From Mesonia mobilis DSM 19841 (GTDB lineage: Bacteria; Bacteroidota; Bacteroidia; Flavobacteriales; Flavobacteriaceae), in assembly GCF_000423405.1 (NCBI RefSeq), contig NZ_AUHX01000008.1, positions 62,001 through 126,000 of the forward strand: a stretch of DNA of 64,000 bases, written 5' to 3'. The translations under genes and the position numbers were made by a program. Under the pieces are notes generated by a model. It was not told the DNA's origin and made no database searches. It was given only the letters and a program-made list of their open reading frames with translations. This document shows positions 1 to 64,000 of this stretch, one piece after another (positions within the stretch are counted from its first letter, which is position 1; every line of letters begins with the position of its first letter).

Positions 1-602
1 ACCGAGGTAAGCGGAGTTTTCTCTGATCCTTTCCAGATACAAGCGTCACCACAAACCCAGGCTAGAGCCGTATTCCAAGACCAAACTGCCACCGGAAAGT
101 TAAAAGCTGAAATGATCCCAACCACGCCAAGCGGATGATACTGCTCGTACATTCTGTGTCCGGGACGTTCAGAATGCATTGTTAAACCGTGTAATTGTCG
201 TGATAATCCTACTGCAAAATCACAGATATCGATCATCTCCTGAACTTCGCCTAAACCTTCCTGGTACGATTTTCCCATTTCGTAAGAAACCAGTTTTCCC
301 AATGGTTCTTTCAATCGACGTAATTCGTCATTAAATTTTCTAACAATTTCACCTCGTTGTGGAGCCGGCATTGTTCGCCATTCCTTAAAGCCATTTTCTG
401 CCGTATTGATCACTTTTTCGTAATCCTCAGGTGTGGTGGCTTTTACTTTTCCTATCAAAGCACCATCAACCGGAGAATAAGATTCGATAATTTCTCCGCC
501 AGAAAAGAAATCTTTCCCGGTCGAAGTTCCATTGTTTATATCTTGAAGCCCTAATTCTTCTAAGGCTTTATCGATTCCAAAATCTTTTGCGATTTGACTC
601 AT
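1..602 (-). CDS. Aldehyde dehydrogenase, ALDH7 type (partial, C-terminus off the left edge)
   Basis: Oxidises an aldehyde to a carboxylate with NAD(P)+; ALDH7 members act on alpha-aminoadipic semialdehyde/piperideine-6-carboxylate in lysine breakdown. Only the first 200 residues are in the window. The segment ISAFNFPVAVWSWN (residues 164-177) followed by WKGSEKTPLT (190-199) is the conserved start of the NAD-binding fold and resembles antiquitin-type ALDH7 more than other ALDH classes. The catalytic Cys and Glu would lie outside the window, so activity cannot be judged. The ATG at 602-600 is the first start in frame. A 20-bp palindrome lies 49 bases upstream. The substrate is inferred from family, not shown. 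Confidence 0.85.
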   Translation of the reverse strand, partial: MSQIAKDFGIDKALEELGLQDINNGTSTGKDFFSGGEIIESYSPVDGALIGKVKATTPEDYEKVINTAENGFKEWRTMPAPQRGEIVRKFNDELRRLKEPLGKLVSYEMGKSYQEGLGEVQEMIDICDFAVGLSRQLHGLTMHSERPGHRMYEQYHPLGVVGIISAFNFPVAVWSWNTALAWVCGDACIWKGSEKTPLTS

Positions 603-650
603 TAATATAATAAATTTTAGTTTTATGGTAATTTTTAAAGTCTACTAAAA

Positions 651-670
651 GTGAAATATGAATATTTCAC
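651..670. promoter_or_regulatory. 20-bp palindrome upstream of the ALDH gene, candidate operator
   Basis: GTGAAATAT, two central bases GA, then ATATTTCAC: two perfect 9-bp arms. It lies 49 bp upstream of the ALDH start codon in an AT-rich gap that separates two divergent genes. A -7-like box reading TATCTTTG on the minus strand is at 729-722, so the palindrome would fall in the leader of that transcript. Size and symmetry suit a dimeric repressor or Lrp/AsnC-type site; the binding protein is unknown. Confidence 0.4.
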
Positions 671-776
671 AATATTTTGCCTAAAATAAAAATTTTATAT
701 CAAATAAAAGATTTCTTGATTCAAAGATATCGTTAAATAGATATATAACTTCATTTTAAATTATAACGGAATTATA

Positions 777-784
777 TATGTTTG
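777..784 (+). promoter_or_regulatory. Candidate -7 box (TATGTTTG) for the small membrane protein
   Basis: Matches the Bacteroidota TAnnTTTG element and ends 24 bases before the ATG at 809. No convincing TTG is seen at the -33 spacing, so only the -7 half is supported. Confidence 0.4.
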
Positions 785-808
785 TAATTACATAAACTTT
801 ATTTATCA

Positions 809-1324
809 ATGGTAAATCATATCGAGGAGGAAGTCGAGCAATTTAAAATTGCCAAGATCGCTGAAACCGAATTAAAACTAGAACAATTTCAGAATGCCTA
901 TCAGGAAATAAATGAAAATATAGCTATAAAAATCTCTAAAAATGCAACCTTTAATTTATTTAGGGTTGTATTCATATTGCTATCTCTATTTTTATTTGCT
1001 CTCGGGGTATACTGTTTTTTCCCAGGAGAATTCATTTTATTAATGGAAGAGAATGGCGAATCATTTAATTCAGAAGAAAAAAATATTATCGTGTTAGTTT
1101 TTAAAGCTTTAAGGTATGTATTCTTTTCAACAGCTGTTGTACTATACTTTGTCTCTTACTTATTAAAACTAAATAATAGAAAAAGAAATACTATTTATTC
1201 CCTTTCTCATTTACTCGAAGAAATGATATCATTTTTAGATAAGTCTTCTAAAGATGAAAAGATTAAATACGAACAGTATCTAGATTATTTAGCAGAAAAC
1301 AGACGCTCATCTTCCGCTAAATAA
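809..1324 (+). CDS. Small two-helix membrane protein of unknown function
   Basis: I do not recognise this protein. It has 171 residues: a charged, probably coiled-coil N-terminus (about 1-45), a hydrophobic helix at about 51-76, a short acidic loop, a second helix at about 96-119, and a hydrophilic C-terminus rich in Lys, Glu and Ser. No signal peptide is seen. Arginine is mostly coded by AGA/AGG, unlike the CGN-using large genes nearby, which can indicate a lineage-specific or acquired gene. It converges on the 3-hydroxyanthranilate dioxygenase gene with a gap of only 15 bp and no clear terminator between them. Confidence 0.65.
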   Translation: MVNHIEEEVEQFKIAKIAETELKLEQFQNAYQEINENIAIKISKNATFNLFRVVFILLSLFLFALGVYCFFPGEFILLMEENGESFNSEEKNIIVLVFKALRYVFFSTAVVLYFVSYLLKLNNRKRNTIYSLSHLLEEMISFLDKSSKDEKIKYEQYLDYLAENRRSSSAK

Positions 1325-1339
1325 TTGATCTTGTTGAAA

Positions 1340-1882
1340 TTACTCCTCTTCAGCAACAAAACGTTTATCAACAGGCATTACTTCTCCGCAATGATCACAC
1401 GTTCTTAACTCTTCACTTGCATAAAAGTATTTAAAATGTTTTAAGAAATCTTTTTCAATATCGTGTAACGGGAAGTAAACTTCATACAATTTATGGTTGC
1501 AATTGTCGCAGAACCACAGTAAACCATCTTTACCTTCAAGATGCGCACGTTTACGCTCGACCACCAAACCGATCGATCCTTCTTGTCTTGCCGGAGAATG
1601 CGGAACGCTCGCCGGATGCAAATACATATCTCCCGGACCTAATTTCATCGTTTTCTTTTCTCCATCTTCCTGAATATGCACTTCAATATTACCTTCTAAC
1701 TGATAAAACAATTCTTCCGTTTCATTGTAATGGTAATCCTTTCTGGCATTGGGACCGGCAACGATCATCACAATATAATCACCGGCATCTTTGTATAAAT
1801 TTTTATTGCCAACAGGCGGCTTTAACGTATCTCTGTTTTCTTCAACCCATTGGTGAAGATTAAATGGTTTTTGGATAGCCAT
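1340..1882 (-). CDS. nbaC: 3-hydroxyanthranilate 3,4-dioxygenase
   Basis: Cytosolic non-haem Fe(II) enzyme that opens the ring of 3-hydroxyanthranilate in the kynurenine pathway, giving the precursor of quinolinate/NAD or of tryptophan catabolism. The 180-residue cupin carries the iron ligands at exactly the positions known for the bacterial enzyme: His51, Glu57 and His95. The second, rubredoxin-like metal site is intact as well: Cys125-x-x-Cys128 and Cys162-x-x-Cys165. Length is typical for the bacterial class. No other kynurenine-pathway gene is visible next to it; the ALDH upstream is of type 7, not the 2-aminomuconate semialdehyde class, so a shared pathway is not established. Confidence 0.96.
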   Translation of the reverse strand: MAIQKPFNLHQWVEENRDTLKPPVGNKNLYKDAGDYIVMIVAGPNARKDYHYNETEELFYQLEGNIEVHIQEDGEKKTMKLGPGDMYLHPASVPHSPARQEGSIGLVVERKRAHLEGKDGLLWFCDNCNHKLYEVYFPLHDIEKDFLKHFKYFYASEELRTCDHCGEVMPVDKRFVAEEE

Positions 1883-1948
1883 AATTTTAAATTTTTAAAC
1901 ACTTAAAGTTACATATTTTAGCGCTATCTCTTCAGTATTCTAATTCTT

Positions 1949-2073
1949 TTTTGGGCGTGACCCTTTGGGTCGGGCTCTCGGCAGTCGCTTTTTTGTTTTG
2001 TCATGTCGAGCGGAGTCGAGAAACAAAACAAAAAGAGCTCCAACAAAGCCTCCATCCCTCACGCGAGGAAAAC
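1949..2073. repeat. Composite intergenic repeat with two stem-loops
   Basis: A non-coding block before the asparaginase gene. It begins with GGGCG, a GACCC-TTT-GGGTC hairpin (1959-1971) and CGGGCT, followed by the stretch gtcatgtcgagcggagtcg at 2000-2018, which resembles the ends of the GIY-YIG unit at 8860-9244. Ten bases TTTTTGTTTT (1990-1999) pair perfectly with AAAACAAAAA (2025-2034) around that stretch. From memory, similar GGGCG..GGTCGGGCT blocks are scattered in many Bacteroidota genomes, but copy number cannot be tested here. An open frame of 77 codons across it is judged spurious. Confidence 0.5.
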
Positions 2074-2110
2074 TGCAAAATTTATATCTTAGTTAAAAAT
2101 TCTAGTTCTC

Positions 2111-3172
2111 ATGAAAAAATACTTCTTCCTCTTAAGTTTTTTGGCACTCACTTTAAGTTGCGAAACTTCAACAAAAAACAATGATACTAATGCAACCAAA
2201 AAAACTTCCACAGATACGATCGCAAAGCACAAAGCTCCGTTTGGGATCGTCATTCACGGTGGCGCAGGATATATTAAAAAAGGAAATTTATCAGATTCGT
2301 TAGAGCAAGCTTACCACGATAAATTGCAAGAAGCCATCACCACCGGAAATGAAATTTTAAAAAACGGAGGTTCTGCCGTCGAAGCCGTGCAACGCACAAT
2401 TAATGTGATGGAAGATTCACCTTTATTCAACTCTGGGAAAGGCGCCGTGCTTACCAACGAAGAGTTGCCGGAATTGGATGCTTCGATTATGGATGGTAAA
2501 AGCCTTAATGCCGGTGGGGTTGCCGGAATTTCAACCGTAAAAAACCCCATTAATTTAGCTTACGAAGTAATGGAAAATTCAGATCACGTATTGCTCGCTC
2601 GCGAAGGCGCTGAAGCTTTTGCGAAAACCCGAAATTTAGAGATCGTCGATCCCGAATATTTTATTACCAATAAACAACTTCAAAATATTCAGCGTATAAA
2701 AAGAGAAAGTAAAAATAAGCAAGCTACATTTTATAACTCCGATATTAACGGAACTAAATTTGGAACGGTAGGTTGTGTGGCTTTAGATAAAAACGGAAAT
2801 CTTGCTGCCGGAACCTCTACCGGCGGGATGGCCAACAAAAAATGGGGACGCATTGGCGATTCGCCCATCATCGGTGCGGGAACTTATGCGAATAATAAAA
2901 CCTGTGCGGTTTCGGGAACGGGTTGGGGCGAATATTATATTCGCGGCGTTGTGGCTTACGATATTTCTGCGTTGATGGAATATAAAGGTTTAAGCTTAGC
3001 TGAAGCCGTTAAAAAAGTGATTTACGAAAAACAACCCGATTTAGGCGGAAATGGTGGCATTATCGCGATCGATCATCTGGGAAACATCGCGATGGAATTC
3101 AACACTCCCGGAATGTTTAGAGCGAGTTATTTGAATGATGAATTGACCATTAAAATGTATGCAAAAGAATAA
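2111..3172 (+). CDS. Isoaspartyl peptidase/L-asparaginase (Ntn hydrolase), lipoprotein form
   Basis: Hydrolyses isoaspartyl dipeptides and/or asparagine. The enzyme is made as a precursor and cuts itself before a Thr that becomes the nucleophile. Here that Thr is Thr219 in the motif GTVGCVALD; a typical GTSTGGM segment follows about 20 residues later. The N-terminus MKKYFFLLSFLALTLSC is a lipoprotein signal with the lipobox Cys at residue 17, so the enzyme is probably anchored on the periplasmic side of a membrane. Length (353) equals the usual enzyme plus signal and linker. It stands alone, followed by a 120-bp gap in which I see no clear terminator. Confidence 0.93.
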   Translation: MKKYFFLLSFLALTLSCETSTKNNDTNATKKTSTDTIAKHKAPFGIVIHGGAGYIKKGNLSDSLEQAYHDKLQEAITTGNEILKNGGSAVEAVQRTINVMEDSPLFNSGKGAVLTNEELPELDASIMDGKSLNAGGVAGISTVKNPINLAYEVMENSDHVLLAREGAEAFAKTRNLEIVDPEYFITNKQLQNIQRIKRESKNKQATFYNSDINGTKFGTVGCVALDKNGNLAAGTSTGGMANKKWGRIGDSPIIGAGTYANNKTCAVSGTGWGEYYIRGVVAYDISALMEYKGLSLAEAVKKVIYEKQPDLGGNGGIIAIDHLGNIAMEFNTPGMFRASYLNDELTIKMYAKE

Positions 3173-3292
3173 GTTTTTTAACATCAAGTGACTTAAAAAT
3201 TATATTCCAAAATTTTTCTAAAATTAGGTGATCATCGGCGTGTTTTTTTCTAAGCAATTCTCTAACTTTAGAGACATACAAACTCCTGCTTC

Positions 3293-6200
3293 ATGAAAAA
3301 CATTTATCGAGCATTTGCCCTGCTATGCTTATGCCTTATTTCCGCTTGTAAAGACAAAGATGCAACCACAGAAACTACCGACAACCTGTTTAGGTTTAAA
3401 GAATATATTTCTTTTCATACACAAGGCAGGTCTTCTATTGCCGAACCTATTCGTATAGATTTGGCGCAAGCGCTGGAGCAGTTTGAAATGACACAAGAAA
3501 TTCCTTCAGAATATGTAAAAGTTACGCCTCCTACTAAAGGAAAGTTACTTATAGAAAACAGTACTACCTTATTGTTTAAACCGGAAAACTATTTAGAACC
3601 CGATACCGAATATTCGGTTCGGCTAGATCTAGATGAATTATACGAAGACGTAAAAGATGGATTCGAGAGTTTCACCTTCAGTTTTAAAACCATTCAGCCC
3701 AACTTCAAAATTAACCTTGATAATTTACAGTCTTACGATAAAGAATGGCAATATGTAACGGGAACCTTAGAAGCATCCGATGTGATTCAGCTAAAAAATG
3801 CTAAAAAAATTATTGAAGCAGATCAAGAAGGAAAAAATCTAAAGATCACTTGGCCGGAAGAAGCTGCCGATGCTAATTATTTCACGTTTACCATCGATAG
3901 CATTCAACGAAAAATTGATGATTCTCAAGTAGAAATTTCTTGGGATGGTAAACCGATCAAAGCAGAAAATGAAGGTAAAAATACTTTCCCAATCCCCGGA
4001 AAAAACAATTTTACCGTGATCGATTTACGCTCGTCTCGTGGTGAACAAAGTTCGGTTTCGATCAATTTTTCAGACCCGCTACAGGAAGATCAAAACTTTG
4101 ACGGTTTAGTAAATATTCAAAATCAAAATAAACTCCGCTTTGAAGTTGACGGAAATGTGCTGCATGTTTACCCTTCTAACCGAATTACCGGCGCAATTAA
4201 AATCGATATTTTTAAAGGAATTAAAAACAGCTACGGTTATCACCTTAAAAAAGATTTTTCTGAGACGCTTTCCTTTCAGCAACTCAAACCGGCTGTACGT
4301 TTGCTTTCCCAAGGCGTTATTTTACCCAATTCTGAACAAACCCCTATTTATTTTGAAAGCGTTAATCTTTCTGCAGTCGATGTTCGTGTGATTAAAATTT
4401 ATGAAGACAATATGCTTCAGTTTTTACAAAACGCCGAATTGCACGAAGAAAATTCTTACAACCTTCGTCGTGTAGGAAGACGCGTTGCTAAAAAAACAAT
4501 TTCATTAAAAACCAATAACGAATTTGAACTGAGTTCTTGGAAGGCGCACGCGCTTAATATTTCAGATTTCATTAAAGCCGATCCCGGAGCGATGTATCAG
4601 GTAGAAATAAGTTTTAAAAAAGCTTATAGCACTTTTGACTGCGGAAGTGAAACCGAAGAAACCCAAACAGAGCAAAATGAGCGTTACCAAAACGCCAGCA
4701 TTAGCGATGAAGAAGAACGCGAAGAGCAATATTGGGACAACGAAATTTACGACTGGCGAAATTCCCCTTACAATTGGCAAGAACGCGACAACCCTTGTCA
4801 CATTTCTTATTATCAAGAAAATCGTTTTGCTGTCACCAATGTACTAGGTTCTGATCTTGGTTTTATCATTAAAGAAAGTAATAATCGTTCTTATCATTTT
4901 GCTACGACCAACTTGTTAAATGCAACAGCAGAACCCGGTGTGACGGTAGAAATTTATAATTACCAGCAACAACTTATCGCTTCGATGACTACAGATGAAG
5001 AAGGCTTTGCCATTATCGATAGTGATAAACGTGCCGCTTTTGCCATTGCGCATAAAGGAAAAAATTACGCCTATGCAAAACTGGATGACGGGAATGCTCT
5101 TTCGTTAAGTAAGTTTGATGTTTCCGGTAAAATTTTAGAAAAAGGCTTAAAAGGATTTTTATATACTGAACGTGGTGTTCATCGGCCGGGAGATACGATT
5201 CATTTAACCTTCGCCTTGAATGACAAAGCCAACCCCTTGCCTAAAAACCATCCGATCAAGTTAGAAGTGACCGATGCTCGCGGAAAATTGGTTAAACAAG
5301 AGATCGTAAGTGAAAATGTGAATCCGCAACAAGCTAAAAATGGTTTTTACTATTTTCCTATCGCTACACAAGATACCGATCCTACCGGAAACTGGAATGC
5401 GACGGTTCACGTAGGCGGCGCCAGCTTTTCTAAAAACCTAAAAGTCGCTACCGTAAAACCTAACCGATTAAAAATTAAGATCGATTTTGATGATGAAATT
5501 CTCGATGCCACTCAACCTATTTCGGGTAATTTAAGTTCTACTTGGTTACACGGCGCGCCGGCAAGAAATTTAAAAGCTGAAATGGAAGTAACGCTCACTT
5601 CAACTTCAAGTGCTTTCGACAAATTTCCGAACTACGATTTTATCGATCCTGTTCGTAGTTTTGAGAAGATCGAGCAACCCATGTTAGAGACACAACTCTC
5701 TTCTGAAGGCGAAGCTTATTTCAGTAAAAAAATTGAGCTGAATGAAAAATCTCCGGGAATGCTGAAAGCAACCTTTTTAACCAAAGTTTTTGAAGGTGGC
5801 GGCGATTTCTCGATCGATGTATTTTCTAAAAACTTGGCGCCTTACGATTATTTTGTTGGTTTACTCGCACCAGAACCTCATCGCTACGGTTCTTATTATA
5901 CCGACGAAAATACTGTTTTCGATGTAGTAAGCGTTGATGCGCAAGGTGAAGTTTCGGGCAATCGCGAATTAGAAGTAAAAGTGTTTGAGATCGAATGGCG
6001 TTGGTGGTGGAGCCGCGGTCGCGATAACCTTTCTCGTTATGAGAATACCAATACGTACCGACCTGTAAAAGATTTTACCGTTTCTACAGGCAACAACGGT
6101 AGAGGTCAGTTTACCTTGAATATTCCTGAACGAAATGGTGGTCGTTATTTAATTCGAGTGATCGATAAAGCTTCTGGCCACGCAACCGGTAAAACCGTTT

Positions 6201-8848
6201 ATTTCTATAGAAATTGGTGGAAACGACCTATCGGAGCCAATGCAGAAAGTTCTAAAATGCTTGTTTTTTCTGCCGATAAAGAAAACTATAAAGTTGGTGA
6301 AGAAGCTGTGATCACGTTCCCTTCCGGAAGTAAAGGAAGCGCTTTTATTAGTATTGAAAACGGTACCGAAGTACTTTCTAAACAATGGGTAGCTACGCAA
6401 AAAGGCGAAACGCAGGTTAAAATTCCGCTTACCAAAGAAATGGCGCCGAATGTTTATGTGAATATTTCTTTATTACAAGCTCACGCACAAACCAAAAATG
6501 ATTTACCTATTCGGTTATACGGAGTAATTCCGCTCATGGTTGAAAACCCAAAAACAAAACTTCAACCTAAAATTGAAATGCCGGAAGTGCTTAAACCGGA
6601 AGAAAATTATAACGTAAAAGTTTCTGAAACTCAAGATCGAGAAATGACTTACACTCTTGCTGTGGTCGATGAAGGTTTACTCGATTTAACCAGATTTTCT
6701 ACACCAAATATTCACGGTGCTTTTTATGCTCGCGAAGCTTTGGGCGTTAAAACCTACGATATTTTTGATGATGTGATCGGAGCTTATTCCGGTAGCGTGG
6801 AGAATATTTATGAAATCGGTGGTGGCGATGCCGCAGCCGGAGCAAAAAACAGAAAAGCCGATCGTTTTAAACCTGTAGTCACGTATTTAGGTCCGTTTCA
6901 TTTAAAAGCAGGCGAATCAAAAACGCATCAATTGTTTATGCCTAATTATGTGGGTTCGGTAAAAACCATGGTCGTTGCCGGAAATCATTCAACTTCTGCT
7001 TACGGAAATGCTGAAAAAGTAACTCCGGTAAGAAAACCTTTAATGGTCTTGGCTTCTTTGCCTAGAAAACTTTCTCCGGGAGAAAAAGTGACTTTACCGG
7101 TAACTGTTTTTGCGATGGAAAAGCAAGTGAAAAATGTAAAGGTTGAAGTAAAAGCCGATGAAGCTTTCTCAGCTGTTGGAGAAACTTCCAAAAGTATTTC
7201 TTTTAACGAAATAGGCGAACAAATCGTGAATTTTGAATTTGAAGTAACCGCGACCGATCAACCACAAACCTTTCAGATCTACGCTTCCGGAAACGGAGAA
7301 AAAGCGAAAACATTGGTCGAGATTGATGTTGAAAATCCGAATCCGATTACTCAAAAATCGACAACCTACACTTTAGAAAATAAGCAAAACCAAGAAATTG
7401 ACTTAACTACTTTTGGGGTTGAAGGAAGTAATGCTGCTTCCGTAGAATTTTCAACACTTCCTCCGATGGATTTCAGCAAACGAATTGAGTATTTAATTCG
7501 ATATCCACACGGTTGCGTGGAACAAACGACTTCCGGAGCATTTCCGCAGTTATTTATGGGAGATATTTTTGATCTTTCATTCAACAAAAAACAAGAAATA
7601 GAAGAGAATATTAAACACGCCATTAACCGTTTAAACAATTTCCAAACGGCAAGCGGCGGTTTAAGTTACTGGCCCGGAAGTGGCAATGCTAACGAATGGG
7701 GCACCAATTATGCCGGTCATTTTATGTTAGAAGCTAAGAAAAAAGGTTACGCTTTACCGATTACTTTCTTAAGCAATTGGATGCGTTACCAAAGAAATGA
7801 AGCCAGACAATGGCGAAATTCGAGAACTCGCTACAATTCAAGTTTAACTCAGGCTTACCGTCTTTATACTTTAGCCTTAGCAGGACAACCGGAATTAGCT
7901 GCGATGAACCGTTTACGTGAATCGGGAGAAATGAGTAATGATGCCAAATGGCGATTGGCTGCCGCTTACGCGCTAGCAGGAAAAGATCGTATAGCAAAAC
8001 AAATTGCCGCAACCGCCACTATTAATTTTGAAAGCAAAGATTACAATTATTACACCTATGGATCGCCATTTAGAAACAAAGCGATGGCCTTAGAAACCAT
8101 GGTTGTTTTAGAGGATAACCAACAACGAGAACTAGCGATTTCATTAGCGAAAAATTTATCTTCTTCTCGTTGGTACAGCACGCAAGAAACTTCTTATGCC
8201 TTATTAGCTTTAGCAAAAATGGCCAATAAAAATGGCGGAAAGTCTGTTGAAGTAAACTATGAACTCAATGGAAATAGCGAAAACATTCAAACCACAAAGG
8301 CATTAGCTAAACGAGATTTGAAGGTAAAAATGGGTAGTAACCAATTGAGTTTAAAAAACCAGAAAGACAATATTTTGTATGTAACAGTTTCGCAAAGCGG
8401 AAAACTTCCGTTAGGTGAAGAGTTAATCAGCCAAAGTAAACTTGCTGTAAAAACTAGATTTGTAGATGGCGCCGGCAACAGCATCGATGTTTCTGAATTA
8501 AGACAAGGAACAGAGGTTACCGCAAAAGTGAGCGTCACCAATATTTCGATGGATAACGTAGATAATATTGCGCTTTCGCAAATTTTCCCAAGTGGTTGGG
8601 AAGTGGTAAATACTAGTTTTACCGATTTAAATGGTGGCGCCGATGGTGAAGCCGATTATAAAGATATTCGAGACGATCGGGTAAATTTCTATTTTGAATT
8701 AGACAGTAAGAAAACCAAAACCTTCTCGGTGAAATTGAACGCTTCTTATTTAGGCACGTATTATTTGCCGGGCACACAAGCCGAAGCGATGTACGACAAT
8801 ACCTATTTTGCAAGAACCAAAGGCCAATGGATTAAAGTGGTGCAGTGA
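3293..8848 (+). CDS. Alpha-2-macroglobulin family lipoprotein with thioester
   Basis: Very large (1851 aa) bacterial alpha-2-macroglobulin. The N-terminus MKNIYRAFALLCLCLISAC is a lipoprotein signal (lipid Cys19). The middle contains the MG-type beta domains, including the stretch RGVHRPGDTIH near 630, the A2M core follows, and the thioester motif CVEQ is at 1408-1411 in PHGCVEQTT, followed by the alpha-helical toroid. With the thioester intact, the predicted role is trapping attacking proteases in the periplasm by covalent capture. In proteobacteria this type (YfhM) is encoded beside pbpC and is thought to guard the wall when it is breached. Here pbpC follows after 437 bp, with a GIY-YIG gene between. 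A Trp/Arg-rich patch (about 900-920) is unusual but in frame. Confidence 0.96.
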   Translation: MKNIYRAFALLCLCLISACKDKDATTETTDNLFRFKEYISFHTQGRSSIAEPIRIDLAQALEQFEMTQEIPSEYVKVTPPTKGKLLIENSTTLLFKPENYLEPDTEYSVRLDLDELYEDVKDGFESFTFSFKTIQPNFKINLDNLQSYDKEWQYVTGTLEASDVIQLKNAKKIIEADQEGKNLKITWPEEAADANYFTFTIDSIQRKIDDSQVEISWDGKPIKAENEGKNTFPIPGKNNFTVIDLRSSRGEQSSVSINFSDPLQEDQNFDGLVNIQNQNKLRFEVDGNVLHVYPSNRITGAIKIDIFKGIKNSYGYHLKKDFSETLSFQQLKPAVRLLSQGVILPNSEQTPIYFESVNLSAVDVRVIKIYEDNMLQFLQNAELHEENSYNLRRVGRRVAKKTISLKTNNEFELSSWKAHALNISDFIKADPGAMYQVEISFKKAYSTFDCGSETEETQTEQNERYQNASISDEEEREEQYWDNEIYDWRNSPYNWQERDNPCHISYYQENRFAVTNVLGSDLGFIIKESNNRSYHFATTNLLNATAEPGVTVEIYNYQQQLIASMTTDEEGFAIIDSDKRAAFAIAHKGKNYAYAKLDDGNALSLSKFDVSGKILEKGLKGFLYTERGVHRPGDTIHLTFALNDKANPLPKNHPIKLEVTDARGKLVKQEIVSENVNPQQAKNGFYYFPIATQDTDPTGNWNATVHVGGASFSKNLKVATVKPNRLKIKIDFDDEILDATQPISGNLSSTWLHGAPARNLKAEMEVTLTSTSSAFDKFPNYDFIDPVRSFEKIEQPMLETQLSSEGEAYFSKKIELNEKSPGMLKATFLTKVFEGGGDFSIDVFSKNLAPYDYFVGLLAPEPHRYGSYYTDENTVFDVVSVDAQGEVSGNRELEVKVFEIEWRWWWSRGRDNLSRYENTNTYRPVKDFTVSTGNNGRGQFTLNIPERNGGRYLIRVIDKASGHATGKTVYFYRNWWKRPIGANAESSKMLVFSADKENYKVGEEAVITFPSGSKGSAFISIENGTEVLSKQWVATQKGETQVKIPLTKEMAPNVYVNISLLQAHAQTKNDLPIRLYGVIPLMVENPKTKLQPKIEMPEVLKPEENYNVKVSETQDREMTYTLAVVDEGLLDLTRFSTPNIHGAFYAREALGVKTYDIFDDVIGAYSGSVENIYEIGGGDAAAGAKNRKADRFKPVVTYLGPFHLKAGESKTHQLFMPNYVGSVKTMVVAGNHSTSAYGNAEKVTPVRKPLMVLASLPRKLSPGEKVTLPVTVFAMEKQVKNVKVEVKADEAFSAVGETSKSISFNEIGEQIVNFEFEVTATDQPQTFQIYASGNGEKAKTLVEIDVENPNPITQKSTTYTLENKQNQEIDLTTFGVEGSNAASVEFSTLPPMDFSKRIEYLIRYPHGCVEQTTSGAFPQLFMGDIFDLSFNKKQEIEENIKHAINRLNNFQTASGGLSYWPGSGNANEWGTNYAGHFMLEAKKKGYALPITFLSNWMRYQRNEARQWRNSRTRYNSSLTQAYRLYTLALAGQPELAAMNRLRESGEMSNDAKWRLAAAYALAGKDRIAKQIAATATINFESKDYNYYTYGSPFRNKAMALETMVVLEDNQQRELAISLAKNLSSSRWYSTQETSYALLALAKMANKNGGKSVEVNYELNGNSENIQTTKALAKRDLKVKMGSNQLSLKNQKDNILYVTVSQSGKLPLGEELISQSKLAVKTRFVDGAGNSIDVSELRQGTEVTAKVSVTNISMDNVDNIALSQIFPSGWEVVNTSFTDLNGGADGEADYKDIRDDRVNFYFELDSKKTKTFSVKLNASYLGTYYLPGTQAEAMYDNTYFARTKGQWIKVVQ

Positions 8849-8859
8849 TTTTGAGTTTT

Positions 8860-8880
8860 GTCATGCTGAGCTTGTCGAAG
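8860..8880 (+). repeat. Left inverted repeat of the GIY-YIG unit
   Basis: Begins 12 bp after the A2M stop codon and ends 7 bp before the first possible start of the GIY-YIG gene. Mirrors 9224-9244 with three mismatches (positions 5, 6 and 13 of the repeat). Two of the three differences are transitions in the half nearer the outer end. Confidence 0.7.
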
Positions 8881-8887
8881 CAATTTT

Positions 8888-9205
8888 ATGAATAAAGTAA
8901 TGAAGTTTTATTATACCTATATTGTATTATGTGCAGATAATTCCTACTATATCGGGATTACAAATAACTTAAGAAAAAGAATTGAACAGCATAATGAAGG
9001 AATAAATAGAAGGAGTTATACTTTTAAGAGAAGACCAGTAACTTTAAAATGGAATATTCAGTGTACTAACCCAGAAGAGGCAATTAAAATTGAAAAACAA
9101 CTTAAAGGTTGGTCTAGAAAAAAGAAAGAAGCTCTAATTAAAGAAAATTGGCAAGACCTTGTTCGATTTTCAAAAAACCATACTCAATTTGGAAAGCCTG
9201 AGTAA
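8888..9205 (+). CDS. GIY-YIG domain endonuclease-like protein
   Basis: Single-domain GIY-YIG protein (COG2827/YhbQ-like). The signature appears as YTYIV (residues 9-13) and YYIG (20-23). It is followed by the conserved Arg-containing helix NNLRKRIEQH (26-35) and by the metal-binding Glu69 in IKIEKQLKGW, so the catalytic set looks complete. This predicts DNA strand nicking or cleavage; no partner or target domain is present. Family members usually start at what is Met5 here (8900), which may be the true start. Seven of eight arginines use AGA/AGG, against mixed CGN/AGA use in both neighbours, consistent with separate ancestry. It is flanked by inverted repeats (8860-8880, 9224-9244). Confidence 0.9.
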   Translation: MNKVMKFYYTYIVLCADNSYYIGITNNLRKRIEQHNEGINRRSYTFKRRPVTLKWNIQCTNPEEAIKIEKQLKGWSRKKKEALIKENWQDLVRFSKNHTQFGKPE

Positions 9206-9223
9206 TCATCGGGTTGATAAACA

Positions 9224-9244
9224 CTTCGACAGGCTCAGTGTGAC
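9224..9244 (-). repeat. Right inverted repeat of the GIY-YIG unit
   Basis: Inverted copy of 8860-8880 (18 of 21 identical), 18 bp after the GIY-YIG stop codon and 41 bp before the pbpC start. It could fold with the left copy in a transcript running through from the A2M gene. Confidence 0.7.
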
Positions 9245-9285
9245 ACATAACTAATTTTTACAATAAATTCAGAATAAAATCAAAA

Positions 9286-11634
9286 ATGCTTCACTTTCTT
9301 AAAAAACATCCTATCAAAATAGGTTTACTATTTATTGTAGGAATGGTGTGGCTTTTTTGTTTACCTAAACAGCTTTTTAACGAACCTACTTCTACGGTTC
9401 TAAAAAGTCGAGAGGGTTTGATGTTGGGAGCGCGCATTGCCGATGACGGGCAATGGCGATTTCCTGAGCAAGACAGTATTCCGTATCGGTTTGAGCAATG
9501 TATTCTGAATTTTGAAGATGAATATTTCTACTATCATCCCGGTTTTAATCCGGTAGCGATCACCAAGGCGCTTTGGGAAAACCTCACCACAGAAGATCGT
9601 CGTGGCGGAAGCACACTTACGCAACAAGTGATTCGACTATCACGTAAAAATCAAGAGCGGACTTACTGGGAAAAAGTGATTGAAATTTTTCAAGCTACGC
9701 GATTAGAACTTCGTTTCAGTAAAAAAGAAATCCTCAACCTTTACGCAACTTATGCTCCTTTCGGTGGAAATGTAGTTGGTTTAGAAACTGCATCTTGGCG
9801 CTATTTTGGTCTTTCTTCGCAAGATTTAAGTTGGGGGCAAGCCGCAGCTTTGGCAGTTTTACCTAACGCACCGTCATTAATATTCCCCGGGAAGAATGAG
9901 AAAATTTTCCAACAAAAGCGCGACCGATTATTACGAAAGCTTTTTGAAAATGAAGTGATCGACCAAACTACTTACGAATTAGCTTTAGCTGAGAAACTTC
10001 CGGGAAAACCTTTTCCGCTTCCGGAAATTACTCCGCACCTCACTGAAAAATTAAGAAATGATCATAAAGGAACACAGTTAACCTCAACGATCAACTATTC
10101 GCTTCAGCAACAAATTAATGAGATCGCTCGTAAAAATTACGAAGCTTTACGACAAAATGAAATTCATAACCTTGCGATTTTAATACTTGATGTGAATACG
10201 CGAGAAGTTTTAGCGTATGTGGGAAATTCGCCTACCAGTGCTGAACACGATCATTATGTAGATATTATTCAGCGGCCGCGAAGCACGGGCAGTATTTTAA
10301 AACCATTTTTATATGCTGCAATGCTTGATGAAGGAAGTTTGCTTCCGCATACGCTCGTTGCCGATGTTCCTACTTCGGTGAACGGTTATAGTCCGCAAAA
10401 TTTTGATAAAGAATTTCATGGCGCTGTTCCTGCAAGTGTCGCTTTGGCAAAATCGCTAAACGTGCCGGCGGTTCGTATGCTTCAGGATTATGGTTTGCAA
10501 AAATTTTATCATCAGCTCGAAAAACTTCAGCAAAAAAATATTAACAAGTCTGCAGGTTATTATGGGCTTTCACTAATTCTAGGCGGCGCAGAAAGTTCTC
10601 TTTGGGGTATCACAAATGCTTATGCCGGAATGGCTTCAACTTTAAATCATTTTAATTCTTCTTCTAGTGAATATAAACCGAAAGAATTTTTAGAACCGAT
10701 TTATAAGTTGAATAAAAAAGCTGACTTCGGAACAAATCAATTTCAGCCGGAAGTATTTCATGCCGGAGCTATTTATCATACGTTGAAAACTCTGGAAGAA
10801 GTCAATCGCCCAAGCGGAGAAGAAAACTGGAATTTCTTTTCACACTCACAAGCCATTTCTTGGAAAACCGGTACGAGCTACGGTTTTAAAGATGCTTGGG
10901 CGGTAGGAGTTAATGCTCGTTATGCGGTTGGGGTTTGGGTCGGGAATGCCGATGGCGAAGGCCGACCGGGATTAACAGGTTTACAAGCTGCTGCTCCTAT
11001 TTTATTTGAAAGTTTTGATAAATTACCTAAAGCTGATGTATTTCAAATTCCTTATGATGAATTGGTTGAAGCTGAAATTTGCTCGAAAAGCGGTCATTTA
11101 GCCGGAATTTATTGTCAAGAAACAGCACAAGAATTAATTCCGAAATATGGAACTCGAACCACTTCTTGTCCTTATCATCAGCAAGTATTTTTAGATGAAT
11201 CAGAGCAATTTCAGGTGAATTCTTCTTGTTACGAATTGGCAGAAATGAAGGTGAACAACTGGTTTTCGCTTCCGCCGGTGATGGAATATTATTATGCTCC
11301 CAAACATCCGGAATATAAGAGTCTCCCTCCATTTAAGTCGGGCTGTCTCAAAGAAGGAGAAAAATTGATGCAGTTTATCTTTCCGAAGAAAAATGAAGCG
11401 ATCTTGCTTCCAAAGAATTTTAAAGAACAAACCAATCCGGTGGTTTTTAAATTAGCACATCGCAATCCCGATACGAAAGTTTATTGGTACATCGATAAGC
11501 AGTTTATTGAGGTGACTGAAACTTTTCACGAGCTTACTTACGAACCAGAACCTGGCGAACACCTACTTACGGTTACCGATCAAGAAGGAAATTCGATCTC
11601 CAGAAAAATTAAAATCGAAAAAGATTTAAAATAG
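9286..11634 (+). CDS. pbpC: Penicillin-binding protein 1C (bifunctional PBP)
   Basis: Class A PBP with one N-terminal membrane anchor (about 10-27), a glycosyltransferase-51 domain, a transpeptidase domain and the C-terminal PBP1C-specific region. GT51 motifs: Glu77 in FEDEYFYYHPG and RRGGSTLTQQ (105-114). Transpeptidase motifs: Ser336-Ile-Leu-Lys339, Ser390-Leu-Asn392 and Lys527-Thr-Gly529. Cys-containing loops and a beta-rich C-terminal domain complete the 782 residues. It polymerises and cross-links peptidoglycan in the periplasm. The family is habitually paired with thioester A2M, and that gene is just upstream, so a joint role in envelope defence or repair is likely. Confidence 0.97.
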   Translation: MLHFLKKHPIKIGLLFIVGMVWLFCLPKQLFNEPTSTVLKSREGLMLGARIADDGQWRFPEQDSIPYRFEQCILNFEDEYFYYHPGFNPVAITKALWENLTTEDRRGGSTLTQQVIRLSRKNQERTYWEKVIEIFQATRLELRFSKKEILNLYATYAPFGGNVVGLETASWRYFGLSSQDLSWGQAAALAVLPNAPSLIFPGKNEKIFQQKRDRLLRKLFENEVIDQTTYELALAEKLPGKPFPLPEITPHLTEKLRNDHKGTQLTSTINYSLQQQINEIARKNYEALRQNEIHNLAILILDVNTREVLAYVGNSPTSAEHDHYVDIIQRPRSTGSILKPFLYAAMLDEGSLLPHTLVADVPTSVNGYSPQNFDKEFHGAVPASVALAKSLNVPAVRMLQDYGLQKFYHQLEKLQQKNINKSAGYYGLSLILGGAESSLWGITNAYAGMASTLNHFNSSSSEYKPKEFLEPIYKLNKKADFGTNQFQPEVFHAGAIYHTLKTLEEVNRPSGEENWNFFSHSQAISWKTGTSYGFKDAWAVGVNARYAVGVWVGNADGEGRPGLTGLQAAAPILFESFDKLPKADVFQIPYDELVEAEICSKSGHLAGIYCQETAQELIPKYGTRTTSCPYHQQVFLDESEQFQVNSSCYELAEMKVNNWFSLPPVMEYYYAPKHPEYKSLPPFKSGCLKEGEKLMQFIFPKKNEAILLPKNFKEQTNPVVFKLAHRNPDTKVYWYIDKQFIEVTETFHELTYEPEPGEHLLTVTDQEGNSISRKIKIEKDLK

Positions 11635-11709
11635 ATTAAACCTTTTTATTGCTTCATAGTCAAACGATAGTCCGTAACCAATAATTTTTTAACATATTTT
11701 TAAGTTCTC

Positions 11710-11744
11710 TTAGTTCGGTTAGTTCCGAACCAATCATATATTTG
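11710..11744 (+). promoter_or_regulatory. Promoter and candidate GbsR operator of the RND efflux operon
   Basis: A -7 box TATATTTG (11737-11744) lies 19 bp before the regulator start codon. Over the expected -33 region is an inverted repeat GTTCGG-TTAGTT-CCGAAC (11713-11718 with 11725-11730). It is overlaid on a direct repeat of TTAGTTC (11710 and 11719). A dimeric HTH protein bound here would block polymerase. Autoregulation by the first gene of the operon is inferred from position. Confidence 0.55.
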
Positions 11745-11763
11745 CAAACTAAAATAAACGAAT

Positions 11764-12243
11764 ATGGTTTGTTCTGAATATAAAAAAAAGCTTATTGAAG
11801 AGATTGGATTGCATTTTGAGCAGACGCATCAAATTTCTCCATTAGCGGCAAGAATTTATGCGATCATGATTTTATCTCCGTACGATGGGCATACTTTCGA
11901 TGAGATTTTAGAGATCACTCAAGCCAGTAAAAGTTCTGTTTCTACGCAACTTAACCTTTTAGTTCAGCTTAAAAAAGTAGAGTATTTTACGAAGCCCGGC
12001 GATCGCAAAAGATACTTTAGAGCTAGTAAAAAATACTTGGTAAATACGCTAGAAGAACACGTACAAACGATTAATCAAGAAATTAAAATGGTGAATAAAA
12101 TTGCTGAATTTAATGCTGAATTCAACAAACATAAGTATGAAGAGCACGGTCAGTTTTCCATTTTATTTAAAGAATACCTCATCAATCAAAAAAAGAATAT
12201 GATGGATACCATCGAAAAAATGTCAAAATTAACTGAGAAATAA
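11764..12243 (+). CDS. GbsR/MarR-type transcriptional regulator of the efflux operon
   Basis: 159-residue winged-helix regulator. The helix-turn-helix is at about 50-75 (DEILEITQASKSSVSTQLNL), the wing around KPGDRKRYFRAS (77-90 region), and a long C-terminal helical part provides dimerisation. The pattern fits the GbsR branch of the MarR superfamily, members of which commonly head RND efflux operons in Flavobacteriia. The adaptor gene begins 21 bp after its stop. An inverted repeat over its promoter makes it a likely local repressor released by a small ligand; the ligand is unknown. Confidence 0.85.
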   Translation: MVCSEYKKKLIEEIGLHFEQTHQISPLAARIYAIMILSPYDGHTFDEILEITQASKSSVSTQLNLLVQLKKVEYFTKPGDRKRYFRASKKYLVNTLEEHVQTINQEIKMVNKIAEFNAEFNKHKYEEHGQFSILFKEYLINQKKNMMDTIEKMSKLTEK

Positions 12244-12264
12244 ATTAACCTACATAGAAATAAA

Positions 12265-13398
12265 ATGAATAGATTTTTTAAACATATTGGAGTTATTGCA
12301 GGCGTATTTTTACTGATTTCCTGCGGAGATGACAAAGCGGCTCAACAGCAAGGTCAAGCACAAGCACAACAGGCAATGCCTTTTCCTGTAATTAATATTC
12401 CTACAAAAACTATTACCGGTTATAATTCTTACCCAACACGTATTGAAGGGATTGTAAATAGTGATGTACGTGCAAAAGTACAAGGATATATAGATCGCGT
12501 ATTGGTTGATGAAGGGCAAAAAGTGAGTAAAGGGCAACCTTTGTTTAAGCTAGAAACTCAATCGTTAACACAAGATGCAGCAGCGGCAAAAGCCAATGTT
12601 AACGCAGCACAGGTAGAAGTTGATAAACTAAAACCGCTAGTAGAAAAAGATATTATTAGCGAAGTACAATTAGAAACTGCAAAAGCACAATTGCAACAAG
12701 CAAAAAGCAGTTACCAAAGTATTAACGCAAATATTGGTTATGCCACGGTAAAGAGCCCGGTAGATGGTTATGTAGGCGCGATCGATCTACGTGAAGGAGC
12801 CTTAGTTGGTCCTACCGATCAAACAGGACTTACTACCGTTTCTAACATCGAAAAAGTTTACGCTTATTTCTCGATGAACGAAGCCGATTACTTAAGCTTT
12901 CTACAGAATACAGAAGGCGAAACTTTACAAGATAAAGTAGATAACTTCCCAGAAATTTCACTTGTTCTAGCAAACGGATCTACTTACGAGCAGAAAGGAA
13001 AAATACAAACCGTAACCGGACAAATAGATAGAAATACAGGAACGGTAAGTTTTAGAGCTGTATTTGATAACCCAAAACAGTTAATTACTAACGGTAACAG
13101 CGGTAAAGTAAAAATACCGGTGACCTACGAAAATATGCCGGTAGTTCCTCAAAATTCAACTTTCGAACAACAAGGGAATATCTTGGCTTACAAAGTAAAT
13201 AATGAAAACAAGGTTTCTACTGTAAAAATTGGCACCAAAGCAACAGTAGGCAATTTATACATTGTCGAATCTGGTTTAAAAGAAGGAGATGTGATTGTAG
13301 CAAAAGGAGCAGGTAAATTAAGACCTGGGGCAGAAATTAAGCCGCAAGAAGTTCCTTTTGACAGTATTGCAAAACCAGTAGATCAATTGTTTCAATAA
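12265..13398 (+). CDS. RND efflux periplasmic adaptor (AcrA/MexA family), lipoprotein
   Basis: Membrane-fusion subunit that bridges the inner-membrane pump and the outer-membrane channel. N-terminal lipoprotein signal with the lipid Cys at residue 20 (LLISCGDD) followed by a Gln/Ala linker. Then come a lipoyl half-motif near RAKVQGYIDRVLVDEGQKV, a coiled-coil hairpin (about 100-155), the second lipoyl half (VKSPVDGYVGAID) and beta-barrel/membrane-proximal domains. Length 377 is typical. It is second in the operon, 21 bp after the regulator and 16 bp before the pump gene, so co-transcription is nearly certain. Confidence 0.95.
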   Translation: MNRFFKHIGVIAGVFLLISCGDDKAAQQQGQAQAQQAMPFPVINIPTKTITGYNSYPTRIEGIVNSDVRAKVQGYIDRVLVDEGQKVSKGQPLFKLETQSLTQDAAAAKANVNAAQVEVDKLKPLVEKDIISEVQLETAKAQLQQAKSSYQSINANIGYATVKSPVDGYVGAIDLREGALVGPTDQTGLTTVSNIEKVYAYFSMNEADYLSFLQNTEGETLQDKVDNFPEISLVLANGSTYEQKGKIQTVTGQIDRNTGTVSFRAVFDNPKQLITNGNSGKVKIPVTYENMPVVPQNSTFEQQGNILAYKVNNENKVSTVKIGTKATVGNLYIVESGLKEGDVIVAKGAGKLRPGAEIKPQEVPFDSIAKPVDQLFQ

Positions 13399-13414
13399 TA
13401 TTTAGAAAAGAGTT

Positions 13415-16400
13415 ATGTTAAAAACATTTATAGAAAGACCGGTTCTTTCTACAGTGATCTCTATAATCATTGTAATTCTGGGAGTCTTAGGTCTTACCAC
13501 TTTACCAATCGAGCAATACCCAGATATTGCTCCACCAACGGTTCAGGTAACCGCTAACTATACCGGAGCAAGTGCAGAAACGGTTTTAGAAAGTGTAATT
13601 ATCCCGATTGAAGAACAAATTAACGGTGTTGAAGGAATGACTTACATTACTTCAACCGCTACAAATAACGGTACGGCAGAAATTACGGTTTATTTTGAAC
13701 AAGATACCGATCCCGATATCGATGCGGTAAACGTACAAAACCGAGTAGCTTTAGCCAACCCACTTTTACCACAAGAGGTAACACAAGCCGGGGTAACTAC
13801 ACAAAAAAGGCAAACCAGTTCATTAATGTTCTTGTCTTTTTACAGCACAAACCCAGATTATGATGCGACCTTCTTAAATAACTACTTAAATATTAATGTA
13901 GTTCCAGAATTTAAAAGGGTTTCTGGGGTTGGTGATGTGAATGTATTTTCACGTCAAGATTACGCGATGCGTGTTTGGTTAAAACCAGACAAACTTGCTG
14001 CTTACGATTTAGTACCTTCTGATGTAACTGCAGCTTTAAATGAGCAAAGTTTAGAAGCAGCCGCCGGTACTTTAGGTCAAAATAACGGTGAAACTTTTTC
14101 TTACACCATCAAGTATAGCGGTCGTTATAAAGAAGAAAGTCAATATGAAGATATTATCGTTAAATCTTTAGGAAACGGTGAATTTTTAAGGCTGAAAGAT
14201 GTAGCTGAAATTCAGTTAGATGCACAAAACTATAGCGTAAACTCACAAACCAAAGGAAATCCTAGTGTGAGTATGGCAATTTACCAAACCAAAGGATCTA
14301 ACGCTCAAGAAATTATTGAAAACATTAAAGCCAGAATGGAAGTATTGAAAAAAGACTTCCCAGAAGGTATCGATGTTTTTATTCCATTCGACACGAACGA
14401 ATTCTTAAATGCTTCGATCGACAAAGTAGTTCACACCTTAATTGAAGCTTTTATCTTAGTTTTTATCGTAGTATTTATTTTCCTTCAAGATTTTAGATCT
14501 ACGTTAATTCCTGCGATTGCAGTTCCCGTTTCGATCGTCGGTACATTCTTTTTCTTAAGTCTGTTTGGCTATTCGATTAACTTATTAACGCTGTTTGCCC
14601 TCGTGCTCGCCATTGGTATTGTAGTAGATGACGCGATTGTTGTGGTTGAAGCGGTTCACGCCAAAATAGATGAAGGTGCTAACGATGCTAAAAAAGCAAC
14701 CGTCGATGCAATGCACGAAATATCTGGGGCAATTATATCGATTACCTTAGTAATGGCAGCAGTATTTATTCCGGTGACTTTTATACAAGGTCCTACGGGA
14801 GTATTTTATGAGCAATTCGGGATCACCTTAATTGTATCTATCTTTATTTCTGCAGTAAACGCATTAACCTTAAGCCCTGCTCTTTGTGCGTTGTTCTTAA
14901 AACCTCATCACGACGAAGAAGGAAAAAAGAAAAACTTTTTACAACGTTTTTATGCAGCATTTAACCGAGGCTTTAATGCAACGATTAATCGCTATGGTAA
15001 ATCACTTGGCTTTTTATACAAAAACAAATGGATCACCGCTGTTATCTTAATTTTAGCGGTAGTAGGTATCTGGTGGTCTGCATCAACTACACCAACAGGA
15101 TTTGTACCTAACGAAGACCGTGGTATTGTATTTGCCAATGTAGAATTACCAGCAGGTTCTTCTTTAGATAAAACCAATCAAATTACAGGTGAACTTTATA
15201 ATAAAATTAAAGATTTACCGGGTGTTGATGGTTTAAACATGGTAGATGGTTTTAGTTTATTAAACGGGCAAGGTAGTAACTACGCACTTGGTTTCATTAA
15301 ACTGAAAGATTGGTCTGAACGTGAAGAAGATTCTCTTTCTGCAGAAGCGATTACCGGAAAATTATTTGGTATTGCAGCAACCATCCCAGATGCGAATATT
15401 ATTTTCTTCTCGCCACCGAGTATTCCTGGGTTTAGTGCTTCTTCTGGAGTTGAAGTAAACCTTTTAGACCGTTCTGGAGGTAGTTTTAAAGATCTTGACC
15501 AAGCTAACCAAGAGTTTATTCAGAATTTAACGAAACATCCTGAAGTTCAATACGCGCAATCTTCATTCAACACAAGTTATCCACAATATCAAATGGATAT
15601 TGATGTGCCATTAGCTAAACAAAATGGAGTTACGGTAAGTGATATTTTTGCGACACTTCAAGGTTATATTGGTGGTATTTACGCAGCAGACTTCTCTAGA
15701 TTTGGTAAGCAATACCGTGTATATATTCAATCTTATCCTGAAGATCGTGCAGATAAAGATGACCTTAACCAAATGTTTGTGAGAACAGAATCTGGTGCGA
15801 TGTCTCCGCTTAGTGAATATGTAACTTTAGATCGTGTTTATGGTCCGCAATCAGTAACAAGATTCAACCTATTTAATTCAACTAAATTAAACGTAGCGAT
15901 GAATCCTGGTTTTAGTTCTGGTGACGGGATTAGAATTGTAAATGAAGAAGCTGAAAAATTAGCCGGTAATTATGGTACGGCTTATTCTGGTCTAACACGT
16001 GAAGAAATTAGTGCCGGTAACCAAACCACTACCATCTTTATTTTATCGATCGTTTTTGTGTACTTCTTATTGGCAGCGCAATACGAAAGTTACTTATTAC
16101 CGCTTTCGGTGCTCTTATCACTTCCGTTAGGAGTATTTGGAGCTTATTTTACTACAAAAATGGCCGGATTACAGAATAACATCTATTTTCAAATTGCATT
16201 AATTATGTTAATCGGGCTCTTGGCTAAAAACGCAATTTTAATTGTAGAGTTTGCGATACAGCGAAGAAAAAATGGAGAAAGTATTGTAGATGCCGCCATC
16301 GATGGAGCAAAAGCGAGACTTCGACCAATTTTAATGACCTCTTTTGCCTTTATCTTAGGATTAATGCCATTGGTATTAGCAAGTGGTGTTGGTGCCGCAG

Positions 16401-16555
16401 GTAACCGTTCTATTGGTACAGGAGCAGCAGGAGGATTGTTAATTGGTACTATTTTAGGAGTTTTTGTAATTCCAATTCTCTTTATCCTTTTCCAATGGTT
16501 GCAAGAGAAAGTAGGTAAAAAACCAAAGGCTGTTAACACTAATAACCAAGAATAA
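13415..16555 (+). CDS. RND multidrug efflux pump, inner-membrane subunit (AcrB/HAE1 family)
   Basis: Proton-driven exporter of 1046 residues with the two-fold repeated architecture: helix 1 at the N-terminus (ERPVLSTVISIIIVILGVLG), porter domain, helices 2-6 (about 335-490), second porter domain, helices 8-12 (about 870-1035). The proton-relay pair is Asp405-Asp406 in GIVVDDAIVVVE, matching Asp407/408 of AcrB. The length and the HAE1-type motifs indicate drug/hydrophobe export rather than metal export. It lies between the adaptor and channel genes, with an 8-bp gap (4 codon-lengths or less) to the latter. Confidence 0.97.
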   Translation: MLKTFIERPVLSTVISIIIVILGVLGLTTLPIEQYPDIAPPTVQVTANYTGASAETVLESVIIPIEEQINGVEGMTYITSTATNNGTAEITVYFEQDTDPDIDAVNVQNRVALANPLLPQEVTQAGVTTQKRQTSSLMFLSFYSTNPDYDATFLNNYLNINVVPEFKRVSGVGDVNVFSRQDYAMRVWLKPDKLAAYDLVPSDVTAALNEQSLEAAAGTLGQNNGETFSYTIKYSGRYKEESQYEDIIVKSLGNGEFLRLKDVAEIQLDAQNYSVNSQTKGNPSVSMAIYQTKGSNAQEIIENIKARMEVLKKDFPEGIDVFIPFDTNEFLNASIDKVVHTLIEAFILVFIVVFIFLQDFRSTLIPAIAVPVSIVGTFFFLSLFGYSINLLTLFALVLAIGIVVDDAIVVVEAVHAKIDEGANDAKKATVDAMHEISGAIISITLVMAAVFIPVTFIQGPTGVFYEQFGITLIVSIFISAVNALTLSPALCALFLKPHHDEEGKKKNFLQRFYAAFNRGFNATINRYGKSLGFLYKNKWITAVILILAVVGIWWSASTTPTGFVPNEDRGIVFANVELPAGSSLDKTNQITGELYNKIKDLPGVDGLNMVDGFSLLNGQGSNYALGFIKLKDWSEREEDSLSAEAITGKLFGIAATIPDANIIFFSPPSIPGFSASSGVEVNLLDRSGGSFKDLDQANQEFIQNLTKHPEVQYAQSSFNTSYPQYQMDIDVPLAKQNGVTVSDIFATLQGYIGGIYAADFSRFGKQYRVYIQSYPEDRADKDDLNQMFVRTESGAMSPLSEYVTLDRVYGPQSVTRFNLFNSTKLNVAMNPGFSSGDGIRIVNEEAEKLAGNYGTAYSGLTREEISAGNQTTTIFILSIVFVYFLLAAQYESYLLPLSVLLSLPLGVFGAYFTTKMAGLQNNIYFQIALIMLIGLLAKNAILIVEFAIQRRKNGESIVDAAIDGAKARLRPILMTSFAFILGLMPLVLASGVGAAGNRSIGTGAAGGLLIGTILGVFVIPILFILFQWLQEKVGKKPKAVNTNNQE

Positions 16556-16562
16556 AATTGCT

Positions 16563-17960
16563 ATGAAATTTTTAATAAAATATAAATTTATCGGGCTATC
16601 GTTAGTCGTCTTAAGCTTACAATCTTGTTTTGTAGCTAAAGATTATGAACAGCCGGATATTATTGAAGAAGAAAACTTTAGAACCGATAACATTCCGCAA
16701 GACAGCCTAACAATGGCAAATGTTTCTTGGCGAGATATGTTTACCGATCCTATTTTGCAAAATCATATTGAAGAAGGCCTTCAAAACAATATTGATATTC
16801 GAGTAGCGCTTCAGCAAATACTATATGCTGAAGCTTACTTGAAGCAAGGAAAAGCCGGTTATTTTCCTTCAATTACAGGAAATGCGTCGGTAACTCACCA
16901 AGAGCTTTCATCAAATAGCCAGTTTGGAGGTTTCTTCTCTTCGTTAGATCAATATGAAATTAGTGCAGATCTTTCTTGGGAAGCTGATATTTGGGGGAAA
17001 ATTAGAAGTCAAAAAAGAGCTTACGAAGCTTCTTATTTACAAAGCGTGGCCGCACACCAAGCGGTAAAAACTACGCTTATTTCTAACATTGCTTCTACGT
17101 ATTATCAATTGCTTTCGTTAGACGAGCAACGTAAAGTCACCGAGAGAACAATTGAAAACCGAGAAAAAAGTTTAGAAACCAACAAAGCTTTAAAAGAAGC
17201 CGGAAACATTACTGAAGTTGGTGTAAAACAAACCGAAGCGCAGCTTTATACTGCCCAAGCTTTATTGGTAGATATTAATAATCAAATTCGATTATTAGAA
17301 AACACGATGTCTATTTTATTAGGTAAAGAACCACAAGACATTAACCGAAGTGTTTTAGCCGATCAAACAATTGAAACCGAATTAAAAACCGGAGTTCCTG
17401 CACAATTATTGAGAAACAGACCCGATGTAATTCAGGCAGAATATGGCTTGGTAAATGCTTTTGAAATGACCAATGTTGCCCGAGCTAATTTCTATCCTTC
17501 ATTAACATTAACAGCAACAGGAGGTTTTCAATCTTTAGATTTGGGAGAGCTTATAGATACCAATTCATTATTTGCCACGATTGTAGGAGGTATTACGCAA
17601 CCCATTTTTCAGCGTAGACAAATAAAAACGCAATACGAAGCTTCACAAGCGCAACAAGAACAAGCTAGACTTCAGTTTAGACAAGCTTTCTTAACGGCTA
17701 CAAAAGAAGTGGCCGATGCTTTATATAATTATGAAGCGGCAAGCGATAAAATTGAAATAAAAGAAAAAGAATATAGTGCTTATGAAACCGCAACTAATTA
17801 TTCGCAAGAATTGTTAGATAATGGTTTAGCCAATTATTTAGAAGTTTTAACGGCAAGAGAAAATGCGTTAAACTCTAGATTAGACTTGATCAACGCTAAG
17901 TATTCACAATTAAATTCGATGGTGAATTTATATGAAGCTTTAGGCGGCGGATGGCAATAA
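16563..17960 (+). CDS. RND efflux outer-membrane channel (OprM/NodT family), lipoprotein
   Basis: TolC-like trimeric channel completing the tripartite pump. The signal peptide ends in LQSC with lipid Cys22. Two internally related halves of long helices follow, with the usual family landmarks: LSWEADIWGKIRSQKRA in the first half and LLRNRPDVIQAEYGLVNA at the start of the second. Length 465 is normal. It is the last gene of the operon; a strong hairpin terminator begins about 30 bp downstream. Confidence 0.95.
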   Translation: MKFLIKYKFIGLSLVVLSLQSCFVAKDYEQPDIIEEENFRTDNIPQDSLTMANVSWRDMFTDPILQNHIEEGLQNNIDIRVALQQILYAEAYLKQGKAGYFPSITGNASVTHQELSSNSQFGGFFSSLDQYEISADLSWEADIWGKIRSQKRAYEASYLQSVAAHQAVKTTLISNIASTYYQLLSLDEQRKVTERTIENREKSLETNKALKEAGNITEVGVKQTEAQLYTAQALLVDINNQIRLLENTMSILLGKEPQDINRSVLADQTIETELKTGVPAQLLRNRPDVIQAEYGLVNAFEMTNVARANFYPSLTLTATGGFQSLDLGELIDTNSLFATIVGGITQPIFQRRQIKTQYEASQAQQEQARLQFRQAFLTATKEVADALYNYEAASDKIEIKEKEYSAYETATNYSQELLDNGLANYLEVLTARENALNSRLDLINAKYSQLNSMVNLYEALGGGWQ

Positions 17961-17992
17961 GCATTTATAGTTTGTAATTTTTGGTTAGTAGT

Positions 17993-18036
17993 AATCGCCT
18001 TGTAAAACCTTTGTTTTGCAGGGCGATTTTTTTATT
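17993..18036. terminator. Terminator between the efflux operon and the YciI-like gene
   Basis: AATCGCCTTGTAAAAC pairs with GTTTTGCAGGGCGATT around a CTTT loop (two internal mismatches or G-U pairs) and is followed by a T-run on the plus strand. It overlaps the 3' end of the convergent minus-strand gene, so it may serve both directions, though the T-run favours the plus-strand operon. Confidence 0.85.
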
Positions 18037-18535
18037 TCAGCTTTCCTCCTTTCGAAGTCCACCACGGGTGAACTTCTACTGCTAATCTTCCGGCTTCTAC
18101 CATAGGGTCTAAATTGGCCAAGCTATCGGCCATTTTTAGTGTTGGCGTATTGTAAACTACGATTCCTCTAATCTCACCGTCATCACCAAACGGACCTGTT
18201 AAACTGGTGTAACCTTCCTGCACCATCCGTTCTAAGTGTGCTAAATGCTTTCTTTGCAAATTTGCTGCCTCGGTAGAATCTTGACTTCTGTTCTTTCCCG
18301 ATTTTAGAAAAACCATAAAATACTTTTGCATTAAATAAGTGGTATCACCTTCTCTGTAATGAAAGGTCTCATAACCTTGCTCTTGCAATTGTTTTGATCG
18401 CTCTTCTACACCCAATTTTATATTGGCTTGTTGTAAGCTATCTTGTTCTTTAACTTCTTCTGAAGTTTTAGTTTCTTTATTTTCACAACTATTTAAAAAA
18501 GCCAAAACGCATGTGGCTAAAATTAGTTTCTTCAT
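18032..18535 (-). CDS. YciI-like domain lipoprotein
   Basis: 167 residues: a lipoprotein signal (FLNSC, lipid Cys17), a charged linker, then a YCII-related domain starting at about residue 72 (KYFMVFLKSG). It has the typical LQRKHLAHLERM helix and ends in VEVHPWW. YciI domains have a ferredoxin-like fold with a His-containing pocket; no firm reaction is known for this exported type. The stop codon lies 1 base before the CYTH gene's start in the transcript order (CYTH first), so the two are co-transcribed. Function remains open. Confidence 0.8.
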   Translation of the reverse strand: MKKLILATCVLAFLNSCENKETKTSEEVKEQDSLQQANIKLGVEERSKQLQEQGYETFHYREGDTTYLMQKYFMVFLKSGKNRSQDSTEAANLQRKHLAHLERMVQEGYTSLTGPFGDDGEIRGIVVYNTPTLKMADSLANLDPMVEAGRLAVEVHPWWTSKGGKLK

Positions 18536-18536
18536 C

Positions 18537-19004
18537 TTACCAAGTTTTAAAAGGCTTTTGTGTTAATGCAGAATTGTAATATTTCTGTTCGCCGGTAACT
18601 TCATTAGCTAACCAATCGGGTAATAAAACCTGATCACTTTCAGAGTTCATTTCAACTTCAGCGACGATCAAACCTTCATTTTCACCATAAAACTCATCAA
18701 CTTCAAAAATATGATTTCCAGATTTTACCAAGAAACGGGTTTTTTCAATTTTTCCCGGTTCACATAATTGCAGTAAAGCTTCAGCATCTTTTAAATCAAT
18801 TTCTTTTTCCCACTCAAAACGAGATAAACCACTTTCAGAAGATTTCCCTTTTACGGTCATAAACGCTTTATTTTCTTTTATTCGAATGCGTGTTGTTCTT
18901 TCTGGATGAGAGTTTAAATAGCCTTGCTTGATATGAAAAGATTGGTAGGCTTCCTTTTTAAAATCTTCATTTTTCACTAAAAATTTACGTTCTATTTCGA
19001 GCAT
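18537..19004 (-). CDS. CYTH-domain protein (triphosphate tunnel enzyme family)
   Basis: The N-terminus MLEIERKFLV carries the diagnostic ExExK motif of CYTH enzymes. It is followed by RTTRIRIKENKAFMTVKGK, alternating basic residues that line the tunnel, and acidic metal ligands in FEVDEFYGENEGL and VAEVEM. Family members hydrolyse inorganic tripolyphosphate or, less often, act as class IV adenylate cyclase or thiamine triphosphatase. At 155 residues it is the short single-domain bacterial form, and tripolyphosphatase is the likeliest activity. It is followed by the YciI-like gene with essentially no gap. Confidence 0.88.
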   Translation of the reverse strand: MLEIERKFLVKNEDFKKEAYQSFHIKQGYLNSHPERTTRIRIKENKAFMTVKGKSSESGLSRFEWEKEIDLKDAEALLQLCEPGKIEKTRFLVKSGNHIFEVDEFYGENEGLIVAEVEMNSESDQVLLPDWLANEVTGEQKYYNSALTQKPFKTW

Positions 19005-19126
19005 GGTTTTCTTGTAAAAGTAAACATTTAAGCATAAATTAATTCTTCAGCTTAAAGTGTTAAGAAAAATTCAATTTTTCTAAGAGAAGCAATTGCTTAC
19101 GTATTTTTAGACTCTGCAATTAACTT

Positions 19127-19960
19127 ATGAAGCGATATACTCAATTTAAGCCTTTTATCATTTCAGAATTTGAAGTTACAGATTGGCATCACCCTCGCCA
19201 TAATCATAATTACTATGAGCTTATTTATATTAAACACGGAAAAGGCTCACATTTACTGAATAAAACTAAGGTAAATTACAAAAGCGGAGACCTGTTTTTA
19301 TTAGGTCCCGACGATTCTCACGAGTTTTATATTGAAGAAAAAACACATTTTATTTATATAAAATTTACGGCTTCTATTTTTGAAAAAGAGCTGGGGTTGT
19401 TTCATAAAAGCACTTTAAAAAAAATCGATTTACTAATTAATCATCGAGAAATTAGAAATTCTGTTTTTCGGTTTAATACTCAAGATCGAGACTTAATCTC
19501 ACAAATAATTGCAATTATTTCGTCTTTGGCTAACGATGTTTACACCTACGAAAAGGCGATAATTTTTCAGCTGATTAGCATTTTTGAAATTATGGGCAGG
19601 TATATTGAAGTGATTCCTTCTTCTTCGGTAATTCAACAACAAAAAAGCATTTCACAGGGAGTTGAACCTTTGCTGAGTTATATTCATCAAAATATTTATT
19701 ACCCTAAAAAATTACGCGCGCAACACTTGGCAGAAGAATTTCATACTACTAAAAATTACATCGGTAAATTCTTCAAAAGAAATATGAAAATTTCACTTCG
19801 CAGTTATGTGCGGCAATACAAACTCAACCTTATTGATTCTCGTTTAAAAACAGGAAGTTATACTAAAAAAGAAATTGCCAGCGAGTTTGGGTTTACCGAT
19901 GAAAGTCACTTGATAAAAACATTAAAAAAGCAAAACGAAATTAATTCACAGAAAAATTAA
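19127..19960 (+). CDS. AraC-family transcriptional regulator with N-terminal cupin
   Basis: 277 residues. The N-terminal half is a cupin sensor (HHPRHNHNYYELIYIKHGKG near 21-40, with His ligands). The C-terminal part has two helix-turn-helix motifs (LAEEFHTTKNYIGKFFKRN near 205-225 and KKEIASEFGFTDESHLIKTL near 247-266). This arrangement usually senses sugars or other small molecules. The last segment is short and ends soon after the second HTH. The MscS gene follows after 78 bp in the same direction, but no regulated sugar operon is adjacent, so the target is unknown. Confidence 0.9.
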   Translation: MKRYTQFKPFIISEFEVTDWHHPRHNHNYYELIYIKHGKGSHLLNKTKVNYKSGDLFLLGPDDSHEFYIEEKTHFIYIKFTASIFEKELGLFHKSTLKKIDLLINHREIRNSVFRFNTQDRDLISQIIAIISSLANDVYTYEKAIIFQLISIFEIMGRYIEVIPSSSVIQQQKSISQGVEPLLSYIHQNIYYPKKLRAQHLAEEFHTTKNYIGKFFKRNMKISLRSYVRQYKLNLIDSRLKTGSYTKKEIASEFGFTDESHLIKTLKKQNEINSQKN

Positions 19961-20038
19961 ATTCCTCTTAAATATCATTTATTTGCTTACTTTTAACTTC
20001 GTTACCGGTTAGTTAATGCCAACCACAATTACGATTTT

Positions 20039-21688
20039 ATGCCGTTTAAGTTGTTATTAAGTATTTTATTACTGCTGAATTTTCATCTAACTTCAGCAAC
20101 CTCTTTTGTATCTCAAGTTCAAGATTCGATTGCGGTTCAAGAAGGTTTTCCGGTGATCGGGAAAGCCAAAGAAGAATTATTTTCGATCTATCAAAAGTCG
20201 GGCGATCTATCTGCGGCAGAACGTGCGAGTATTATTTCTGAAAGAATTCAGCGTATCGATGCCAATACATTTTCTAAAGATTCACTACAGATTTTAAAGG
20301 ATCAGGAGCGTTTAGAGGTAATCTACGGAAGTCAAATTCTGCTCAACATTACTAATCTTGATACGATCGGCTCTAAAAAATCAAAGCAGGAATTAGCAAA
20401 TTTTTATGCTGAAGTGATTTCTGCAAACCTCGATATTGCTGAAAGTAAATACATCCCGAAAAACGTCTTTCTAAAAATTGGTTTTGTTGCGCTTATCCTT
20501 TTGGGACTTTGGCTGGCCTTAAAATTGATCGCATTTTTAAACAAAAGAAGCATCCGTTTTATAGAAAGTAAAAAAGACAAATGGTTAAAAAGTCTTACCT
20601 ACAATAATTACACGTTTATCACGCCAGAGCAGGAACTCAATGTGATTTTATTCATTTTAAAGATCCTAAAGTGGTTTTTAATTCTGTTGGTGGTTTATAT
20701 TTTCTTCCCGCTCATTTTTAGCGTTTTCGAATTTACACAAGGTTGGTCTAATTACCTTTTCGATCTGATTTTCTCTTCATTCGGACAAATTTTTACCGGT
20801 ATTTGGCACTATTTTCCCAATATTATCAAGATCACTGCGATCATCATCGTAATGCGTTATTTTGTAAAAGCGGTAAAATACATTTTTGCTGAAATTGAAG
20901 ACGAAAAGCTTCAAATTTCAGGTTTTCACCCAGATTGGGCGATGCCAACTTTTACCATTATTCGGTTTTTGCTGTACGCGTTTATGTTTGTTCTCATCTT
21001 CCCGCTTTTACCGGGTTCAGATTCGACGATTTTTAAAGGCGTTTCTGTATTTCTTGGGGTGTTGCTTTCACTGGGGTCGTCTTCTGCCATCGCCAATATG
21101 GTAGCCGGATTGGTGATTACCTATATGCGACCTTTTAAAATTGGAGACCGAATTAATATTGGAAATACCACCGGAAATGTGATCGAAAAAACACTTTTGG
21201 TCACCCGACTTAAAACCATCAAAAACGAAGAAATTACCATCCCAAATTCGGCAGTTTTAAGCGGAAATACCGTGAATTATTCCACCTTCACTAAAGAAAA
21301 AGGCGAAGGCTTAATTATCAACACGACGGTGACTTTAGGTTACGATATTCCGTATAAAACTGTTTATGCTGCTTTGATCGAAGCGGCTTTGCGCACCAAT
21401 CTTATCGAAAAACAGCCTAAACCTTTTGTGTTGCAAACCAGCTTAGACGATTTTTATGTGTCGTATCAATTAAATGCCTACACGAAACACGCCAATAAAC
21501 AGGCGCTCATCTATTCAGATTTGCATCAAAACATTCAGGATTGTTGCAACGAGATGGATATTGAGATTTTGTCGCCGCATTATCGTGCTCAACGTGATGG
21601 CAATATGACGACCATCCCCAAAGATTATTTACCGAAAGATTACGAAGCGCCCAGTTTCAATGTGAAAACTCGAAAATCTGAAGATTAG
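20039..21688 (+). CDS. Mechanosensitive ion channel, MscS family
   Basis: 549 residues: N-terminal signal-like segment (1-20), a periplasmic helical domain of about 130 residues, then four to five membrane helices (first at about 146-168). The conserved pore helix and beta domain follow: LGSSSAIANMVAGLVITYM, then RPFKIGDRINIG. The pore helix is Gly/Ala rich as in MscS TM3. It opens on membrane tension to release solutes during osmotic downshock. The extra N-terminal domain makes it larger than E. coli MscS, a common variant. It converges with ohrR across a 76-bp gap. Confidence 0.93.
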   Translation: MPFKLLLSILLLLNFHLTSATSFVSQVQDSIAVQEGFPVIGKAKEELFSIYQKSGDLSAAERASIISERIQRIDANTFSKDSLQILKDQERLEVIYGSQILLNITNLDTIGSKKSKQELANFYAEVISANLDIAESKYIPKNVFLKIGFVALILLGLWLALKLIAFLNKRSIRFIESKKDKWLKSLTYNNYTFITPEQELNVILFILKILKWFLILLVVYIFFPLIFSVFEFTQGWSNYLFDLIFSSFGQIFTGIWHYFPNIIKITAIIIVMRYFVKAVKYIFAEIEDEKLQISGFHPDWAMPTFTIIRFLLYAFMFVLIFPLLPGSDSTIFKGVSVFLGVLLSLGSSSAIANMVAGLVITYMRPFKIGDRINIGNTTGNVIEKTLLVTRLKTIKNEEITIPNSAVLSGNTVNYSTFTKEKGEGLIINTTVTLGYDIPYKTVYAALIEAALRTNLIEKQPKPFVLQTSLDDFYVSYQLNAYTKHANKQALIYSDLHQNIQDCCNEMDIEILSPHYRAQRDGNMTTIPKDYLPKDYEAPSFNVKTRKSED

Positions 21689-21764
21689 ATAAGTTTTCTG
21701 CGGAAGAAAAAATTGAATTTCATCTTCAACTTCTTTTTGAAGTAAAATGATTTTTTTGCTGAAA

Positions 21765-22205
21765 TTACTTTTCGCTCATTTTCCCGATCATTTTATATAA
21801 TAATCGGTACAATTCTTTGGCTTCCTCTTCTTCCAACGGAAGTTGCTCGGCCAACAATGCCGGTACATCGCAAGCTTGGTCTTTTAAAGCTTTTCCTTTT
21901 TCAGTAAGCGTGATTACGATATTTCGCTCGTCAGTTTCAGAACGTTTACGCTCCAAAAGTTCGCGTTGTTGTAGCCGTTTTAAAAGCGGGGTAAGCGTGT
22001 TGGATTGTAGCTGAAGTTTTTCAGCAATCGTACTTAAATTCACCTCATCTTTTTCCCAAAGCACCATCAAAACCAAATATTGCGGATAGGTAATATCCAA
22101 CTCCTTCAGCATTGGCTGGTAACGCTGAATAACCAATCGTGAAGCCGTATACAACGGAAAGCAAAGTTGATGATCCAGTTTTAAAGCTTCGTATTTTTCA
22201 CTCAT
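21765..22205 (-). CDS. ohrR: Organic peroxide-sensing repressor OhrR (MarR family)
   Basis: Winged-helix MarR regulator of 146 residues. The peroxide-sensing cysteine is Cys15 in DHQLCFPLY, the same number as in Bacillus OhrR; a second cysteine at residue 112 could make a disulfide as in two-Cys OhrR. The recognition helix region is STIAEKLQLQSNTLTPLLKRL and the wing carries SETDERNIVI. Oxidised protein leaves DNA and lets ohr be expressed. The ohr gene lies upstream on the same strand, with 194 bp and a palindromic repeat between them, so ohrR may have its own promoter. Confidence 0.93.
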   Translation of the reverse strand: MSEKYEALKLDHQLCFPLYTASRLVIQRYQPMLKELDITYPQYLVLMVLWEKDEVNLSTIAEKLQLQSNTLTPLLKRLQQRELLERKRSETDERNIVITLTEKGKALKDQACDVPALLAEQLPLEEEEAKELYRLLYKMIGKMSEK

Positions 22206-22362
22206 TTTTCAGTGATTTTCGAGGTTTTCAGAAGTAATTTTCGATCCTGAAAGTAATAAAAAAAATCTCTTTTCGCCGCAAGCCAAAAGGGAATTTTAAA
22301 TATTGGTTTTATATCCAGTTCACACTTAAATTGAAGAAGTTTGAACAATATTTTTTCAGGTC

Positions 22363-22390
22363 GAGACCCTGAATCCAGTTCAGGGTGACG
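22363..22390. repeat. Palindromic intergenic repeat (GAGA-stem-TGACG type)
   Basis: GAGA, stem CCCTGAA (22367-22373), 5-nt loop, stem TTCAGGG (22379-22385), TGACG. The same architecture with different stems occurs twice at 52517-52602. It lies between ohr and ohrR, 10 bp beyond the ohr stop codon, and could also act as a processing or termination hairpin for ohr mRNA. Confidence 0.7.
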
Positions 22391-22399
22391 AAAAAAGAA

Positions 22400-22816
22400 T
22401 TAGATCACTTCTAATTCTACATCTATATTTCCGCGAGTCGCGTTAGAATAAGGGCAAACCTGATGCGCCTGTTCTACCAATTCCTGCGCTTTCTCCTTCT
22501 CTACTCCGGGAATTTCTACAGAAAGTTTTACGGCTAACTGAAAACCGCCAGCATCGTTAGGTCCAATTCCTACGGTTGCTTTTACGGTAGTTTCGCCTTC
22601 TGGTTTTATTTTAGCTTTCCCGATTACCAGATTCAAAGCGCTATCAAAACAAGCCGCATAACCTGCTGCAAATAATTGCTCAGGATTGGTCGCTCCGCCT
22701 TTTCCGCCTAATTCTTTCGGCATCAAAACGTCAAAATCTACAAATCCGTCTTCACTTTTTACGTGTCCGTTTCTTCCTCCTGTGGCAGAAACTGTTGTTT
22801 GATATTTTGTTTTCAT
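22400..22816 (-). CDS. ohr: Organic hydroperoxide resistance protein (Ohr/OsmC family)
   Basis: Thiol peroxidase that reduces organic hydroperoxides using lipoylated partners. The two catalytic cysteines are Cys56 (YAACFDSAL) and Cys121 (HQVCPYSNAT); the Arg and Glu that activate the peroxidatic Cys are plausibly Arg15 and Glu46. The 138-residue length and the GGATNPEQLFAAGY segment are typical of Ohr rather than OsmC. A promoter with an operator-like palindrome lies just upstream (22840-22868), and ohrR is downstream, giving the classic sensor-effector pair. Confidence 0.96.
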   Translation of the reverse strand: MKTKYQTTVSATGGRNGHVKSEDGFVDFDVLMPKELGGKGGATNPEQLFAAGYAACFDSALNLVIGKAKIKPEGETTVKATVGIGPNDAGGFQLAVKLSVEIPGVEKEKAQELVEQAHQVCPYSNATRGNIDVELEVI

Positions 22817-22839
22817 AATAATAAATTTTAAAATCTTTT

Positions 22840-22868
22840 ACGATTAAATCGTTTACGATACAAATATA
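22840..22868 (-). promoter_or_regulatory. ohr promoter with candidate OhrR operator
   Basis: On the minus strand a -7 box TATATTTG (22868-22861) is followed by the perfect palindrome ACGATTTAATCGT (22852-22840). The palindrome covers the expected start of transcription and sits 24 bp before the ohr ATG. A further TTACGATA half-site overlaps its upstream edge (22853-22860). An A/T-rich palindrome of this size at the start site fits OhrR repression. Binding by OhrR is inferred from gene context. Confidence 0.6.
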
Positions 22869-22902
22869 TAAAAAAGAAGCTTAACGATCCTGTTAAGCTT
22901 CT
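22868..22902 (-). terminator. Terminator of the aldo/keto reductase gene
   Basis: Perfect 11-bp stem AGAAGCTTAAC/GTTAAGCTTCT (22875-22885 with 22892-22902), 6-nt loop, then a T-run on the minus strand. The T-run merges into the -7 box of the ohr promoter, so the terminator of one gene and the promoter of the next abut. Confidence 0.85.
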
Positions 22903-22936
22903 CTGAAAGTTTTTATAGGTTTGTTTTTAGTTGAAA

Positions 22937-24064
22937 TTATTTAGGTTCCGGAGCGTTTTCAGCAATTAGTCCTTTCGATTTTAGCTCTTTCCAAAATGCC
23001 TTCGGAATTTTTACATCCATCGATTTTGCATTTGCTTCAGATTGCTCTCCATTACTCGCTCCCGGAATCACACTAGCTACCACATCTGGCGCTGCCGAGA
23101 ACTGAAGTGCCGCCGTTCTTAGATCGACATTATGTTTATCGGCTACTTTTTGCAATTTTGCACGTTTTTCTTTCATCTCTTCAGGAATAGTTCCGCCATA
23201 ATTATAACGCTCTTTTCCAGCTAAAAACCCAGCATTTAAAGCGGCACCGATCACTAAACTAATTCCTTCTTTTTCACAAACCGGGAAGACATTGTTTAGA
23301 TCGTCTTCGTGCACCAACAACGAATATTGTTTTGCTGAAAGAAAAATATCTGGATCGGCAACTTCGATGGTTTCTAAAATTGGTCTGGTCGTATTTACGC
23401 CTAATCCCCAGCCTTTAATTAAACCTTCCTCACGCATTTTGGTAAGCTCTGGCATCGCTCCGTTTTTAGCCTGCTCAAAGTATTTTTCATAATCTCCTTC
23501 CTTAAAATCTGGATTATCCGGTGATAGATCGTGAATAAAAACGATGTCGATATAGGCTAAACCTAAACGATGCAGACTTTGTTCTACCGATTTTCTAACT
23601 CCTTCAGCCGAATAATCGTATTCGTAATTCATATTCAATTTCCCTTTCCAAAGTGCACCCGGCAATTCAAAATCTGGATCTGGCGTTAAGACTCTTCCCA
23701 CTTTGGTAGACAACACAAAATCTTCACGCTTCTTATTGAAAAGGTAACTTCCCATTCTACGTTCGCTAATTCCTAAACCGTACCAAGGCGAAGTATCAAA
23801 ATAACGAACGCCGTTATTCCACGCGGCATCCATTGCGCCACGAATTTCTTCGTCACTATTTACGTGAAAACCATTACCGGCGGCAACACCACCCATCCCA
23901 AATTTCCATTCGGGTTTAAATTTATCGCGTAAAAAATTGTTTTTAATTTTTGCTGAAGGAATTGCAGTTTCCGTAGAATTTGCGGCATTTATAATTGAAG
24001 GAGCCGCAACCATCCCTGCAGTTCCTAAAATAGATTTGTATAAAAAGTCTCTTCTATTAGCCAT
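22937..24064 (-). CDS. Aldo/keto reductase with Tat signal
   Basis: NAD(P)H-dependent oxidoreductase with a TIM-barrel fold (375 aa). The N-terminus MANRRDFLYKSILGTAG has the twin-arginine motif followed by a hydrophobic stretch and AAPSIINAA, so export in folded form to the periplasm is predicted. Barrel motifs: DTSPWYGLGISERRMG (active-site Tyr) and LHRLGLAYIDIVFIHDL. It resembles the L-fucose/D-threo-aldose dehydrogenase-like AKR group, but the substrate is not determinable. It is a single-gene unit ending in a strong hairpin. Confidence 0.9.
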   Translation of the reverse strand: MANRRDFLYKSILGTAGMVAAPSIINAANSTETAIPSAKIKNNFLRDKFKPEWKFGMGGVAAGNGFHVNSDEEIRGAMDAAWNNGVRYFDTSPWYGLGISERRMGSYLFNKKREDFVLSTKVGRVLTPDPDFELPGALWKGKLNMNYEYDYSAEGVRKSVEQSLHRLGLAYIDIVFIHDLSPDNPDFKEGDYEKYFEQAKNGAMPELTKMREEGLIKGWGLGVNTTRPILETIEVADPDIFLSAKQYSLLVHEDDLNNVFPVCEKEGISLVIGAALNAGFLAGKERYNYGGTIPEEMKEKRAKLQKVADKHNVDLRTAALQFSAAPDVVASVIPGASNGEQSEANAKSMDVKIPKAFWKELKSKGLIAENAPEPK

Positions 24065-24189
24065 ATTTTTGGTTTTTATTGAAGCTCAAATTTCACAAAA
24101 AACAGTCTGAACCTTCCTGTAAAAAAAGGCTATTAAGTAGTAAAAAACGGACTTCTCGCGTTAAACTCTAGTTAATTTGAAGCGACCTG

Positions 24190-25662
24190 CTATTCGGTTT
24201 CGGGAGTTTCAAACGGAATTAATTTTTTATAATGTTCGTAGCGCAAGAATATTTCTTTCACGTACAAATACGGCTCACGACCGCGAACAAAGCCATATTT
24301 TACTTCCGGTCGATTAAAGAATTCACGCGAACTTAACTTCAGTAAATAATCTTCAACATTATCGTCCCAAACATTAGGATCTTCGCCAAAGGCTTTGGTA
24401 AGTCGTTGCGCATCACGAACGTGACCTAAGCCACAATTGTACGCTGCCAGGGTGAACTTGATACGCTGAATGCTATCTTCCACATTACTAAAATTCTCTC
24501 GTAATTGTGCCAGGTATTTGGTGCCACCACGAATATTTTCTGAAGGATTAGTAATATCGTTTACACCCAAATCTTTTGCGGTTGCCGGCATAATTTGCAT
24601 TAATCCGCCAGCGCCTGCCCACGAATTTTCATTCGGCTGAAAACGTGATTCTTGGAAGATCTGCGAACTCAGCAATCGCCAATCCCAACCTAAACGTCCT
24701 ACATTGTTTTTTACGATCGCGTCGTATTGACTAATTTTACCCTGGTTTTTACTGTAAAATTCACTTTTAATTCGGCGGCGATAGGATTTCTTATTTTTGA
24801 AATACTTGTTGTACACCACATAATAAAAGTCTTTTTTCTTGATATTTTTTAGCCACGAATTGATTTCAGCTAAAAGCTCCGGAGAATTTTTACGCACTGC
24901 CCAGGCGATACGTTGCGAGAAACTGATCTCGGTATCAATATCCAGAATCGGGTTGTAGGTTTGATTGATCGCGGCGATATTATAATCTGAAATGGTATAA
25001 TCGATCTCACCATCGACCACCATTTTAATAATATCTTCAGTAGTTTTATCTCCAGAAACCAGTTGAATATCAATCTGCCCGCCAATCTCGTCTTCCAGAT
25101 TTTCTAAACGCTCAAAATAAGAAGAGTTTTTACGTACGTGAACGGTCTTGCCAATCATCTCGATAGGATCGTTTAGCGTGTGCTTTTTGATCTTGTACAT
25201 TGGTAACTTTCGCCAGTTTTCCGGGCGACGTTGCACTAAAACCTGATGCGTTAAATAGTGATATTCGGTAAAATTGACGAGTTTTTTTCGGTCTTCGGTA
25301 ACCGAGAGTCCAAATGCAATAAGATCGCCCACACCGGCATTCAGCATATCGAATAAATGATCGATATCTTTTGCAACTTTAATATCGAGTTCGAGTTCTA
25401 AATGATCGGCAAGTTTTTTTACCAATTCATATTCAAAACCCATCGGTTTCCCGCGATATAAAAAGTAACTGGTAGAATTATAAATGGTAATAACGGTAAG
25501 TTTTCCGTCTTTTTTGATTTCTGAAAGGTCTTTTGAGGCAATCGTATTTTCAGAAATAAGTGCTGAAGTTTCTGTTGCAGGATTTGCTTCCTCTTGGCAA
25601 TTGTAAGAGCAAATTATAAAGGTGCATAAAAGTAAATATCGAGTAATTTTTCGCCTAAACAT
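24190..25662 (-). CDS. MltF-like membrane-bound lytic transglycosylase
   Basis: Two-domain periplasmic enzyme of 490 residues. The signal ends in SYNC (lipid Cys22). Residues about 52-290 form a solute-binding-protein family 3 domain (GFEYELVKKLADHL, IAFGLSVTEDRKK), which in MltF is regulatory. Residues about 315-460 are an SLT lysozyme-like domain with the catalytic Glu338 in FQESRF and the GLMQIMPATA motif (353-362). It cleaves peptidoglycan glycan strands to 1,6-anhydro ends. It stands alone, 66 bp downstream of the start-distal end of the Rossmann gene, which runs in the same direction. Confidence 0.94.
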   Translation of the reverse strand: MFRRKITRYLLLCTFIICSYNCQEEANPATETSALISENTIASKDLSEIKKDGKLTVITIYNSTSYFLYRGKPMGFEYELVKKLADHLELELDIKVAKDIDHLFDMLNAGVGDLIAFGLSVTEDRKKLVNFTEYHYLTHQVLVQRRPENWRKLPMYKIKKHTLNDPIEMIGKTVHVRKNSSYFERLENLEDEIGGQIDIQLVSGDKTTEDIIKMVVDGEIDYTISDYNIAAINQTYNPILDIDTEISFSQRIAWAVRKNSPELLAEINSWLKNIKKKDFYYVVYNKYFKNKKSYRRRIKSEFYSKNQGKISQYDAIVKNNVGRLGWDWRLLSSQIFQESRFQPNENSWAGAGGLMQIMPATAKDLGVNDITNPSENIRGGTKYLAQLRENFSNVEDSIQRIKFTLAAYNCGLGHVRDAQRLTKAFGEDPNVWDDNVEDYLLKLSSREFFNRPEVKYGFVRGREPYLYVKEIFLRYEHYKKLIPFETPETE

Positions 25663-25728
25663 TAAAAGTTTGATTTTCTGTAAGATACAAAATTCTTAAC
25701 AAACCTTTAATGTGGAAGATTTTTCAGC

Positions 25729-26394
25729 TTAAGTTTTACTTACGATTTCTTTAATTTCTTCAGATTCAATAATATTTTTAGGATAATTATTTTTGCTTAA
25801 AAACAGCATTGCGCTTGCAATAGTTTCTGCTTGGATAGAGCGGTATTTTTTCAACGGACCGATCATTATAAAGTTAGCAAGTCGCATTACTTTTTTCCAG
25901 GCTAATTCGAAAGGACGACTCTCTTCTCGATTGCCGTCAATCAACGACGGACGTAAAATATAAGTTTCCGAAATTTGTTCTGCTAAAACTGCTTCTTCCA
26001 TTTCACCTTTTGTCTTGTTATAGAAAAATTGGCTGTTTTTATCGGCTCCAATCGCAGAGACTACGATCATTTTCGGGATGTTGTTTTGCTTGGCTAGTTT
26101 TGCGGCAGTGACCGGAATACCAAAATCTACTTTTCTGTAGGTTTCATTATCTGGAGTTTTCTTTTGTGTGGTTCCTACGCAGCAAAAAACTACATCGGCA
26201 TGAAATTGATCTTTATAGTTTTCAAGTTGAAATAAATCAATTAAATGTTCTTCTAATTTTGAATGTTGAAGTTTCACGCTACTTCTGGAAAAGAGAATGA
26301 TCTTTTGAAAATCATCATCTTTTAGTAATTGCTGAAGCAACAAATTACCGGTTAATCCGGTAGCGCCAAGTAAAATTGCAGTTTTCGATTTCAT
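25729..26394 (-). CDS. NAD(P)-binding Rossmann protein (atypical SDR, HTATIP2-like)
   Basis: 221 residues with the dinucleotide-binding start AILLGATGLTGNLLLQQLL (GxxGxxG at about 9-15) and the later strand VVFCCVGTTQKKTP. A KMIVVSAIGADKNSQFFYNKTKGEME segment carries the Tyr-Lys spacing of SDR enzymes. It matches the small atypical SDR group to which TIP30/HTATIP2 and bacterial YbjT-like proteins belong. The enzyme's substrate is unknown. It is divergent from dinB with a 53-bp gap that must hold both promoters. Confidence 0.82.
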   Translation of the reverse strand: MKSKTAILLGATGLTGNLLLQQLLKDDDFQKIILFSRSSVKLQHSKLEEHLIDLFQLENYKDQFHADVVFCCVGTTQKKTPDNETYRKVDFGIPVTAAKLAKQNNIPKMIVVSAIGADKNSQFFYNKTKGEMEEAVLAEQISETYILRPSLIDGNREESRPFELAWKKVMRLANFIMIGPLKKYRSIQAETIASAMLFLSKNNYPKNIIESEEIKEIVSKT

Positions 26395-26435
26395 AACAGG
26401 AAGTTATAAAACGCAGCGCAAATAAGAAGAATCGT

Positions 26436-26443
26436 TAACTTTG
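26436..26443 (+). promoter_or_regulatory. Candidate -7 box (TAACTTTG) for dinB
   Basis: Fits TAnnTTTG and ends only 4 bp before the GTG start. If used, transcription would start at or within a few bases of the start codon, giving a leaderless mRNA. No clear TTG is seen at the -33 spacing. Confidence 0.35.
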
Positions 26444-26447
26444 TATT

Positions 26448-27542
26448 GTGAAGCCGCAACGCAAAATTATACATATCGATATGGATGCTTTTTATGCCTC
26501 TGTCGAGCAATTGGACAATCCCGATTTGCGCGGAAAAGCGATTGCTGTTGGTGGCGGCTCGAAGCGTGGTGTGGTAAGTGCGGCAAGTTATGAAGCCAGA
26601 AAATTTGGTGTAAGAAGTGCGATGAGCGGTTCGATAGCCAAAAAACTTTGTCCGCATCTTATTTTTGTAAAATCTAATTTTGATCGTTACCGTGAGCTTT
26701 CACAACGTATTCGGCGTATTTTTTTTGAATATACCGATCTGGTCGAACCCCTTTCGTTAGATGAAGCTTATTTAGATGTTACTGAGAATAAAAAAGGAAA
26801 TCCCAGCGCGACCTTAATCGCAAAAGAAATTCGGGCTAAGATCAAAGAAAAAACCGGTTTAAATGCTTCCGCAGGAATTTCGATCAATAAATTCGTGGCT
26901 AAAATTGCAAGCGATTACAACAAGCCGAACGGACAAAAAACAGTGATGCCCGACGAGGTGGAAGAATTTTTAGAAAATCTTGAAATTAGAAAATTTCATG
27001 GTGTGGGAAAGGTAACGGCTGAAAAAATGTATCAGCTAGGGATTTTTACCGGAAAAGATCTAAAAGCGAAATCGGAAGAGTTTTTAGCAGAGAAATTCGG
27101 AAAAAGCGGTCCTTATTACTACAATGTAGTTCGCGGGATTCATTTAAGTGAAGTTAAACCTAACCGCATTCGAAAATCTTTGGGTGCCGAGCGTACCTTT
27201 TCTGAAAATATTACTTCGGAAATATTTATGCTCGAACGTTTAGAACATATTGCTGAAGAGATCGAGAGACGTCTCGCAAAAAGTAAAGTTGCCGGAAAAA
27301 CCGTGACCTTAAAAATAAAATATAGCGATTTCACACTACAAACTCGAAGTAAAACGATCTCGTATTACATCTCTACTAAAGAATTGATTCTCGAGGTTGC
27401 TAAAGAGCTGTTATACCAAGAACGAATGAAAGACTCGGTACGTTTATTAGGAATTTCTCTTTCGAACCTCAACACCGATAAAAAAGAGAAAATCGATGAA
27501 AATGAAAAAGAAGTTTACGTACAGCTTAAGTTTGAGTTTTGA
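26448..27542 (+). CDS. dinB: DNA polymerase IV (Y family)
   Basis: Error-prone translesion polymerase, 364 residues. Catalytic carboxylates are visible as Asp11 (IHIDMDAFYASVEQ) and Asp105-Glu106 (SLDEAYLDV), with the family block VVSAASYEARKFGVRSAMS between them. Helix-hairpin-helix and little-finger regions follow (GVGKVTAEKMYQLG; LGAERTFSEN). The chosen start is GTG at 26448, because the family begins about ten residues before the HIDMD motif and no ATG is available there. The C-terminus lacks an obvious clamp-binding QxxLF tail; it ends in VYVQLKFEF. Its last 28 bp overlap the convergent gene at 27515. Confidence 0.96.
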   Translation: MKPQRKIIHIDMDAFYASVEQLDNPDLRGKAIAVGGGSKRGVVSAASYEARKFGVRSAMSGSIAKKLCPHLIFVKSNFDRYRELSQRIRRIFFEYTDLVEPLSLDEAYLDVTENKKGNPSATLIAKEIRAKIKEKTGLNASAGISINKFVAKIASDYNKPNGQKTVMPDEVEEFLENLEIRKFHGVGKVTAEKMYQLGIFTGKDLKAKSEEFLAEKFGKSGPYYYNVVRGIHLSEVKPNRIRKSLGAERTFSENITSEIFMLERLEHIAEEIERRLAKSKVAGKTVTLKIKYSDFTLQTRSKTISYYISTKELILEVAKELLYQERMKDSVRLLGISLSNLNTDKKEKIDENEKEVYVQLKFEF

Positions 27543-28000
27543 CGCTCAATTTCTAAAGTATCTAAAATAGCTTGTGCGTTTTCTGTAAAGAAGCCTAGTT
27601 TTTGATGTTTGAAATAAAAATTGATTGTTCCTTTTTTAACGCGCACATCTTTTAAATCTGTTAGAGCGTGAACTTTACTTTGATTGCTATGTGTCCAAAT
27701 TAAATTTTGATTGGTAACTTGTAATTTAACTTTCTGTAAGTAAAAATTAAAAAGCATTATCACTTCTTCTTCTACATAAACTGTTTCTTCTTCTTTTATT
27801 TGATACAGATCAGGCTTTTTAAAACGGAAGTATAATTTATGCCATAGTGATGTTCCTACAATGGTGAATGATAAGTAAAATATTATTTCAATTAAAACTT
27901 CTTTAAACTCCCCACCTTGAATAAAATAAAAGAGACAGAAAAAGACGATTACAAATACAAATACTTGAATTAGATATACAAAAATGATTTTACTTTTCAT
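27515..28000 (-). CDS. Membrane protein of unknown function, two N-terminal helices
   Basis: Not recognised. It has 161 residues. The first about 58 contain two hydrophobic helices (about 4-27 and 35-53), and the rest is a soluble domain with beta-strand pattern (LQVTNQNLIWTHSNQ, VKKGTINFYFKHQKLGFF) that resembles small PH-like folds such as YcxB-type tails, a guess only. It overlaps the 3' end of dinB by 28 bp in convergent orientation, and there is no room for a shared terminator, so antisense contact between the two mRNAs is likely. Confidence 0.65.
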   Translation of the reverse strand: MKSKIIFVYLIQVFVFVIVFFCLFYFIQGGEFKEVLIEIIFYLSFTIVGTSLWHKLYFRFKKPDLYQIKEEETVYVEEEVIMLFNFYLQKVKLQVTNQNLIWTHSNQSKVHALTDLKDVRVKKGTINFYFKHQKLGFFTENAQAILDTLEIERQNSNLSCT

Positions 28001-28329
28001 TAATAGACAGTTTCTATAGTATATGAATTAGCAATATAACTAATTCCTAGATTCCCGTCAAAGTTTAAAAATCATTTTAATTAGTAAGATTTATAATCAA
28101 GTGACTATAATCAAAATTGATCTCTCTGAATTTTTAAGGCGAATAAATGAGTAAATGATTACTCACGAAATTTTATTTTGTGGAGTTCGTGAATGTTTCA
28201 CATTTGAAGGATTTGTTTGAGCTCTTTCTAAATTTTGTGCGAACAAAAATTTAGAAAAGCGAGTCCTGAAAGCACGGCGGGTTGCTTAAAAAAGCAACCC
28301 GCAACGCCCAAATTATATGTGCTTTTGTA
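28001..28329. other. 329-bp intergenic region with two perfect hairpins
   Basis: No credible gene. The half near 28001-28200 is plain AT-rich sequence. Then TTTCTAAATTTT/AAAATTTAGAAA (28225-28236 with 28246-28257) forms a 12-bp perfect stem, and GCGGGTTGCTT/AAGCAACCCGC (28277-28287 with 28292-28302) forms an 11-bp GC-rich stem with an AAAA loop. The second hairpin lies 28 bp past the pyk stop and may end or protect the pyk transcript; it has no T-run on the minus strand. The 28-bp spacer and the flanks look like an interspersed element rather than a simple terminator. Confidence 0.6.
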
Positions 28330-29760
28330 TTATTCGATCTCTGAAACACGTAAAGTGTTCACCATACCTTTATTACCAATTGGCATTGCAGCAAGGTTCA
28401 CGACGAAATCTCCTTTTTTCACTACTTTTTTATCTTTTGCGATTTGGTTTACATCTTCTACCGTATCGTCTGTACTTACAAATTTATCGTAATAGTAAGC
28501 ATTAACTCCCCAAAGCAAGCTTAACTGAGTTAAAATTCTTTTGTTAGAAGTGAAGGCTAAAATTTTTGCATCTGGTCGCCAAGCTGAAATTTGGAATGCT
28601 GTGTAACCACTATTGGTTAACGTACAAATTGCTTTTGCGTCGATCTCATTTGCCATTAAAGCTGCGTGATAACATACCGATTTGGTAATGTATCTTTTAG
28701 TTTTAATATGTGGTGGGTCGTGAGGTACGGTAATTAGTTTTGAGTGCTCTACGCTTCTAATAATTTCAGACATTTTCTGGATTACCTCTACCGGATATTT
28801 ACCTACAGAAGTTTCACCACTTAGCATTACCGCATCGGCACCATCCATCACAGAGTTAGCAACATCGTTTACTTCTGCTCTGGTTGGGGTAAGGCTAGAA
28901 ATCATCGTTTCCATCATTTGCGTAGCGATAATTACGGGAATTCGTGCTTTCTTGGCTTTAAGTACTAATTCTTTTTGAATTAATGGTACTTCGTGAGCCG
29001 GGATTTCTACACCTAAATCTCCACGTGCTACCATTAAACCGTCACACGCTTGTACGATCTCATCGATATTTTTAACGCCTTCTGGCTTTTCAATCTTTGC
29101 AACGATTGGGATTTTATAATCACCATGCTTGTTAATCAAATCTTGAAGCTTCTTTATATCTTGTGCGTGACGCACAAATGAAAGTGCCATCCAGTCTACT
29201 TGTTTCTTTACTGCAAACTCTGCATCTTTCACATCTTTCTCGGTTAATGCCGGTAAAGAAATGTTGGTATTTGGCAGGTTAACTCCTTTTCTAGAACGTA
29301 AAGGTCCGCCTTGAATTACTTTGGCTTCTACTTCATTTTTTCCGTTGGTTTTTACCACTTCAAAAATAAGTTTACCATCGTCTAATAAGATTCGTTCTTT
29401 AGCTTTAACATCTCTAGGGAAGCTCTCGTAGTTCATATAAACACGTTCTGCTGTTCCTTGAAACTCTTTTCCGGTAGCAAAAGTGATAATATCGCCTTTG
29501 TTAACGATTACTTCTTCCTTCATCACACCAACGCGAAGTTTAGGGCCTTGTAAATCTGCTAAAATACCGGCATTGTAACCGTATTTTTCGTTAAGCTCCC
29601 TAATCATTTGTATGCGCTCTTCTACATCTTTATAATTGGCGTGGGAAAAGTTGATTCTAAAAATGTTTACCCCACTCTCTAACATCGCTTTTAAAACTTT
29701 CTTAGAGCTCGTAGCAGGGCCTAAAGTTGCTACAATCTTGGTGTTCTTTGATTTATGCAT
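28330..29760 (-). CDS. pyk: Pyruvate kinase
   Basis: Last step of glycolysis: phosphoenolpyruvate plus ADP gives pyruvate plus ATP, in the cytosol. 476 residues, usual size. Visible landmarks: NIFRINFSHANY (substrate Arg/Asn), the catalytic-lysine segment VAKIEKPEGVKNI, metal-binding MVARGDLGVEIPAHEVP, and TQMMETMISSLTPTRAEVNDVANSV. The C-terminal allosteric domain is present. Its ATG overlaps the stop of the upstream IPExxxVDY gene as TAATG, so translation is probably coupled. Confidence 0.98.
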   Translation of the reverse strand: MHKSKNTKIVATLGPATSSKKVLKAMLESGVNIFRINFSHANYKDVEERIQMIRELNEKYGYNAGILADLQGPKLRVGVMKEEVIVNKGDIITFATGKEFQGTAERVYMNYESFPRDVKAKERILLDDGKLIFEVVKTNGKNEVEAKVIQGGPLRSRKGVNLPNTNISLPALTEKDVKDAEFAVKKQVDWMALSFVRHAQDIKKLQDLINKHGDYKIPIVAKIEKPEGVKNIDEIVQACDGLMVARGDLGVEIPAHEVPLIQKELVLKAKKARIPVIIATQMMETMISSLTPTRAEVNDVANSVMDGADAVMLSGETSVGKYPVEVIQKMSEIIRSVEHSKLITVPHDPPHIKTKRYITKSVCYHAALMANEIDAKAICTLTNSGYTAFQISAWRPDAKILAFTSNKRILTQLSLLWGVNAYYYDKFVSTDDTVEDVNQIAKDKKVVKKGDFVVNLAAMPIGNKGMVNTLRVSEIE

Positions 29761-30242
29761 TAGCTAAAAATTAAATTTTCTATTGATTTGATTTGTGTAA
29801 CCTCAATTTGATATGCGGTTACAATTTGGTTTATTTGGTTAATTTCTGAAAGTAGCTTTTTAATATTTACATCTTCATTGCTACTTTCTATTTTAAAAAA
29901 ACAGTCTACATTTTTGTATTCGGGTAACAGGTTAGCAACTCTTTTTGTTTCTTCTTCAAACAAAAAACCATTACTCTGTAGATGATTTGCTTTTATTTTA
30001 TATTTATTTGAAACTACATAGTAATTACAACCTTCTCGCTGATTATAAAATTTATATAGTTCGTAAAAAGCTAAACCTTCAGGATAGTTATAGTCTACAT
30101 CTTGAGGTTCTCTTTTTAGACTGAGCCCTAAAAGTTTATTCAAATAAAATACTATTCGATAAACTTCTGCAGAACAGTGTATGGCGATTAAGCTAAAATT
30201 TTCTTCTACTAAATCATCCAGCACAAGTTTATTTATAGCCAT
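29760..30242 (-). CDS. IPExxxVDY family protein
   Basis: 160-residue cytosolic protein of a Bacteroidota-specific family of unknown function, named after a C-terminal motif. Here the motif reads LPEYKNVDC (106-114), with Ile to Leu and the final Tyr to Cys, followed by the usual FFKIES. The N-terminal part (FSLIAIHCSAEVYRIVFYLNKLLG) also fits the family. It directly precedes pyk in a TAATG stop-start overlap, which is its customary neighbour in flavobacteria and hints at a link to pyruvate kinase or carbon metabolism, unproven. Confidence 0.85.
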   Translation of the reverse strand: MAINKLVLDDLVEENFSLIAIHCSAEVYRIVFYLNKLLGLSLKREPQDVDYNYPEGLAFYELYKFYNQREGCNYYVVSNKYKIKANHLQSNGFLFEEETKRVANLLPEYKNVDCFFKIESSNEDVNIKKLLSEINQINQIVTAYQIEVTQIKSIENLIFS

Positions 30243-30331
30243 ACGTTTCTAATTTATAAATTTATAACAAAATTGCAACTTTTAGCAGAGGATAAAGTTA
30301 AATAATCTTGAAGTTTATCTCTTCTCCCTCC

Positions 30332-31069
30332 TTATTTTGGGCTTATTTTATTCTGAAAAGCATAATAAGCACGCTTCGATGCTTTTTCTTCTGCTTTTTT
30401 CTTTGAAGTTGCTCGTGCTTTAGCCACGACTTTACCGTCGATCCAAAGTTTTACCGCAAAATGTTTAAGCTCATCTTTGCCGGTATCTTCATAAACCTCG
30501 TAGTTGAACTTATGTTTTTGTTTTTGACACCATTCAATTAAAAGGCTTTTGTAGCTAATTACTTTTCCTTCTAATTGCTCAATATCGACATAAGGAGCGA
30601 CGACGCGTTGGTAAATAAATTTTTCACAATATTTATAACCACGATCTAAATAAATAGCTCCTACCAAGGCTTCGAACAAATTCCCGTGAATGTTTTGCCC
30701 AAAATGATCTTTAGGTACGTTAGATTCTACAAACTTGATCAAGCCTAGATCTCTACCTAATTCATTTAAATGTTTTCGACTTACTACTTTCGACCTCATT
30801 TTGGTCAAATAGCCTTCATCACCACCGGGAACTTCATTATAAAGATAAGCAGCAATAATTGAGCTTAACATCGCATCTCCTAAAAATTCTAACCGCTCGT
30901 AGTTTAAATCATTCCCTAAAGCGTCTTTTTTATTTAATGATCGATGTATAAATGCCCGTTTGTAATGTTTGATTACTTTAGGCTTAAAGCCGATGATGTT
31001 TTGGATAGCATCAAAAAAATTCCCGTCCTTACCAGAACGGGAACTTAATATGTTGCGAATAACGTTCAT
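30332..31069 (-). CDS. rnc: Ribonuclease III
   Basis: Double-strand-specific endoribonuclease for rRNA and mRNA processing. 245 residues: RNase III domain with the signature NYERLEFLGDAML (56-68; Glu61, Asp65), second acidic motif NLFEALVGAIYLDRG with Glu133, then a double-stranded-RNA-binding domain (about 172-240, ending SKKKAEEKASKRAYY). Asn130 stands where E. coli has Asp114, a metal-site residue; the same G-N-x-x-E form is, as I recall, common in Bacteroidota. It is third in the acpP-fabF-rnc operon, 7 bp after fabF. Confidence 0.96.
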   Translation of the reverse strand: MNVIRNILSSRSGKDGNFFDAIQNIIGFKPKVIKHYKRAFIHRSLNKKDALGNDLNYERLEFLGDAMLSSIIAAYLYNEVPGGDEGYLTKMRSKVVSRKHLNELGRDLGLIKFVESNVPKDHFGQNIHGNLFEALVGAIYLDRGYKYCEKFIYQRVVAPYVDIEQLEGKVISYKSLLIEWCQKQKHKFNYEVYEDTGKDELKHFAVKLWIDGKVVAKARATSKKKAEEKASKRAYYAFQNKISPK

Positions 31070-31076
31070 TAAACGC

Positions 31077-32330
31077 TTACTCTGCTATTTTTTTGAATAA
31101 AACACAAGCATTGTGACCTCCGAAACCAAAAGTATTACTCATAGCTACGTTCACTTCTCTTTCTTGTGCTTTATTTAAAGTTAAATTTAACTCCGCATCA
31201 ATATTTTCATCTGCCGTTTCATGATTAATGGTCGGCGGCACCAAACTATGCTTCATCGCTAAGATAGAGGCAATAGCTTCAATAGCTCCGGCAGCTCCTA
31301 AAAGGTGACCGGTCATTGATTTGGTTGAATTGATATTGAGGGTCTTTGCGTGGTCTCCAAAAACTTTGGTGATGGCTTTAAGTTCTGCGACATCTCCTAA
31401 TGGGGTTGAAGTACCGTGCGTGTTAATTGCATCTACGTCTTCAGGGTTTAAACCTGCATTACGCAAACAGTTTTCCATTACAGCAACTACTCCTGTACCA
31501 TCGGGATGCGGAGCCGTCATATGGTAAGCATCAGAAGACATTCCGCCTCCTAAAACTTCAGCATAAATTTTAGCTCCACGTGCTTTTGCATGTTCGTATT
31601 CTTCAAGAATTAATGCCCCAGAACCTTCTCCTAAAACAAAACCATCTCGATTTGCATCAAAAGGTCTAGAAGCTTTTTCTGGATCGTCATTTCTTGTAGA
31701 TAAGGCATGCATCGCATTAAAACCACCCATACCTGCTTGCGTTACTGCTGCTTCGCTTCCGCCGGTAACAATTACATCACTATAACCTAGACGAATGTAA
31801 TTTAGGGCATCGATCAAAGCATTTGCAGAAGAGGCACAAGCAGATACCGTAGTATAATTTGGACCCATAAACCCATGTTTGATAGAAATATTACCCGGAG
31901 CAATATCGGCTATCATTTTAGGGATAAAGAATGGATTAAAACGAGGTGTACCGTCACCGTTTGCGAAATTTTTAACTTCTTCCTGGAAAGTTTCTAAACC
32001 ACCAATCCCGGCTCCCCAAATTACACCTACACGATATTTATCTACAGTTTCTAGATCGATACCAGAATCTGCGATAGCTTCATCTGAAGCTACTAAAGCA
32101 TATTGTGCAAATCTATCGAGCCTACGAATTTCTTTGCGGCCAAAATATTCATTAAAGTCGAAGTTTTTGATCTCGCAAGCGAATTTGGTTTTAAACTTTT
32201 CAGTATCAAAATAGGTGATAGGCGCACTACCGCTTTTACCACTCACCAATGCGTCCCAATATTCTTCAATATTGTTACCTATAGGTGTTAAGGCACCTAG
32301 CCCTGTTACTACTACTCGCTTTAACTCCAT
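31077..32330 (-). CDS. fabF: 3-oxoacyl-[acyl-carrier-protein] synthase II
   Basis: Condenses malonyl-ACP with a growing acyl-ACP in type II fatty acid synthesis. The Cys-His-His triad of the KAS II class is intact: Cys165 (TVSACASSAN), His305 (NTHGTSTPLGD) and His342 (SMTGHLLGAAG). 417 residues, standard. It follows acpP by 13 bp and precedes rnc by 7 bp, the conserved bacterial acpP-fabF-rnc order. Confidence 0.98.
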   Translation of the reverse strand: MELKRVVVTGLGALTPIGNNIEEYWDALVSGKSGSAPITYFDTEKFKTKFACEIKNFDFNEYFGRKEIRRLDRFAQYALVASDEAIADSGIDLETVDKYRVGVIWGAGIGGLETFQEEVKNFANGDGTPRFNPFFIPKMIADIAPGNISIKHGFMGPNYTTVSACASSANALIDALNYIRLGYSDVIVTGGSEAAVTQAGMGGFNAMHALSTRNDDPEKASRPFDANRDGFVLGEGSGALILEEYEHAKARGAKIYAEVLGGGMSSDAYHMTAPHPDGTGVVAVMENCLRNAGLNPEDVDAINTHGTSTPLGDVAELKAITKVFGDHAKTLNINSTKSMTGHLLGAAGAIEAIASILAMKHSLVPPTINHETADENIDAELNLTLNKAQEREVNVAMSNTFGFGGHNACVLFKKIAE

Positions 32331-32343
32331 ACGTATGGTTTTC

Positions 32344-32580
32344 TTATTTTTTTGCTTCTTCGATGTAAGAAATCGCTTGACCTACAGTTGCAATGTTTTC
32401 TGCTTGGTCGTCTGGAATTTGAATATCGAATTCTTTTTCGAATTCCATAATTAATTCTACGGTATCTAAAGAATCCGCACCTAAATCGTTAGTGAAGCTT
32501 GCGTCGTTTACAACTTCGTTCTCGTCAACTCCTAATTTATCAACGATTATTGCTTTTACTCTTGATGCAATGTCTGACAT
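32344..32580 (-). CDS. acpP: Acyl carrier protein
   Basis: Small acidic carrier (78 aa) that holds fatty acyl intermediates on a 4'-phosphopantetheine arm. The attachment site is Ser37 in [15 protein letters not shown]. Four-helix pattern and length are standard. It is the first gene of the acpP-fabF-rnc operon and has a well-formed promoter upstream. Confidence 0.99.
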
Positions 32581-32611
32581 AATTTTATCTTTTTAGATTT
32601 TTAATAAGTGG

Positions 32612-32640
32612 CAAAAATAAAAAACTTTAGTTTAAAACAA
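32612..32640 (-). promoter_or_regulatory. Promoter of the acpP-fabF-rnc operon
   Basis: On the minus strand TTG (32640-32638), 18 bp spacer, then TATTTTTG (32619-32612), which fits TAnnTTTG. The -7 box ends 31 bp before the acpP ATG. This agrees with the Bacteroidota consensus at both elements. Confidence 0.6.
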
Positions 32641-32737
32641 GTTTTACTTTAAAAAATGTGCCCTCAATTTACATATTTTTAAAGTAAGTAACTATTTTTA
32701 TACTTTAATAATTTCTAAAAAAACGCAGCTTTAAGCT

Positions 32738-33328
32738 ATGAACTCTGCAAATTCTACTAAAAAAATTATCATATTCGCTTCCGGGCAAGGCTCTAACGCT
32801 AAGAAGATTATTGAATATTTTCAAGATAGAAACGATGTTAAAATCGCGCATGTACTTTCTAATAACATTCGAGCAAATGTTTTAAAAATGGCACACGATT
32901 TTGAGATTAGCGCATTGCATTTTGATAGAACTGCGTTTTATGATACGCACGAAGTACTTCATGTTTTAAAAGATGCAGAACCCGATCTAATTGTTTTAGC
33001 CGGCTTTTTATGGATGATGCCCACAGAAATTATTAACGAATTCGAAAATAAGATCATCAATATTCACCCAGCACTGCTTCCTAAATATGGCGGAAAAGGA
33101 ATGTACGGTAACCACGTACATCAAGCGGTTTTAGAAAATAAAGAGACTGAATCTGGAATAACCATACATTATGTAAATGAAAAATATGATGAAGGTGAAG
33201 TGATCGCTCAATTTGAAACAAAAATTACTCCAGATGATTCTATGGAAACGTTGAAGAAAAAAATTCAGCAATTAGAGCACGAGCATTTTCCTAAAGTGAT
33301 TGACCAACTTCTATCGAAAAAAGCTTAA
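32738..33328 (+). CDS. purN: Phosphoribosylglycinamide formyltransferase
   Basis: Third step of de novo purine synthesis: transfers formyl from 10-formyltetrahydrofolate to GAR. 196 residues. Catalytic triad visible as Asn108 and His110 (INIHPALLP) and Asp151 (EKYDEGEVI); phosphate-binding GQGSN at 16-20. The start ATG overlaps no other gene and is divergent from acpP. Its stop overlaps the start of rnhA as TAATG, so the two are translationally coupled at the head of a purine-related operon. Confidence 0.97.
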   Translation: MNSANSTKKIIIFASGQGSNAKKIIEYFQDRNDVKIAHVLSNNIRANVLKMAHDFEISALHFDRTAFYDTHEVLHVLKDAEPDLIVLAGFLWMMPTEIINEFENKIINIHPALLPKYGGKGMYGNHVHQAVLENKETESGITIHYVNEKYDEGEVIAQFETKITPDDSMETLKKKIQQLEHEHFPKVIDQLLSKKA

Positions 33329-33957
33329 TGGCGAAAAAAAAGTACTACGTTGTCTGGAAAGGAAACAAAACCGGAATTTTCACTTCTTGGGATGCTTGCA
33401 AAAAAGCAGTCGCCGGTTTTAAAGGAGCGCAATACAAATCGTTTAAAAGTTTAGCTGAAGCAGAAGAAGCTTTTAAAGTTTCTTATTTTGAATACAAAGA
33501 GAACAATCAAAATGGTGTTCCTTTATTTCAGCTTGAAAAAAGAGCAAAAGAAGTTAATTTCGACTCGATCAACGTCGATGCAGCTTCTAGCGGAAATCCC
33601 GGCAAGATGGAATACCGCGGTGTTTACACCAAAACCGGAAAGGAAATATTTAAACAAGGGCCTTTTCAAGAAGGTACCAATAATATAGGTGAATTTTTAG
33701 CACTCGTGCATGGGCTGGCTTTTCTTCAGCAAAAAAAAAGCAATCTGCCTATTTATTCAGACTCTAAAATTGCTATTGGTTGGGTAAAAAAGAAACGTTG
33801 CAATACCAAACTACAACCCAATGCAAAAAATGCAGATTTGTTTCAACTTATTAAAAGAGCAGAAGCTTGGTTGCATAACAACTCCTACTCCAACCCTATT
33901 TTAAAATGGAACACTAAAGAGTGGGGAGAAATTCCTGCTGATTTTGGGAGGAAGTAA
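33328..33957 (+). CDS. rnhA: Ribonuclease H with N-terminal viroplasmin domain
   Basis: Cleaves RNA in RNA-DNA hybrids. Residues 5-50 (KYYVVWKGNKTGIFTSWDAC) are a caulimovirus viroplasmin-like hybrid-binding domain. Residues about 77-209 are RNase HI with the catalytic carboxylates Asp84 (NVDAASSGNPG), Glu122 (NNIGEFLAL), Asp145 (YSDSKIA) and a C-terminal Asp205. This eukaryote-like domain order is widespread in Bacteroidota. Its start overlaps the purN stop; pfkB follows after 115 bp. Confidence 0.95.
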   Translation: MAKKKYYVVWKGNKTGIFTSWDACKKAVAGFKGAQYKSFKSLAEAEEAFKVSYFEYKENNQNGVPLFQLEKRAKEVNFDSINVDAASSGNPGKMEYRGVYTKTGKEIFKQGPFQEGTNNIGEFLALVHGLAFLQQKKSNLPIYSDSKIAIGWVKKKRCNTKLQPNAKNADLFQLIKRAEAWLHNNSYSNPILKWNTKEWGEIPADFGRK

Positions 33958-34042
33958 ACCATTGACTTTCAAATAAAAACGTATTCATTTTCAGAAATTT
34001 TTAATAAAACCGCATAGTTTTAAAATTTCTTGAGAAACGCCT

Positions 34043-34050
34043 TATATTTG
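34043..34050 (+). promoter_or_regulatory. Candidate -7 box (TATATTTG) upstream of the PfkB kinase
   Basis: Exact match to TAnnTTTG, ending 22 bp before the ATG at 34073, in the 115-bp gap after rnhA. No clear -33 TTG at the right distance. It suggests that pfkB-purF can be transcribed separately from purN-rnhA. Confidence 0.45.
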
Positions 34051-34072
34051 CACCAAATTCTAAGCAAAACAC

Positions 34073-34996
34073 ATGAGCAAATTAGTTGTAGTAGGTACAG
34101 TTGCCTTCGATAAAATTGAAACTCCTTTTGGTAAAACCGATAAAATTTTAGGTGGAGCAGGAACTTATATTGGTCTTGCCGCTAAAAAATTTGGAGTAGA
34201 TACCGCAATTGTTTCGGTAATTGGTGGTGATTTCCCGGAAGAATACATCAATATCTTTAAAGAAAGAGACATTAATATCGAAGGATTAAAAATGGTTAAA
34301 GACGGTAAAACTTTCTTTTGGAGTGGCCGCTACCATAACGATATGAATTCTCGTGATACGTTAGATACACAATTAAATGTATTAGCAGATTTTCAGCCGG
34401 TCGTACCCGCTTCTTACAAAGATGCAAAAATTGTGATGCTAGGTAATTTGCACCCATTAGTTCAATTAAGTGTGATCGAGCAAATGGAAAATCCGGATCT
34501 TGTTGTGTTAGACACGATGAATTTCTGGATGGATAACGCGTTAGAAGACCTTAAAAAAGTAATTGCTAAAGTAGATGTAATTACGATTAACGATGAAGAG
34601 GCCAGACAACTTTCAGGAGAATATTCGTTAGTAAAAGCTGCTCGTGAGATCGAAAAAATGGGACCTAAATATGTAGTGATCAAAAAAGGAGAACACGGGG
34701 CTTTATTATTTCATCAAAACGAAATGTTCTTTGCGCCGGCCTTACCTTTAGAAGAAGTTTTTGATCCAACCGGAGCCGGAGATACTTTTGCCGGTGGTTT
34801 TGTAGGTTATATTGCAAAAACCGGAGATACTTCATTTAAAAACATGAAAAACGCCATTATTTATGGCTCTAACTTAGCTTCTTTCTGTGTCGAAAAATTT
34901 GGAACTGAAAGGATGCTGAATTTAACCGACAAAGAAATTGACGAACGCTTAAAGACATTTAAAGCGCTAACGCAATTTAAAATTAGCTTAGACTAA
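34073..34996 (+). CDS. PfkB-family sugar/nucleoside kinase
   Basis: ATP-dependent kinase of the ribokinase superfamily, 307 residues. N-terminal GGAGTYIGLAAKKFG (27-41) and the C-terminal active-site block DPTGAGDTFAGGF (231-243), with catalytic base Asp237, are both intact. The substrate cannot be read from sequence. Its position between rnhA/purN and an amidophosphoribosyltransferase gene (46 bp downstream) suggests a nucleoside or ribose substrate in purine metabolism, an inference from context only. Confidence 0.92.
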   Translation: MSKLVVVGTVAFDKIETPFGKTDKILGGAGTYIGLAAKKFGVDTAIVSVIGGDFPEEYINIFKERDINIEGLKMVKDGKTFFWSGRYHNDMNSRDTLDTQLNVLADFQPVVPASYKDAKIVMLGNLHPLVQLSVIEQMENPDLVVLDTMNFWMDNALEDLKKVIAKVDVITINDEEARQLSGEYSLVKAAREIEKMGPKYVVIKKGEHGALLFHQNEMFFAPALPLEEVFDPTGAGDTFAGGFVGYIAKTGDTSFKNMKNAIIYGSNLASFCVEKFGTERMLNLTDKEIDERLKTFKALTQFKISLD

Positions 34997-35042
34997 ACCC
35001 AACAAAGCAACAACACAACCCTAAATCTCTCGACAACACAAT

Positions 35043-36944
35043 ATGAGTGATGCTATTAAACACGAGTGCGGTATTGCACTAGTTAGGTTATTAAAACCTT
35101 TAGAATTTTATAAAGAAAAGTACGGTACATCTTTTTACGGTCTTAATAAGATGTATTTAATGATGGAAAAGCAACACAACCGCGGGCAAGATGGCGCCGG
35201 TTTAGCCAGCATCAAACTAGATACTTCTCCCGGTGAGCGCTATATTAGTCGTGTACGTTCTAACCAACCGCAACCTATACAAGATATTTTTGCACAAATT
35301 AACGATCGTATTAACGACGAGCTGCAAAAACATCCCGAATATGCAGAAGATGTTGCCGCGCAAAAGAAAAACCTTCCTTATATAGGTGAATTATTTTTAG
35401 GTCACGTTCGCTATGGTACTTTCGGTAAAAATAGTATCGAGAGCGTTCACCCGTTTTTACGCCAAAACAACTGGATGCATCGTAATCTAATTGTTGCCGG
35501 TAACTTTAATATGACCAACGTTTTTAAACTTTTCGATAATTTAGTTGAATTAGGTCAGCACCCAAAAGAAAAAGCCGATACCGTAACCGTAATGGAAAAG
35601 ATCGGACATTTCTTAGATTCTGAAGTGCAAAAAGTATATAAAAAATTAAAGAAAGAGGGTTACAGCAAAAAAGATGCTTCTCCACATATTGCCAATAAAA
35701 TTAATGTTGCTAAAATCCTGAAGAAATCTTCTAAAGATTGGGATGGTGGTTATGCGATGGCAGGTTTAATGGGTCACGGAGATTCTTTTGTATTAAGAGA
35801 TCCTGCAGGAATTAGACCGGTATATTATTATATGGATGATGAAGTTGTGGTTACTGCTTCAGAAAGACCGGTAATTCAAACTGCATTTAACGTAGATTTT
35901 GATGATGTAAAAGAATTAGAACCGGGACACGCTTTAATTACGAAGAAAAGCGGTGAAACTTCTATCAAAAAAATCATAGAGCCATTACCTCGTAAAGCTT
36001 GTTCTTTTGAGCGTATTTATTTTTCGAGAGGAAGCGATGCTGAAATTTACCAAGAGCGTAAAAACTTAGGGCGTTTTATTATGCCTGATGTTTTAAAAGC
36101 CATTGATTACGATACGATCAACTCTGTTTTTTCATTTATACCAAACACTGCTGAAACTTCTTTCTACGGAATGGTTGAAGCCGCTCAAGATGAATTGAAC
36201 AGACAGAAAAATGAAGCGATCTTAAATGAAAAAGATTCGCTTACCGATGAGCGTTTAAAAGAGATCTTATCTCATCGTTTACGTACTGAAAAAATTGCAA
36301 TTAAAGACGCTAAGCTTAGAACCTTTATCACAGAAGATAGTAGCCGTGACGATTTAGTTGCGCACGTTTACGATGTGACTTACGGTGTGGTTAAACCACA
36401 AGATAATTTAGTGATCATCGACGATAGTATTGTTCGTGGTACAACGCTAAAGAAAAGTATTATTAAAATGATGGATCGTTTAGGTCCTAAAAAAATCATT
36501 GTCGTTTCTTCGGCTCCACAAATTCGTTACCCGGATTGCTATGGTATCGATATGGCTCGCTTAGAAGATTTTGTAGCTTTTAAAGCGGCTTTAACGCTAT
36601 TAAAAGAAACCAACCAATACGATCTAATCGAGAAGGTTTACGAGAAATGTAAGCAGCAAGTAGATCTAGAAGATCACGAAGTAAAGAATTTTGTAAAAGA
36701 AGTTTACGAACCATTTACCTACGAGCAAGTTTCTAATAAAATTGCAGAATTACTTTGTGATGAAACGATCGAGGCAGATGTTGAAGTGATCTATCAAAAA
36801 GTAGATAAGCTTCATGAAGCTTGCCCTAAAAATTTAGGTGATTGGTATTTTACCGGAGATTACCCAACCCCGGGAGGAAATCGAGTGGTAAATCGCGCTT
36901 TCATCAATTTCTTTGAAGGCAATAAAGAGAGAGCATATTTGTAA
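35043..36944 (+). CDS. purF: Amidophosphoribosyltransferase, long form
   Basis: First committed step of purine synthesis: PRPP plus glutamine gives phosphoribosylamine. The Ntn glutaminase Cys is Cys9 in KHECGIALV, implying removal of an 8-residue leader as in Bacillus PurF. RGQDGAGLA and HVRYGTFG follow. The PRPP-binding motif VIIDDSIVRGTTL is at 457-469. At 633 residues it is well over 100 longer than the E. coli enzyme, with an insertion in the middle (about 370-430) and an extended C-terminus. This long form may be a Bacteroidota variant; a second ordinary PurF elsewhere cannot be excluded. Fourth gene of the purine-related cluster. Confidence 0.88.
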   Translation: MSDAIKHECGIALVRLLKPLEFYKEKYGTSFYGLNKMYLMMEKQHNRGQDGAGLASIKLDTSPGERYISRVRSNQPQPIQDIFAQINDRINDELQKHPEYAEDVAAQKKNLPYIGELFLGHVRYGTFGKNSIESVHPFLRQNNWMHRNLIVAGNFNMTNVFKLFDNLVELGQHPKEKADTVTVMEKIGHFLDSEVQKVYKKLKKEGYSKKDASPHIANKINVAKILKKSSKDWDGGYAMAGLMGHGDSFVLRDPAGIRPVYYYMDDEVVVTASERPVIQTAFNVDFDDVKELEPGHALITKKSGETSIKKIIEPLPRKACSFERIYFSRGSDAEIYQERKNLGRFIMPDVLKAIDYDTINSVFSFIPNTAETSFYGMVEAAQDELNRQKNEAILNEKDSLTDERLKEILSHRLRTEKIAIKDAKLRTFITEDSSRDDLVAHVYDVTYGVVKPQDNLVIIDDSIVRGTTLKKSIIKMMDRLGPKKIIVVSSAPQIRYPDCYGIDMARLEDFVAFKAALTLLKETNQYDLIEKVYEKCKQQVDLEDHEVKNFVKEVYEPFTYEQVSNKIAELLCDETIEADVEVIYQKVDKLHEACPKNLGDWYFTGDYPTPGGNRVVNRAFINFFEGNKERAYL

Positions 36945-37066
36945 TTAATCGTAGATAATTTATAAATACTATAAAAAAACTACATTTATTTTCATAAATA
37001 CATGAAAATATAATATATTTATACTTCCATAACAAAGTAGGTTAAGTTTATGGTAAAATTTGGGGC

Positions 37067-37100
37067 AAAAAAAGGTGGTTTTTCAACCACCTTTTTTATT
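37067..37100. terminator. Bidirectional terminator between purF and superoxide dismutase
   Basis: AAAAAAGGTGGTT, loop TTTC, AACCACCTTTTTT. The stem is GC-containing with A-run and T-run on opposite sides, so it works for both convergent genes. Confidence 0.9.
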
Positions 37101-37122
37101 ACTCCACTATTTTAAAAATAGC

Positions 37123-37731
37123 TTATTTTCCTTTTGCATATTTAGAAGCAACTTCTTCCCAATCTACTACGTCGAAAAATGCATCGATATATTCCGGACG
37201 CTTATTTTGATATTTTAAGTAATAAGCGTGTTCCCAAACATCTAATCCTAAAATTGGAGTTCCGCCACAGCCAATTCCTGGCATTAATGGGTTATCTTGG
37301 TTAGGAGTAGAGCAAACTTCTACTTTACCACCTTCGTGTACGCAAAGCCAAGCCCATCCAGAACCAAATTGCCCTGCTGCAGCTTTAGAGAACTCTTCTT
37401 TAAAAGCTTCAAAAGATCCAAACTTGTCTTCAATAGCACTTTCTATATCTCCGCTTGGTTTTCCGCCACCGTTTGGCGACATTACTTCCCAAAATAAGTT
37501 GTGATTAAAAAAACCACCTCCATTATTTCTTACTGCCGAGTTAGATTTATCTAGGTTCATTAAAATGTTTTCAATGTTTTTACCTTCTAAATCTGTTCCT
37601 TCTACAGCAGCATTTAATTTTTTAGTATATCCTGCGTGATGCTTACCGTAGTGAATTTCCATAGTTTCTTTATCTATACTAGGTTCTAAAGCATCAAATG
37701 CATATTTTAATTTTGGTTGTTCAAAAGCCAT
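37123..37731 (-). CDS. Superoxide dismutase, Mn/Fe family
   Basis: Converts superoxide to oxygen and hydrogen peroxide. 202 residues. Metal ligands: His27, His77, Asp164 and His168 (in [20 protein letters not shown]). Gly72-Gly73 and Gln145 (in PNQDNPL) are the residues expected of manganese-type enzymes, since the outer-sphere Gln comes from the C-terminal domain; metal use still needs testing. No signal peptide, so cytosolic. A possible -7 box TAATTTTG reads on the minus strand at 37778-37771. Confidence 0.95.
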
Positions 37732-37903
37732 AATTGTTATTTTTTAGTTGTTAATAATCAAATTCGCTATCAAAATTAATTATTAAACTATTCAATAGAA
37801 ATAAAAATATGTTATAAAATACTTAAACCTTTTGTTTTTCATAGAAACGCATTATACCTTATCGTTTTTGCTTATATTACTTCTTCTAAAATAACCGCAT
37901 ATT

Positions 37904-40900
37904 TTGAATACGACTTCTTCGCCTTTTCAGGTTTATAACGCTTCCGCAGGATCTGGAAAAACTTTTACCATCGTTAAACAATATTTATCGATACTTTTAA
38001 AAGCTAACCGATTAGATTACTATAAAAACATTTTAGCCATTACGTTTACAAACAAAGCGGTGGGCGAAATGAAAAGCAGGATCGTGAAGAGTTTAAAAGA
38101 TTTTGCTGAAGAAGAAACACCCACAAAATCTTTAGCACTTTTTGCTGAAGTACAAAAAGAAACCGGACTTTCTAAAGAAGAAATTAAAAAGAAATCCCAT
38201 CTCATTTTACGAAGTATTTTGCACAATTATGCGGCTTTTGATGTATCGACCATAGATGGTTTTACACATCGCGTACTAAGAACATTTGCCAAAGATCTAG
38301 GTTTGCCCATCAATTTTGAAGTCGAATTAAATACGGTCGATATTCTCACTGAAGCCGTTGACAAACTAATCTCAAAAGCCGGAAGCGATAAAAGACTTAC
38401 CAAAGTATTAATCGATTTTGCAATCTCGAAAGCCGATGACGATAAAAGTTGGGATATCACAAAAGATCTTTATGAAATTGCGCTGTTGTTGGTGAATGAA
38501 AATCATATTCTACCTTTAAAAGAATTAGAACAGAAAGAGCTGGAAGATTTTCAGAAGTTTGATGAAGAATTACGCGCTTACCTTAAAATTTCTGAAGATA
38601 AGCTCAAGCAAAATGCTGCATCATTTTTTAATCTACTTCAGCAAAATGGTTTAGAGGATAAAGATTATAATAGAGGTTCTATACCTTCACATTTTAAGAA
38701 AATTCAAGATTTATCGTATACGGTAAAAACTTCAGATAAAAAAACGAAATGGGAGCAAGAAATCGATTCTGCGCCACATTATGCTAAAAAACAAACCGAC
38801 GAGAAGAAATCGGTGATGGATGCCATTCAGCCGCAAGTGGCCGAGCTTTATTTTTCTTCCGAAGAGCAAATCAACAAAATAGAGTTTTATAAAAGTATTC
38901 TCAAAAAGCTCACTTCACTTTCATTGCTCAATCTTATTCATAAAGAGGTTGAAGCGATCAAGACCGAAAAAAATCTGTTGCTCATTTCTGAATTTAACAG
39001 AAAGATTAGCGAAAGCATAAAAGAACAACCGGCGCCATTTATTTATGAACGTTTGGGCGAACGCTATCAAGAGTTTTTTATCGACGAATTTCAAGACACT
39101 TCTTCGTTACAATGGAACAATTTAATTCCGCTCATTGAAAATAACCTATCTACGCAAGATGAAACCGGCAAACAAAAAGGAAATCTGTTTTTAGTAGGCG
39201 ATGCCAAACAATCGATCTATCGTTGGCGCGGTGGCGAGGCCGAACAGTTTATTAACTTGAGTGAAAATGCGAATCCGTTTAGTGCAGAAAAACAAACCAT
39301 CACTTTGCCTAAAAACTTCCGCAGTCAACCGGAGATTGTCAACTTCAACAATAATTTTTTTAAGTTTTGTGCCGAGCGACTAAGCTGGGAGCAATACAGA
39401 ACTTTGTTTGAAAGCGCGCATCAAGAACCGCATCATCAAAACGGCGGTTATGTAAACATCAGTTTTTTAGAAGCTACGAATGCTGAAGAAAAAAATGAGG
39501 CTTACCCGAAAAAAGTGCTTGCAACCATTAACGAGCTGACCCAAAAAGGCTATGCAAAAAGAGACATTTGTATTTTAGTTCGGAAGAAAAATCACGGTTA
39601 TCAAGTCGCTAATTTTCTAAATGAAAATGGCATCCCGATTATTTCTACCGAAACTTTATTGGTTAAAAATTCTGAAGAAGTACGATTTTTGGTAGCGATT
39701 TTACAATTTTCTTTGAACCCAAGCGATAAGAACTTAAAGTTTGAAATTTTAGATTATTTATTTCAATCTAAAAAAGAAAGTGATGATTATTTCCATACAA
39801 TTTACGATCGTCTTCAAAAAGATCATCAAGAATTTTTTGAGTCGTTAACTGAGTTTGACTATTTTTTTAACCTTAACGTTTTACAGCGATCTACATTATA
39901 TGAAAGTGTTGAATATATAATTCGAAGTTTTCATTTAGAGCAAAAAGCAGATGCGTATTTACAGTTTTTCTTAGATTTTGTGTACGAATTTGCTCAGAAA
40001 AATATCGGCAACATCGCCGGTTTTATTGACCATTGGGAACTTAACAAAGACAAGTTAAGCGTGATTGCTCCAGAAGGTGAAGATGCCGTGCAAATTATGA
40101 CGATTCATACTTCGAAAGGATTAGAATTTCCTATCGTGATTTACCCTTACGCTAACGAATCTCTAGAAGACACTAGGTTTGATGATATTTGGGTTCCGCT
40201 ATTAGAAGCGCCGAATCAAATCCCATACGCGTATTTAAGTGCGAACAAAAAAATGAACGATTTTGGCGAAGTGCCTTCTGCGCTTTACCAAAAACTGCTG
40301 ATCGAAAATGAATTTGACGCGCTCAATATTCTTTACGTCGCATTAACCCGACCAGAACAGCAACTCTATATTATTTCTGAAGTTGATCCTAAAAAACCGG
40401 AAGAAGTAAAAAATGATTATCCGGGATTATTAAAAGGTTATTTACAATCCTTACAACTTTGGAACGAAAATCAATTGGAATATAGTTTTGGCGATCTACC
40501 GGAAAATTCAACAAAAACAGAAGAGATTTCTTTACAACCAATGCCATTTATTTCTTCGCCACCTTCGAATCACGATATTACTTTAGTCACCAAATCTGGT
40601 TTATTATGGGATTCTGAACAACAAGAAGCCATCGATAAGGGAAATCTTATTCATAATTTATTAATGAATATTTATACTGAAAAAGATATTGCTCCAGCCT
40701 TAAAAAAATCGATCAAAGCCGGAGAAATGAATGCTGAAGATACCGAAGAATATAAAATGAAGGTAGAAGAATTCATTCAACACCCAGATTTACAAACATA
40801 CTTTACCAATGAATATCAAATCTATAATGAAAAAGAATTAATTACCGAAAATGGTTTTAAACGTATTGACCGTCTTTGCTTAAAAAATAATGAAGCCGTC

Positions 40901-41047
40901 ATCATCGACTATAAAACCGGAGATGAAAAAGCGATTTACACCAACCAATTAAACGAATACGCAAACTATGTTACTGAAATAGGATATCAAGTAAAACAAA
41001 AAATAATAGTTTACCTGTATCCTTCAGTTACGGTTAAGATTCTATAA
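37904..41047 (+). CDS. AddA/RecB-like UvrD-type helicase with C-terminal nuclease motif
   Basis: 1047-residue superfamily 1A helicase for double-strand-break processing. Walker A is AGSGKTF (15-21) in the Q-motif context FQVYNASAGSGKT; Walker B is FIDEFQDTSS; later motifs include DAKQSIYRWRGGE and TIHTSKGLEFPIVIYPYA. A C-terminal PD-(D/E)xK nuclease motif is kept: Asp989 and Asp1002-Tyr-Lys1004 (IIDYKTGD). Start codon is TTG at 37904; no better start exists because the Q-motif is only eight residues in. An AddB-like partner is at 43839. Between the two lie kbl and an OmpA gene, so the pair is split. Confidence 0.92.
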   Translation: MNTTSSPFQVYNASAGSGKTFTIVKQYLSILLKANRLDYYKNILAITFTNKAVGEMKSRIVKSLKDFAEEETPTKSLALFAEVQKETGLSKEEIKKKSHLILRSILHNYAAFDVSTIDGFTHRVLRTFAKDLGLPINFEVELNTVDILTEAVDKLISKAGSDKRLTKVLIDFAISKADDDKSWDITKDLYEIALLLVNENHILPLKELEQKELEDFQKFDEELRAYLKISEDKLKQNAASFFNLLQQNGLEDKDYNRGSIPSHFKKIQDLSYTVKTSDKKTKWEQEIDSAPHYAKKQTDEKKSVMDAIQPQVAELYFSSEEQINKIEFYKSILKKLTSLSLLNLIHKEVEAIKTEKNLLLISEFNRKISESIKEQPAPFIYERLGERYQEFFIDEFQDTSSLQWNNLIPLIENNLSTQDETGKQKGNLFLVGDAKQSIYRWRGGEAEQFINLSENANPFSAEKQTITLPKNFRSQPEIVNFNNNFFKFCAERLSWEQYRTLFESAHQEPHHQNGGYVNISFLEATNAEEKNEAYPKKVLATINELTQKGYAKRDICILVRKKNHGYQVANFLNENGIPIISTETLLVKNSEEVRFLVAILQFSLNPSDKNLKFEILDYLFQSKKESDDYFHTIYDRLQKDHQEFFESLTEFDYFFNLNVLQRSTLYESVEYIIRSFHLEQKADAYLQFFLDFVYEFAQKNIGNIAGFIDHWELNKDKLSVIAPEGEDAVQIMTIHTSKGLEFPIVIYPYANESLEDTRFDDIWVPLLEAPNQIPYAYLSANKKMNDFGEVPSALYQKLLIENEFDALNILYVALTRPEQQLYIISEVDPKKPEEVKNDYPGLLKGYLQSLQLWNENQLEYSFGDLPENSTKTEEISLQPMPFISSPPSNHDITLVTKSGLLWDSEQQEAIDKGNLIHNLLMNIYTEKDIAPALKKSIKAGEMNAEDTEEYKMKVEEFIQHPDLQTYFTNEYQIYNEKELITENGFKRIDRLCLKNNEAVIIDYKTGDEKAIYTNQLNEYANYVTEIGYQVKQKIIVYLYPSVTVKIL

Positions 41048-41076
41048 TTTTGCTAAAAATTGAAAAAAAATAAGAT

Positions 41077-42276
41077 ATGTATAGTCCAGATTTAAAAAAA
41101 TACCTTCAAAATGAGATTTCCGAAATTCAAGACAGCGGACTTTTCAAAAAAGAACGAATTATTACTACTCCGCAAGATGCGGTCATCAAGATTAGTACCG
41201 GGCAAGAAGTTATTAACTTTTGTGCCAATAATTACCTAGGACTTTCTAATCATCCCGATGTTGTAAAAGCCGCAAAAGACACTTTAGATTCTCATGGTTT
41301 TGGGATGTCTAGCGTAAGATTTATTTGTGGTACGCAAGACATTCATAAAGAACTAGAGCAAAAAATCGCGTCTTTCTACGGAACTGAAGATACCATTTTA
41401 TACGCCGCAGCATTTGATGCAAACGGTGGAGTTTTTGAGCCATTATTAACGAAGGAAGATGCGATTATTTCAGACTCGTTAAATCACGCTTCGATTATTG
41501 ATGGAGTTCGTCTTTGTAAAGCTGCAAGATATCGTTATGAGAATAACAATATGGAAGATTTAGAAAAGCAGCTTATTGCAGCCAACGAAAATGGAGCTCG
41601 TTTCAAAATTATCGTTACTGACGGAGTTTTCTCGATGGATGGTTTATTGGCTCCCTTAGATCAAATCTGTGATTTAGCAGATAAATATGACGCAATGGTC
41701 ATGATCGATGAATGTCACGCTGCCGGATTTATTGGTGAAACAGGAAGAGGAACTTTAGAAGAAAAAGGCGTTTTAGACCGAATCGACATTATTACAGGAA
41801 CTTTAGGAAAAGCGCTTGGTGGCGCAATGGGAGGTTACACCACGGCTAAAAAAGAAATTATCGAGATCTTAAGACAACGTTCTCGACCTTATTTATTTTC
41901 AAACTCATTGGCGCCTGCAATTGTTGGAGCATCTATCAAAGTGTTTGATATGCTTGAGAACGACACCAAACTAAGAGATAAATTAGAGTGGAATACCAAT
42001 TACTTTAAAAAAGCGATGAAAGAAGCCGGTTTTGATATCGTTGATGGAGATTCTGCGATTGTTCCCGTGATGCTTTATGATGCTAAATTATCACAAAAAA
42101 TGGCCGATAAGCTTTTAGAAGAAGGAATTTATGTAATTGGTTTTTTCTATCCCGTTGTTCCTAAAGAAAAAGCAAGAATTCGAGTACAGCTTTCTGCGGC
42201 ACACGACCAAGAACATTTAGATAAAGCTATTCAAGCATTTATCAAAATCGGAAAAGAATTAAACGTAATTGAATAG
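41077..42276 (+). CDS. kbl: Glycine C-acetyltransferase (2-amino-3-ketobutyrate CoA ligase)
   Basis: PLP enzyme of the alpha-oxoamine synthase family: cleaves 2-amino-3-ketobutyrate with CoA into glycine and acetyl-CoA (threonine breakdown). 399 residues, the same size as E. coli Kbl. The PLP lysine is Lys245 ([15 protein letters not shown]); other cofactor residues are His137 ([10 protein letters not shown]), Asp211 and His214 (IDECHAAGF). The N-terminal half is also typical. No threonine dehydrogenase gene is adjacent. It starts 29 bp after the AddA-like gene. Confidence 0.95.
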
Positions 42277-42328
42277 TATAATGTAGTTATTTCTTAATTA
42301 TGTTAAGAAAATTTTATTACTATTATTT

Positions 42329-42358
42329 TTGGGAATACCCTATAAGCACTTACTTTTG
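42329..42358 (+). promoter_or_regulatory. Promoter of the OmpA/TSP3 gene
   Basis: TTG (42329-42331), 19-bp spacer, TACTTTTG (42351-42358). This is a full match to the Bacteroidota -33/-7 consensus, 34 bp before the ATG, and fits a strongly expressed outer-membrane protein gene. Confidence 0.7.
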
Positions 42359-42392
42359 CTTACATTAACATTTAAAATTAAACACTTTTAAT

Positions 42393-43769
42393 ATGAAACA
42401 TCTTAGCAGATTTTTATTAGTAGCCATGGTTGTTTTGGGTTGCACAAACATGCAAGCTCAATCAGAAGATAACCCTTGGGCAATTGGAATTGGCGTAAAC
42501 GCTATCGATTTTTATCCTGTTGGTGAAGATATGCCACAAGGAGATATGTTTAACGAATATTTTAATGTGGAAGATCATTGGAATATCATTCCGTCTGTAT
42601 CTAAACTAACAGTTGGAAGATATATTGGTGCAGGATTTTCTGCTGAATTAGCCGGATCATTAAACCGAATCGATAAATTTGGTGACGCTTCAACAGACGA
42701 TTTAACTTATTATGGAATTGACGGGGGCGTTAATTATAGCTTCAAAGAATTAATTAACCCTGAAGGTTGGTTTGATCCTTATTTATCTCTTGGCGGTGGT
42801 TACACTTGGGTTGACGAAGAAGGTTTTGGTACAGCTAATGGAGGTTTAGGTTTCAACTTTTGGTTAACTGACAATATTGCTTTTAATGTTGAATCTAAAT
42901 ATAAGCATGCATTTGATAACGAACTTAATAAACATTTTCAACATTCTGCTGGATTCAAGATTGCCTTCGGAGGAACTGATACTGATGGTGACGGAATCTA
43001 TGATGATGAAGACGAATGTCCTGAAACTCCAGGTTTAGAAGAATTTAACGGATGTCCTGATTCTGATGGTGATGGTATCCCAGATAAAGATGATGCTTGT
43101 CCAGAATTAGCTGGTCCTGCTGAATTTAACGGTTGTCCTGATTCTGATGGTGACGGTGTTGCAGATCCTCAAGATGAGTGTCCTAATGTTGCTGGTTTAG
43201 AATCTTTAAACGGTTGTCCAGATGCAGATGGTGATGGTATCAAAGATAGCGAAGACGAGTGTCCTAACGAAGCTGGTCCTGCTGCTAACAATGGATGCCC
43301 TTGGCCAGATAGCGATGGTGACGGAGTATTAGATAAAGATGATCAGTGTCCAGATGTTGCAGGTACTGCTGCGAACAATGGTTGTCCTGAAGTTACTGTT
43401 GAAGTGATCAACGAATTAAACGAGTATTCTAAAACAATCTTATTCGATTTAGGTAAATCTTCAATCAGAAAAGAATCTTACGATGCTTTAGATTCTATCT
43501 CAGAAATTATGAATGAGTACCCACAAACTGTTTTCCATATTGAAGGGCACACAGATAGTCAAGGTAGTGATGCATTCAACTTAAAACTTTCTAAAGAAAG
43601 AGCTGCTTCTGTAAGAAATTACTTAGTAGAAGAAGATGGTATCGATGCAAGTAGAATTACTTCTGAAGGATACGGTGAAAGTCGTCCAATCGCAACAAAT
43701 AAAACTGCTGCAGGAAGACAACAAAACAGACGTGTTGAAGTTTCTCTAGAGAAAAACAGAGAAGAGTAA
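42393..43769 (+). CDS. OmpA-family outer-membrane protein with thrombospondin type 3 repeats
   Basis: 458 residues: signal peptide (about 1-23, with cleavage near AQA|QSED; a VLGC17 lipobox-like site is an alternative). Next an 8-strand-type beta-barrel domain (about 25-190) and five calcium-binding TSP3-type repeats DxDGDGxxDxxDxCP (about 196-330) ending FNGCP or NNGCP. Last an OmpA C-terminal peptidoglycan-binding domain ([33 protein letters not shown]). It probably tethers the outer membrane to the wall, with the repeats as a rigid Ca2+-dependent spacer. It has its own promoter and terminator, independent of the AddA/AddB-like genes on either side. Confidence 0.94.
42975..43390 (+). repeat. 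Tandem TSP3-coding repeats inside the OmpA gene
   Basis: About 80-bp units, each containing GATGGTGAYGG and ending near GGxTGTCC. There are five copies; the fourth to fifth step has a WPDS insertion. DNA similarity between units (for example tgtcctgattctgatggtga at two places) makes this a site prone to copy-number change. Confidence 0.75.
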
Positions 43770-43796
43770 GAAGAAAATAAATTCTTATAAATACTC

Positions 43797-43827
43797 AAAA
43801 CGCCTCAGTTATCTGAGGCGTTTTTTT
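43797..43827 (+). terminator. Terminator of the OmpA gene
   Basis: AACGCCTCAG, loop TTAT, CTGAGGCGTT, then seven T. It lies 28 bp past the stop codon and 12 bp before the AddB-like start, so that gene must depend on read-through or a promoter inside this short gap. Confidence 0.95.
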
Positions 43828-43838
43828 ATTTTTAAAGT

Positions 43839-46547
43839 ATGAAAAGCTTTATAGAAGAAACCTTAGACCAACTCCTTAGTCAACCAACGTTTAACCTTTC
43901 TAAAACTACTTTTATTCTCCCGAGTAAAAGAGCCGGTAGTTTTTTAAAACACATCCTAAAACAGAAAATTTCTGGTAGCGCATTTGCACCGCAAGTTTTA
44001 AGTACAGAAGAATTTATAGAAAAAATAACCTCGCTACAAACCATCGATAATACCGAGAGTTTATTCAAGTTTTATCAGGTTTATAAAAAAATTACTCCAA
44101 AAGAAGAACAGGAAGATTTTGAAACATTTTACGGCTGGGCACAAACACTAGTTTACGATTTTAATGAGATCGATCGTTATTTGATCGATGCTGAACACTT
44201 CTTCTCTTACCTTTCTAGAATTCAAGACATCAATCATTGGGCGTTGAGTGATCCTCAAACTAATTTAATTGAAAAATACCTTACATTTTGGAACCTCATC
44301 CCGAAGTATTATCAATTATTTCAACAACAACTGTTAGAAAATAACGAAGCCTATCAAGGTTTGATGTACAGGATTGCTTCAGAAAAGATTTCAAGTTATT
44401 TAGCCAGTAATCAAGAACAACATATTTTACTCGGTTTCAATGCGTTGAATAATGCTGAACAAAAACTGTTTCAAACCATTTTAGAACAGAATAAAGGACA
44501 AATTTTCTGGGATATCGATGAGGCTTTTTATAACGATAATTATCACGAAGCTTCTTTATTTATTAGAAATTACAAGAAGAATTGGGAGTTTTATCAAGAT
44601 GAAAATAATACAATAACAACTTCCAGCAATTATTCTTCTGCTAAAAACATAAACGTTTACGGAGTTCCTAAAAATATTGGTCAGGCTAAATATACTGCGC
44701 AATTATTAAGTGAAATTTCAGAAGAAGATTTAAGCAAAACGGCAATCGTATTGAACGATGAAGGTTTGCTAAACCCTATTCTTAACTCGCTTCCGCAGAA
44801 TATTAAAAAACTGAATATTACGATGGGACTTCCATTAAAAGAAACTCCGCTCGCATCTTTGTTTGAAGTGATTTTTGAAATTCAGCAGACAGAAAATCAG
44901 AATTTTTACTACAAACCAATTATCGATATTCTCAACCATCCGTTTATTTTGATGAAGTTAGGCGAAAGTTCACAACAACTTCAGCAGCAAATACATCAGG
45001 AAAACCTGGTTTACCTTAGCAGAACTCAAATTTTAGAGCTTTCTAGCGAATCAACGAAGCATCTTTTGGGTGAAATTTTACTTCAGCATAAAACTCCGCA
45101 AAGCTTATTAAAAGCCTTTACAAATTTATGCCAAAAACTACGTTTAGAAGATGCGCTCGATAAACCCTTGGAGACAGAATACCTGTACCATTTTCACCAA
45201 CTATTTGTGAAAATTCAGAATTTGATCGCCGAGCAAAGCCCTATTCAAAGCATAAAATCGTTACACAGAATTTACCGAGATACTTTAGAAACAGAATCGT
45301 TAGATTTTAGCGGTTCGCCTTTCGACGGCTTGCAATTAATGGGAATGCTCGAAAGCCGCGTGCTCGATTTCGAAAATATTATCATCACCTCTGTCAACGA
45401 AGGCGTACTTCCGGCAGGTAAAAGTAGCAACTCTTTTATTCCGTTCGACCTCAAAAAAGAATACGGTTTACCAACTTATAAAGAAAAAGACGCTATCTAT
45501 ACCTATCACTTTTATCGATTATTGCAAAGAGCCAAAAACGTTCATATTTTATACAACACCGAACCCGGCAGTTTAAACGGAGGCGAAAAAAGTAGGTTTA
45601 TTACGCAGTTAGAAATTGAATCTCCGGTAGGTAACGAACCTAAACATCAATTTTTAAATCCGTTAGTTCCTGCTCGAAAAAATGAATTAAAGAAAATTAA
45701 GAAAACTCCAGAAGTTTTAGAAAAGCTTAAAGCGCTGGCAGCTCACGGATTTTCTCCATCGGCGTTAACCACTTATATTCGAAATCCGTTAGATTTTTAT
45801 AAAAACTACGTGCTTGGCATTAGAGATACCGATGAAGTTGAAGAAACCGTTGCTGCCAATACTTTAGGAACGGTGGTTCACGATGCCTTAGAACATTTTT
45901 ACAAACCTTTTGAAAACAAAAATATTGTAAAAGCAGATTTGCTGAAGATGAAAACTGAAATCGAGCAACAGGTAAAGTTTGAATTTGAAAAAACCTATAA
46001 GCAAGCGCCCATCAACAAAGGCAAAAACCTTATTATTTTTGAAATTGCCAAACGCTACATTTTCAATTTCTTAGCAAAAGAAATGAAAGAGATCGAAAAT
46101 GATGAATTAATTATTAAAGAGGTTGAAAATAAGCTTACTTGTGATATTTTGATTCCTGAGCTTGATTTTCCGGTAAAAATTGGTGGTAAAGTAGATCGTG
46201 TAGATTACAAAAACGGTCAGCTTCGCATTGTAGATTATAAAACAGGAAAAGTACAAGCCGGCGATCTCAATTTAAAAGATTGGAGCGAGCTTACCCAAGA
46301 TTATAAATATTCAAAAGCTTTTCAGGTACTTTGTTATGCTCGAATGATTTATGCTGAAACTCCTTTTGAAAATGCCGAAGCGGGAATTATTTCATTCAAA
46401 AACCTGAAAGCCGGTTTTATGCCGTTTAAACAAATTAAAAATACCGTAATTGATAAAGACACGTTAAACCAATTTGAAACCGAGTTGAAAAGCTTAATTT
46501 TAGAGCTATTCAATCCAGAAATTCCATTTGAAGAGAAAGAAGTTTAG
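43839..46547 (+). CDS. AddB-like PD-(D/E)xK nuclease/inactivated helicase subunit
   Basis: 902-residue partner of the AddA-like helicase. The N-terminal part has the AddB opening STFILPSKRAGSFLK-type strand but no Walker A lysine motif. The middle keeps helicase-like fold landmarks (GMLESRVLDFENIIITSVNEG). The C-terminus is a RecB-type nuclease: Asp786, Asp799-Tyr-Lys801 (VDRVDY, IVDYKTGK). In many AddB proteins a cysteine-ligated Fe-S cluster staples this domain; here the first position reads YIRNPLDFYKNYV with Asn649 in place of Cys, so the cluster is probably absent. It is separated from the AddA-like gene by kbl and ompA. Confidence 0.88.
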   Translation: MKSFIEETLDQLLSQPTFNLSKTTFILPSKRAGSFLKHILKQKISGSAFAPQVLSTEEFIEKITSLQTIDNTESLFKFYQVYKKITPKEEQEDFETFYGWAQTLVYDFNEIDRYLIDAEHFFSYLSRIQDINHWALSDPQTNLIEKYLTFWNLIPKYYQLFQQQLLENNEAYQGLMYRIASEKISSYLASNQEQHILLGFNALNNAEQKLFQTILEQNKGQIFWDIDEAFYNDNYHEASLFIRNYKKNWEFYQDENNTITTSSNYSSAKNINVYGVPKNIGQAKYTAQLLSEISEEDLSKTAIVLNDEGLLNPILNSLPQNIKKLNITMGLPLKETPLASLFEVIFEIQQTENQNFYYKPIIDILNHPFILMKLGESSQQLQQQIHQENLVYLSRTQILELSSESTKHLLGEILLQHKTPQSLLKAFTNLCQKLRLEDALDKPLETEYLYHFHQLFVKIQNLIAEQSPIQSIKSLHRIYRDTLETESLDFSGSPFDGLQLMGMLESRVLDFENIIITSVNEGVLPAGKSSNSFIPFDLKKEYGLPTYKEKDAIYTYHFYRLLQRAKNVHILYNTEPGSLNGGEKSRFITQLEIESPVGNEPKHQFLNPLVPARKNELKKIKKTPEVLEKLKALAAHGFSPSALTTYIRNPLDFYKNYVLGIRDTDEVEETVAANTLGTVVHDALEHFYKPFENKNIVKADLLKMKTEIEQQVKFEFEKTYKQAPINKGKNLIIFEIAKRYIFNFLAKEMKEIENDELIIKEVENKLTCDILIPELDFPVKIGGKVDRVDYKNGQLRIVDYKTGKVQAGDLNLKDWSELTQDYKYSKAFQVLCYARMIYAETPFENAEAGIISFKNLKAGFMPFKQIKNTVIDKDTLNQFETELKSLILELFNPEIPFEEKEV

Positions 46548-46548
46548 T

Positions 46549-47391
46549 ATGATTAGAGAGAAGAATTTTTTACTAGAAGGCAAACACCAAAAACCCATTG
46601 TTACCGATGTTTATTTTCAACCTACCCAACAACCCAAACCTATCGTTATTTTTTGTCACGGTTACAAAGGTTTTAAAGATTGGGGCGCGTGGGATCTGGT
46701 GGCTGAAAAATTTGCTGAAGCGGGATTCTTCTTTATTAAATTCAATTTTTCTCATAATGGCGGGACCGCAGAAGACCCGATCGATTTTCCAGATCTAGAC
46801 GCGTTTGCGCAAGATAATTTTAACAAGCAACTTGACGATTTGCAATCGGTGATCGATTGGATCACGACGACCAAACAATTTCATGCCAATGCCGATGTGC
46901 AAAACCTTAATCTAATTGGTCACAGTCGTGGCGGCGGTATTGTAACAATTAAAGCCGAAGAAGAACCACAGATTAAAAAAGTAATTACCTGGAATGGTGT
47001 TTCAGATTTTGGAAGCAGATTCCCTAAAGGTGACGAGCTTCAAAAGTGGAAAGACGATAAATTCTATTACGTTACCAACGGTCGCACCAAACAAGAAATG
47101 CCGCATCATATTCAGTTTTATGAAGATTTTCTAGCCCATGAAGAACGCTTTACGATAGAAAGAGCGGTAAAGAATTTAAAAAAGCCGTATTTGATTATTC
47201 ACGCTGAAGAAGATCCTACAGTAAATATCACGGAAGCAAAGCAACTTCAACAATGGAATAAACGAAGTGAACTTTATAAGTTACCGGGAAGTGATCACGT
47301 TTTTAAAACCAAACATCCGTGGAAGCAGGAAAGTCTATCTTCCGATTTAGAAAAAGTTACTGAAAAAACAATTCAATTTATTCAGCAGTAA
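46549..47391 (+). CDS. Alpha/beta hydrolase
   Basis: 280 residues if started at the ATG at 46549, one base after the AddB-like stop. An in-frame ATG 21 bp upstream lies inside the previous gene and adds a poorly conserved basic heptapeptide, so it is not preferred. Oxyanion-hole segment FCHGYKGFKDWGAW (35-48), nucleophile Ser126 in NLIGHSRGGG, acid Asp222 (HAEEDPTVN) and His250 (GSDHVF) form a complete triad. It belongs to the dienelactone hydrolase/acyl-peptidase-like esterases; the substrate is unknown. Cytosolic, and co-transcribed with the genes on both sides. Confidence 0.9.
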   Translation: MIREKNFLLEGKHQKPIVTDVYFQPTQQPKPIVIFCHGYKGFKDWGAWDLVAEKFAEAGFFFIKFNFSHNGGTAEDPIDFPDLDAFAQDNFNKQLDDLQSVIDWITTTKQFHANADVQNLNLIGHSRGGGIVTIKAEEEPQIKKVITWNGVSDFGSRFPKGDELQKWKDDKFYYVTNGRTKQEMPHHIQFYEDFLAHEERFTIERAVKNLKKPYLIIHAEEDPTVNITEAKQLQQWNKRSELYKLPGSDHVFKTKHPWKQESLSSDLEKVTEKTIQFIQQ

Positions 47392-47405
47392 AATAGCGAA
47401 CATAC

Positions 47406-48854
47406 ATGATAGCTCAAATTATTTTAGTCGGCGCGTTATTGCTACTCGTTAGTATTTTAGCGGGTAAAACCTCCTATCGGTTTGGCGTACCAACACTAGT
47501 CCTTTTCTTAGCCGTTGGGATGTTAGCCGGTTCTGAAGGGTTGTTGGGCATTAATTTCGACAATCCGCTAATTGCGCAATTTATCGGGATCGTTGCTTTA
47601 AATGTAATTTTATTTTCGGGCGGGCTCGATACCCGTTGGGATGCGGTAAAACCTATTATGTACAAAGGCGGTCTCCTGGCTACACTCGGCGTATTTATTA
47701 CCGCAGGTTCCGTTGGTTTATTTACTTATTATTTACTCGATTTTACCCTTATCGAAGCTTTATTACTTGGCGCTATTATTTCTTCTACAGATGCGGCTGC
47801 AGTATTCTCTATTCTGCGTTCTAACAACATTAATCTGCGTGATGGCATAAGACCTATGCTAGAGCTAGAAAGTGGAAGTAACGACCCCATGGCGTACTTT
47901 TTAACCACACTTTTTACCGGGATCATCGTAGCACAAGATTTTAATGGTTGGGATTCTATTTTTCAGCTTTTATTTCAAATAAGTATTGGAGCAGCTTCCG
48001 GTTTTGCTATTGGTAAACTTAGCAAACTACTCATTAATAAAATTGAATTAGATTTTGAAGGACTTTACCCGGTTTTAGGTTTAGCGCTTAGTTTTATTGC
48101 CTATTCACTTACAGAGGTAATTGGCGGTAACGGATTTTTAGCCGTGTATATTTCTTCAGTAATTTTAGGAAACAGCAAATTGATCAGGAAAAACTCTTTA
48201 CGTCAGTTTTTTGACGGATTTGCTTGGTTGATGCAGATCATCTTATTCTTAACTTTGGGTTTGCTAGTTTTCCCAACGCATATCGTGCCGGTAATTTTAA
48301 CCGGTTTAGCGATTGCTTTGTTTTTGATCTTCGTGGCACGACCACTTAGTGTTTTTATAAGCTTGGCTTTTTTCAAGGTAAAATTTAAGAGCAAAGTTTT
48401 TATCTCTTGGGTTGGTTTACGTGGCGCGGTTCCTATTGTTTTTGCAACCTTCCCGATGGTTGCCGGTTTAGAAAAGGCAGACCTTATTTTTAATATTGTT
48501 TTTATGGTTACGCTTGTTTCTATTATGTTACAAGGCACCACCATTAGTAAAATGGCGAAATGGTTAGGAGTTGAAGATACTACGGTAAAAATGCTCACTA
48601 AAGCACGCGCTATTGAATTTTCTGATGAATCGAAAACCGAATCTGCTGAAATACATCTGCATGAAAATAGCCAAGGTGTCGGACAAAAACTTTACCAGCT
48701 GAAATTACCAAAAAACACCTTGGTGGTGATGATTATAAGAGACGATAATTATTTTGTTCCTGAAGGTTCTACACAACTCGAAGCAGGCGATACTTTGCAG
48801 CTTATTTCAGCGAAAAAACAAGATTTAGATTGGGTAGTAGAAAATGTAGGTTAA
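47406..48854 (+). CDS. K+/H+ antiporter, CPA1 family (NhaP2/CvrA-like)
   Basis: Inner-membrane antiporter of 482 residues with about 12 helices (1-395). Landmarks: FGVPTLVLFLAVGMLAGSEG, ISSTDAAAVFSILRS (Asp of the CPA1 ion site), ELESGSNDPMAYFLTT (second acidic pair) and WVGLRGAVPIVFA. After the membrane part a cytosolic RCK-C/TrkA-C domain (about 415-480: LYQLKLPKNTLVVMIIRDD) suggests nucleotide or ligand control, which is typical for NhaP2-type potassium extrusion. It follows the hydrolase by 14 bp. Confidence 0.93.
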   Translation: MIAQIILVGALLLLVSILAGKTSYRFGVPTLVLFLAVGMLAGSEGLLGINFDNPLIAQFIGIVALNVILFSGGLDTRWDAVKPIMYKGGLLATLGVFITAGSVGLFTYYLLDFTLIEALLLGAIISSTDAAAVFSILRSNNINLRDGIRPMLELESGSNDPMAYFLTTLFTGIIVAQDFNGWDSIFQLLFQISIGAASGFAIGKLSKLLINKIELDFEGLYPVLGLALSFIAYSLTEVIGGNGFLAVYISSVILGNSKLIRKNSLRQFFDGFAWLMQIILFLTLGLLVFPTHIVPVILTGLAIALFLIFVARPLSVFISLAFFKVKFKSKVFISWVGLRGAVPIVFATFPMVAGLEKADLIFNIVFMVTLVSIMLQGTTISKMAKWLGVEDTTVKMLTKARAIEFSDESKTESAEIHLHENSQGVGQKLYQLKLPKNTLVVMIIRDDNYFVPEGSTQLEAGDTLQLISAKKQDLDWVVENVG

Positions 48855-48900
48855 TTGTAAAGTTGAATTACTTTTTTGCTTATTTTAGTCGAACATTTTT

Positions 48901-48974
48901 GGGGGATTAGCTCAGTTGGCTAGAGCGTTTGGCTGGCAGCCAAAAGGCCATCGGTTCGAATCCGATATTCTCCA
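48901..48974 (+). tRNA. tRNA-Ala (anticodon GGC)
   Basis: 74-nt cloverleaf: acceptor GGGGGAT/ATTCTCC, D stem GCTC/GAGC, anticodon stem TTTGG/CCAAA with loop CTGGCAG (anticodon GGC), variable loop AGGCC, T arm ATCGG-TTCGAAT-CCGAT, discriminator A. The acceptor has the G3-U70 pair that identifies alanine tRNA. CCA is not encoded (CAA follows the A). A strong terminator begins two bases later. Confidence 0.97.
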
Positions 48975-48975
48975 C

Positions 48976-49009
48976 AAAAAAGCCGAAGACATTTTCTTCG
49001 GCTTTTTTA
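48976..49009 (+). terminator. Terminator after tRNA-Ala
   Basis: AAAAAAGCCGAAGA, loop CATTT, TCTTCGGCTTTTTT. A 9-bp core stem with A- and T-runs. It may also serve the convergent EnvC-like gene, whose stop is at 49043. Confidence 0.93.
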
Positions 49010-49042
49010 TTTATGTATCCTTTTACGTATCCTTTCTGAAGT

Positions 49043-50266
49043 TTACATTTTATAAATCCAATGGGCGGGATTGAGCGCTTGGGTGTTTTTATAAATTAAG
49101 AAACTTAACGTTGGTCTTCCTGTAGCGGTACTCTTTCCTACTTTACCGATTACTTGATTCGTAGTTAACTCATCTCCTACTTCAACATTAATAGAAGAAA
49201 GGTTATTATAAACACTTAAATAATCACCGTGAATCACAAAAACTGCTTTATTGGCTCCTTTAATGGCTTGTATTTTAAAAACCTTGCCTTTAAAAACAGT
49301 TCTTACCGATTCGTTTTCGTTAGTTTCAATTCGAACTCCGTCACTCTTTACTTTTACAGATTTTACAACCGGATGCGGATGCGTACCAAACTTCATCGCC
49401 ACAACGCCAGATTTTACCGGCCAAGGCAATTTTCCTTTATTTGAAGTAAAACTCGCAGCGAGTTCTTTAGCTTCCGGCGTAAGCTCGAACTTGCTCGTTG
49501 AACTTGAACCTTTCTTTTTATTTTCTGCCGCGATCGCTTCACGAATTAATCGATCGATCTCTCTATCTATTCTAGAAACTTCTTCTTGTTTTTGCTTCAG
49601 CTCTTTTTCAAAATTACCAGCTTTTTTACGGATCGAAGCTACTAATTCTTGCTGTTGCTTTTTATCTTGTTGCAATTTGCTTTGGGTAATTCGGTTTTGT
49701 GATAAAAGCTCTTCTTTGGCTTTACGCTGTTCAACTAAATCGGTATTTAATTGCTGTAATAATTGCGTTTGTCGTTGTATTTCTAAGCCTTGCTCTTTTC
49801 TGTATTCTGTATATTGTTTCATATACTGCAAACGCTTGTAGGCTTGCAGAAAATCTTCCGAAGAAAATAAAAACATGATCCTGCTTTGGTTAGACTTACT
49901 CTTGTAAGATTTCTTGATCATTTTTGCGTAATCTTCTTTCAGCTTCTCTAGATCTTTACGCAGCTTATCTATTTTATTAAGATTGGTATTGATCTCTTTG
50001 GTTAACAGATTCGCTTCTTGATTGGTGACGCGAATTAAATTTTCGGTCGCTCTAATGCGTTTATCTAGATCTTCAACCTGCGTTAAAACCGATTGTTGCT
50101 TTACTTTATTACTCGCTAATAAATTACTTATCTGGCTAATTTCTTTACGTAAAGCGATACGTTTTTGCTCTAGTTTTTTACGTTCTGTACTTTGCGCAAA
50201 ACCTATAGCACTAAAACTTATAAAAAGTAATAGAAACGCGATATATTTTAGTTGAAAATGCTTCAT
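49043..50266 (-). CDS. EnvC-like coiled-coil protein with degenerate LytM (M23) domain
   Basis: Periplasmic protein of 407 residues. Signal peptide MKHFQLKYIAFLLLFISFSAIGFAQ, long coiled coils (about 26-110 and 150-245), then a LytM/M23 fold (about 280-407). The zinc motifs are lost: the first HxxxD place reads VKVKSDGVRIE, and the final HxH place reads GRPTLSFLIYKN. This is the pattern of E. coli EnvC, an activator of cell-wall amidases in division, rather than of an active peptidase. Its start overlaps the DUF4292 stop as ATGA. Last gene of the minus-strand envelope cluster. Confidence 0.9.
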   Translation of the reverse strand: MKHFQLKYIAFLLLFISFSAIGFAQSTERKKLEQKRIALRKEISQISNLLASNKVKQQSVLTQVEDLDKRIRATENLIRVTNQEANLLTKEINTNLNKIDKLRKDLEKLKEDYAKMIKKSYKSKSNQSRIMFLFSSEDFLQAYKRLQYMKQYTEYRKEQGLEIQRQTQLLQQLNTDLVEQRKAKEELLSQNRITQSKLQQDKKQQQELVASIRKKAGNFEKELKQKQEEVSRIDREIDRLIREAIAAENKKKGSSSTSKFELTPEAKELAASFTSNKGKLPWPVKSGVVAMKFGTHPHPVVKSVKVKSDGVRIETNENESVRTVFKGKVFKIQAIKGANKAVFVIHGDYLSVYNNLSSINVEVGDELTTNQVIGKVGKSTATGRPTLSFLIYKNTQALNPAHWIYKM

Positions 50267-51036
50267 TCAATTACAATTTCTTCATAACCTGAAGGGATGC
50301 TAAACGGAAATGTGACCGACTCATTAAATTCTAACGAACGATAGTCGATATTTATTTTAGTTGTGCCATCGCCTTGATTAGCGATAATAGTAATATTTTG
50401 TGGCATTCCATAATTTTCTTGACCGTAAAAATCGTCGTAAGTAATCGTTACGCCTTCATTTTCTTCGGCGCGAACCAATTGTTGTGCTTTGGTTTTAAAA
50501 CTTAGCAAATCGATTAAAAAAGATTTTGCAATTGGGCTTTCTTCTAACGAAGCTAATTGATAACCATTTTGGGTTGAAGTAAGTCTGTATTCTTTTGAAT
50601 TTAGCTCGTAAATAGGTTGGCCGATCAATAAATTTTGAACTTTATTGAAGTCTAACTCAGTACCTAACCATTGGCTTAACAAACTAAAATCTCCATCAAA
50701 ATAAGAACCATTGATCTTTTCGTAAAACTGAACTCGTTGTGGGGTTACCATTACTTTTGCAACTGTAATAAGACCTCCCAACTTTGCACTTAACCAAATG
50801 GCTTTGTCTTTTTCCATGCGAATGCTTACCGATATCGATTGACTGTCTTCACCATCGTCGTAACTTCCTCTTAACCTACCTTGCATGGTTTTAAATGAAG
50901 GAGCTGCTGCTAAATTTTGTTGAATAACGTTTTCTTTAGTAGCATCTGCTTTACGTTCTGCAGCGGTTTTTTTAGGTCCGCAAGAAATGACTAACAGTCC
51001 AAAAACGAGTAAAAGTGCTTTTTGAAAATGCTGCAT
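50263..51036 (-). CDS. DUF4292 lipoprotein
   Basis: 257 residues, lipoprotein signal with lipid Cys19 (LLVISCGPKK). The body is a beta-rich domain (SYDDGEDSQSISVSIRMEKDKAIWLSAK near 60-85) that fits DUF4292, a Bacteroidota family whose sheet pattern recalls LolA/LolB-type carriers. That resemblance is my impression, not shown here. The gene is set between a TPR protein (6 bp upstream) and the EnvC-like protein (4-bp overlap), so an envelope role is likely. Confidence 0.82.
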   Translation of the reverse strand: MQHFQKALLLVFGLLVISCGPKKTAAERKADATKENVIQQNLAAAPSFKTMQGRLRGSYDDGEDSQSISVSIRMEKDKAIWLSAKLGGLITVAKVMVTPQRVQFYEKINGSYFDGDFSLLSQWLGTELDFNKVQNLLIGQPIYELNSKEYRLTSTQNGYQLASLEESPIAKSFLIDLLSFKTKAQQLVRAEENEGVTITYDDFYGQENYGMPQNITIIANQGDGTTKINIDYRSLEFNESVTFPFSIPSGYEEIVIE

Positions 51037-51041
51037 TATGT

Positions 51042-52427
51042 TTATAGTGTTTTTTTAAGTTGTTCAAATTTTTGCTGAAATTTTTCAGCTTCTTTTGGCT
51101 TTCCTAAACCTTGATAAGCGATCGCTAATTGTTGGTAAAAATCGCTTTCCATTTGTGGATTGTCGATTAAAAAATCTACGCCCATCAACAGGTTTTCTTC
51201 CGCTTTTCCAAAATTACCCAAGGTATTATTTGCCACGCCGGTCACTAAGTATAAAATAGGTTGTGATGGGTAACTCGCCATATATTCTTCTGCCAACAGA
51301 ATAGATTTTGAAGGCATTTTTTCTTGTAAATACAATAACATTAAATCTTTAGCAGAAGCAAAATCGTTCGGGTTTTGCTTTACGACTTTTTCTAAATTCT
51401 GAATGGCTTTGTTATTATCGCGCCCTTTGTAAAATTCAGCTAAATCGGCATTACTTTCTCCGTTTGCTAACTGCTTATCTAAACTTTCAATAAGATCTTG
51501 CTCGTACTTAGGTTTTTGATTGACCAATTGCACAAAGTCTTTTACCACTTCTTTCTTCATCGTAAGCCCAAGATCACTTTCTAAAACAGTTTTCATCGAC
51601 TTTACCGCTTCATCATCTTTATATTCAGCTAAATACTTTTTATACAAGGCATAATGTGCCTCTTTAGAGTCAGGGTATTTTTCAAGTAGTTGCTCTGCGA
51701 TCTGGTAAGTTCTTTCTAACTTATTTTGCGTCGCGTAAAAATACATTAGCGCCAAATAACTGTTCGTCGCCGATGGGTTGTTTTCTAATTGCTCTAATAA
51801 ATAGTTTTCTTCTAAAGATTTATCGGGGTTTTCTGCAAAAATCTTTCCGCGGAGTGCATCTCGATAATCACTTTCACCTTCTCGCGCATCGATATAATCT
51901 AAGGCTGCTAATGCTTTTTGATAATCTTCTACTCGAACGTAAAGATTTGCCAAATCTTCGTAATAATCGATATTGTATTGACTTAACTTGGTCGCAACCT
52001 CAATGGCTTTTGTATAATTCTGCGTGAGGTAATAAACATCGTAAAGCTCGGTAAGAATATCGATATTATCTTTCTTTTCTGAAAGTGCTTTGTTTAAGTT
52101 TTTCTCTGCCAGATCAAACTCTTCTAAAGCTTTGTAATTTTTACCTAACTCGTAAAAAACGGCTACATTATCCGGCTGAATTTCTGCACATTTTTTTAAA
52201 GCTGAAATGGCTTTTTCATAATTCTCGATACCGCGTTGCGATAATGCCTGAAAGAAATATTCCTGAAATTTATCGGTCACATTTCCTAAATTATCCTGAT
52301 TAATTTCTTGCTTGGCAATTGCTAACGAGTCGGTTTGTGCTTGTGCACAGAAATTACTTCCGAAGTAAATAACGAAAGAGAAGAATAAGATATGTGATCT
52401 AAAAAATTTCAATGTTTTACTGAACAA
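51042..52427 (-). CDS. Exported tetratricopeptide-repeat protein
   Basis: 461 residues: signal peptide with cleavage near AQA|QTDS (about residue 31), then a superhelix of at least ten TPR-type helix pairs (ENYEKAISALKKCAEIQPDN, VFYELGKNYKALEEFDLAEK, EENLLMGVDFLIDNPQMES). TPRs mediate protein-protein contacts in the periplasm. It is co-transcribed with the DUF4292 and EnvC-like genes and follows the nucleotidyltransferase after a 234-bp gap that holds palindromic repeats. Confidence 0.88.
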   Translation of the reverse strand: MFSKTLKFFRSHILFFSFVIYFGSNFCAQAQTDSLAIAKQEINQDNLGNVTDKFQEYFFQALSQRGIENYEKAISALKKCAEIQPDNVAVFYELGKNYKALEEFDLAEKNLNKALSEKKDNIDILTELYDVYYLTQNYTKAIEVATKLSQYNIDYYEDLANLYVRVEDYQKALAALDYIDAREGESDYRDALRGKIFAENPDKSLEENYLLEQLENNPSATNSYLALMYFYATQNKLERTYQIAEQLLEKYPDSKEAHYALYKKYLAEYKDDEAVKSMKTVLESDLGLTMKKEVVKDFVQLVNQKPKYEQDLIESLDKQLANGESNADLAEFYKGRDNNKAIQNLEKVVKQNPNDFASAKDLMLLYLQEKMPSKSILLAEEYMASYPSQPILYLVTGVANNTLGNFGKAEENLLMGVDFLIDNPQMESDFYQQLAIAYQGLGKPKEAEKFQQKFEQLKKTL

Positions 52428-52516
52428 GTTTTGTTGAATATGCTGAAAAGTTTTCTTCTAGAAATTCATTTTTGAACTTAAATAATTGATTATTCATAAT
52501 TAGTAAAATTTTTTTT

Positions 52517-52602
52517 CGTCATTCCGGACTTGATCCGGAATCTCATCATTTCTGAAAAGCAAACTAATCAGGATGAGACCCTAAATCTAGTTTAGGGTGA
52601 CG
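52517..52602. repeat. Inverted pair of palindromic repeats (TGACG/GAGA family)
   Basis: Unit A (52517-52544), read on the minus strand: GAGA, stem TTCCGGA, 5-nt loop, TCCGGAA, TGACG. Unit B (52575-52602): GAGA, CCCTAAA, 5-nt loop, TTTAGGG, TGACG. The two face each other like a REP doublet. Flanks are constant while stems differ but stay complementary. They sit in the only wide gap of the envelope cluster (52428-52661); I see no gene in that gap. Confidence 0.75.
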
Positions 52603-52661
52603 GAACTAATAAGCTTTAAAATTCAAATTAACCAGAAAACTTTTCAGCATAGAATCAATTA

Positions 52662-53678
52662 TTATTCCAATACCGAATAATCGCCTATACTAATTTGCGT
52701 ATAGTTACCGTCGTATTTGGCGTGATTCCCGATCATCGAGTTATCTAAAGTTGCGTTTTTAATACTCGAATTGGTTTGAATCAAGCTATTTTTAATTTCA
52801 CTGTTTTCAACCACACAATCGTCGCCAATAGATACGTTAGGACCGATCGTTGAATTCTTTAACACCACATTTTCACCAATATAACAAGGCTCTATAATTT
52901 CTGAATTTTCTAATTTCACTGAATCTGAAACAGTTTTTTCACCATCAGACTTCAAGAAATTCAGCATTTTCCCGTTGGTTTCTACGGTTACGTTTTTGTT
53001 TCCGCAGTCCATCCATTCATCTACGGTTCCGGTTTTAAAAATTTTACCTTCAGCCATCATCTTTTTAATACCATCGTTAATTTGGTATTCACCGCCGTGC
53101 ATTAAATTTTCTTCTAAAACCTCTTGTAGCTTTCCTTTTAAAACTTCAATATCTTTAAAGTAATAAATACCGATCACCGCTTGGTCGCTCACAAATTCTT
53201 GTGGTTTTTCGACCAACTCGATAATTTCTTCATTTTCATTCAAGTTTACCACTCCGTAAGCTTCTGGATTGGCTACTTTTTTTGTCCAAATTACCGCATC
53301 GGCTTTTTCATCTAATTTAAAGTCGGCTTTAATTAATGTATCGGCATACGCCACAACTGCCGGACCCGAAAGTGATTCTTTAGCACTCATAATCGCGTGA
53401 CCGGTACCCAAAGGTTGATCTTGGCGATAAATAGATGCCTTGGCTCCTAGACTTTCTGCAAGACGCTCTAAACTCTCGACAATATCTTGCCCAAAGAAAG
53501 CCGGGTCGCCTAAAATAAAAGCAACTTCATCGATAGGTTGGTTGAGTACTTTGGCAATATCTTTTACCAAACGATGAACGATTGGTTCTCCTGCCACCGG
53601 AATTAATGGTTTAGGAACTGTTAAAGTATGTGGACGAAGACGAGAACCTCTTCCCGCCATGGGTACGATTATATTCAT
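52662..53678 (-). CDS. Sugar-phosphate nucleotidyltransferase
   Basis: Makes an NDP-sugar from a sugar 1-phosphate and NTP for surface polysaccharide. The N-terminal signature GRGSRLRPHTLTVPKPL (near 8-26) is intact; YADTLIKADF carries the metal-binding Asp. The C-terminal third is a left-handed beta-helix (NSTIGPNVSIGDDCVVENS). Preferred start is the ATG at 53678-53676 (339 aa): a longer frame from 53711 begins KKIPAYAGIT, a translation of the palindromic repeat at 53683-53702. No firm sugar specificity; glucose-1-phosphate is the usual guess. It follows dut by 92 bp. Confidence 0.92.
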   Translation of the reverse strand: MNIIVPMAGRGSRLRPHTLTVPKPLIPVAGEPIVHRLVKDIAKVLNQPIDEVAFILGDPAFFGQDIVESLERLAESLGAKASIYRQDQPLGTGHAIMSAKESLSGPAVVAYADTLIKADFKLDEKADAVIWTKKVANPEAYGVVNLNENEEIIELVEKPQEFVSDQAVIGIYYFKDIEVLKGKLQEVLEENLMHGGEYQINDGIKKMMAEGKIFKTGTVDEWMDCGNKNVTVETNGKMLNFLKSDGEKTVSDSVKLENSEIIEPCYIGENVVLKNSTIGPNVSIGDDCVVENSEIKNSLIQTNSSIKNATLDNSMIGNHAKYDGNYTQISIGDYSVLE

Positions 53679-53682
53679 AGTT

Positions 53683-53702
53683 ATGCCCGCGTAGGCGGGT
53701 AT
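53683..53702. repeat. Palindromic repeat abutting the nucleotidyltransferase start
   Basis: ATGCCCGC, loop GTAG, GCGGGTAT. It ends 4 bases upstream of the ATG (minus strand), so the hairpin occupies the place of a ribosome-binding region. A second palindrome of similar flanks lies at 53748-53769, in the opposite sense. Confidence 0.7.
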
Positions 53703-53747
53703 CTTTTTCAATTAAACAATTTATTAATTATCTGTTGAATGCTTATT

Positions 53748-53769
53748 AGATTTCTGCCTTCGCAGAAAT
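53748..53769. repeat. Palindromic repeat at the end of dut
   Basis: ATTTCTGC, loop CTTC, GCAGAAAT (53750-53769). Directly beyond the dut stop codon (53771), so it can act as a 3'-end hairpin for dut. With 53683-53702 it makes an inverted pair 45 bp apart. Confidence 0.65.
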
Positions 53770-53770
53770 T

Positions 53771-54202
53771 TTAAACGCCGGTACTTCCGAAACCACCTTC
53801 ACCTCGATCAGATTCTTCCAGCACTTCTACTTCTTGCCATTCTGCACGTTCATGTTTAGCGATCACTAATTGCGCAATACGCTCACCATCGTTAATTACG
53901 AATGCTTCTTTTGAAAGATTTACTAAAATTACGCCTATTTCTCCGCGATAATCAGCATCGATAGTTCCGGGAGCGTTAAGTACCGTAATTCCTTTTTTGG
54001 CAGCTAAACCACTTCTTGGGCGAACTTGCGCTTCGTAGCCCACCGGAAGTTCTATAAACAACCCGGTTTTAACGATCACACGATCCAACGGACTTAATAC
54101 GACTTTATCTTCTAGGTTTGCTCGAAGATCCATCCCTGCAGAAGCGATGGTTTCGTAAGCAGGAAGTTGATGATTGGATTTATTAATGATTTTTACCGTC
54201 AT
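53771..54202 (-). CDS. dut: Deoxyuridine 5'-triphosphate nucleotidohydrolase
   Basis: Hydrolyses dUTP to dUMP, keeping uracil out of DNA. The homotrimeric family's five motifs are all present in 143 residues: [36 protein letters not shown] and the C-terminal [10 protein letters not shown]. The gene lies 3 bp after the flippase gene inside the envelope cluster, a fixed order in flavobacteria without evident functional reason. Confidence 0.98.
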
Positions 54203-54205
54203 TTT

Positions 54206-55636
54206 TTATGCTTGTAAAATTTTTAGTAATTCTTTTTTCTCTTTTATATACACGATTCCCAAAAATAAGAAAAGTAATAATGTTCCTATGAGCAAATGGC
54301 CATCAAATATATAAAATGATGCAAATGCAAAGCTTGTCGATATGATTAAATATATGCCAATACTCTGTAAATTATAAGGAACTTTGTAATGCTTTCGGCT
54401 CAAAATATAAGAAATAATAACCATAATCGAGTAAGCAGCTAATGTCGTCCAAGCTGAAGCCATAAAACCTATTTTCGGGATAAACACATAATTTAAAGCA
54501 ATAGTCACAACCGCTCCAATAAGTGATAAATACATTCCGAATCTAGTTTTATCGGTAAGCTTGTACCAAATAGAAAGATTAAAATACATTCCTAAAAATA
54601 GATTTGCCAATAAAACTACCGGTACAATATCAATGGCAACCCAATACGACTCATCTGCTACTAACATTTGTTTAAAGAAATCGAGATAAACTGTTACAAA
54701 AACCAGCATTAAACTTCCTAAGATCACAAAATACTTCATCACCATTGCATAGGTGTTTTTTGCATTTTCTTCTTTGGCGTGACTAAAAAAGAACGGCTCT
54801 GCTCCCAACCTAAAGCCTTGAATAAAAATGGTCATAAACACTGCTATTTTATAACAAGCGCTATAAGCTCCATTAATATCTTTTCCTAATACCTGCGGAA
54901 GTAACCACTTATCAAAATTCTCATTAATGATATACGCCATTCCGGCTATCATAATTGGCCAACCATAAGCTAATAACTTCTTTAAGATTGAAAAATCAAA
55001 TTCAAGCTTGGCTTTAAAAAAATATGGAAATAACAATAAGAATGTAAGGACACTGGCTGCTAAGTTTGCAATAAATACATATTGAACAGGATCGTCTTGA
55101 TAAGATTCTAAAAACTGAATATTGTATTTAGGCATCGCCCATAAAAAGAATAGATTCAGCAATACATAAGTAAACACGCTAATAAGTTTAATAATAGAAA
55201 ACTTTATGGGTCTACCCGAAGCTCTTAAATAAGCAAAAGGCACTACTACAAGCGTATCGAGCGCTAAAACGCCTACTAAGAAATTGAAATAAGACAGTTT
55301 GAGATGAACGAATGCAGCTAACGAATCATTATAATACCAAACCAAGCTAAAGAATATGATTGTGGTAAACGTAAGACTGATTAAAGCTGTTGAAAAAACT
55401 CGATTTGCTTTATATTTCTCATTATTGAAAAAACGAAAGAAGGAAGTCTCCATCCCGTAAGTTAATAGCACATTGAAAAAAGCTGCGTAAATATAGAAGG
55501 TAGTATTATCGGAATAACTAGCATTTTCTAAGGTATTGGTATGCAAACGCACTAATAAAAAATTCATTAATCGTGGCAAAACTGTTGCCAAACCATAAAT
55601 AAATGTGTCTTGAAAAAAACGCTTTAACGTACTCAA
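54206..55636 (-). CDS. Polysaccharide flippase (Wzx-like, MATE/MVF superfamily)
   Basis: Integral membrane protein of 476 residues with about 14 helices and charged N-terminus (MSTLKRFFQDTFIYGLATVLPRLMNFLLVRLHTN), the usual opening of oligosaccharide flippases. The motif GMETSFFRFFN and the central loop with FFFSHAKEENAKNTY are typical. It moves lipid-linked sugar units across the inner membrane. It heads the cluster flippase-dut-nucleotidyltransferase-TPR-DUF4292-EnvC on the minus strand, and the nucleotidyltransferase could feed it. A terminator of the ATP synthase operon lies upstream. Confidence 0.9.
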   Translation of the reverse strand: MSTLKRFFQDTFIYGLATVLPRLMNFLLVRLHTNTLENASYSDNTTFYIYAAFFNVLLTYGMETSFFRFFNNEKYKANRVFSTALISLTFTTIIFFSLVWYYNDSLAAFVHLKLSYFNFLVGVLALDTLVVVPFAYLRASGRPIKFSIIKLISVFTYVLLNLFFLWAMPKYNIQFLESYQDDPVQYVFIANLAASVLTFLLLFPYFFKAKLEFDFSILKKLLAYGWPIMIAGMAYIINENFDKWLLPQVLGKDINGAYSACYKIAVFMTIFIQGFRLGAEPFFFSHAKEENAKNTYAMVMKYFVILGSLMLVFVTVYLDFFKQMLVADESYWVAIDIVPVVLLANLFLGMYFNLSIWYKLTDKTRFGMYLSLIGAVVTIALNYVFIPKIGFMASAWTTLAAYSIMVIISYILSRKHYKVPYNLQSIGIYLIISTSFAFASFYIFDGHLLIGTLLLFLFLGIVYIKEKKELLKILQA

Positions 55637-55700
55637 ATTAATTACTGCTTAATAAGTTTTAAATGTATAGCTTTTAAAAACAGATTTCAATGTTTTTATA

Positions 55701-55735
55701 GAAAAAGAAAACCCCGAATCGCTTCGAGGTTTTTA
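55701..55735 (-). terminator. Terminator of the ATP synthase operon
   Basis: On the minus strand ACCTCGAA, loop GCGA, TTCGGGGT (one G-U pair), then TTTCTTTTTC. It lies about 190 bp beyond the atpG stop, after the tandem repeat. Confidence 0.8.
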
Positions 55736-55774
55736 TCATATTTCTGAATATTAATTCAAGAAAAATTAATATTT

Positions 55775-55944
55775 CTAATTGTTCAAGGCTTCCGCTTTAA
55801 AGAATTTGCTCCTTTACAGTCGCTAATTGTTCAAGGCTTCCGCTTGAGAAAAAATTTGCTCCTTTACGGTCGCTAATTGTTCAACGCTTCCGCTTGAGAA
55901 AAAATTTGCTCCTTTACAGTCGCTAATTGTTCAACGCTTCCGCT
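55775..55944. repeat. Four-copy tandem repeat made from the 3' end of atpG
   Basis: The 22-bp block CTAATTGTTCAA(G/C)GCTTCCGCT starts at 55775, 55823, 55873 and 55923 (periods 48, 50, 50). The copy at 55923 is the genuine atpG end (Ala-Glu-Ala-Leu-Asn-Asn-stop on the minus strand). The three others, with about 28 bp of shared downstream sequence (tttgctcctttac), lie in the 3' untranslated region. The outer two copies carry G, the inner two C, at one position. 50 bp is not a multiple of 3 and a stop is in each unit, so nothing is added to the protein. Confidence 0.95.
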
Positions 55945-56789
55945 CCACCAACAATTTCTAAGATTTCGTTGGTAATAGATGCTTGACGTGCTTTGTTGTA
56001 AGAAAGCTTTAAAGAATCTCTTAACTCTGTCGCATTATCGGTTGCTTTGTGCATCGCCGTCATACGCGCTCCGTGTTCAGAAGCAAAAGAGTCTCTTAAG
56101 GCTTTATATAACTGAATTTTTAAAGACTTCGGAATTAATTCTTTAACGATTTGATCTTTTTCCGGCTCAAAAATATATTCAGAAGTATTATTTACTTCCT
56201 CTACATTTTCGATAGGCTTAATTGGTAAAAATTGCTCTTTGGTAACGATTTGCGTCGCTGCATTTCTAAAACTGTTATAAACCAACATTACCTTATCGTA
56301 ATCTCCTTCAACAAAAGAATTCATGATATCTTCAGCAATTTCTGCTACGTCATCAAACTCTAAATGATCAAAAATATCTACGTTATGATTACTAATGGTA
56401 AATGTCTTCTTAAGAACATCGTTTGCCTTTTTACCAATAGTGTACAATTCTACTTCTTTATCGCTAAAGTTTTCTTCAGTTAAATTTTTAACTCCTTTAA
56501 TAATATTAGAGTTAAATGCACCTGCTAAACCACGATTAGAAGAAATTGCCACTACTAAAACTTTTTTCACCTCACGTTGCTCAGAAAATTTACTTTCGCT
56601 TCCTGCATCTAAGCTAGCGCTAAGACTTTGTAAAAGCTCTGTAAGTTTATCTGAATAAGGACGCATGGCAGTAATAGCATCTTGCGCTTTGCTCAACTTT
56701 GCAGCAGAAACCATTTTCATGGCACTGGTTATTTGCATGGTTGAAGAAACCGAGGTAATCCTACTACGTAATTCTTTTAAATTAGCCAT
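55923..56789 (-). CDS. atpG: ATP synthase F1 gamma subunit
   Basis: Central rotor shaft of F1. 288 residues with the family's terminal coiled coils: MANLKELRSRITSVSSTMQI and the C-terminal GARMTAMHKATDNATEL segment. It is the last gene of the operon, 66 bp after atpA. Its final six codons and stop are part of a four-fold tandem duplication running downstream; the shown stop is the first met, so the protein is complete. Confidence 0.98.
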   Translation of the reverse strand: MANLKELRSRITSVSSTMQITSAMKMVSAAKLSKAQDAITAMRPYSDKLTELLQSLSASLDAGSESKFSEQREVKKVLVVAISSNRGLAGAFNSNIIKGVKNLTEENFSDKEVELYTIGKKANDVLKKTFTISNHNVDIFDHLEFDDVAEIAEDIMNSFVEGDYDKVMLVYNSFRNAATQIVTKEQFLPIKPIENVEEVNNTSEYIFEPEKDQIVKELIPKSLKIQLYKALRDSFASEHGARMTAMHKATDNATELRDSLKLSYNKARQASITNEILEIVGGAEALNN

Positions 56790-56812
56790 ATTGTTAGTAA
56801 TGAGTTAGTAGT

Positions 56813-56847
56813 GGTGAGTATAAAGAATGAATTTCTCTATACTCACC
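56813..56847 (-). promoter_or_regulatory. Hairpin between atpA and atpG
   Basis: GGTGAGTATA (56813-56822) pairs perfectly with TATACTCACC (56838-56847) around a 15-nt loop. It lies within the 66-bp intercistronic gap and could affect mRNA decay or atpG translation. No T-run, so not a simple terminator. Confidence 0.5.
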
Positions 56848-56855
56848 TCTCCAAT

Positions 56856-58436
56856 CTAATTTTTATATTTTGCTGAAATTTCTGATGCTGCGTTTCTCAA
56901 CACTTCTAAAGACTCATCAGTTAATTTTCCTGCTTTAAGCGTATCTAGCGTATCTCTATGCTTCGCTTTTAAATATTCTAAATAATCTGCTTCAAATTCT
57001 TTTACCTTTTCTACAGGAACTTCTCTTAATAAGTTCTTAGAACCTGCATAAACGATAGCGATTTGATCTTCTACCGGGTAAGGATCGTTTTGCGCTTGCT
57101 TTAAGATCTCTACGTTACGCTTACCTTTTTCGATCGTACTTAATGTTGAAGCATCTAAATCTGAACCAAACTTAGCGAAAGCTTCTAACTCACGGTATTG
57201 TGCTTGGTCTAATTTTAAAGTACCTGCAACTTTCTTCATCGATTTAATCTGTGCAGAACCTCCAACACGCGATACAGAAATACCTACGTTAATTGCCGGA
57301 CGAACACCCGAGTTAAATAAATCTGATGTTAAGAAGATCTGACCATCTGTAATCGAAATTACGTTGGTAGGGATATATGCTGAAACGTCTCCTGCTTGTG
57401 TTTCGATAATTGGTAAAGCAGTTAACGAACCTCCTCCTTTTACTTTCTCTTTTAAAGAGTCTGGAAGATCGTTCATTGTTTTTGCGATATCATCATCGTT
57501 AATCACTTTTGCAGCACGCTCTAATAATCTTGAGTGAAGGTAGAAAACGTCTCCAGGATACGCCTCACGTCCCGGTGGACGACGTAATAATAAAGACACC
57601 TCACGGTATGCTACCGCTTGCTTAGATAAATCGTCATAAATAATTAGAGCAGGACGACCTGTATCTCTAAAGTACTCACCGATAGCAGCTCCGGTAAATG
57701 GTGCATAAACCTGCATTGGCGCAGGATCCGATGCATTTGCAGCAACGATAGTTGTATAAGCTAAAGCACCTCTATCTTCTAAGGTTTTTGCGATACCTGC
57801 AACGGTAGAAGCTTTTTGACCAACTGCTACATAAATACAGTATACCGGTTCACCTTTATCATAAAATTCTTTTTGGTTAAGAATCGTATCGATACAAACC
57901 GTAGTTTTACCTGTTTGACGGTCACCAATTACCAACTCACGTTGTCCTCTACCTACCGGTACAAGCGCATCGATAGATTTAATACCCGTTTGCATTGGCT
58001 CAGTTACCGGCTCACGATAAATAACCCCAGGAGCTTTACGCTCTAATGGCATTTGAAAAGTTTCACCAGAAATAGGACCTTTACCATCGATAGGCATCCC
58101 TAAGGTATCTACTACACGACCAACAATACCTTCTCCTACATTTACAGAGGCAATACGTTGTGTACGCTTTACTGTATCTCCTTCTTTAATCGCTTTAGAT
58201 GGCCCTAATAATACAACCCCAACATTATCTTCTTCAAGGTTAAGTACCATTCCTTCTAAACCACCTTCAAACTCTACAAGTTCTCCGTATTGTGCGTTAG
58301 CAAGACCATAAATGTTAGCGATACCATCACCAACAGTCAATACCGTTCCTACCTCGTCTAAAGAAGCTTCTGCTTCAAAACCTGATAGTTGTTCTTTTAA
58401 TATTGCTGATACTTCAGCAGGATTCACTTCTGCCAT
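56856..58436 (-). CDS. atpA: ATP synthase F1 alpha subunit
   Basis: Non-catalytic nucleotide-binding subunit of F1. 526 residues with the P-loop GDRQTGKT at 171-178, the conserved [10 protein letters not shown]-type strand ([13 protein letters not shown]), and [29 protein letters not shown]-type catalytic Arg region ([21 protein letters not shown]). It lies between atpH (49 bp upstream) and atpG. No beta-subunit gene is in the cluster. Confidence 0.99.
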
Positions 58437-58453
58437 AATTAATTATTATAAAT

Positions 58454-58471
58454 AGTATAAATACTTATACT
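58454..58471 (-). promoter_or_regulatory. Short AT-rich hairpin between atpH and atpA
   Basis: AGTATAA, loop ATAC, TTATACT in the 49-bp gap. Weak stem; a small processing or spacing element at most. Confidence 0.3.
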
Positions 58472-58485
58472 GTTTTTATTTAATT

Positions 58486-59031
58486 TTAAACGTGTGCGTT
58501 ATTTTTAAATCTTGTTTTAAGAGCGTTTAATTTTCCTCGAACACTTGCATCGTATTGCTGGTCTCCGATTCTTAAGATAAAGCCTCCTAAAATTTCTTTA
58601 TCTATTTTACATTTTAAAGTTACTTGACTTCCTGTTAAAGATTTTACTTTAGAAAGTATTTTTGTTTCCATTTCTGGAGTTAAAGTTTCTGCTGTAGTTA
58701 CAGTAGCAACTTTAATGTTATTTCTTTCATCGTAAAGCTCTGTAAACTTTTTAGTAACCACCGCTAATTCTGAAATTCTGTTGTTGGTTGCTAAAACTCT
58801 AAAAAGATTTTTGATGGTAACCGAAGCATCTTTAAAAATAGCATTTAATGCATTTACTTTTGCTGACGGATTTACTACCGGACTTTTTATAACATTACGT
58901 AATTCTTGACTATTCATTAGAGTAGAATGAATATCTCGAATTTCTTTATTGATCGCGTCTTGAGTGTTTTTCTCTTCAGCTAAATCTAATAAAGCTTTTG
59001 CGTAACGTTGTGCTGCTCTACTACTTGCCAT
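58486..59031 (-). CDS. atpH: ATP synthase F1 delta subunit (OSCP)
   Basis: Peripheral-stalk subunit linking F1 to the b dimer. 181 residues with the typical start SRAAQRYAKALLDLAEE and the C-terminal block ILGGFILRIGDQQYDASVRGKL. The gene follows atpF by 4 bp and precedes atpA. Confidence 0.97.
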   Translation of the reverse strand: MASSRAAQRYAKALLDLAEEKNTQDAINKEIRDIHSTLMNSQELRNVIKSPVVNPSAKVNALNAIFKDASVTIKNLFRVLATNNRISELAVVTKKFTELYDERNNIKVATVTTAETLTPEMETKILSKVKSLTGSQVTLKCKIDKEILGGFILRIGDQQYDASVRGKLNALKTRFKNNAHV

Positions 59032-59035
59032 AATT

Positions 59036-59530
59036 CTAGTTTAACTTAACATCATCAAGCATACTGTCGACCAACTTCATTTGGTCTTCTTTACTATCAA
59101 GCTCTTTTTTTACTACTTTTTCTGCAATTTCTATAGAAAGGCTAGCAACTTGCGCTTTAATTTCTGCTAAGGCAGCTTGCTTTTCAGCAATAATAGTTTC
59201 TTGAGCGTTTGCAAGAATTTTACTTGCTTTTTCTTCTGCTTCTGTTGAAGCTTCTGAAATCATTTTTTCTTTAATCGTACGAGCTTCTTTTAACATCTCA
59301 TCACGCTCTTCACGTGCTTTCTTGATAAGTTTCTCGTTACTTGCCTGAAGATTTTTCATCTCCAAACGAGCTTTTTCAGCAGAATCTAAAGCGTCGTTGA
59401 TCGAGCTTTCTCTTTCTTTTATTAAACCTAAAATAGGTCTCCAAGCGAATTTTGCTAATAAAAAGACTAGAATTACAAACACTACGGTTTGCCAAACTAT
59501 TAATCCAATCTCTGGCTTGATTAATTCCAT
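59036..59530 (-). CDS. atpF: ATP synthase Fo b subunit
   Basis: Peripheral stalk of Fo. 164 residues: one N-terminal membrane helix (LIVWQTVVFVILVFLLAKFAW, about 10-30), then a long charged helix (coiled-coil dimer) up to the C-terminus. Single b gene, so a homodimer as in E. coli. It follows atpE by 78 bp; that gap holds a strong hairpin. Confidence 0.97.
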   Translation of the reverse strand: MELIKPEIGLIVWQTVVFVILVFLLAKFAWRPILGLIKERESSINDALDSAEKARLEMKNLQASNEKLIKKAREERDEMLKEARTIKEKMISEASTEAEEKASKILANAQETIIAEKQAALAEIKAQVASLSIEIAEKVVKKELDSKEDQMKLVDSMLDDVKLN

Positions 59531-59563
59531 AATATTATTTAATAATAATTTCTAATTAGTAAA

Positions 59564-59600
59564 TAATCTAATTCGTGACCAACCGTCACGAATTAGATTA
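59564..59600 (-). promoter_or_regulatory. Perfect 16-bp hairpin just after atpE
   Basis: TAATCTAATTCGTGAC (59564-59579) pairs perfectly with GTCACGAATTAGATTA (59585-59600); loop of 5 nt. It begins 8 bp past the atpE stop. On the minus strand it is followed by a short TTT and AT-rich sequence, so it may be a leaky terminator or a 3' stabiliser. Either would raise atpE mRNA relative to the genes after it, matching the need for about ten c subunits per complex. Confidence 0.8.
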
Positions 59601-59608
59601 AAGAATTT

Positions 59609-59854
<246 letters not shown>

Positions 59855-60940
59855 TTAATGATGTTCGTGTTCTGCAACTGACATACCAATAAATAAGGCA
59901 GACAGCATAGTAAATATAAATGCTTGTAAAAATGCTACAAGTAATTCTAAAACTGAAATGAATAACGCAAAAGGAACAGAAACTCCGGCAACTCCTACGC
60001 TTTCTAAAATAAAGATTAAGCCTAATAAACTTAAAATAATAATGTGACCTGCAGTAATGTTCGCAAACAAACGAATCATTAATGCGATTGGTTTAATAAA
60101 CAATCCTAACAATTCAACTACCGCTAAAATAGGTTTTACAAAACCTGGAATTCCCGGCATCCATAAAGTGTGTTGCCAAAAATCTTTATTCCCATTAACG
60201 ATCATTAATACTAAGGTCACTAAACCTAATGACACGGTTACTGAGATATTACCGGTAACGTTAGCCGCACCCGGAAACAAACCTAACAAGTTAGTGATCC
60301 AGATAAAGAAGAATACAGTTAATAGAAACGGCATAAACTTCATATATTTCTTTTCACCGATCTGAGGTCTTGCAATTTCGTCTCTTACAAAAAGTACTAA
60401 TGCTTCTAGTGCGTTATGAACTCCTTTTGGCGCTCTTTCACTCTTTTTAAGTTTTTTAGACATACTTAAGAAAAGAACCAACATAATAATTACCGTTAAA
60501 AACATTGCAGCAACGTTTTTGGTAATCGAAAAATCTAATGGTTTTGAAGCATTTAAAGGATGATGATCTGCGTCAAATTCTACCGCTTCTGCTCCTTGGT
60601 CTAGCATATAAATCTTCTCGTGAAGATTTACAAAACGCATTCCGTTCTTTTCTACAATATGATGCCCTGAAGTATCGTGATGAAATTCACTAGACATAAA
60701 AGTGACTAAACCAGCATCTGTATAAAGAATTACCGGCAAAGGTAAAGTTACTGCATCTTCGTTCTCACCAAAGAAATGCCAACCGTGCGAATCGCCAATA
60801 TGATGCATGATCATATCTGTTGGATTAAAGTCTTTTTCTGCCTCTTCTAAAGACTTTTCTGAAGCGTAACTTGCAACACCACCAAGTAAGGCTACTAAAA
60901 CTAGACAAACAAGGTTTTTAAATAAATTACTGGCTCTCAT
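59855..60940 (-). CDS. atpB: ATP synthase Fo a subunit, with long N-terminal extension
   Basis: Proton half-channels of Fo. 361 residues, about 90 more than E. coli. A cleavable-looking signal (NLFKNLVCLVLVALLGGVASYA, about 5-26) and a His/Asp-rich domain (about 30-140, with HHIGDSHGWHFFG and HHDTSGHHIVE) precede the membrane part. The essential Arg is in ALMIRLFANITAGH; the last helix is rich in acidic and aromatic residues and the C-terminus is AEHEHH. The extension would be periplasmic and is common in Bacteroidota. First gene of the atpBEFHAG unit with its own promoter. Confidence 0.97.
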   Translation of the reverse strand: MRASNLFKNLVCLVLVALLGGVASYASEKSLEEAEKDFNPTDMIMHHIGDSHGWHFFGENEDAVTLPLPVILYTDAGLVTFMSSEFHHDTSGHHIVEKNGMRFVNLHEKIYMLDQGAEAVEFDADHHPLNASKPLDFSITKNVAAMFLTVIIMLVLFLSMSKKLKKSERAPKGVHNALEALVLFVRDEIARPQIGEKKYMKFMPFLLTVFFFIWITNLLGLFPGAANVTGNISVTVSLGLVTLVLMIVNGNKDFWQHTLWMPGIPGFVKPILAVVELLGLFIKPIALMIRLFANITAGHIIILSLLGLIFILESVGVAGVSVPFALFISVLELLVAFLQAFIFTMLSALFIGMSVAEHEHH

Positions 60941-60981
60941 AAATACCTTTTATTCTTAAACTAAGGGCTTAAAATTTGCTG

Positions 60982-61010
60982 CAAAGATACTTTTTTAATT
61001 TTTATCTGAA
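60982..61010 (-). promoter_or_regulatory. Promoter of atpBEFHAG
   Basis: On the minus strand TTC (61010-61008, one base off TTG), 18-bp spacer, then TATCTTTG (60989-60982), an exact TAnnTTTG. The -7 box ends 41 bp before the atpB ATG. This separates the ATP synthase genes from the upstream atpZ unit. Confidence 0.6.
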
Positions 61011-61074
61011 AGCCTGTGGAAATATTTTTTACAAAGATTCAAAAAGAAGCTTCAAACCCTTGAAAAACATAGCG

Positions 61075-61455
61075 TTATTTAGAGTTCAAAAGTTTATTAA
61101 CATATATGGTTTCGAAGATAAGATAAACCAAATAAGGAAGAAGAACCATCATGATGTTAGCAAACATATCTGTTTTTAACCGCAACATCATAGGCAGCAA
61201 GAAGACGACCGTAGCTAACATTTTTAAAAGACTACAAGCAATAAAAACAAATCCTGCTTTCGATTTATCTAAAAAAGAAAAATAAAGCAGCAAACTACAC
61301 GTAATAAATGCTAGCGAAAAATGGAATAAATAAATTTGCCAAACGGCATAGAACAATTCAACTTCAAAAGAAAAAAGAACTCCGTATTGAATAGCCATTA
61401 ACACCAAGGTGAAAATCACTAAATATGTGGTAAGCTTTAAAAAGTTAGCTTTCAT
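61075..61455 (-). CDS. Four-helix membrane protein between atpZ and atpB (DUF6168-like)
   Basis: 126 residues with four hydrophobic helices (about 8-28, 38-60, 67-92, 97-118) and short loops, the size and topology of AtpI. It stands where atpI is found in many ATP synthase operons (atpZ upstream, atpB downstream). From memory it fits DUF6168, a flavobacterial family of unknown role; that name is not verified here. A part in c-ring or a-subunit assembly, like AtpI, is plausible by position only. Confidence 0.72.
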   Translation of the reverse strand: MKANFLKLTTYLVIFTLVLMAIQYGVLFSFEVELFYAVWQIYLFHFSLAFITCSLLLYFSFLDKSKAGFVFIACSLLKMLATVVFLLPMMLRLKTDMFANIMMVLLPYLVYLIFETIYVNKLLNSK

Positions 61456-61468
61456 TCAACTTAAAAAA

Positions 61469-61699
61469 TTACATGTTTTTTACTTCTTTGTAAACGACAT
61501 AAAGCGCTACAAAAACTCCAATAAGAGATCCGGCAATGGTAGCGAAGGGTGAAATAGACTCGAATTTACCATCTAACCAAACTCCAATAAAAGTGGTCAC
61601 CAAAATTGTGATGACCATTTGAATACCGATACCTGCAAATTTTACGTAGGTATTAAGCGGTTTTTTCTCCTTTTCCTTTTCCTGATTTTCTTTCATCAT
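61469..61699 (-). CDS. atpZ: AtpZ/AtpI-family protein
   Basis: 76 residues: charged N-terminus, then two helices (VKFAGIGIQMVITILVTTFIG and FATIAGSLIGVFVALYVVYK) with WLDGKF between them, the AtpZ signature. AtpZ with AtpI is linked to ATP synthase assembly and cation handling. The first 47 bases overlap the 3' end of the bactofilin gene, so translational coupling is likely. Met2 (61696) is an equally good start. Confidence 0.92.
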   Translation of the reverse strand: MMKENQEKEKEKKPLNTYVKFAGIGIQMVITILVTTFIGVWLDGKFESISPFATIAGSLIGVFVALYVVYKEVKNM

Positions 61700-62075
61700 T
61701 TAAGCTTTTCACCGCACCTTTCATCGAGCAAGTTGCATTAAAAGTTGCTCCCGGATCTACATCGAGCTTACCGGTAATTACTTCTCCTTCTATATGTGCT
61801 GAAGATTTTAAGGTCAAAGTGTCTTTTACCACAATTTTACCGGTGAATTTACCTTCGAAATCTGCATTTTCACATTCAATTTCTCCGTCGATATAACCGG
61901 TTTTTCCGACCACGATTTTCCCTGCGGTTCTTAAGGTTCCTTCTACTTTACCTTCTATTCTAAAACTACCTTTACCTTCAATATTTCCGGTAATGGTGGT
62001 TCCTTGAGCGATTTTGTTTTGTTCTTTTACTGCATCTGAAGACACGCCTCTATTTTTTTTGTTTTCTGAAAACAT
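61653..62075 (-). CDS. Bactofilin (polymer-forming cytoskeletal protein)
   Basis: 140 residues with the bactofilin beta-helix (about 22-118): repeated GNIEGKGSFRIEGKVEGTL- and GEIECENADFEGKFTGKI-like turns of six to eight residues. Unstructured Lys/Gly/Ser tails flank it. Self-assembles into filaments at the membrane in the cytosol and organises wall or motility proteins. It sits between sprE and atpZ; its tail codons are shared in another frame with atpZ (61653-61699). Confidence 0.93.
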   Translation of the reverse strand: MFSENKKNRGVSSDAVKEQNKIAQGTTITGNIEGKGSFRIEGKVEGTLRTAGKIVVGKTGYIDGEIECENADFEGKFTGKIVVKDTLTLKSSAHIEGEVITGKLDVDPGATFNATCSMKGAVKSLNDERKSGKGKGEKTA

Positions 62076-62086
62076 AATTCAATATT

Positions 62087-64000
62087 TTATTGAGATTGCT
62101 TCGTTAAATAAGCATCTAAATTTTTATGTACTTGTATAATTTGATAGTTACTATCTGATATACTAAAGTTGGTATGTTCGATTTGATAATCTTCTTCCTT
62201 CTCTAAAATCTTCCCAAAACCTTCTGCCCCTAATTTACTTTGCAAACCGTGCACAATTACAAAAAACTGTTGCGGCGTATAAAAATCGACCGAAGAATAA
62301 AATTGATTTTCATAACCTTTATCGGCAATAGCCGCGTCTAATTTTTGCTGAAGCTCTAACGCCATTTCTTCCTTACCAACTTCGAAAGGATAAACTAAGT
62401 AAAAAACAGCTTCATTCTCATTTTCTGTAAATGTGGTATTTTTTAATGCCGGCAACGATTGCTTTACAATTTGCTCGGCTTTTTTACCTTCTTCACTCTG
62501 CGGATAGGTTAACGCTACGTAATTTAACGATTCTTCGTACGCTTTAAAACCTTCGTAACGACCTCTGGCAAATGCTTTGAGTAATTCAAATTTTGGCACA
62601 ATATCTTCACCGGTAAAGAGATCGATATACTTTTTGGTGTCATCGATCACTTCTTTATACTTCTCGTCTTTATATTTTCTGTAAACTGAAGTATACACTG
62701 CTTCAGGACTATTATTATCGTCTCTCAACGAACGCGGATTGCGTAGAATACTTGCGTAACGAGAATCTGGGTGTTCTGAAAGGATGTTCTGCTTCCATTT
62801 TTCCATCATCGCCGTATTGCCGGTCGCTTCGTAAATCTTATATAAGTTGTATTTTGAAGGAAGTATTAAACGTTCCTGCGGATTGTTTTGCAATAAAGCT
62901 TCTAGTTTATCTGAAGCCAAATCGTACTCTTTGAATTTCTCTTTATAAATTACCCCAAGTTGGTAGTACGCAAAGTTTCTGTCTTTCTTTAAACTATCGA
63001 TCACCTCAACATCTGATGGTATTTCTGAAATATAGTTTTGAGGATCAAAAGCCGGATCGTTTTCAATTTCAGCTAAATAAACTTCTTCTTCATCTACTTC
63101 TTCAACTTTTGCATTATTAGCCGCTTCAGAAGCGTAACGCCAATTATCTTTTAATTCAATTTCTCCCCAAGTTCTATAGAATTTTTGTAAACCTCGAGCA
63201 ACTTGTGTGTTGTTGTAAAAATAGAAACTAGAATTACTACTTCTGCTTCCGCCACCGGCGTTGCTGGCTTGTCTTCCGAATAAATTACCGGGATTGTTGG
63301 CTTTATTCTGAAATTCTCGTTTAGCTTCAGCAATGGCTTTTTCTTTCATTTCTGAAGTTACTTTTTCAAAATAAGAAAGTTGTTCTGCTTCAGACATATT
63401 TACCAAACTTAAAATACTGTCGTTGGTATTAGCAATGTCTTCGTATAAAATGACATCGTCTAAATTTTCTCGTTTTCTACGAATGCTTCTAAATTCTCGA
63501 GTACTTTCAGGAATGTTCATCATCACGCTATCGTAATACGCGCCGGCCTCTTTATATGCTGCCGCATCGAAATTGATGTTTCCTAAATTTAAATAATCGC
63601 GAGATTTTAAATAATTGTTTTGCTGCGGAACTTGTGCTCGCAAACTGTAATTATAAAATTCTACCGCGCCATCGATAGAGTCTGTGTTTTTATAATATTC
63701 ACCCACCTGATAGTTGATGATATCTAAAAAAGGTCGATTTTCTCTGTTTTCAAGCATATCATTCATCAACTCCATAAAAGCCAAACGATCACCTTCATCG
63801 TAATCGAAGTTTTTAGCTTTTTCCATATAAGCGTTGATCATATACGATCGTGGTGATTTTCTATTTAAAGCAATTACTTGATCGAAAGCTTTGTTTGCAC
63901 TATCTCTTTGCCCTAAACGATCGTAAATTTGACCTTTGATAAACAAATACCTTCCTTTTTCTTCGTTAGAATCGGTAAACTCAATCGCGTTGTTTAAAGG
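62087..64000 (-). CDS. sprE: Type IX secretion lipoprotein SprE/PorW (partial, N-terminus off the right edge)
   Basis: At least 637 residues of TPR-rich protein; the frame runs open through the right edge (PLNNAIEFTDSNEEK is still in frame before the first possible TTG start at 63946), so the start is not in the window. Repeats with FIKGQIYDRLGQRDSANKAF and YYQLGVIYKEKFKEYDLA are followed by a C-terminal region typical of SprE/PorW (QFFVIVHGLQSK). SprE/PorW couples the PorL/M motor to the translocon of the type IX secretion system and gliding. Location next to bactofilin and the atp genes is, as I recall, the usual flavobacterial context. Confidence 0.78.
   Translation of the reverse strand, partial: PLNNAIEFTDSNEEKGRYLFIKGQIYDRLGQRDSANKAFDQVIALNRKSPRSYMINAYMEKAKNFDYDEGDRLAFMELMNDMLENRENRPFLDIINYQVGEYYKNTDSIDGAVEFYNYSLRAQVPQQNNYLKSRDYLNLGNINFDAAAYKEAGAYYDSVMMNIPESTREFRSIRRKRENLDDVILYEDIANTNDSILSLVNMSEAEQLSYFEKVTSEMKEKAIAEAKREFQNKANNPGNLFGRQASNAGGGSRSSNSSFYFYNNTQVARGLQKFYRTWGEIELKDNWRYASEAANNAKVEEVDEEEVYLAEIENDPAFDPQNYISEIPSDVEVIDSLKKDRNFAYYQLGVIYKEKFKEYDLASDKLEALLQNNPQERLILPSKYNLYKIYEATGNTAMMEKWKQNILSEHPDSRYASILRNPRSLRDDNNSPEAVYTSVYRKYKDEKYKEVIDDTKKYIDLFTGEDIVPKFELLKAFARGRYEGFKAYEESLNYVALTYPQSEEGKKAEQIVKQSLPALKNTTFTENENEAVFYLVYPFEVGKEEMALELQQKLDAAIADKGYENQFYSSVDFYTPQQFFVIVHGLQSKLGAEGFGKILEKEEDYQIEHTNFSISDSNYQIIQVHKNLDAYLTKQSQ

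Follow-up and report, generated by a model that had tools for sequence, protein, structure and literature searches.

The nuclease gene and its flanking hairpins

The window, i.e., the whole stretch of 64,000 nucleotides that was analysed, carries at 8888..9205 (+) a stand-alone GIY-YIG nuclease gene of 105 amino acids, assigned by its ORF, Pfam match and tree position to class A, in the clade of apex type I. Two type I hairpins enclose it in inverted orientation: the left one, at 8860..8882 (+), has the tag GTCA, the stem TGCT/AGCA, a GA..GA block and the type I apex, and the right one, at 9222..9244 (-), has the tag GTCA and the stem CACT/AGTG. The neighbouring ORFs, at 3293..8848 (+) upstream and 9286..11634 (+) downstream, keep the names A2M and pbpC given to them in a sequence-only reading of the same DNA. 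The hairpin scan of the window also returned two units that have no gene, namely a type II unit with three of four stem pairs at 2000..2023 (+) and a class B hairpin with a 7-bp stem and the loop CTTGA at 52518..52540 (+).

The sequence-only reading had described the ends of the element as 21-bp inverted repeats, and this was confirmed: 18 of the 21 bases of 8860-8880 agree with the reverse complement of 9224-9244, whereas in 300 stretches of 400 nt taken at random from the window the best inverted 21-mer between the two 60-nt ends matched at 10-14 positions in 297, at 15 in two, and at 17 in one. The longest exact run common to both ends is 8 bases, and a repeat search with a 9-base seed missed the pair. 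The one enclosed gene has a single Pfam match, to GIY-YIG (PF01541, E 1.1e-18), and the catalytic set claimed for it is indeed kept, Tyr21, Arg31 and Glu69 being invariant in an alignment of 70 sequences that includes the window protein. Its arginine codons are also unlike those of the neighbours, as had been noticed: AGA or AGG accounts for 7 of 8, whereas the A2M gene has them in 17 of 73 and pbpC in 2 of 28; the respective GC contents are 0.286, 0.390 and 0.397. An NCBIfam search assigned no family to the window protein, and the group I intron endonuclease model gave weak matches in 13 of the 70 aligned sequences (best E 1e-4). By sequence, the closest solved structures are those of UPF0213 GIY-YIG proteins, PDB 1zg2 (E 4.9e-19) and 1ywl (E 9.5e-16), which bear the names BH0048 and EF2693 and are proteins of Bacillota. 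Two other roles were considered and rejected: that of a defence-system gene, for which the window protein gave weak partial matches only, and that of phage or plasmid cargo, since 24 phage and 18 plasmid records held no homologue of 60% identity or more. Viral contigs contained three partial matches to the nuclease.

Architecture of the hairpins

The class A grammar was read as GTCA-N4-GA-G-X-apex-X'-T-C-GA-N4', in which the stem sequence is free and covarying. When units were picked by the tag, a perfect 4-bp stem and the fixed spacing alone, GTCA returned 599 units, compared with 108 for ACTG, 103 for GTCT and 125 for GTGA, and the inner GA..GA was present in 402, 1, 5 and 2 of them, respectively. 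Stem covariation was counted without a pairing filter and compared with shuffling. The four stem pairs were all present in 258 of the 317 units of type I (mean after shuffling 33.7, maximum 51), in 82 of the 97 of type II (6.2 and 16) and in 57 of the 64 of type III (16.3 and 28).

Of the 636 GA..GA units whose inner length was 9-61, the G and the TCGA were in place in 529, and in these the X-X' positions were C-G in 420, T-A in 65 and G-C in 10, i.e., paired in 495 (shuffled mean 372.5, maximum 392). Because X-X' covaries, a GA..GA block with an X-X' pair and a bulged T is preferred over GA-TC pairing, and the class A hairpin would contain a tandem sheared G.A block; the older reading, with GA paired to TC and the other GA bulged, is possible. 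A T precedes GTCA in 80-92% of type I-III units (257, 82 and 55 units), and a T stands opposite the A of the tag in 56-65% of class A units. Calculated as DNA, single units (six strands) reached -0.3 to -2.5 kcal/mol, with z from -0.54 to 1.29, so that stable self-folding of one unit was rejected; with folding this weak, the hairpin would need the help of a protein.

Hairpins beside related nuclease genes

A scan of public genomes yielded 197 relatives of the nuclease gene, and the best 79 of these 197 loci were kept. In the 74 with full flanks, an inward GTCA-tagged hairpin was found upstream in 51 and downstream in 58; the same hairpin was found in 24 of 641 windows located 1.5-4.5 kb away and in 32 of 790 shuffled upstream windows. 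With hairpins typed by apex at the 79 genes, the count was 91 of 148 adjacent against 12 of 634 distant 300-nt windows. The typing was extended to 128 class A loci, including those from genus and family searches, which comprised 118 distinct ones after removal of 10 duplicates by the first 60 residues; a typed hairpin lay within 300 bp in 94 of the 118 (type I in 62, type II in 21, type III in 11). The window locus is one case of a general pattern. As to the question of whether every gene copy is bounded by repeats, a hairpin was present on either side in 65 of the 74 loci and on both sides in 44, and 24 of the 118 distinct class A loci had no typed hairpin. At some of these 24 (L050, L095, L100 and L101) hairpins with other apices were seen by eye. 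Two of the 118 were mixed (L090 and L230).

Tagged hairpins were also observed beside GIY-YIG genes in contigs of metagenome-assembled genomes named Eremiobacterota, Leptospiraceae and Falkowbacteria (L080, L083, L110, L112 and L113), which reflect either horizontal spread or binning errors. In a relative, a GIY-YIG match with 47% identity to the window protein (G012:C14:16414-16674) lies within an open frame of 573 amino acids and is a possible fusion.

Apex type and protein clade

When the apex label was placed on a tree of 90 proteins, it changed 7 times, compared with a mean of 28.9 after shuffling, and none of 200 shuffles was as low; the tree was built quickly from 108 columns, so its individual forks are weak, and the definition of the apex types followed inspection of the data. 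Types I and II each reappear outside their own main groups on the tree. The genome from which the window comes has one class A gene per apex type, each in the matching clade (L170 for I, L002 for II and L004 for III). Since the stem covaries and the apex type tracks the protein clade, the nuclease very probably recognises the hairpin of its own clade. The association of gene and hairpin and the code of the hairpin itself are direct observations at these loci.

Dispersal of the repeat and its co-occurrence with the gene

Copies of the repeat that have no nuclease, which the sequence-only reading had proposed to look for, indeed exist and are dispersed: the own genome holds 29 matches to the repeat 19-mer at up to 3 mismatches, and one to the reversed pattern. 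Across the 16 genomes of the genus, CTGAGCYTGTCGAAG occurs in 9-33 copies in the five that have a close homologue of the nuclease (E <= 5e-35; among the five, one has an in-frame stop, one is frameshifted and one is cut at a contig start) and in 0-3 copies in the other eleven, while the reversed CTGAGCYTGTCGAAG occurs in none of the 16. At the level of the family (299 genomes, kinship ignored), at least two tagged type I copies were present in 17 of the 19 genomes that have a close homologue versus 36 of the 280 others, the cut for a close homologue (E <= 1e-30) having been picked after the data were seen. The two exceptions, G046 and G022, have expanded-apex hairpins beside the gene (L235 and L238, by eye). 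Contrasts within genera came to six for, one against and two ties.

Several genomes are rich in the repeat and have no close intact gene, namely G191 (33 copies, the highest of all), G290 (19), G020 (17), G128 (11) and others. On re-examination of eight such genomes without a close gene, 8 of 23 loci were found to hold a typed or class B hairpin. G155 has a nuclease gene fragment (63% over 52 amino acids), and G020 has another (70% over 23 amino acids) amid five type I units on a locus of 1571 nt; G290 has nuclease genes beside type III and II hairpins, and a single distant GIY-YIG gene is present in each of G191, G170 and G209. Repeat-rich genomes of this kind, together with the vertical inheritance at the A2M-pbpC junction described below, are what one would expect if the flanks were incidental, i.e., generic intergenic repeats that owe their movement to a different enzyme and lie beside an ordinary, vertically inherited gene. 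We regard this as highly improbable, considering the difference between adjacent and distant windows, the agreement of apex and clade both within and between genomes, and the tracking of copy number by the gene. Overall, the original proposal of a nuclease tied to a dispersed tagged repeat, comparable in logic to REP/RAYT and built on a different class of enzyme, is well supported by the statistics of the flanks, by co-occurrence, by the covarying stems and by apices specific to each clade.

History of the A2M-pbpC site

A2M and pbpC had been said to be normally adjacent, which agrees with a junction without the nuclease gene at five related loci (G001, G006, G007, G008 and G014); hairpins occur there in G006 and G007. 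A different gene occupies the junction in G003, and A2M is absent from this place in G005; the site comparison left out three loci, L150-L152. Homologues of pbpC were found in 16 of 16 genomes of the genus, with close ones in 13. The nuclease gene occupies the A2M-pbpC junction in G013 and L047 (frameshifted) and in Zunongwangia pacifica (L039) as well, and in G012 and L038 it is found beside pbpC, close to the start of a contig. Since these contigs (L038:1-409 and G012:C45:122-409) begin within about 120 nt of the nuclease gene, its absence elsewhere can be an assembly effect. A target-site duplication was not seen by eye in the relatives compared.

At the DNA level, the nuclease gene is 85.9% identical to that of Z. 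pacifica, and its two neighbours are 82.6% and 85.3% identical; dN/dS in the same comparison is 0.10 for the nuclease gene, compared with 0.053 (pbpC) and 0.067 (the tail of A2M). Against L038, the nuclease gene gave a dN/dS of 0.23, from 89 codons with few changes. A recent mobile copy was rejected, as the gene has diverged no more than its neighbours and has a low dN/dS, and the view of the gene as a mobile insert at this place gave way to that of an old, inherited one. Because the same junction exists in Z. pacifica with neighbour-like divergence, the simplest account would be one old insertion followed by vertical inheritance, with decay in places (as in G013), and the value of 0.10 suggests that the window gene is still under purifying selection. 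Next to the nuclease gene of Z. pacifica there is an ORF of 79 amino acids without a clear family (L039:4680-4990), flanked by two more type I-like units with a GTCT tag, which may be a passenger gene.

A host-adapted nuclease of the Ssn type would likewise show a low dN/dS and be inherited vertically at this site. Such an enzyme would cut hairpins in incoming single-stranded DNA and thereby tune natural transformation, an effect that work on Ssn in Neisseria is said to report; the repeats would be host signals and the inverted pair a remnant of arrival. The phage and plasmid collections, devoid of homologues at the 60% level, speak for this as well. Against it, the gene is patchy and decaying among close relatives, the listed repeats cluster around the gene in several genomes, and the cassettes described below turn over, so that we consider it rather unlikely.

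Flavo-1 loops as hosts of the hairpins

The 22-base Flavo-1 pattern is absent from the 64-kb window, and 23 places in the own genome match it; 7 of 9 loci submitted to Rfam passed as Flavo-1 (RF01705), the test did not call L124 and L137, and the other places are assigned by the pattern. Flavo-1 is a separate repeat, whose loops here host type I, type II or other hairpin cassettes, and the 23-mer of the left hairpin (8860..8882) recurs in several of these loops in the own genome. In the own genome and in two of its relatives, the cassettes in Flavo-1-like loops are interchangeable (L117-L139 and L200-L229). In 6 of 21 orthologous Flavo-1 pairs between the own genome and G012 or G013, with cassettes sorted by eye, the cassettes differ while the rest of the element is nearly unchanged: L120/L205, L124/L204, L130/L217, L131/L213, L133/L216 and L139/L226. 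The flanks of these six pairs are 83-98% identical, L139/L226 being compared over one flank and the adjoining bases. In L122/L212 and L132/L214 the difference lies inside one cassette type, and L136/L221 was excluded for its short, one-flank match. The cassette differences can be explained by recombination among Flavo-1 copies, whether or not the nuclease takes part.

In Flavobacterium psychrophilum, Flavo-1 hits are recorded as sense or antisense to mapped TRs and in many cases outside TRs (PMC9723704), and with both orientations present Flavo-1 may be a DNA element rather than RNA. The link to GIY-YIG genes would recast this RNA motif of unassigned function as a landing site for tagged hairpins. 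The sense and antisense hits weigh against the suggestion that the hairpins act in RNA, in processing, stability or autoregulation of the nuclease mRNA, with the enzyme not acting on their DNA form. For this suggestion it can be said that the inward hairpins found are often no more than 30 nt away from the start (45 of 94) or stop (41 of 71) and that covariation looks the same for RNA and DNA; however, adjacent type I units are found in all relative orientations (54, 37, 36 and 20), and GIY-YIG enzymes are DNA nucleases, which makes an RNA role quite improbable.

Distant GIY-YIG genes and CGTC-tagged repeats

A sample of 24 loci of more distant GIY-YIG genes, some from repeat-rich genomes without a close gene, defined class B. 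A CGTC/TGTC-A hairpin with a stem of at least 7 bp was found in 17 of 47 adjacent versus 1 of 92 distant windows, and at 10 of the 24 loci. Of 52 units of the form GTCA-N7-CTTGA-N7', 34 were paired at 6 or more of 7 positions (after shuffling, 7.8 on average and 15 at most), and these 34 have a C before the tag in 91% and the A-T of the stem in 100%; the class B stem is 7 bp as searched for, plus the A-T.

These features recall the CGTC-tagged REPs catalogued in the 2013 survey of Di Nocera (PMC3733652), which have stems of 8-9 bp and loops of 4-5, occur in five phyla including Bacteroidetes, and are apparently without a dedicated transposase. The unpaired CGTC/TGTC tag of that superfamily was found here, with T before GTCA in types I-III and C in class B, as were the frequent inverted pairs; the A-T start of the stem is seen in all 34 class B units and in 56-65% of class A units. 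Stems are of 8-9 bp there, of 7 bp plus the A-T in class B, and of 4 bp plus the GA..GA block in class A; and whereas the available text of the survey associates no transposase gene with the repeats, the genes flanked here are GIY-YIG. Class B hairpins appear to fit the published description of CGTC REPs, of which class A would be a mismatched or bulged variant. That different branches of the enzyme go with different hairpin tips points to the GIY-YIG family as the probable long-missing partner of the widespread CGTC-tagged repeats.

Outside Bacteroidota, eight of 42 plasmid and phage records were examined (seven bacterial replicons and one phage). A variant-tag form of the class A grammar (GTTCA or GTTCG, CCTCA) was found at the gene in two bacterial replicons, shuffling giving 4 such units in 400 sequences: Sphingomonas parapaucimobilis has three units, one of them overlapping the end of the gene, and Methylobacterium bullatum has two. 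In M. aquaticum, variant-tag units were recognised by eye only, and the remaining five of the eight records had no class A grammar at the gene. In the one Bacillota record examined, a Bacillus subtilis plasmid (L291), no class A unit was found at yazA, where the gene lies between two RNA methyltransferase genes. On a Planktothrix plasmid (L290), a related GIY-YIG gene is situated between an MmeI-type enzyme and the DISARM gene drmA.

Proposed mode of action

Taken together, the findings are best explained by a selfish unit of the REP kind that has a GIY-YIG nuclease at its core, with the gene between inverted hairpins and gene-less copies dispersed, to which we assign a probability of roughly 0.6. 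The nuclease would recognise the hairpin in single-stranded form, through the unpaired TGTC(A), a helix of 4 bp whose sequence is free, the conserved GA..GA mismatch or bulge and the clade-specific apex, and would cut the single-stranded DNA next to it. Repair or copying after the cut could then spread or exchange hairpins and, rarely, the whole gene unit, in a mode closer to homing or gene conversion than to HuH-type transposition; both the cutting and the spreading by the nuclease are proposed by us from the patterns above. A broader version, possible and offered tentatively, is that the whole CGTC-tagged superfamily is driven by GIY-YIG enzymes as a second, independent form of the REP/RAYT way of life, whose clades would read tag, mismatch block and apex on a free stem and would drive the cassette exchange in Flavo-1. 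The mobiliser of CGTC-tagged REPs, left open in the 2013 survey (PMC3733652), becomes testable through the GIY-YIG link. Moreover, a code of tag, free stem and clade-specific apex predicts for each enzyme the hairpin that it should cut, which is useful for single-strand-specific cutters.

Comparison with known systems

The locus had been put forward as a candidate for an under-described system, which it is to a lesser degree than supposed, given the CGTC REPs catalogued in 2013 (PMC3733652) and the Ssn nucleases with cognate repeats that were reportedly described in 2025. Titles and abstract beginnings in the open-licence literature yielded no link between a GIY-YIG gene and tagged repeats, and in the available part of PMC9465073 RayT and a GIY-YIG endonuclease stand in one gene table, with no link drawn there.

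Two known systems offer the closest parallels. The first is Ssn, reportedly presented in Nat Commun in 2025 as a GIY-YIG family of site-specific single-strand nucleases, in Neisseria with the dispersed NTS repeats as the cognate; thousands of homologues are said to have their own target sequences, and an effect on natural transformation is reported for Neisseria. Ssn shares with the present family the stand-alone GIY-YIG enzyme of about 100 amino acids and a repeat that lies beside the gene and is also dispersed; judged from apex and clade, the repeat would be cognate to the nuclease here as well. Features that may set the present hairpins apart are a covarying stem of free sequence, the GA..GA block, an apex type that goes with the clade, and different cassettes in orthologous Flavo-1 loops. 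The second is REP/RAYT, where the gene of the enzyme in a REPtron is likewise enclosed by tagged hairpins in inverted orientation, and further copies without a gene are dispersed. The enzyme there is an HuH tyrosine transposase, whereas the only Pfam match of the gene enclosed here is GIY-YIG and no HuH transposase was found in it, and the tag is GTAG there and (T)GTCA here.
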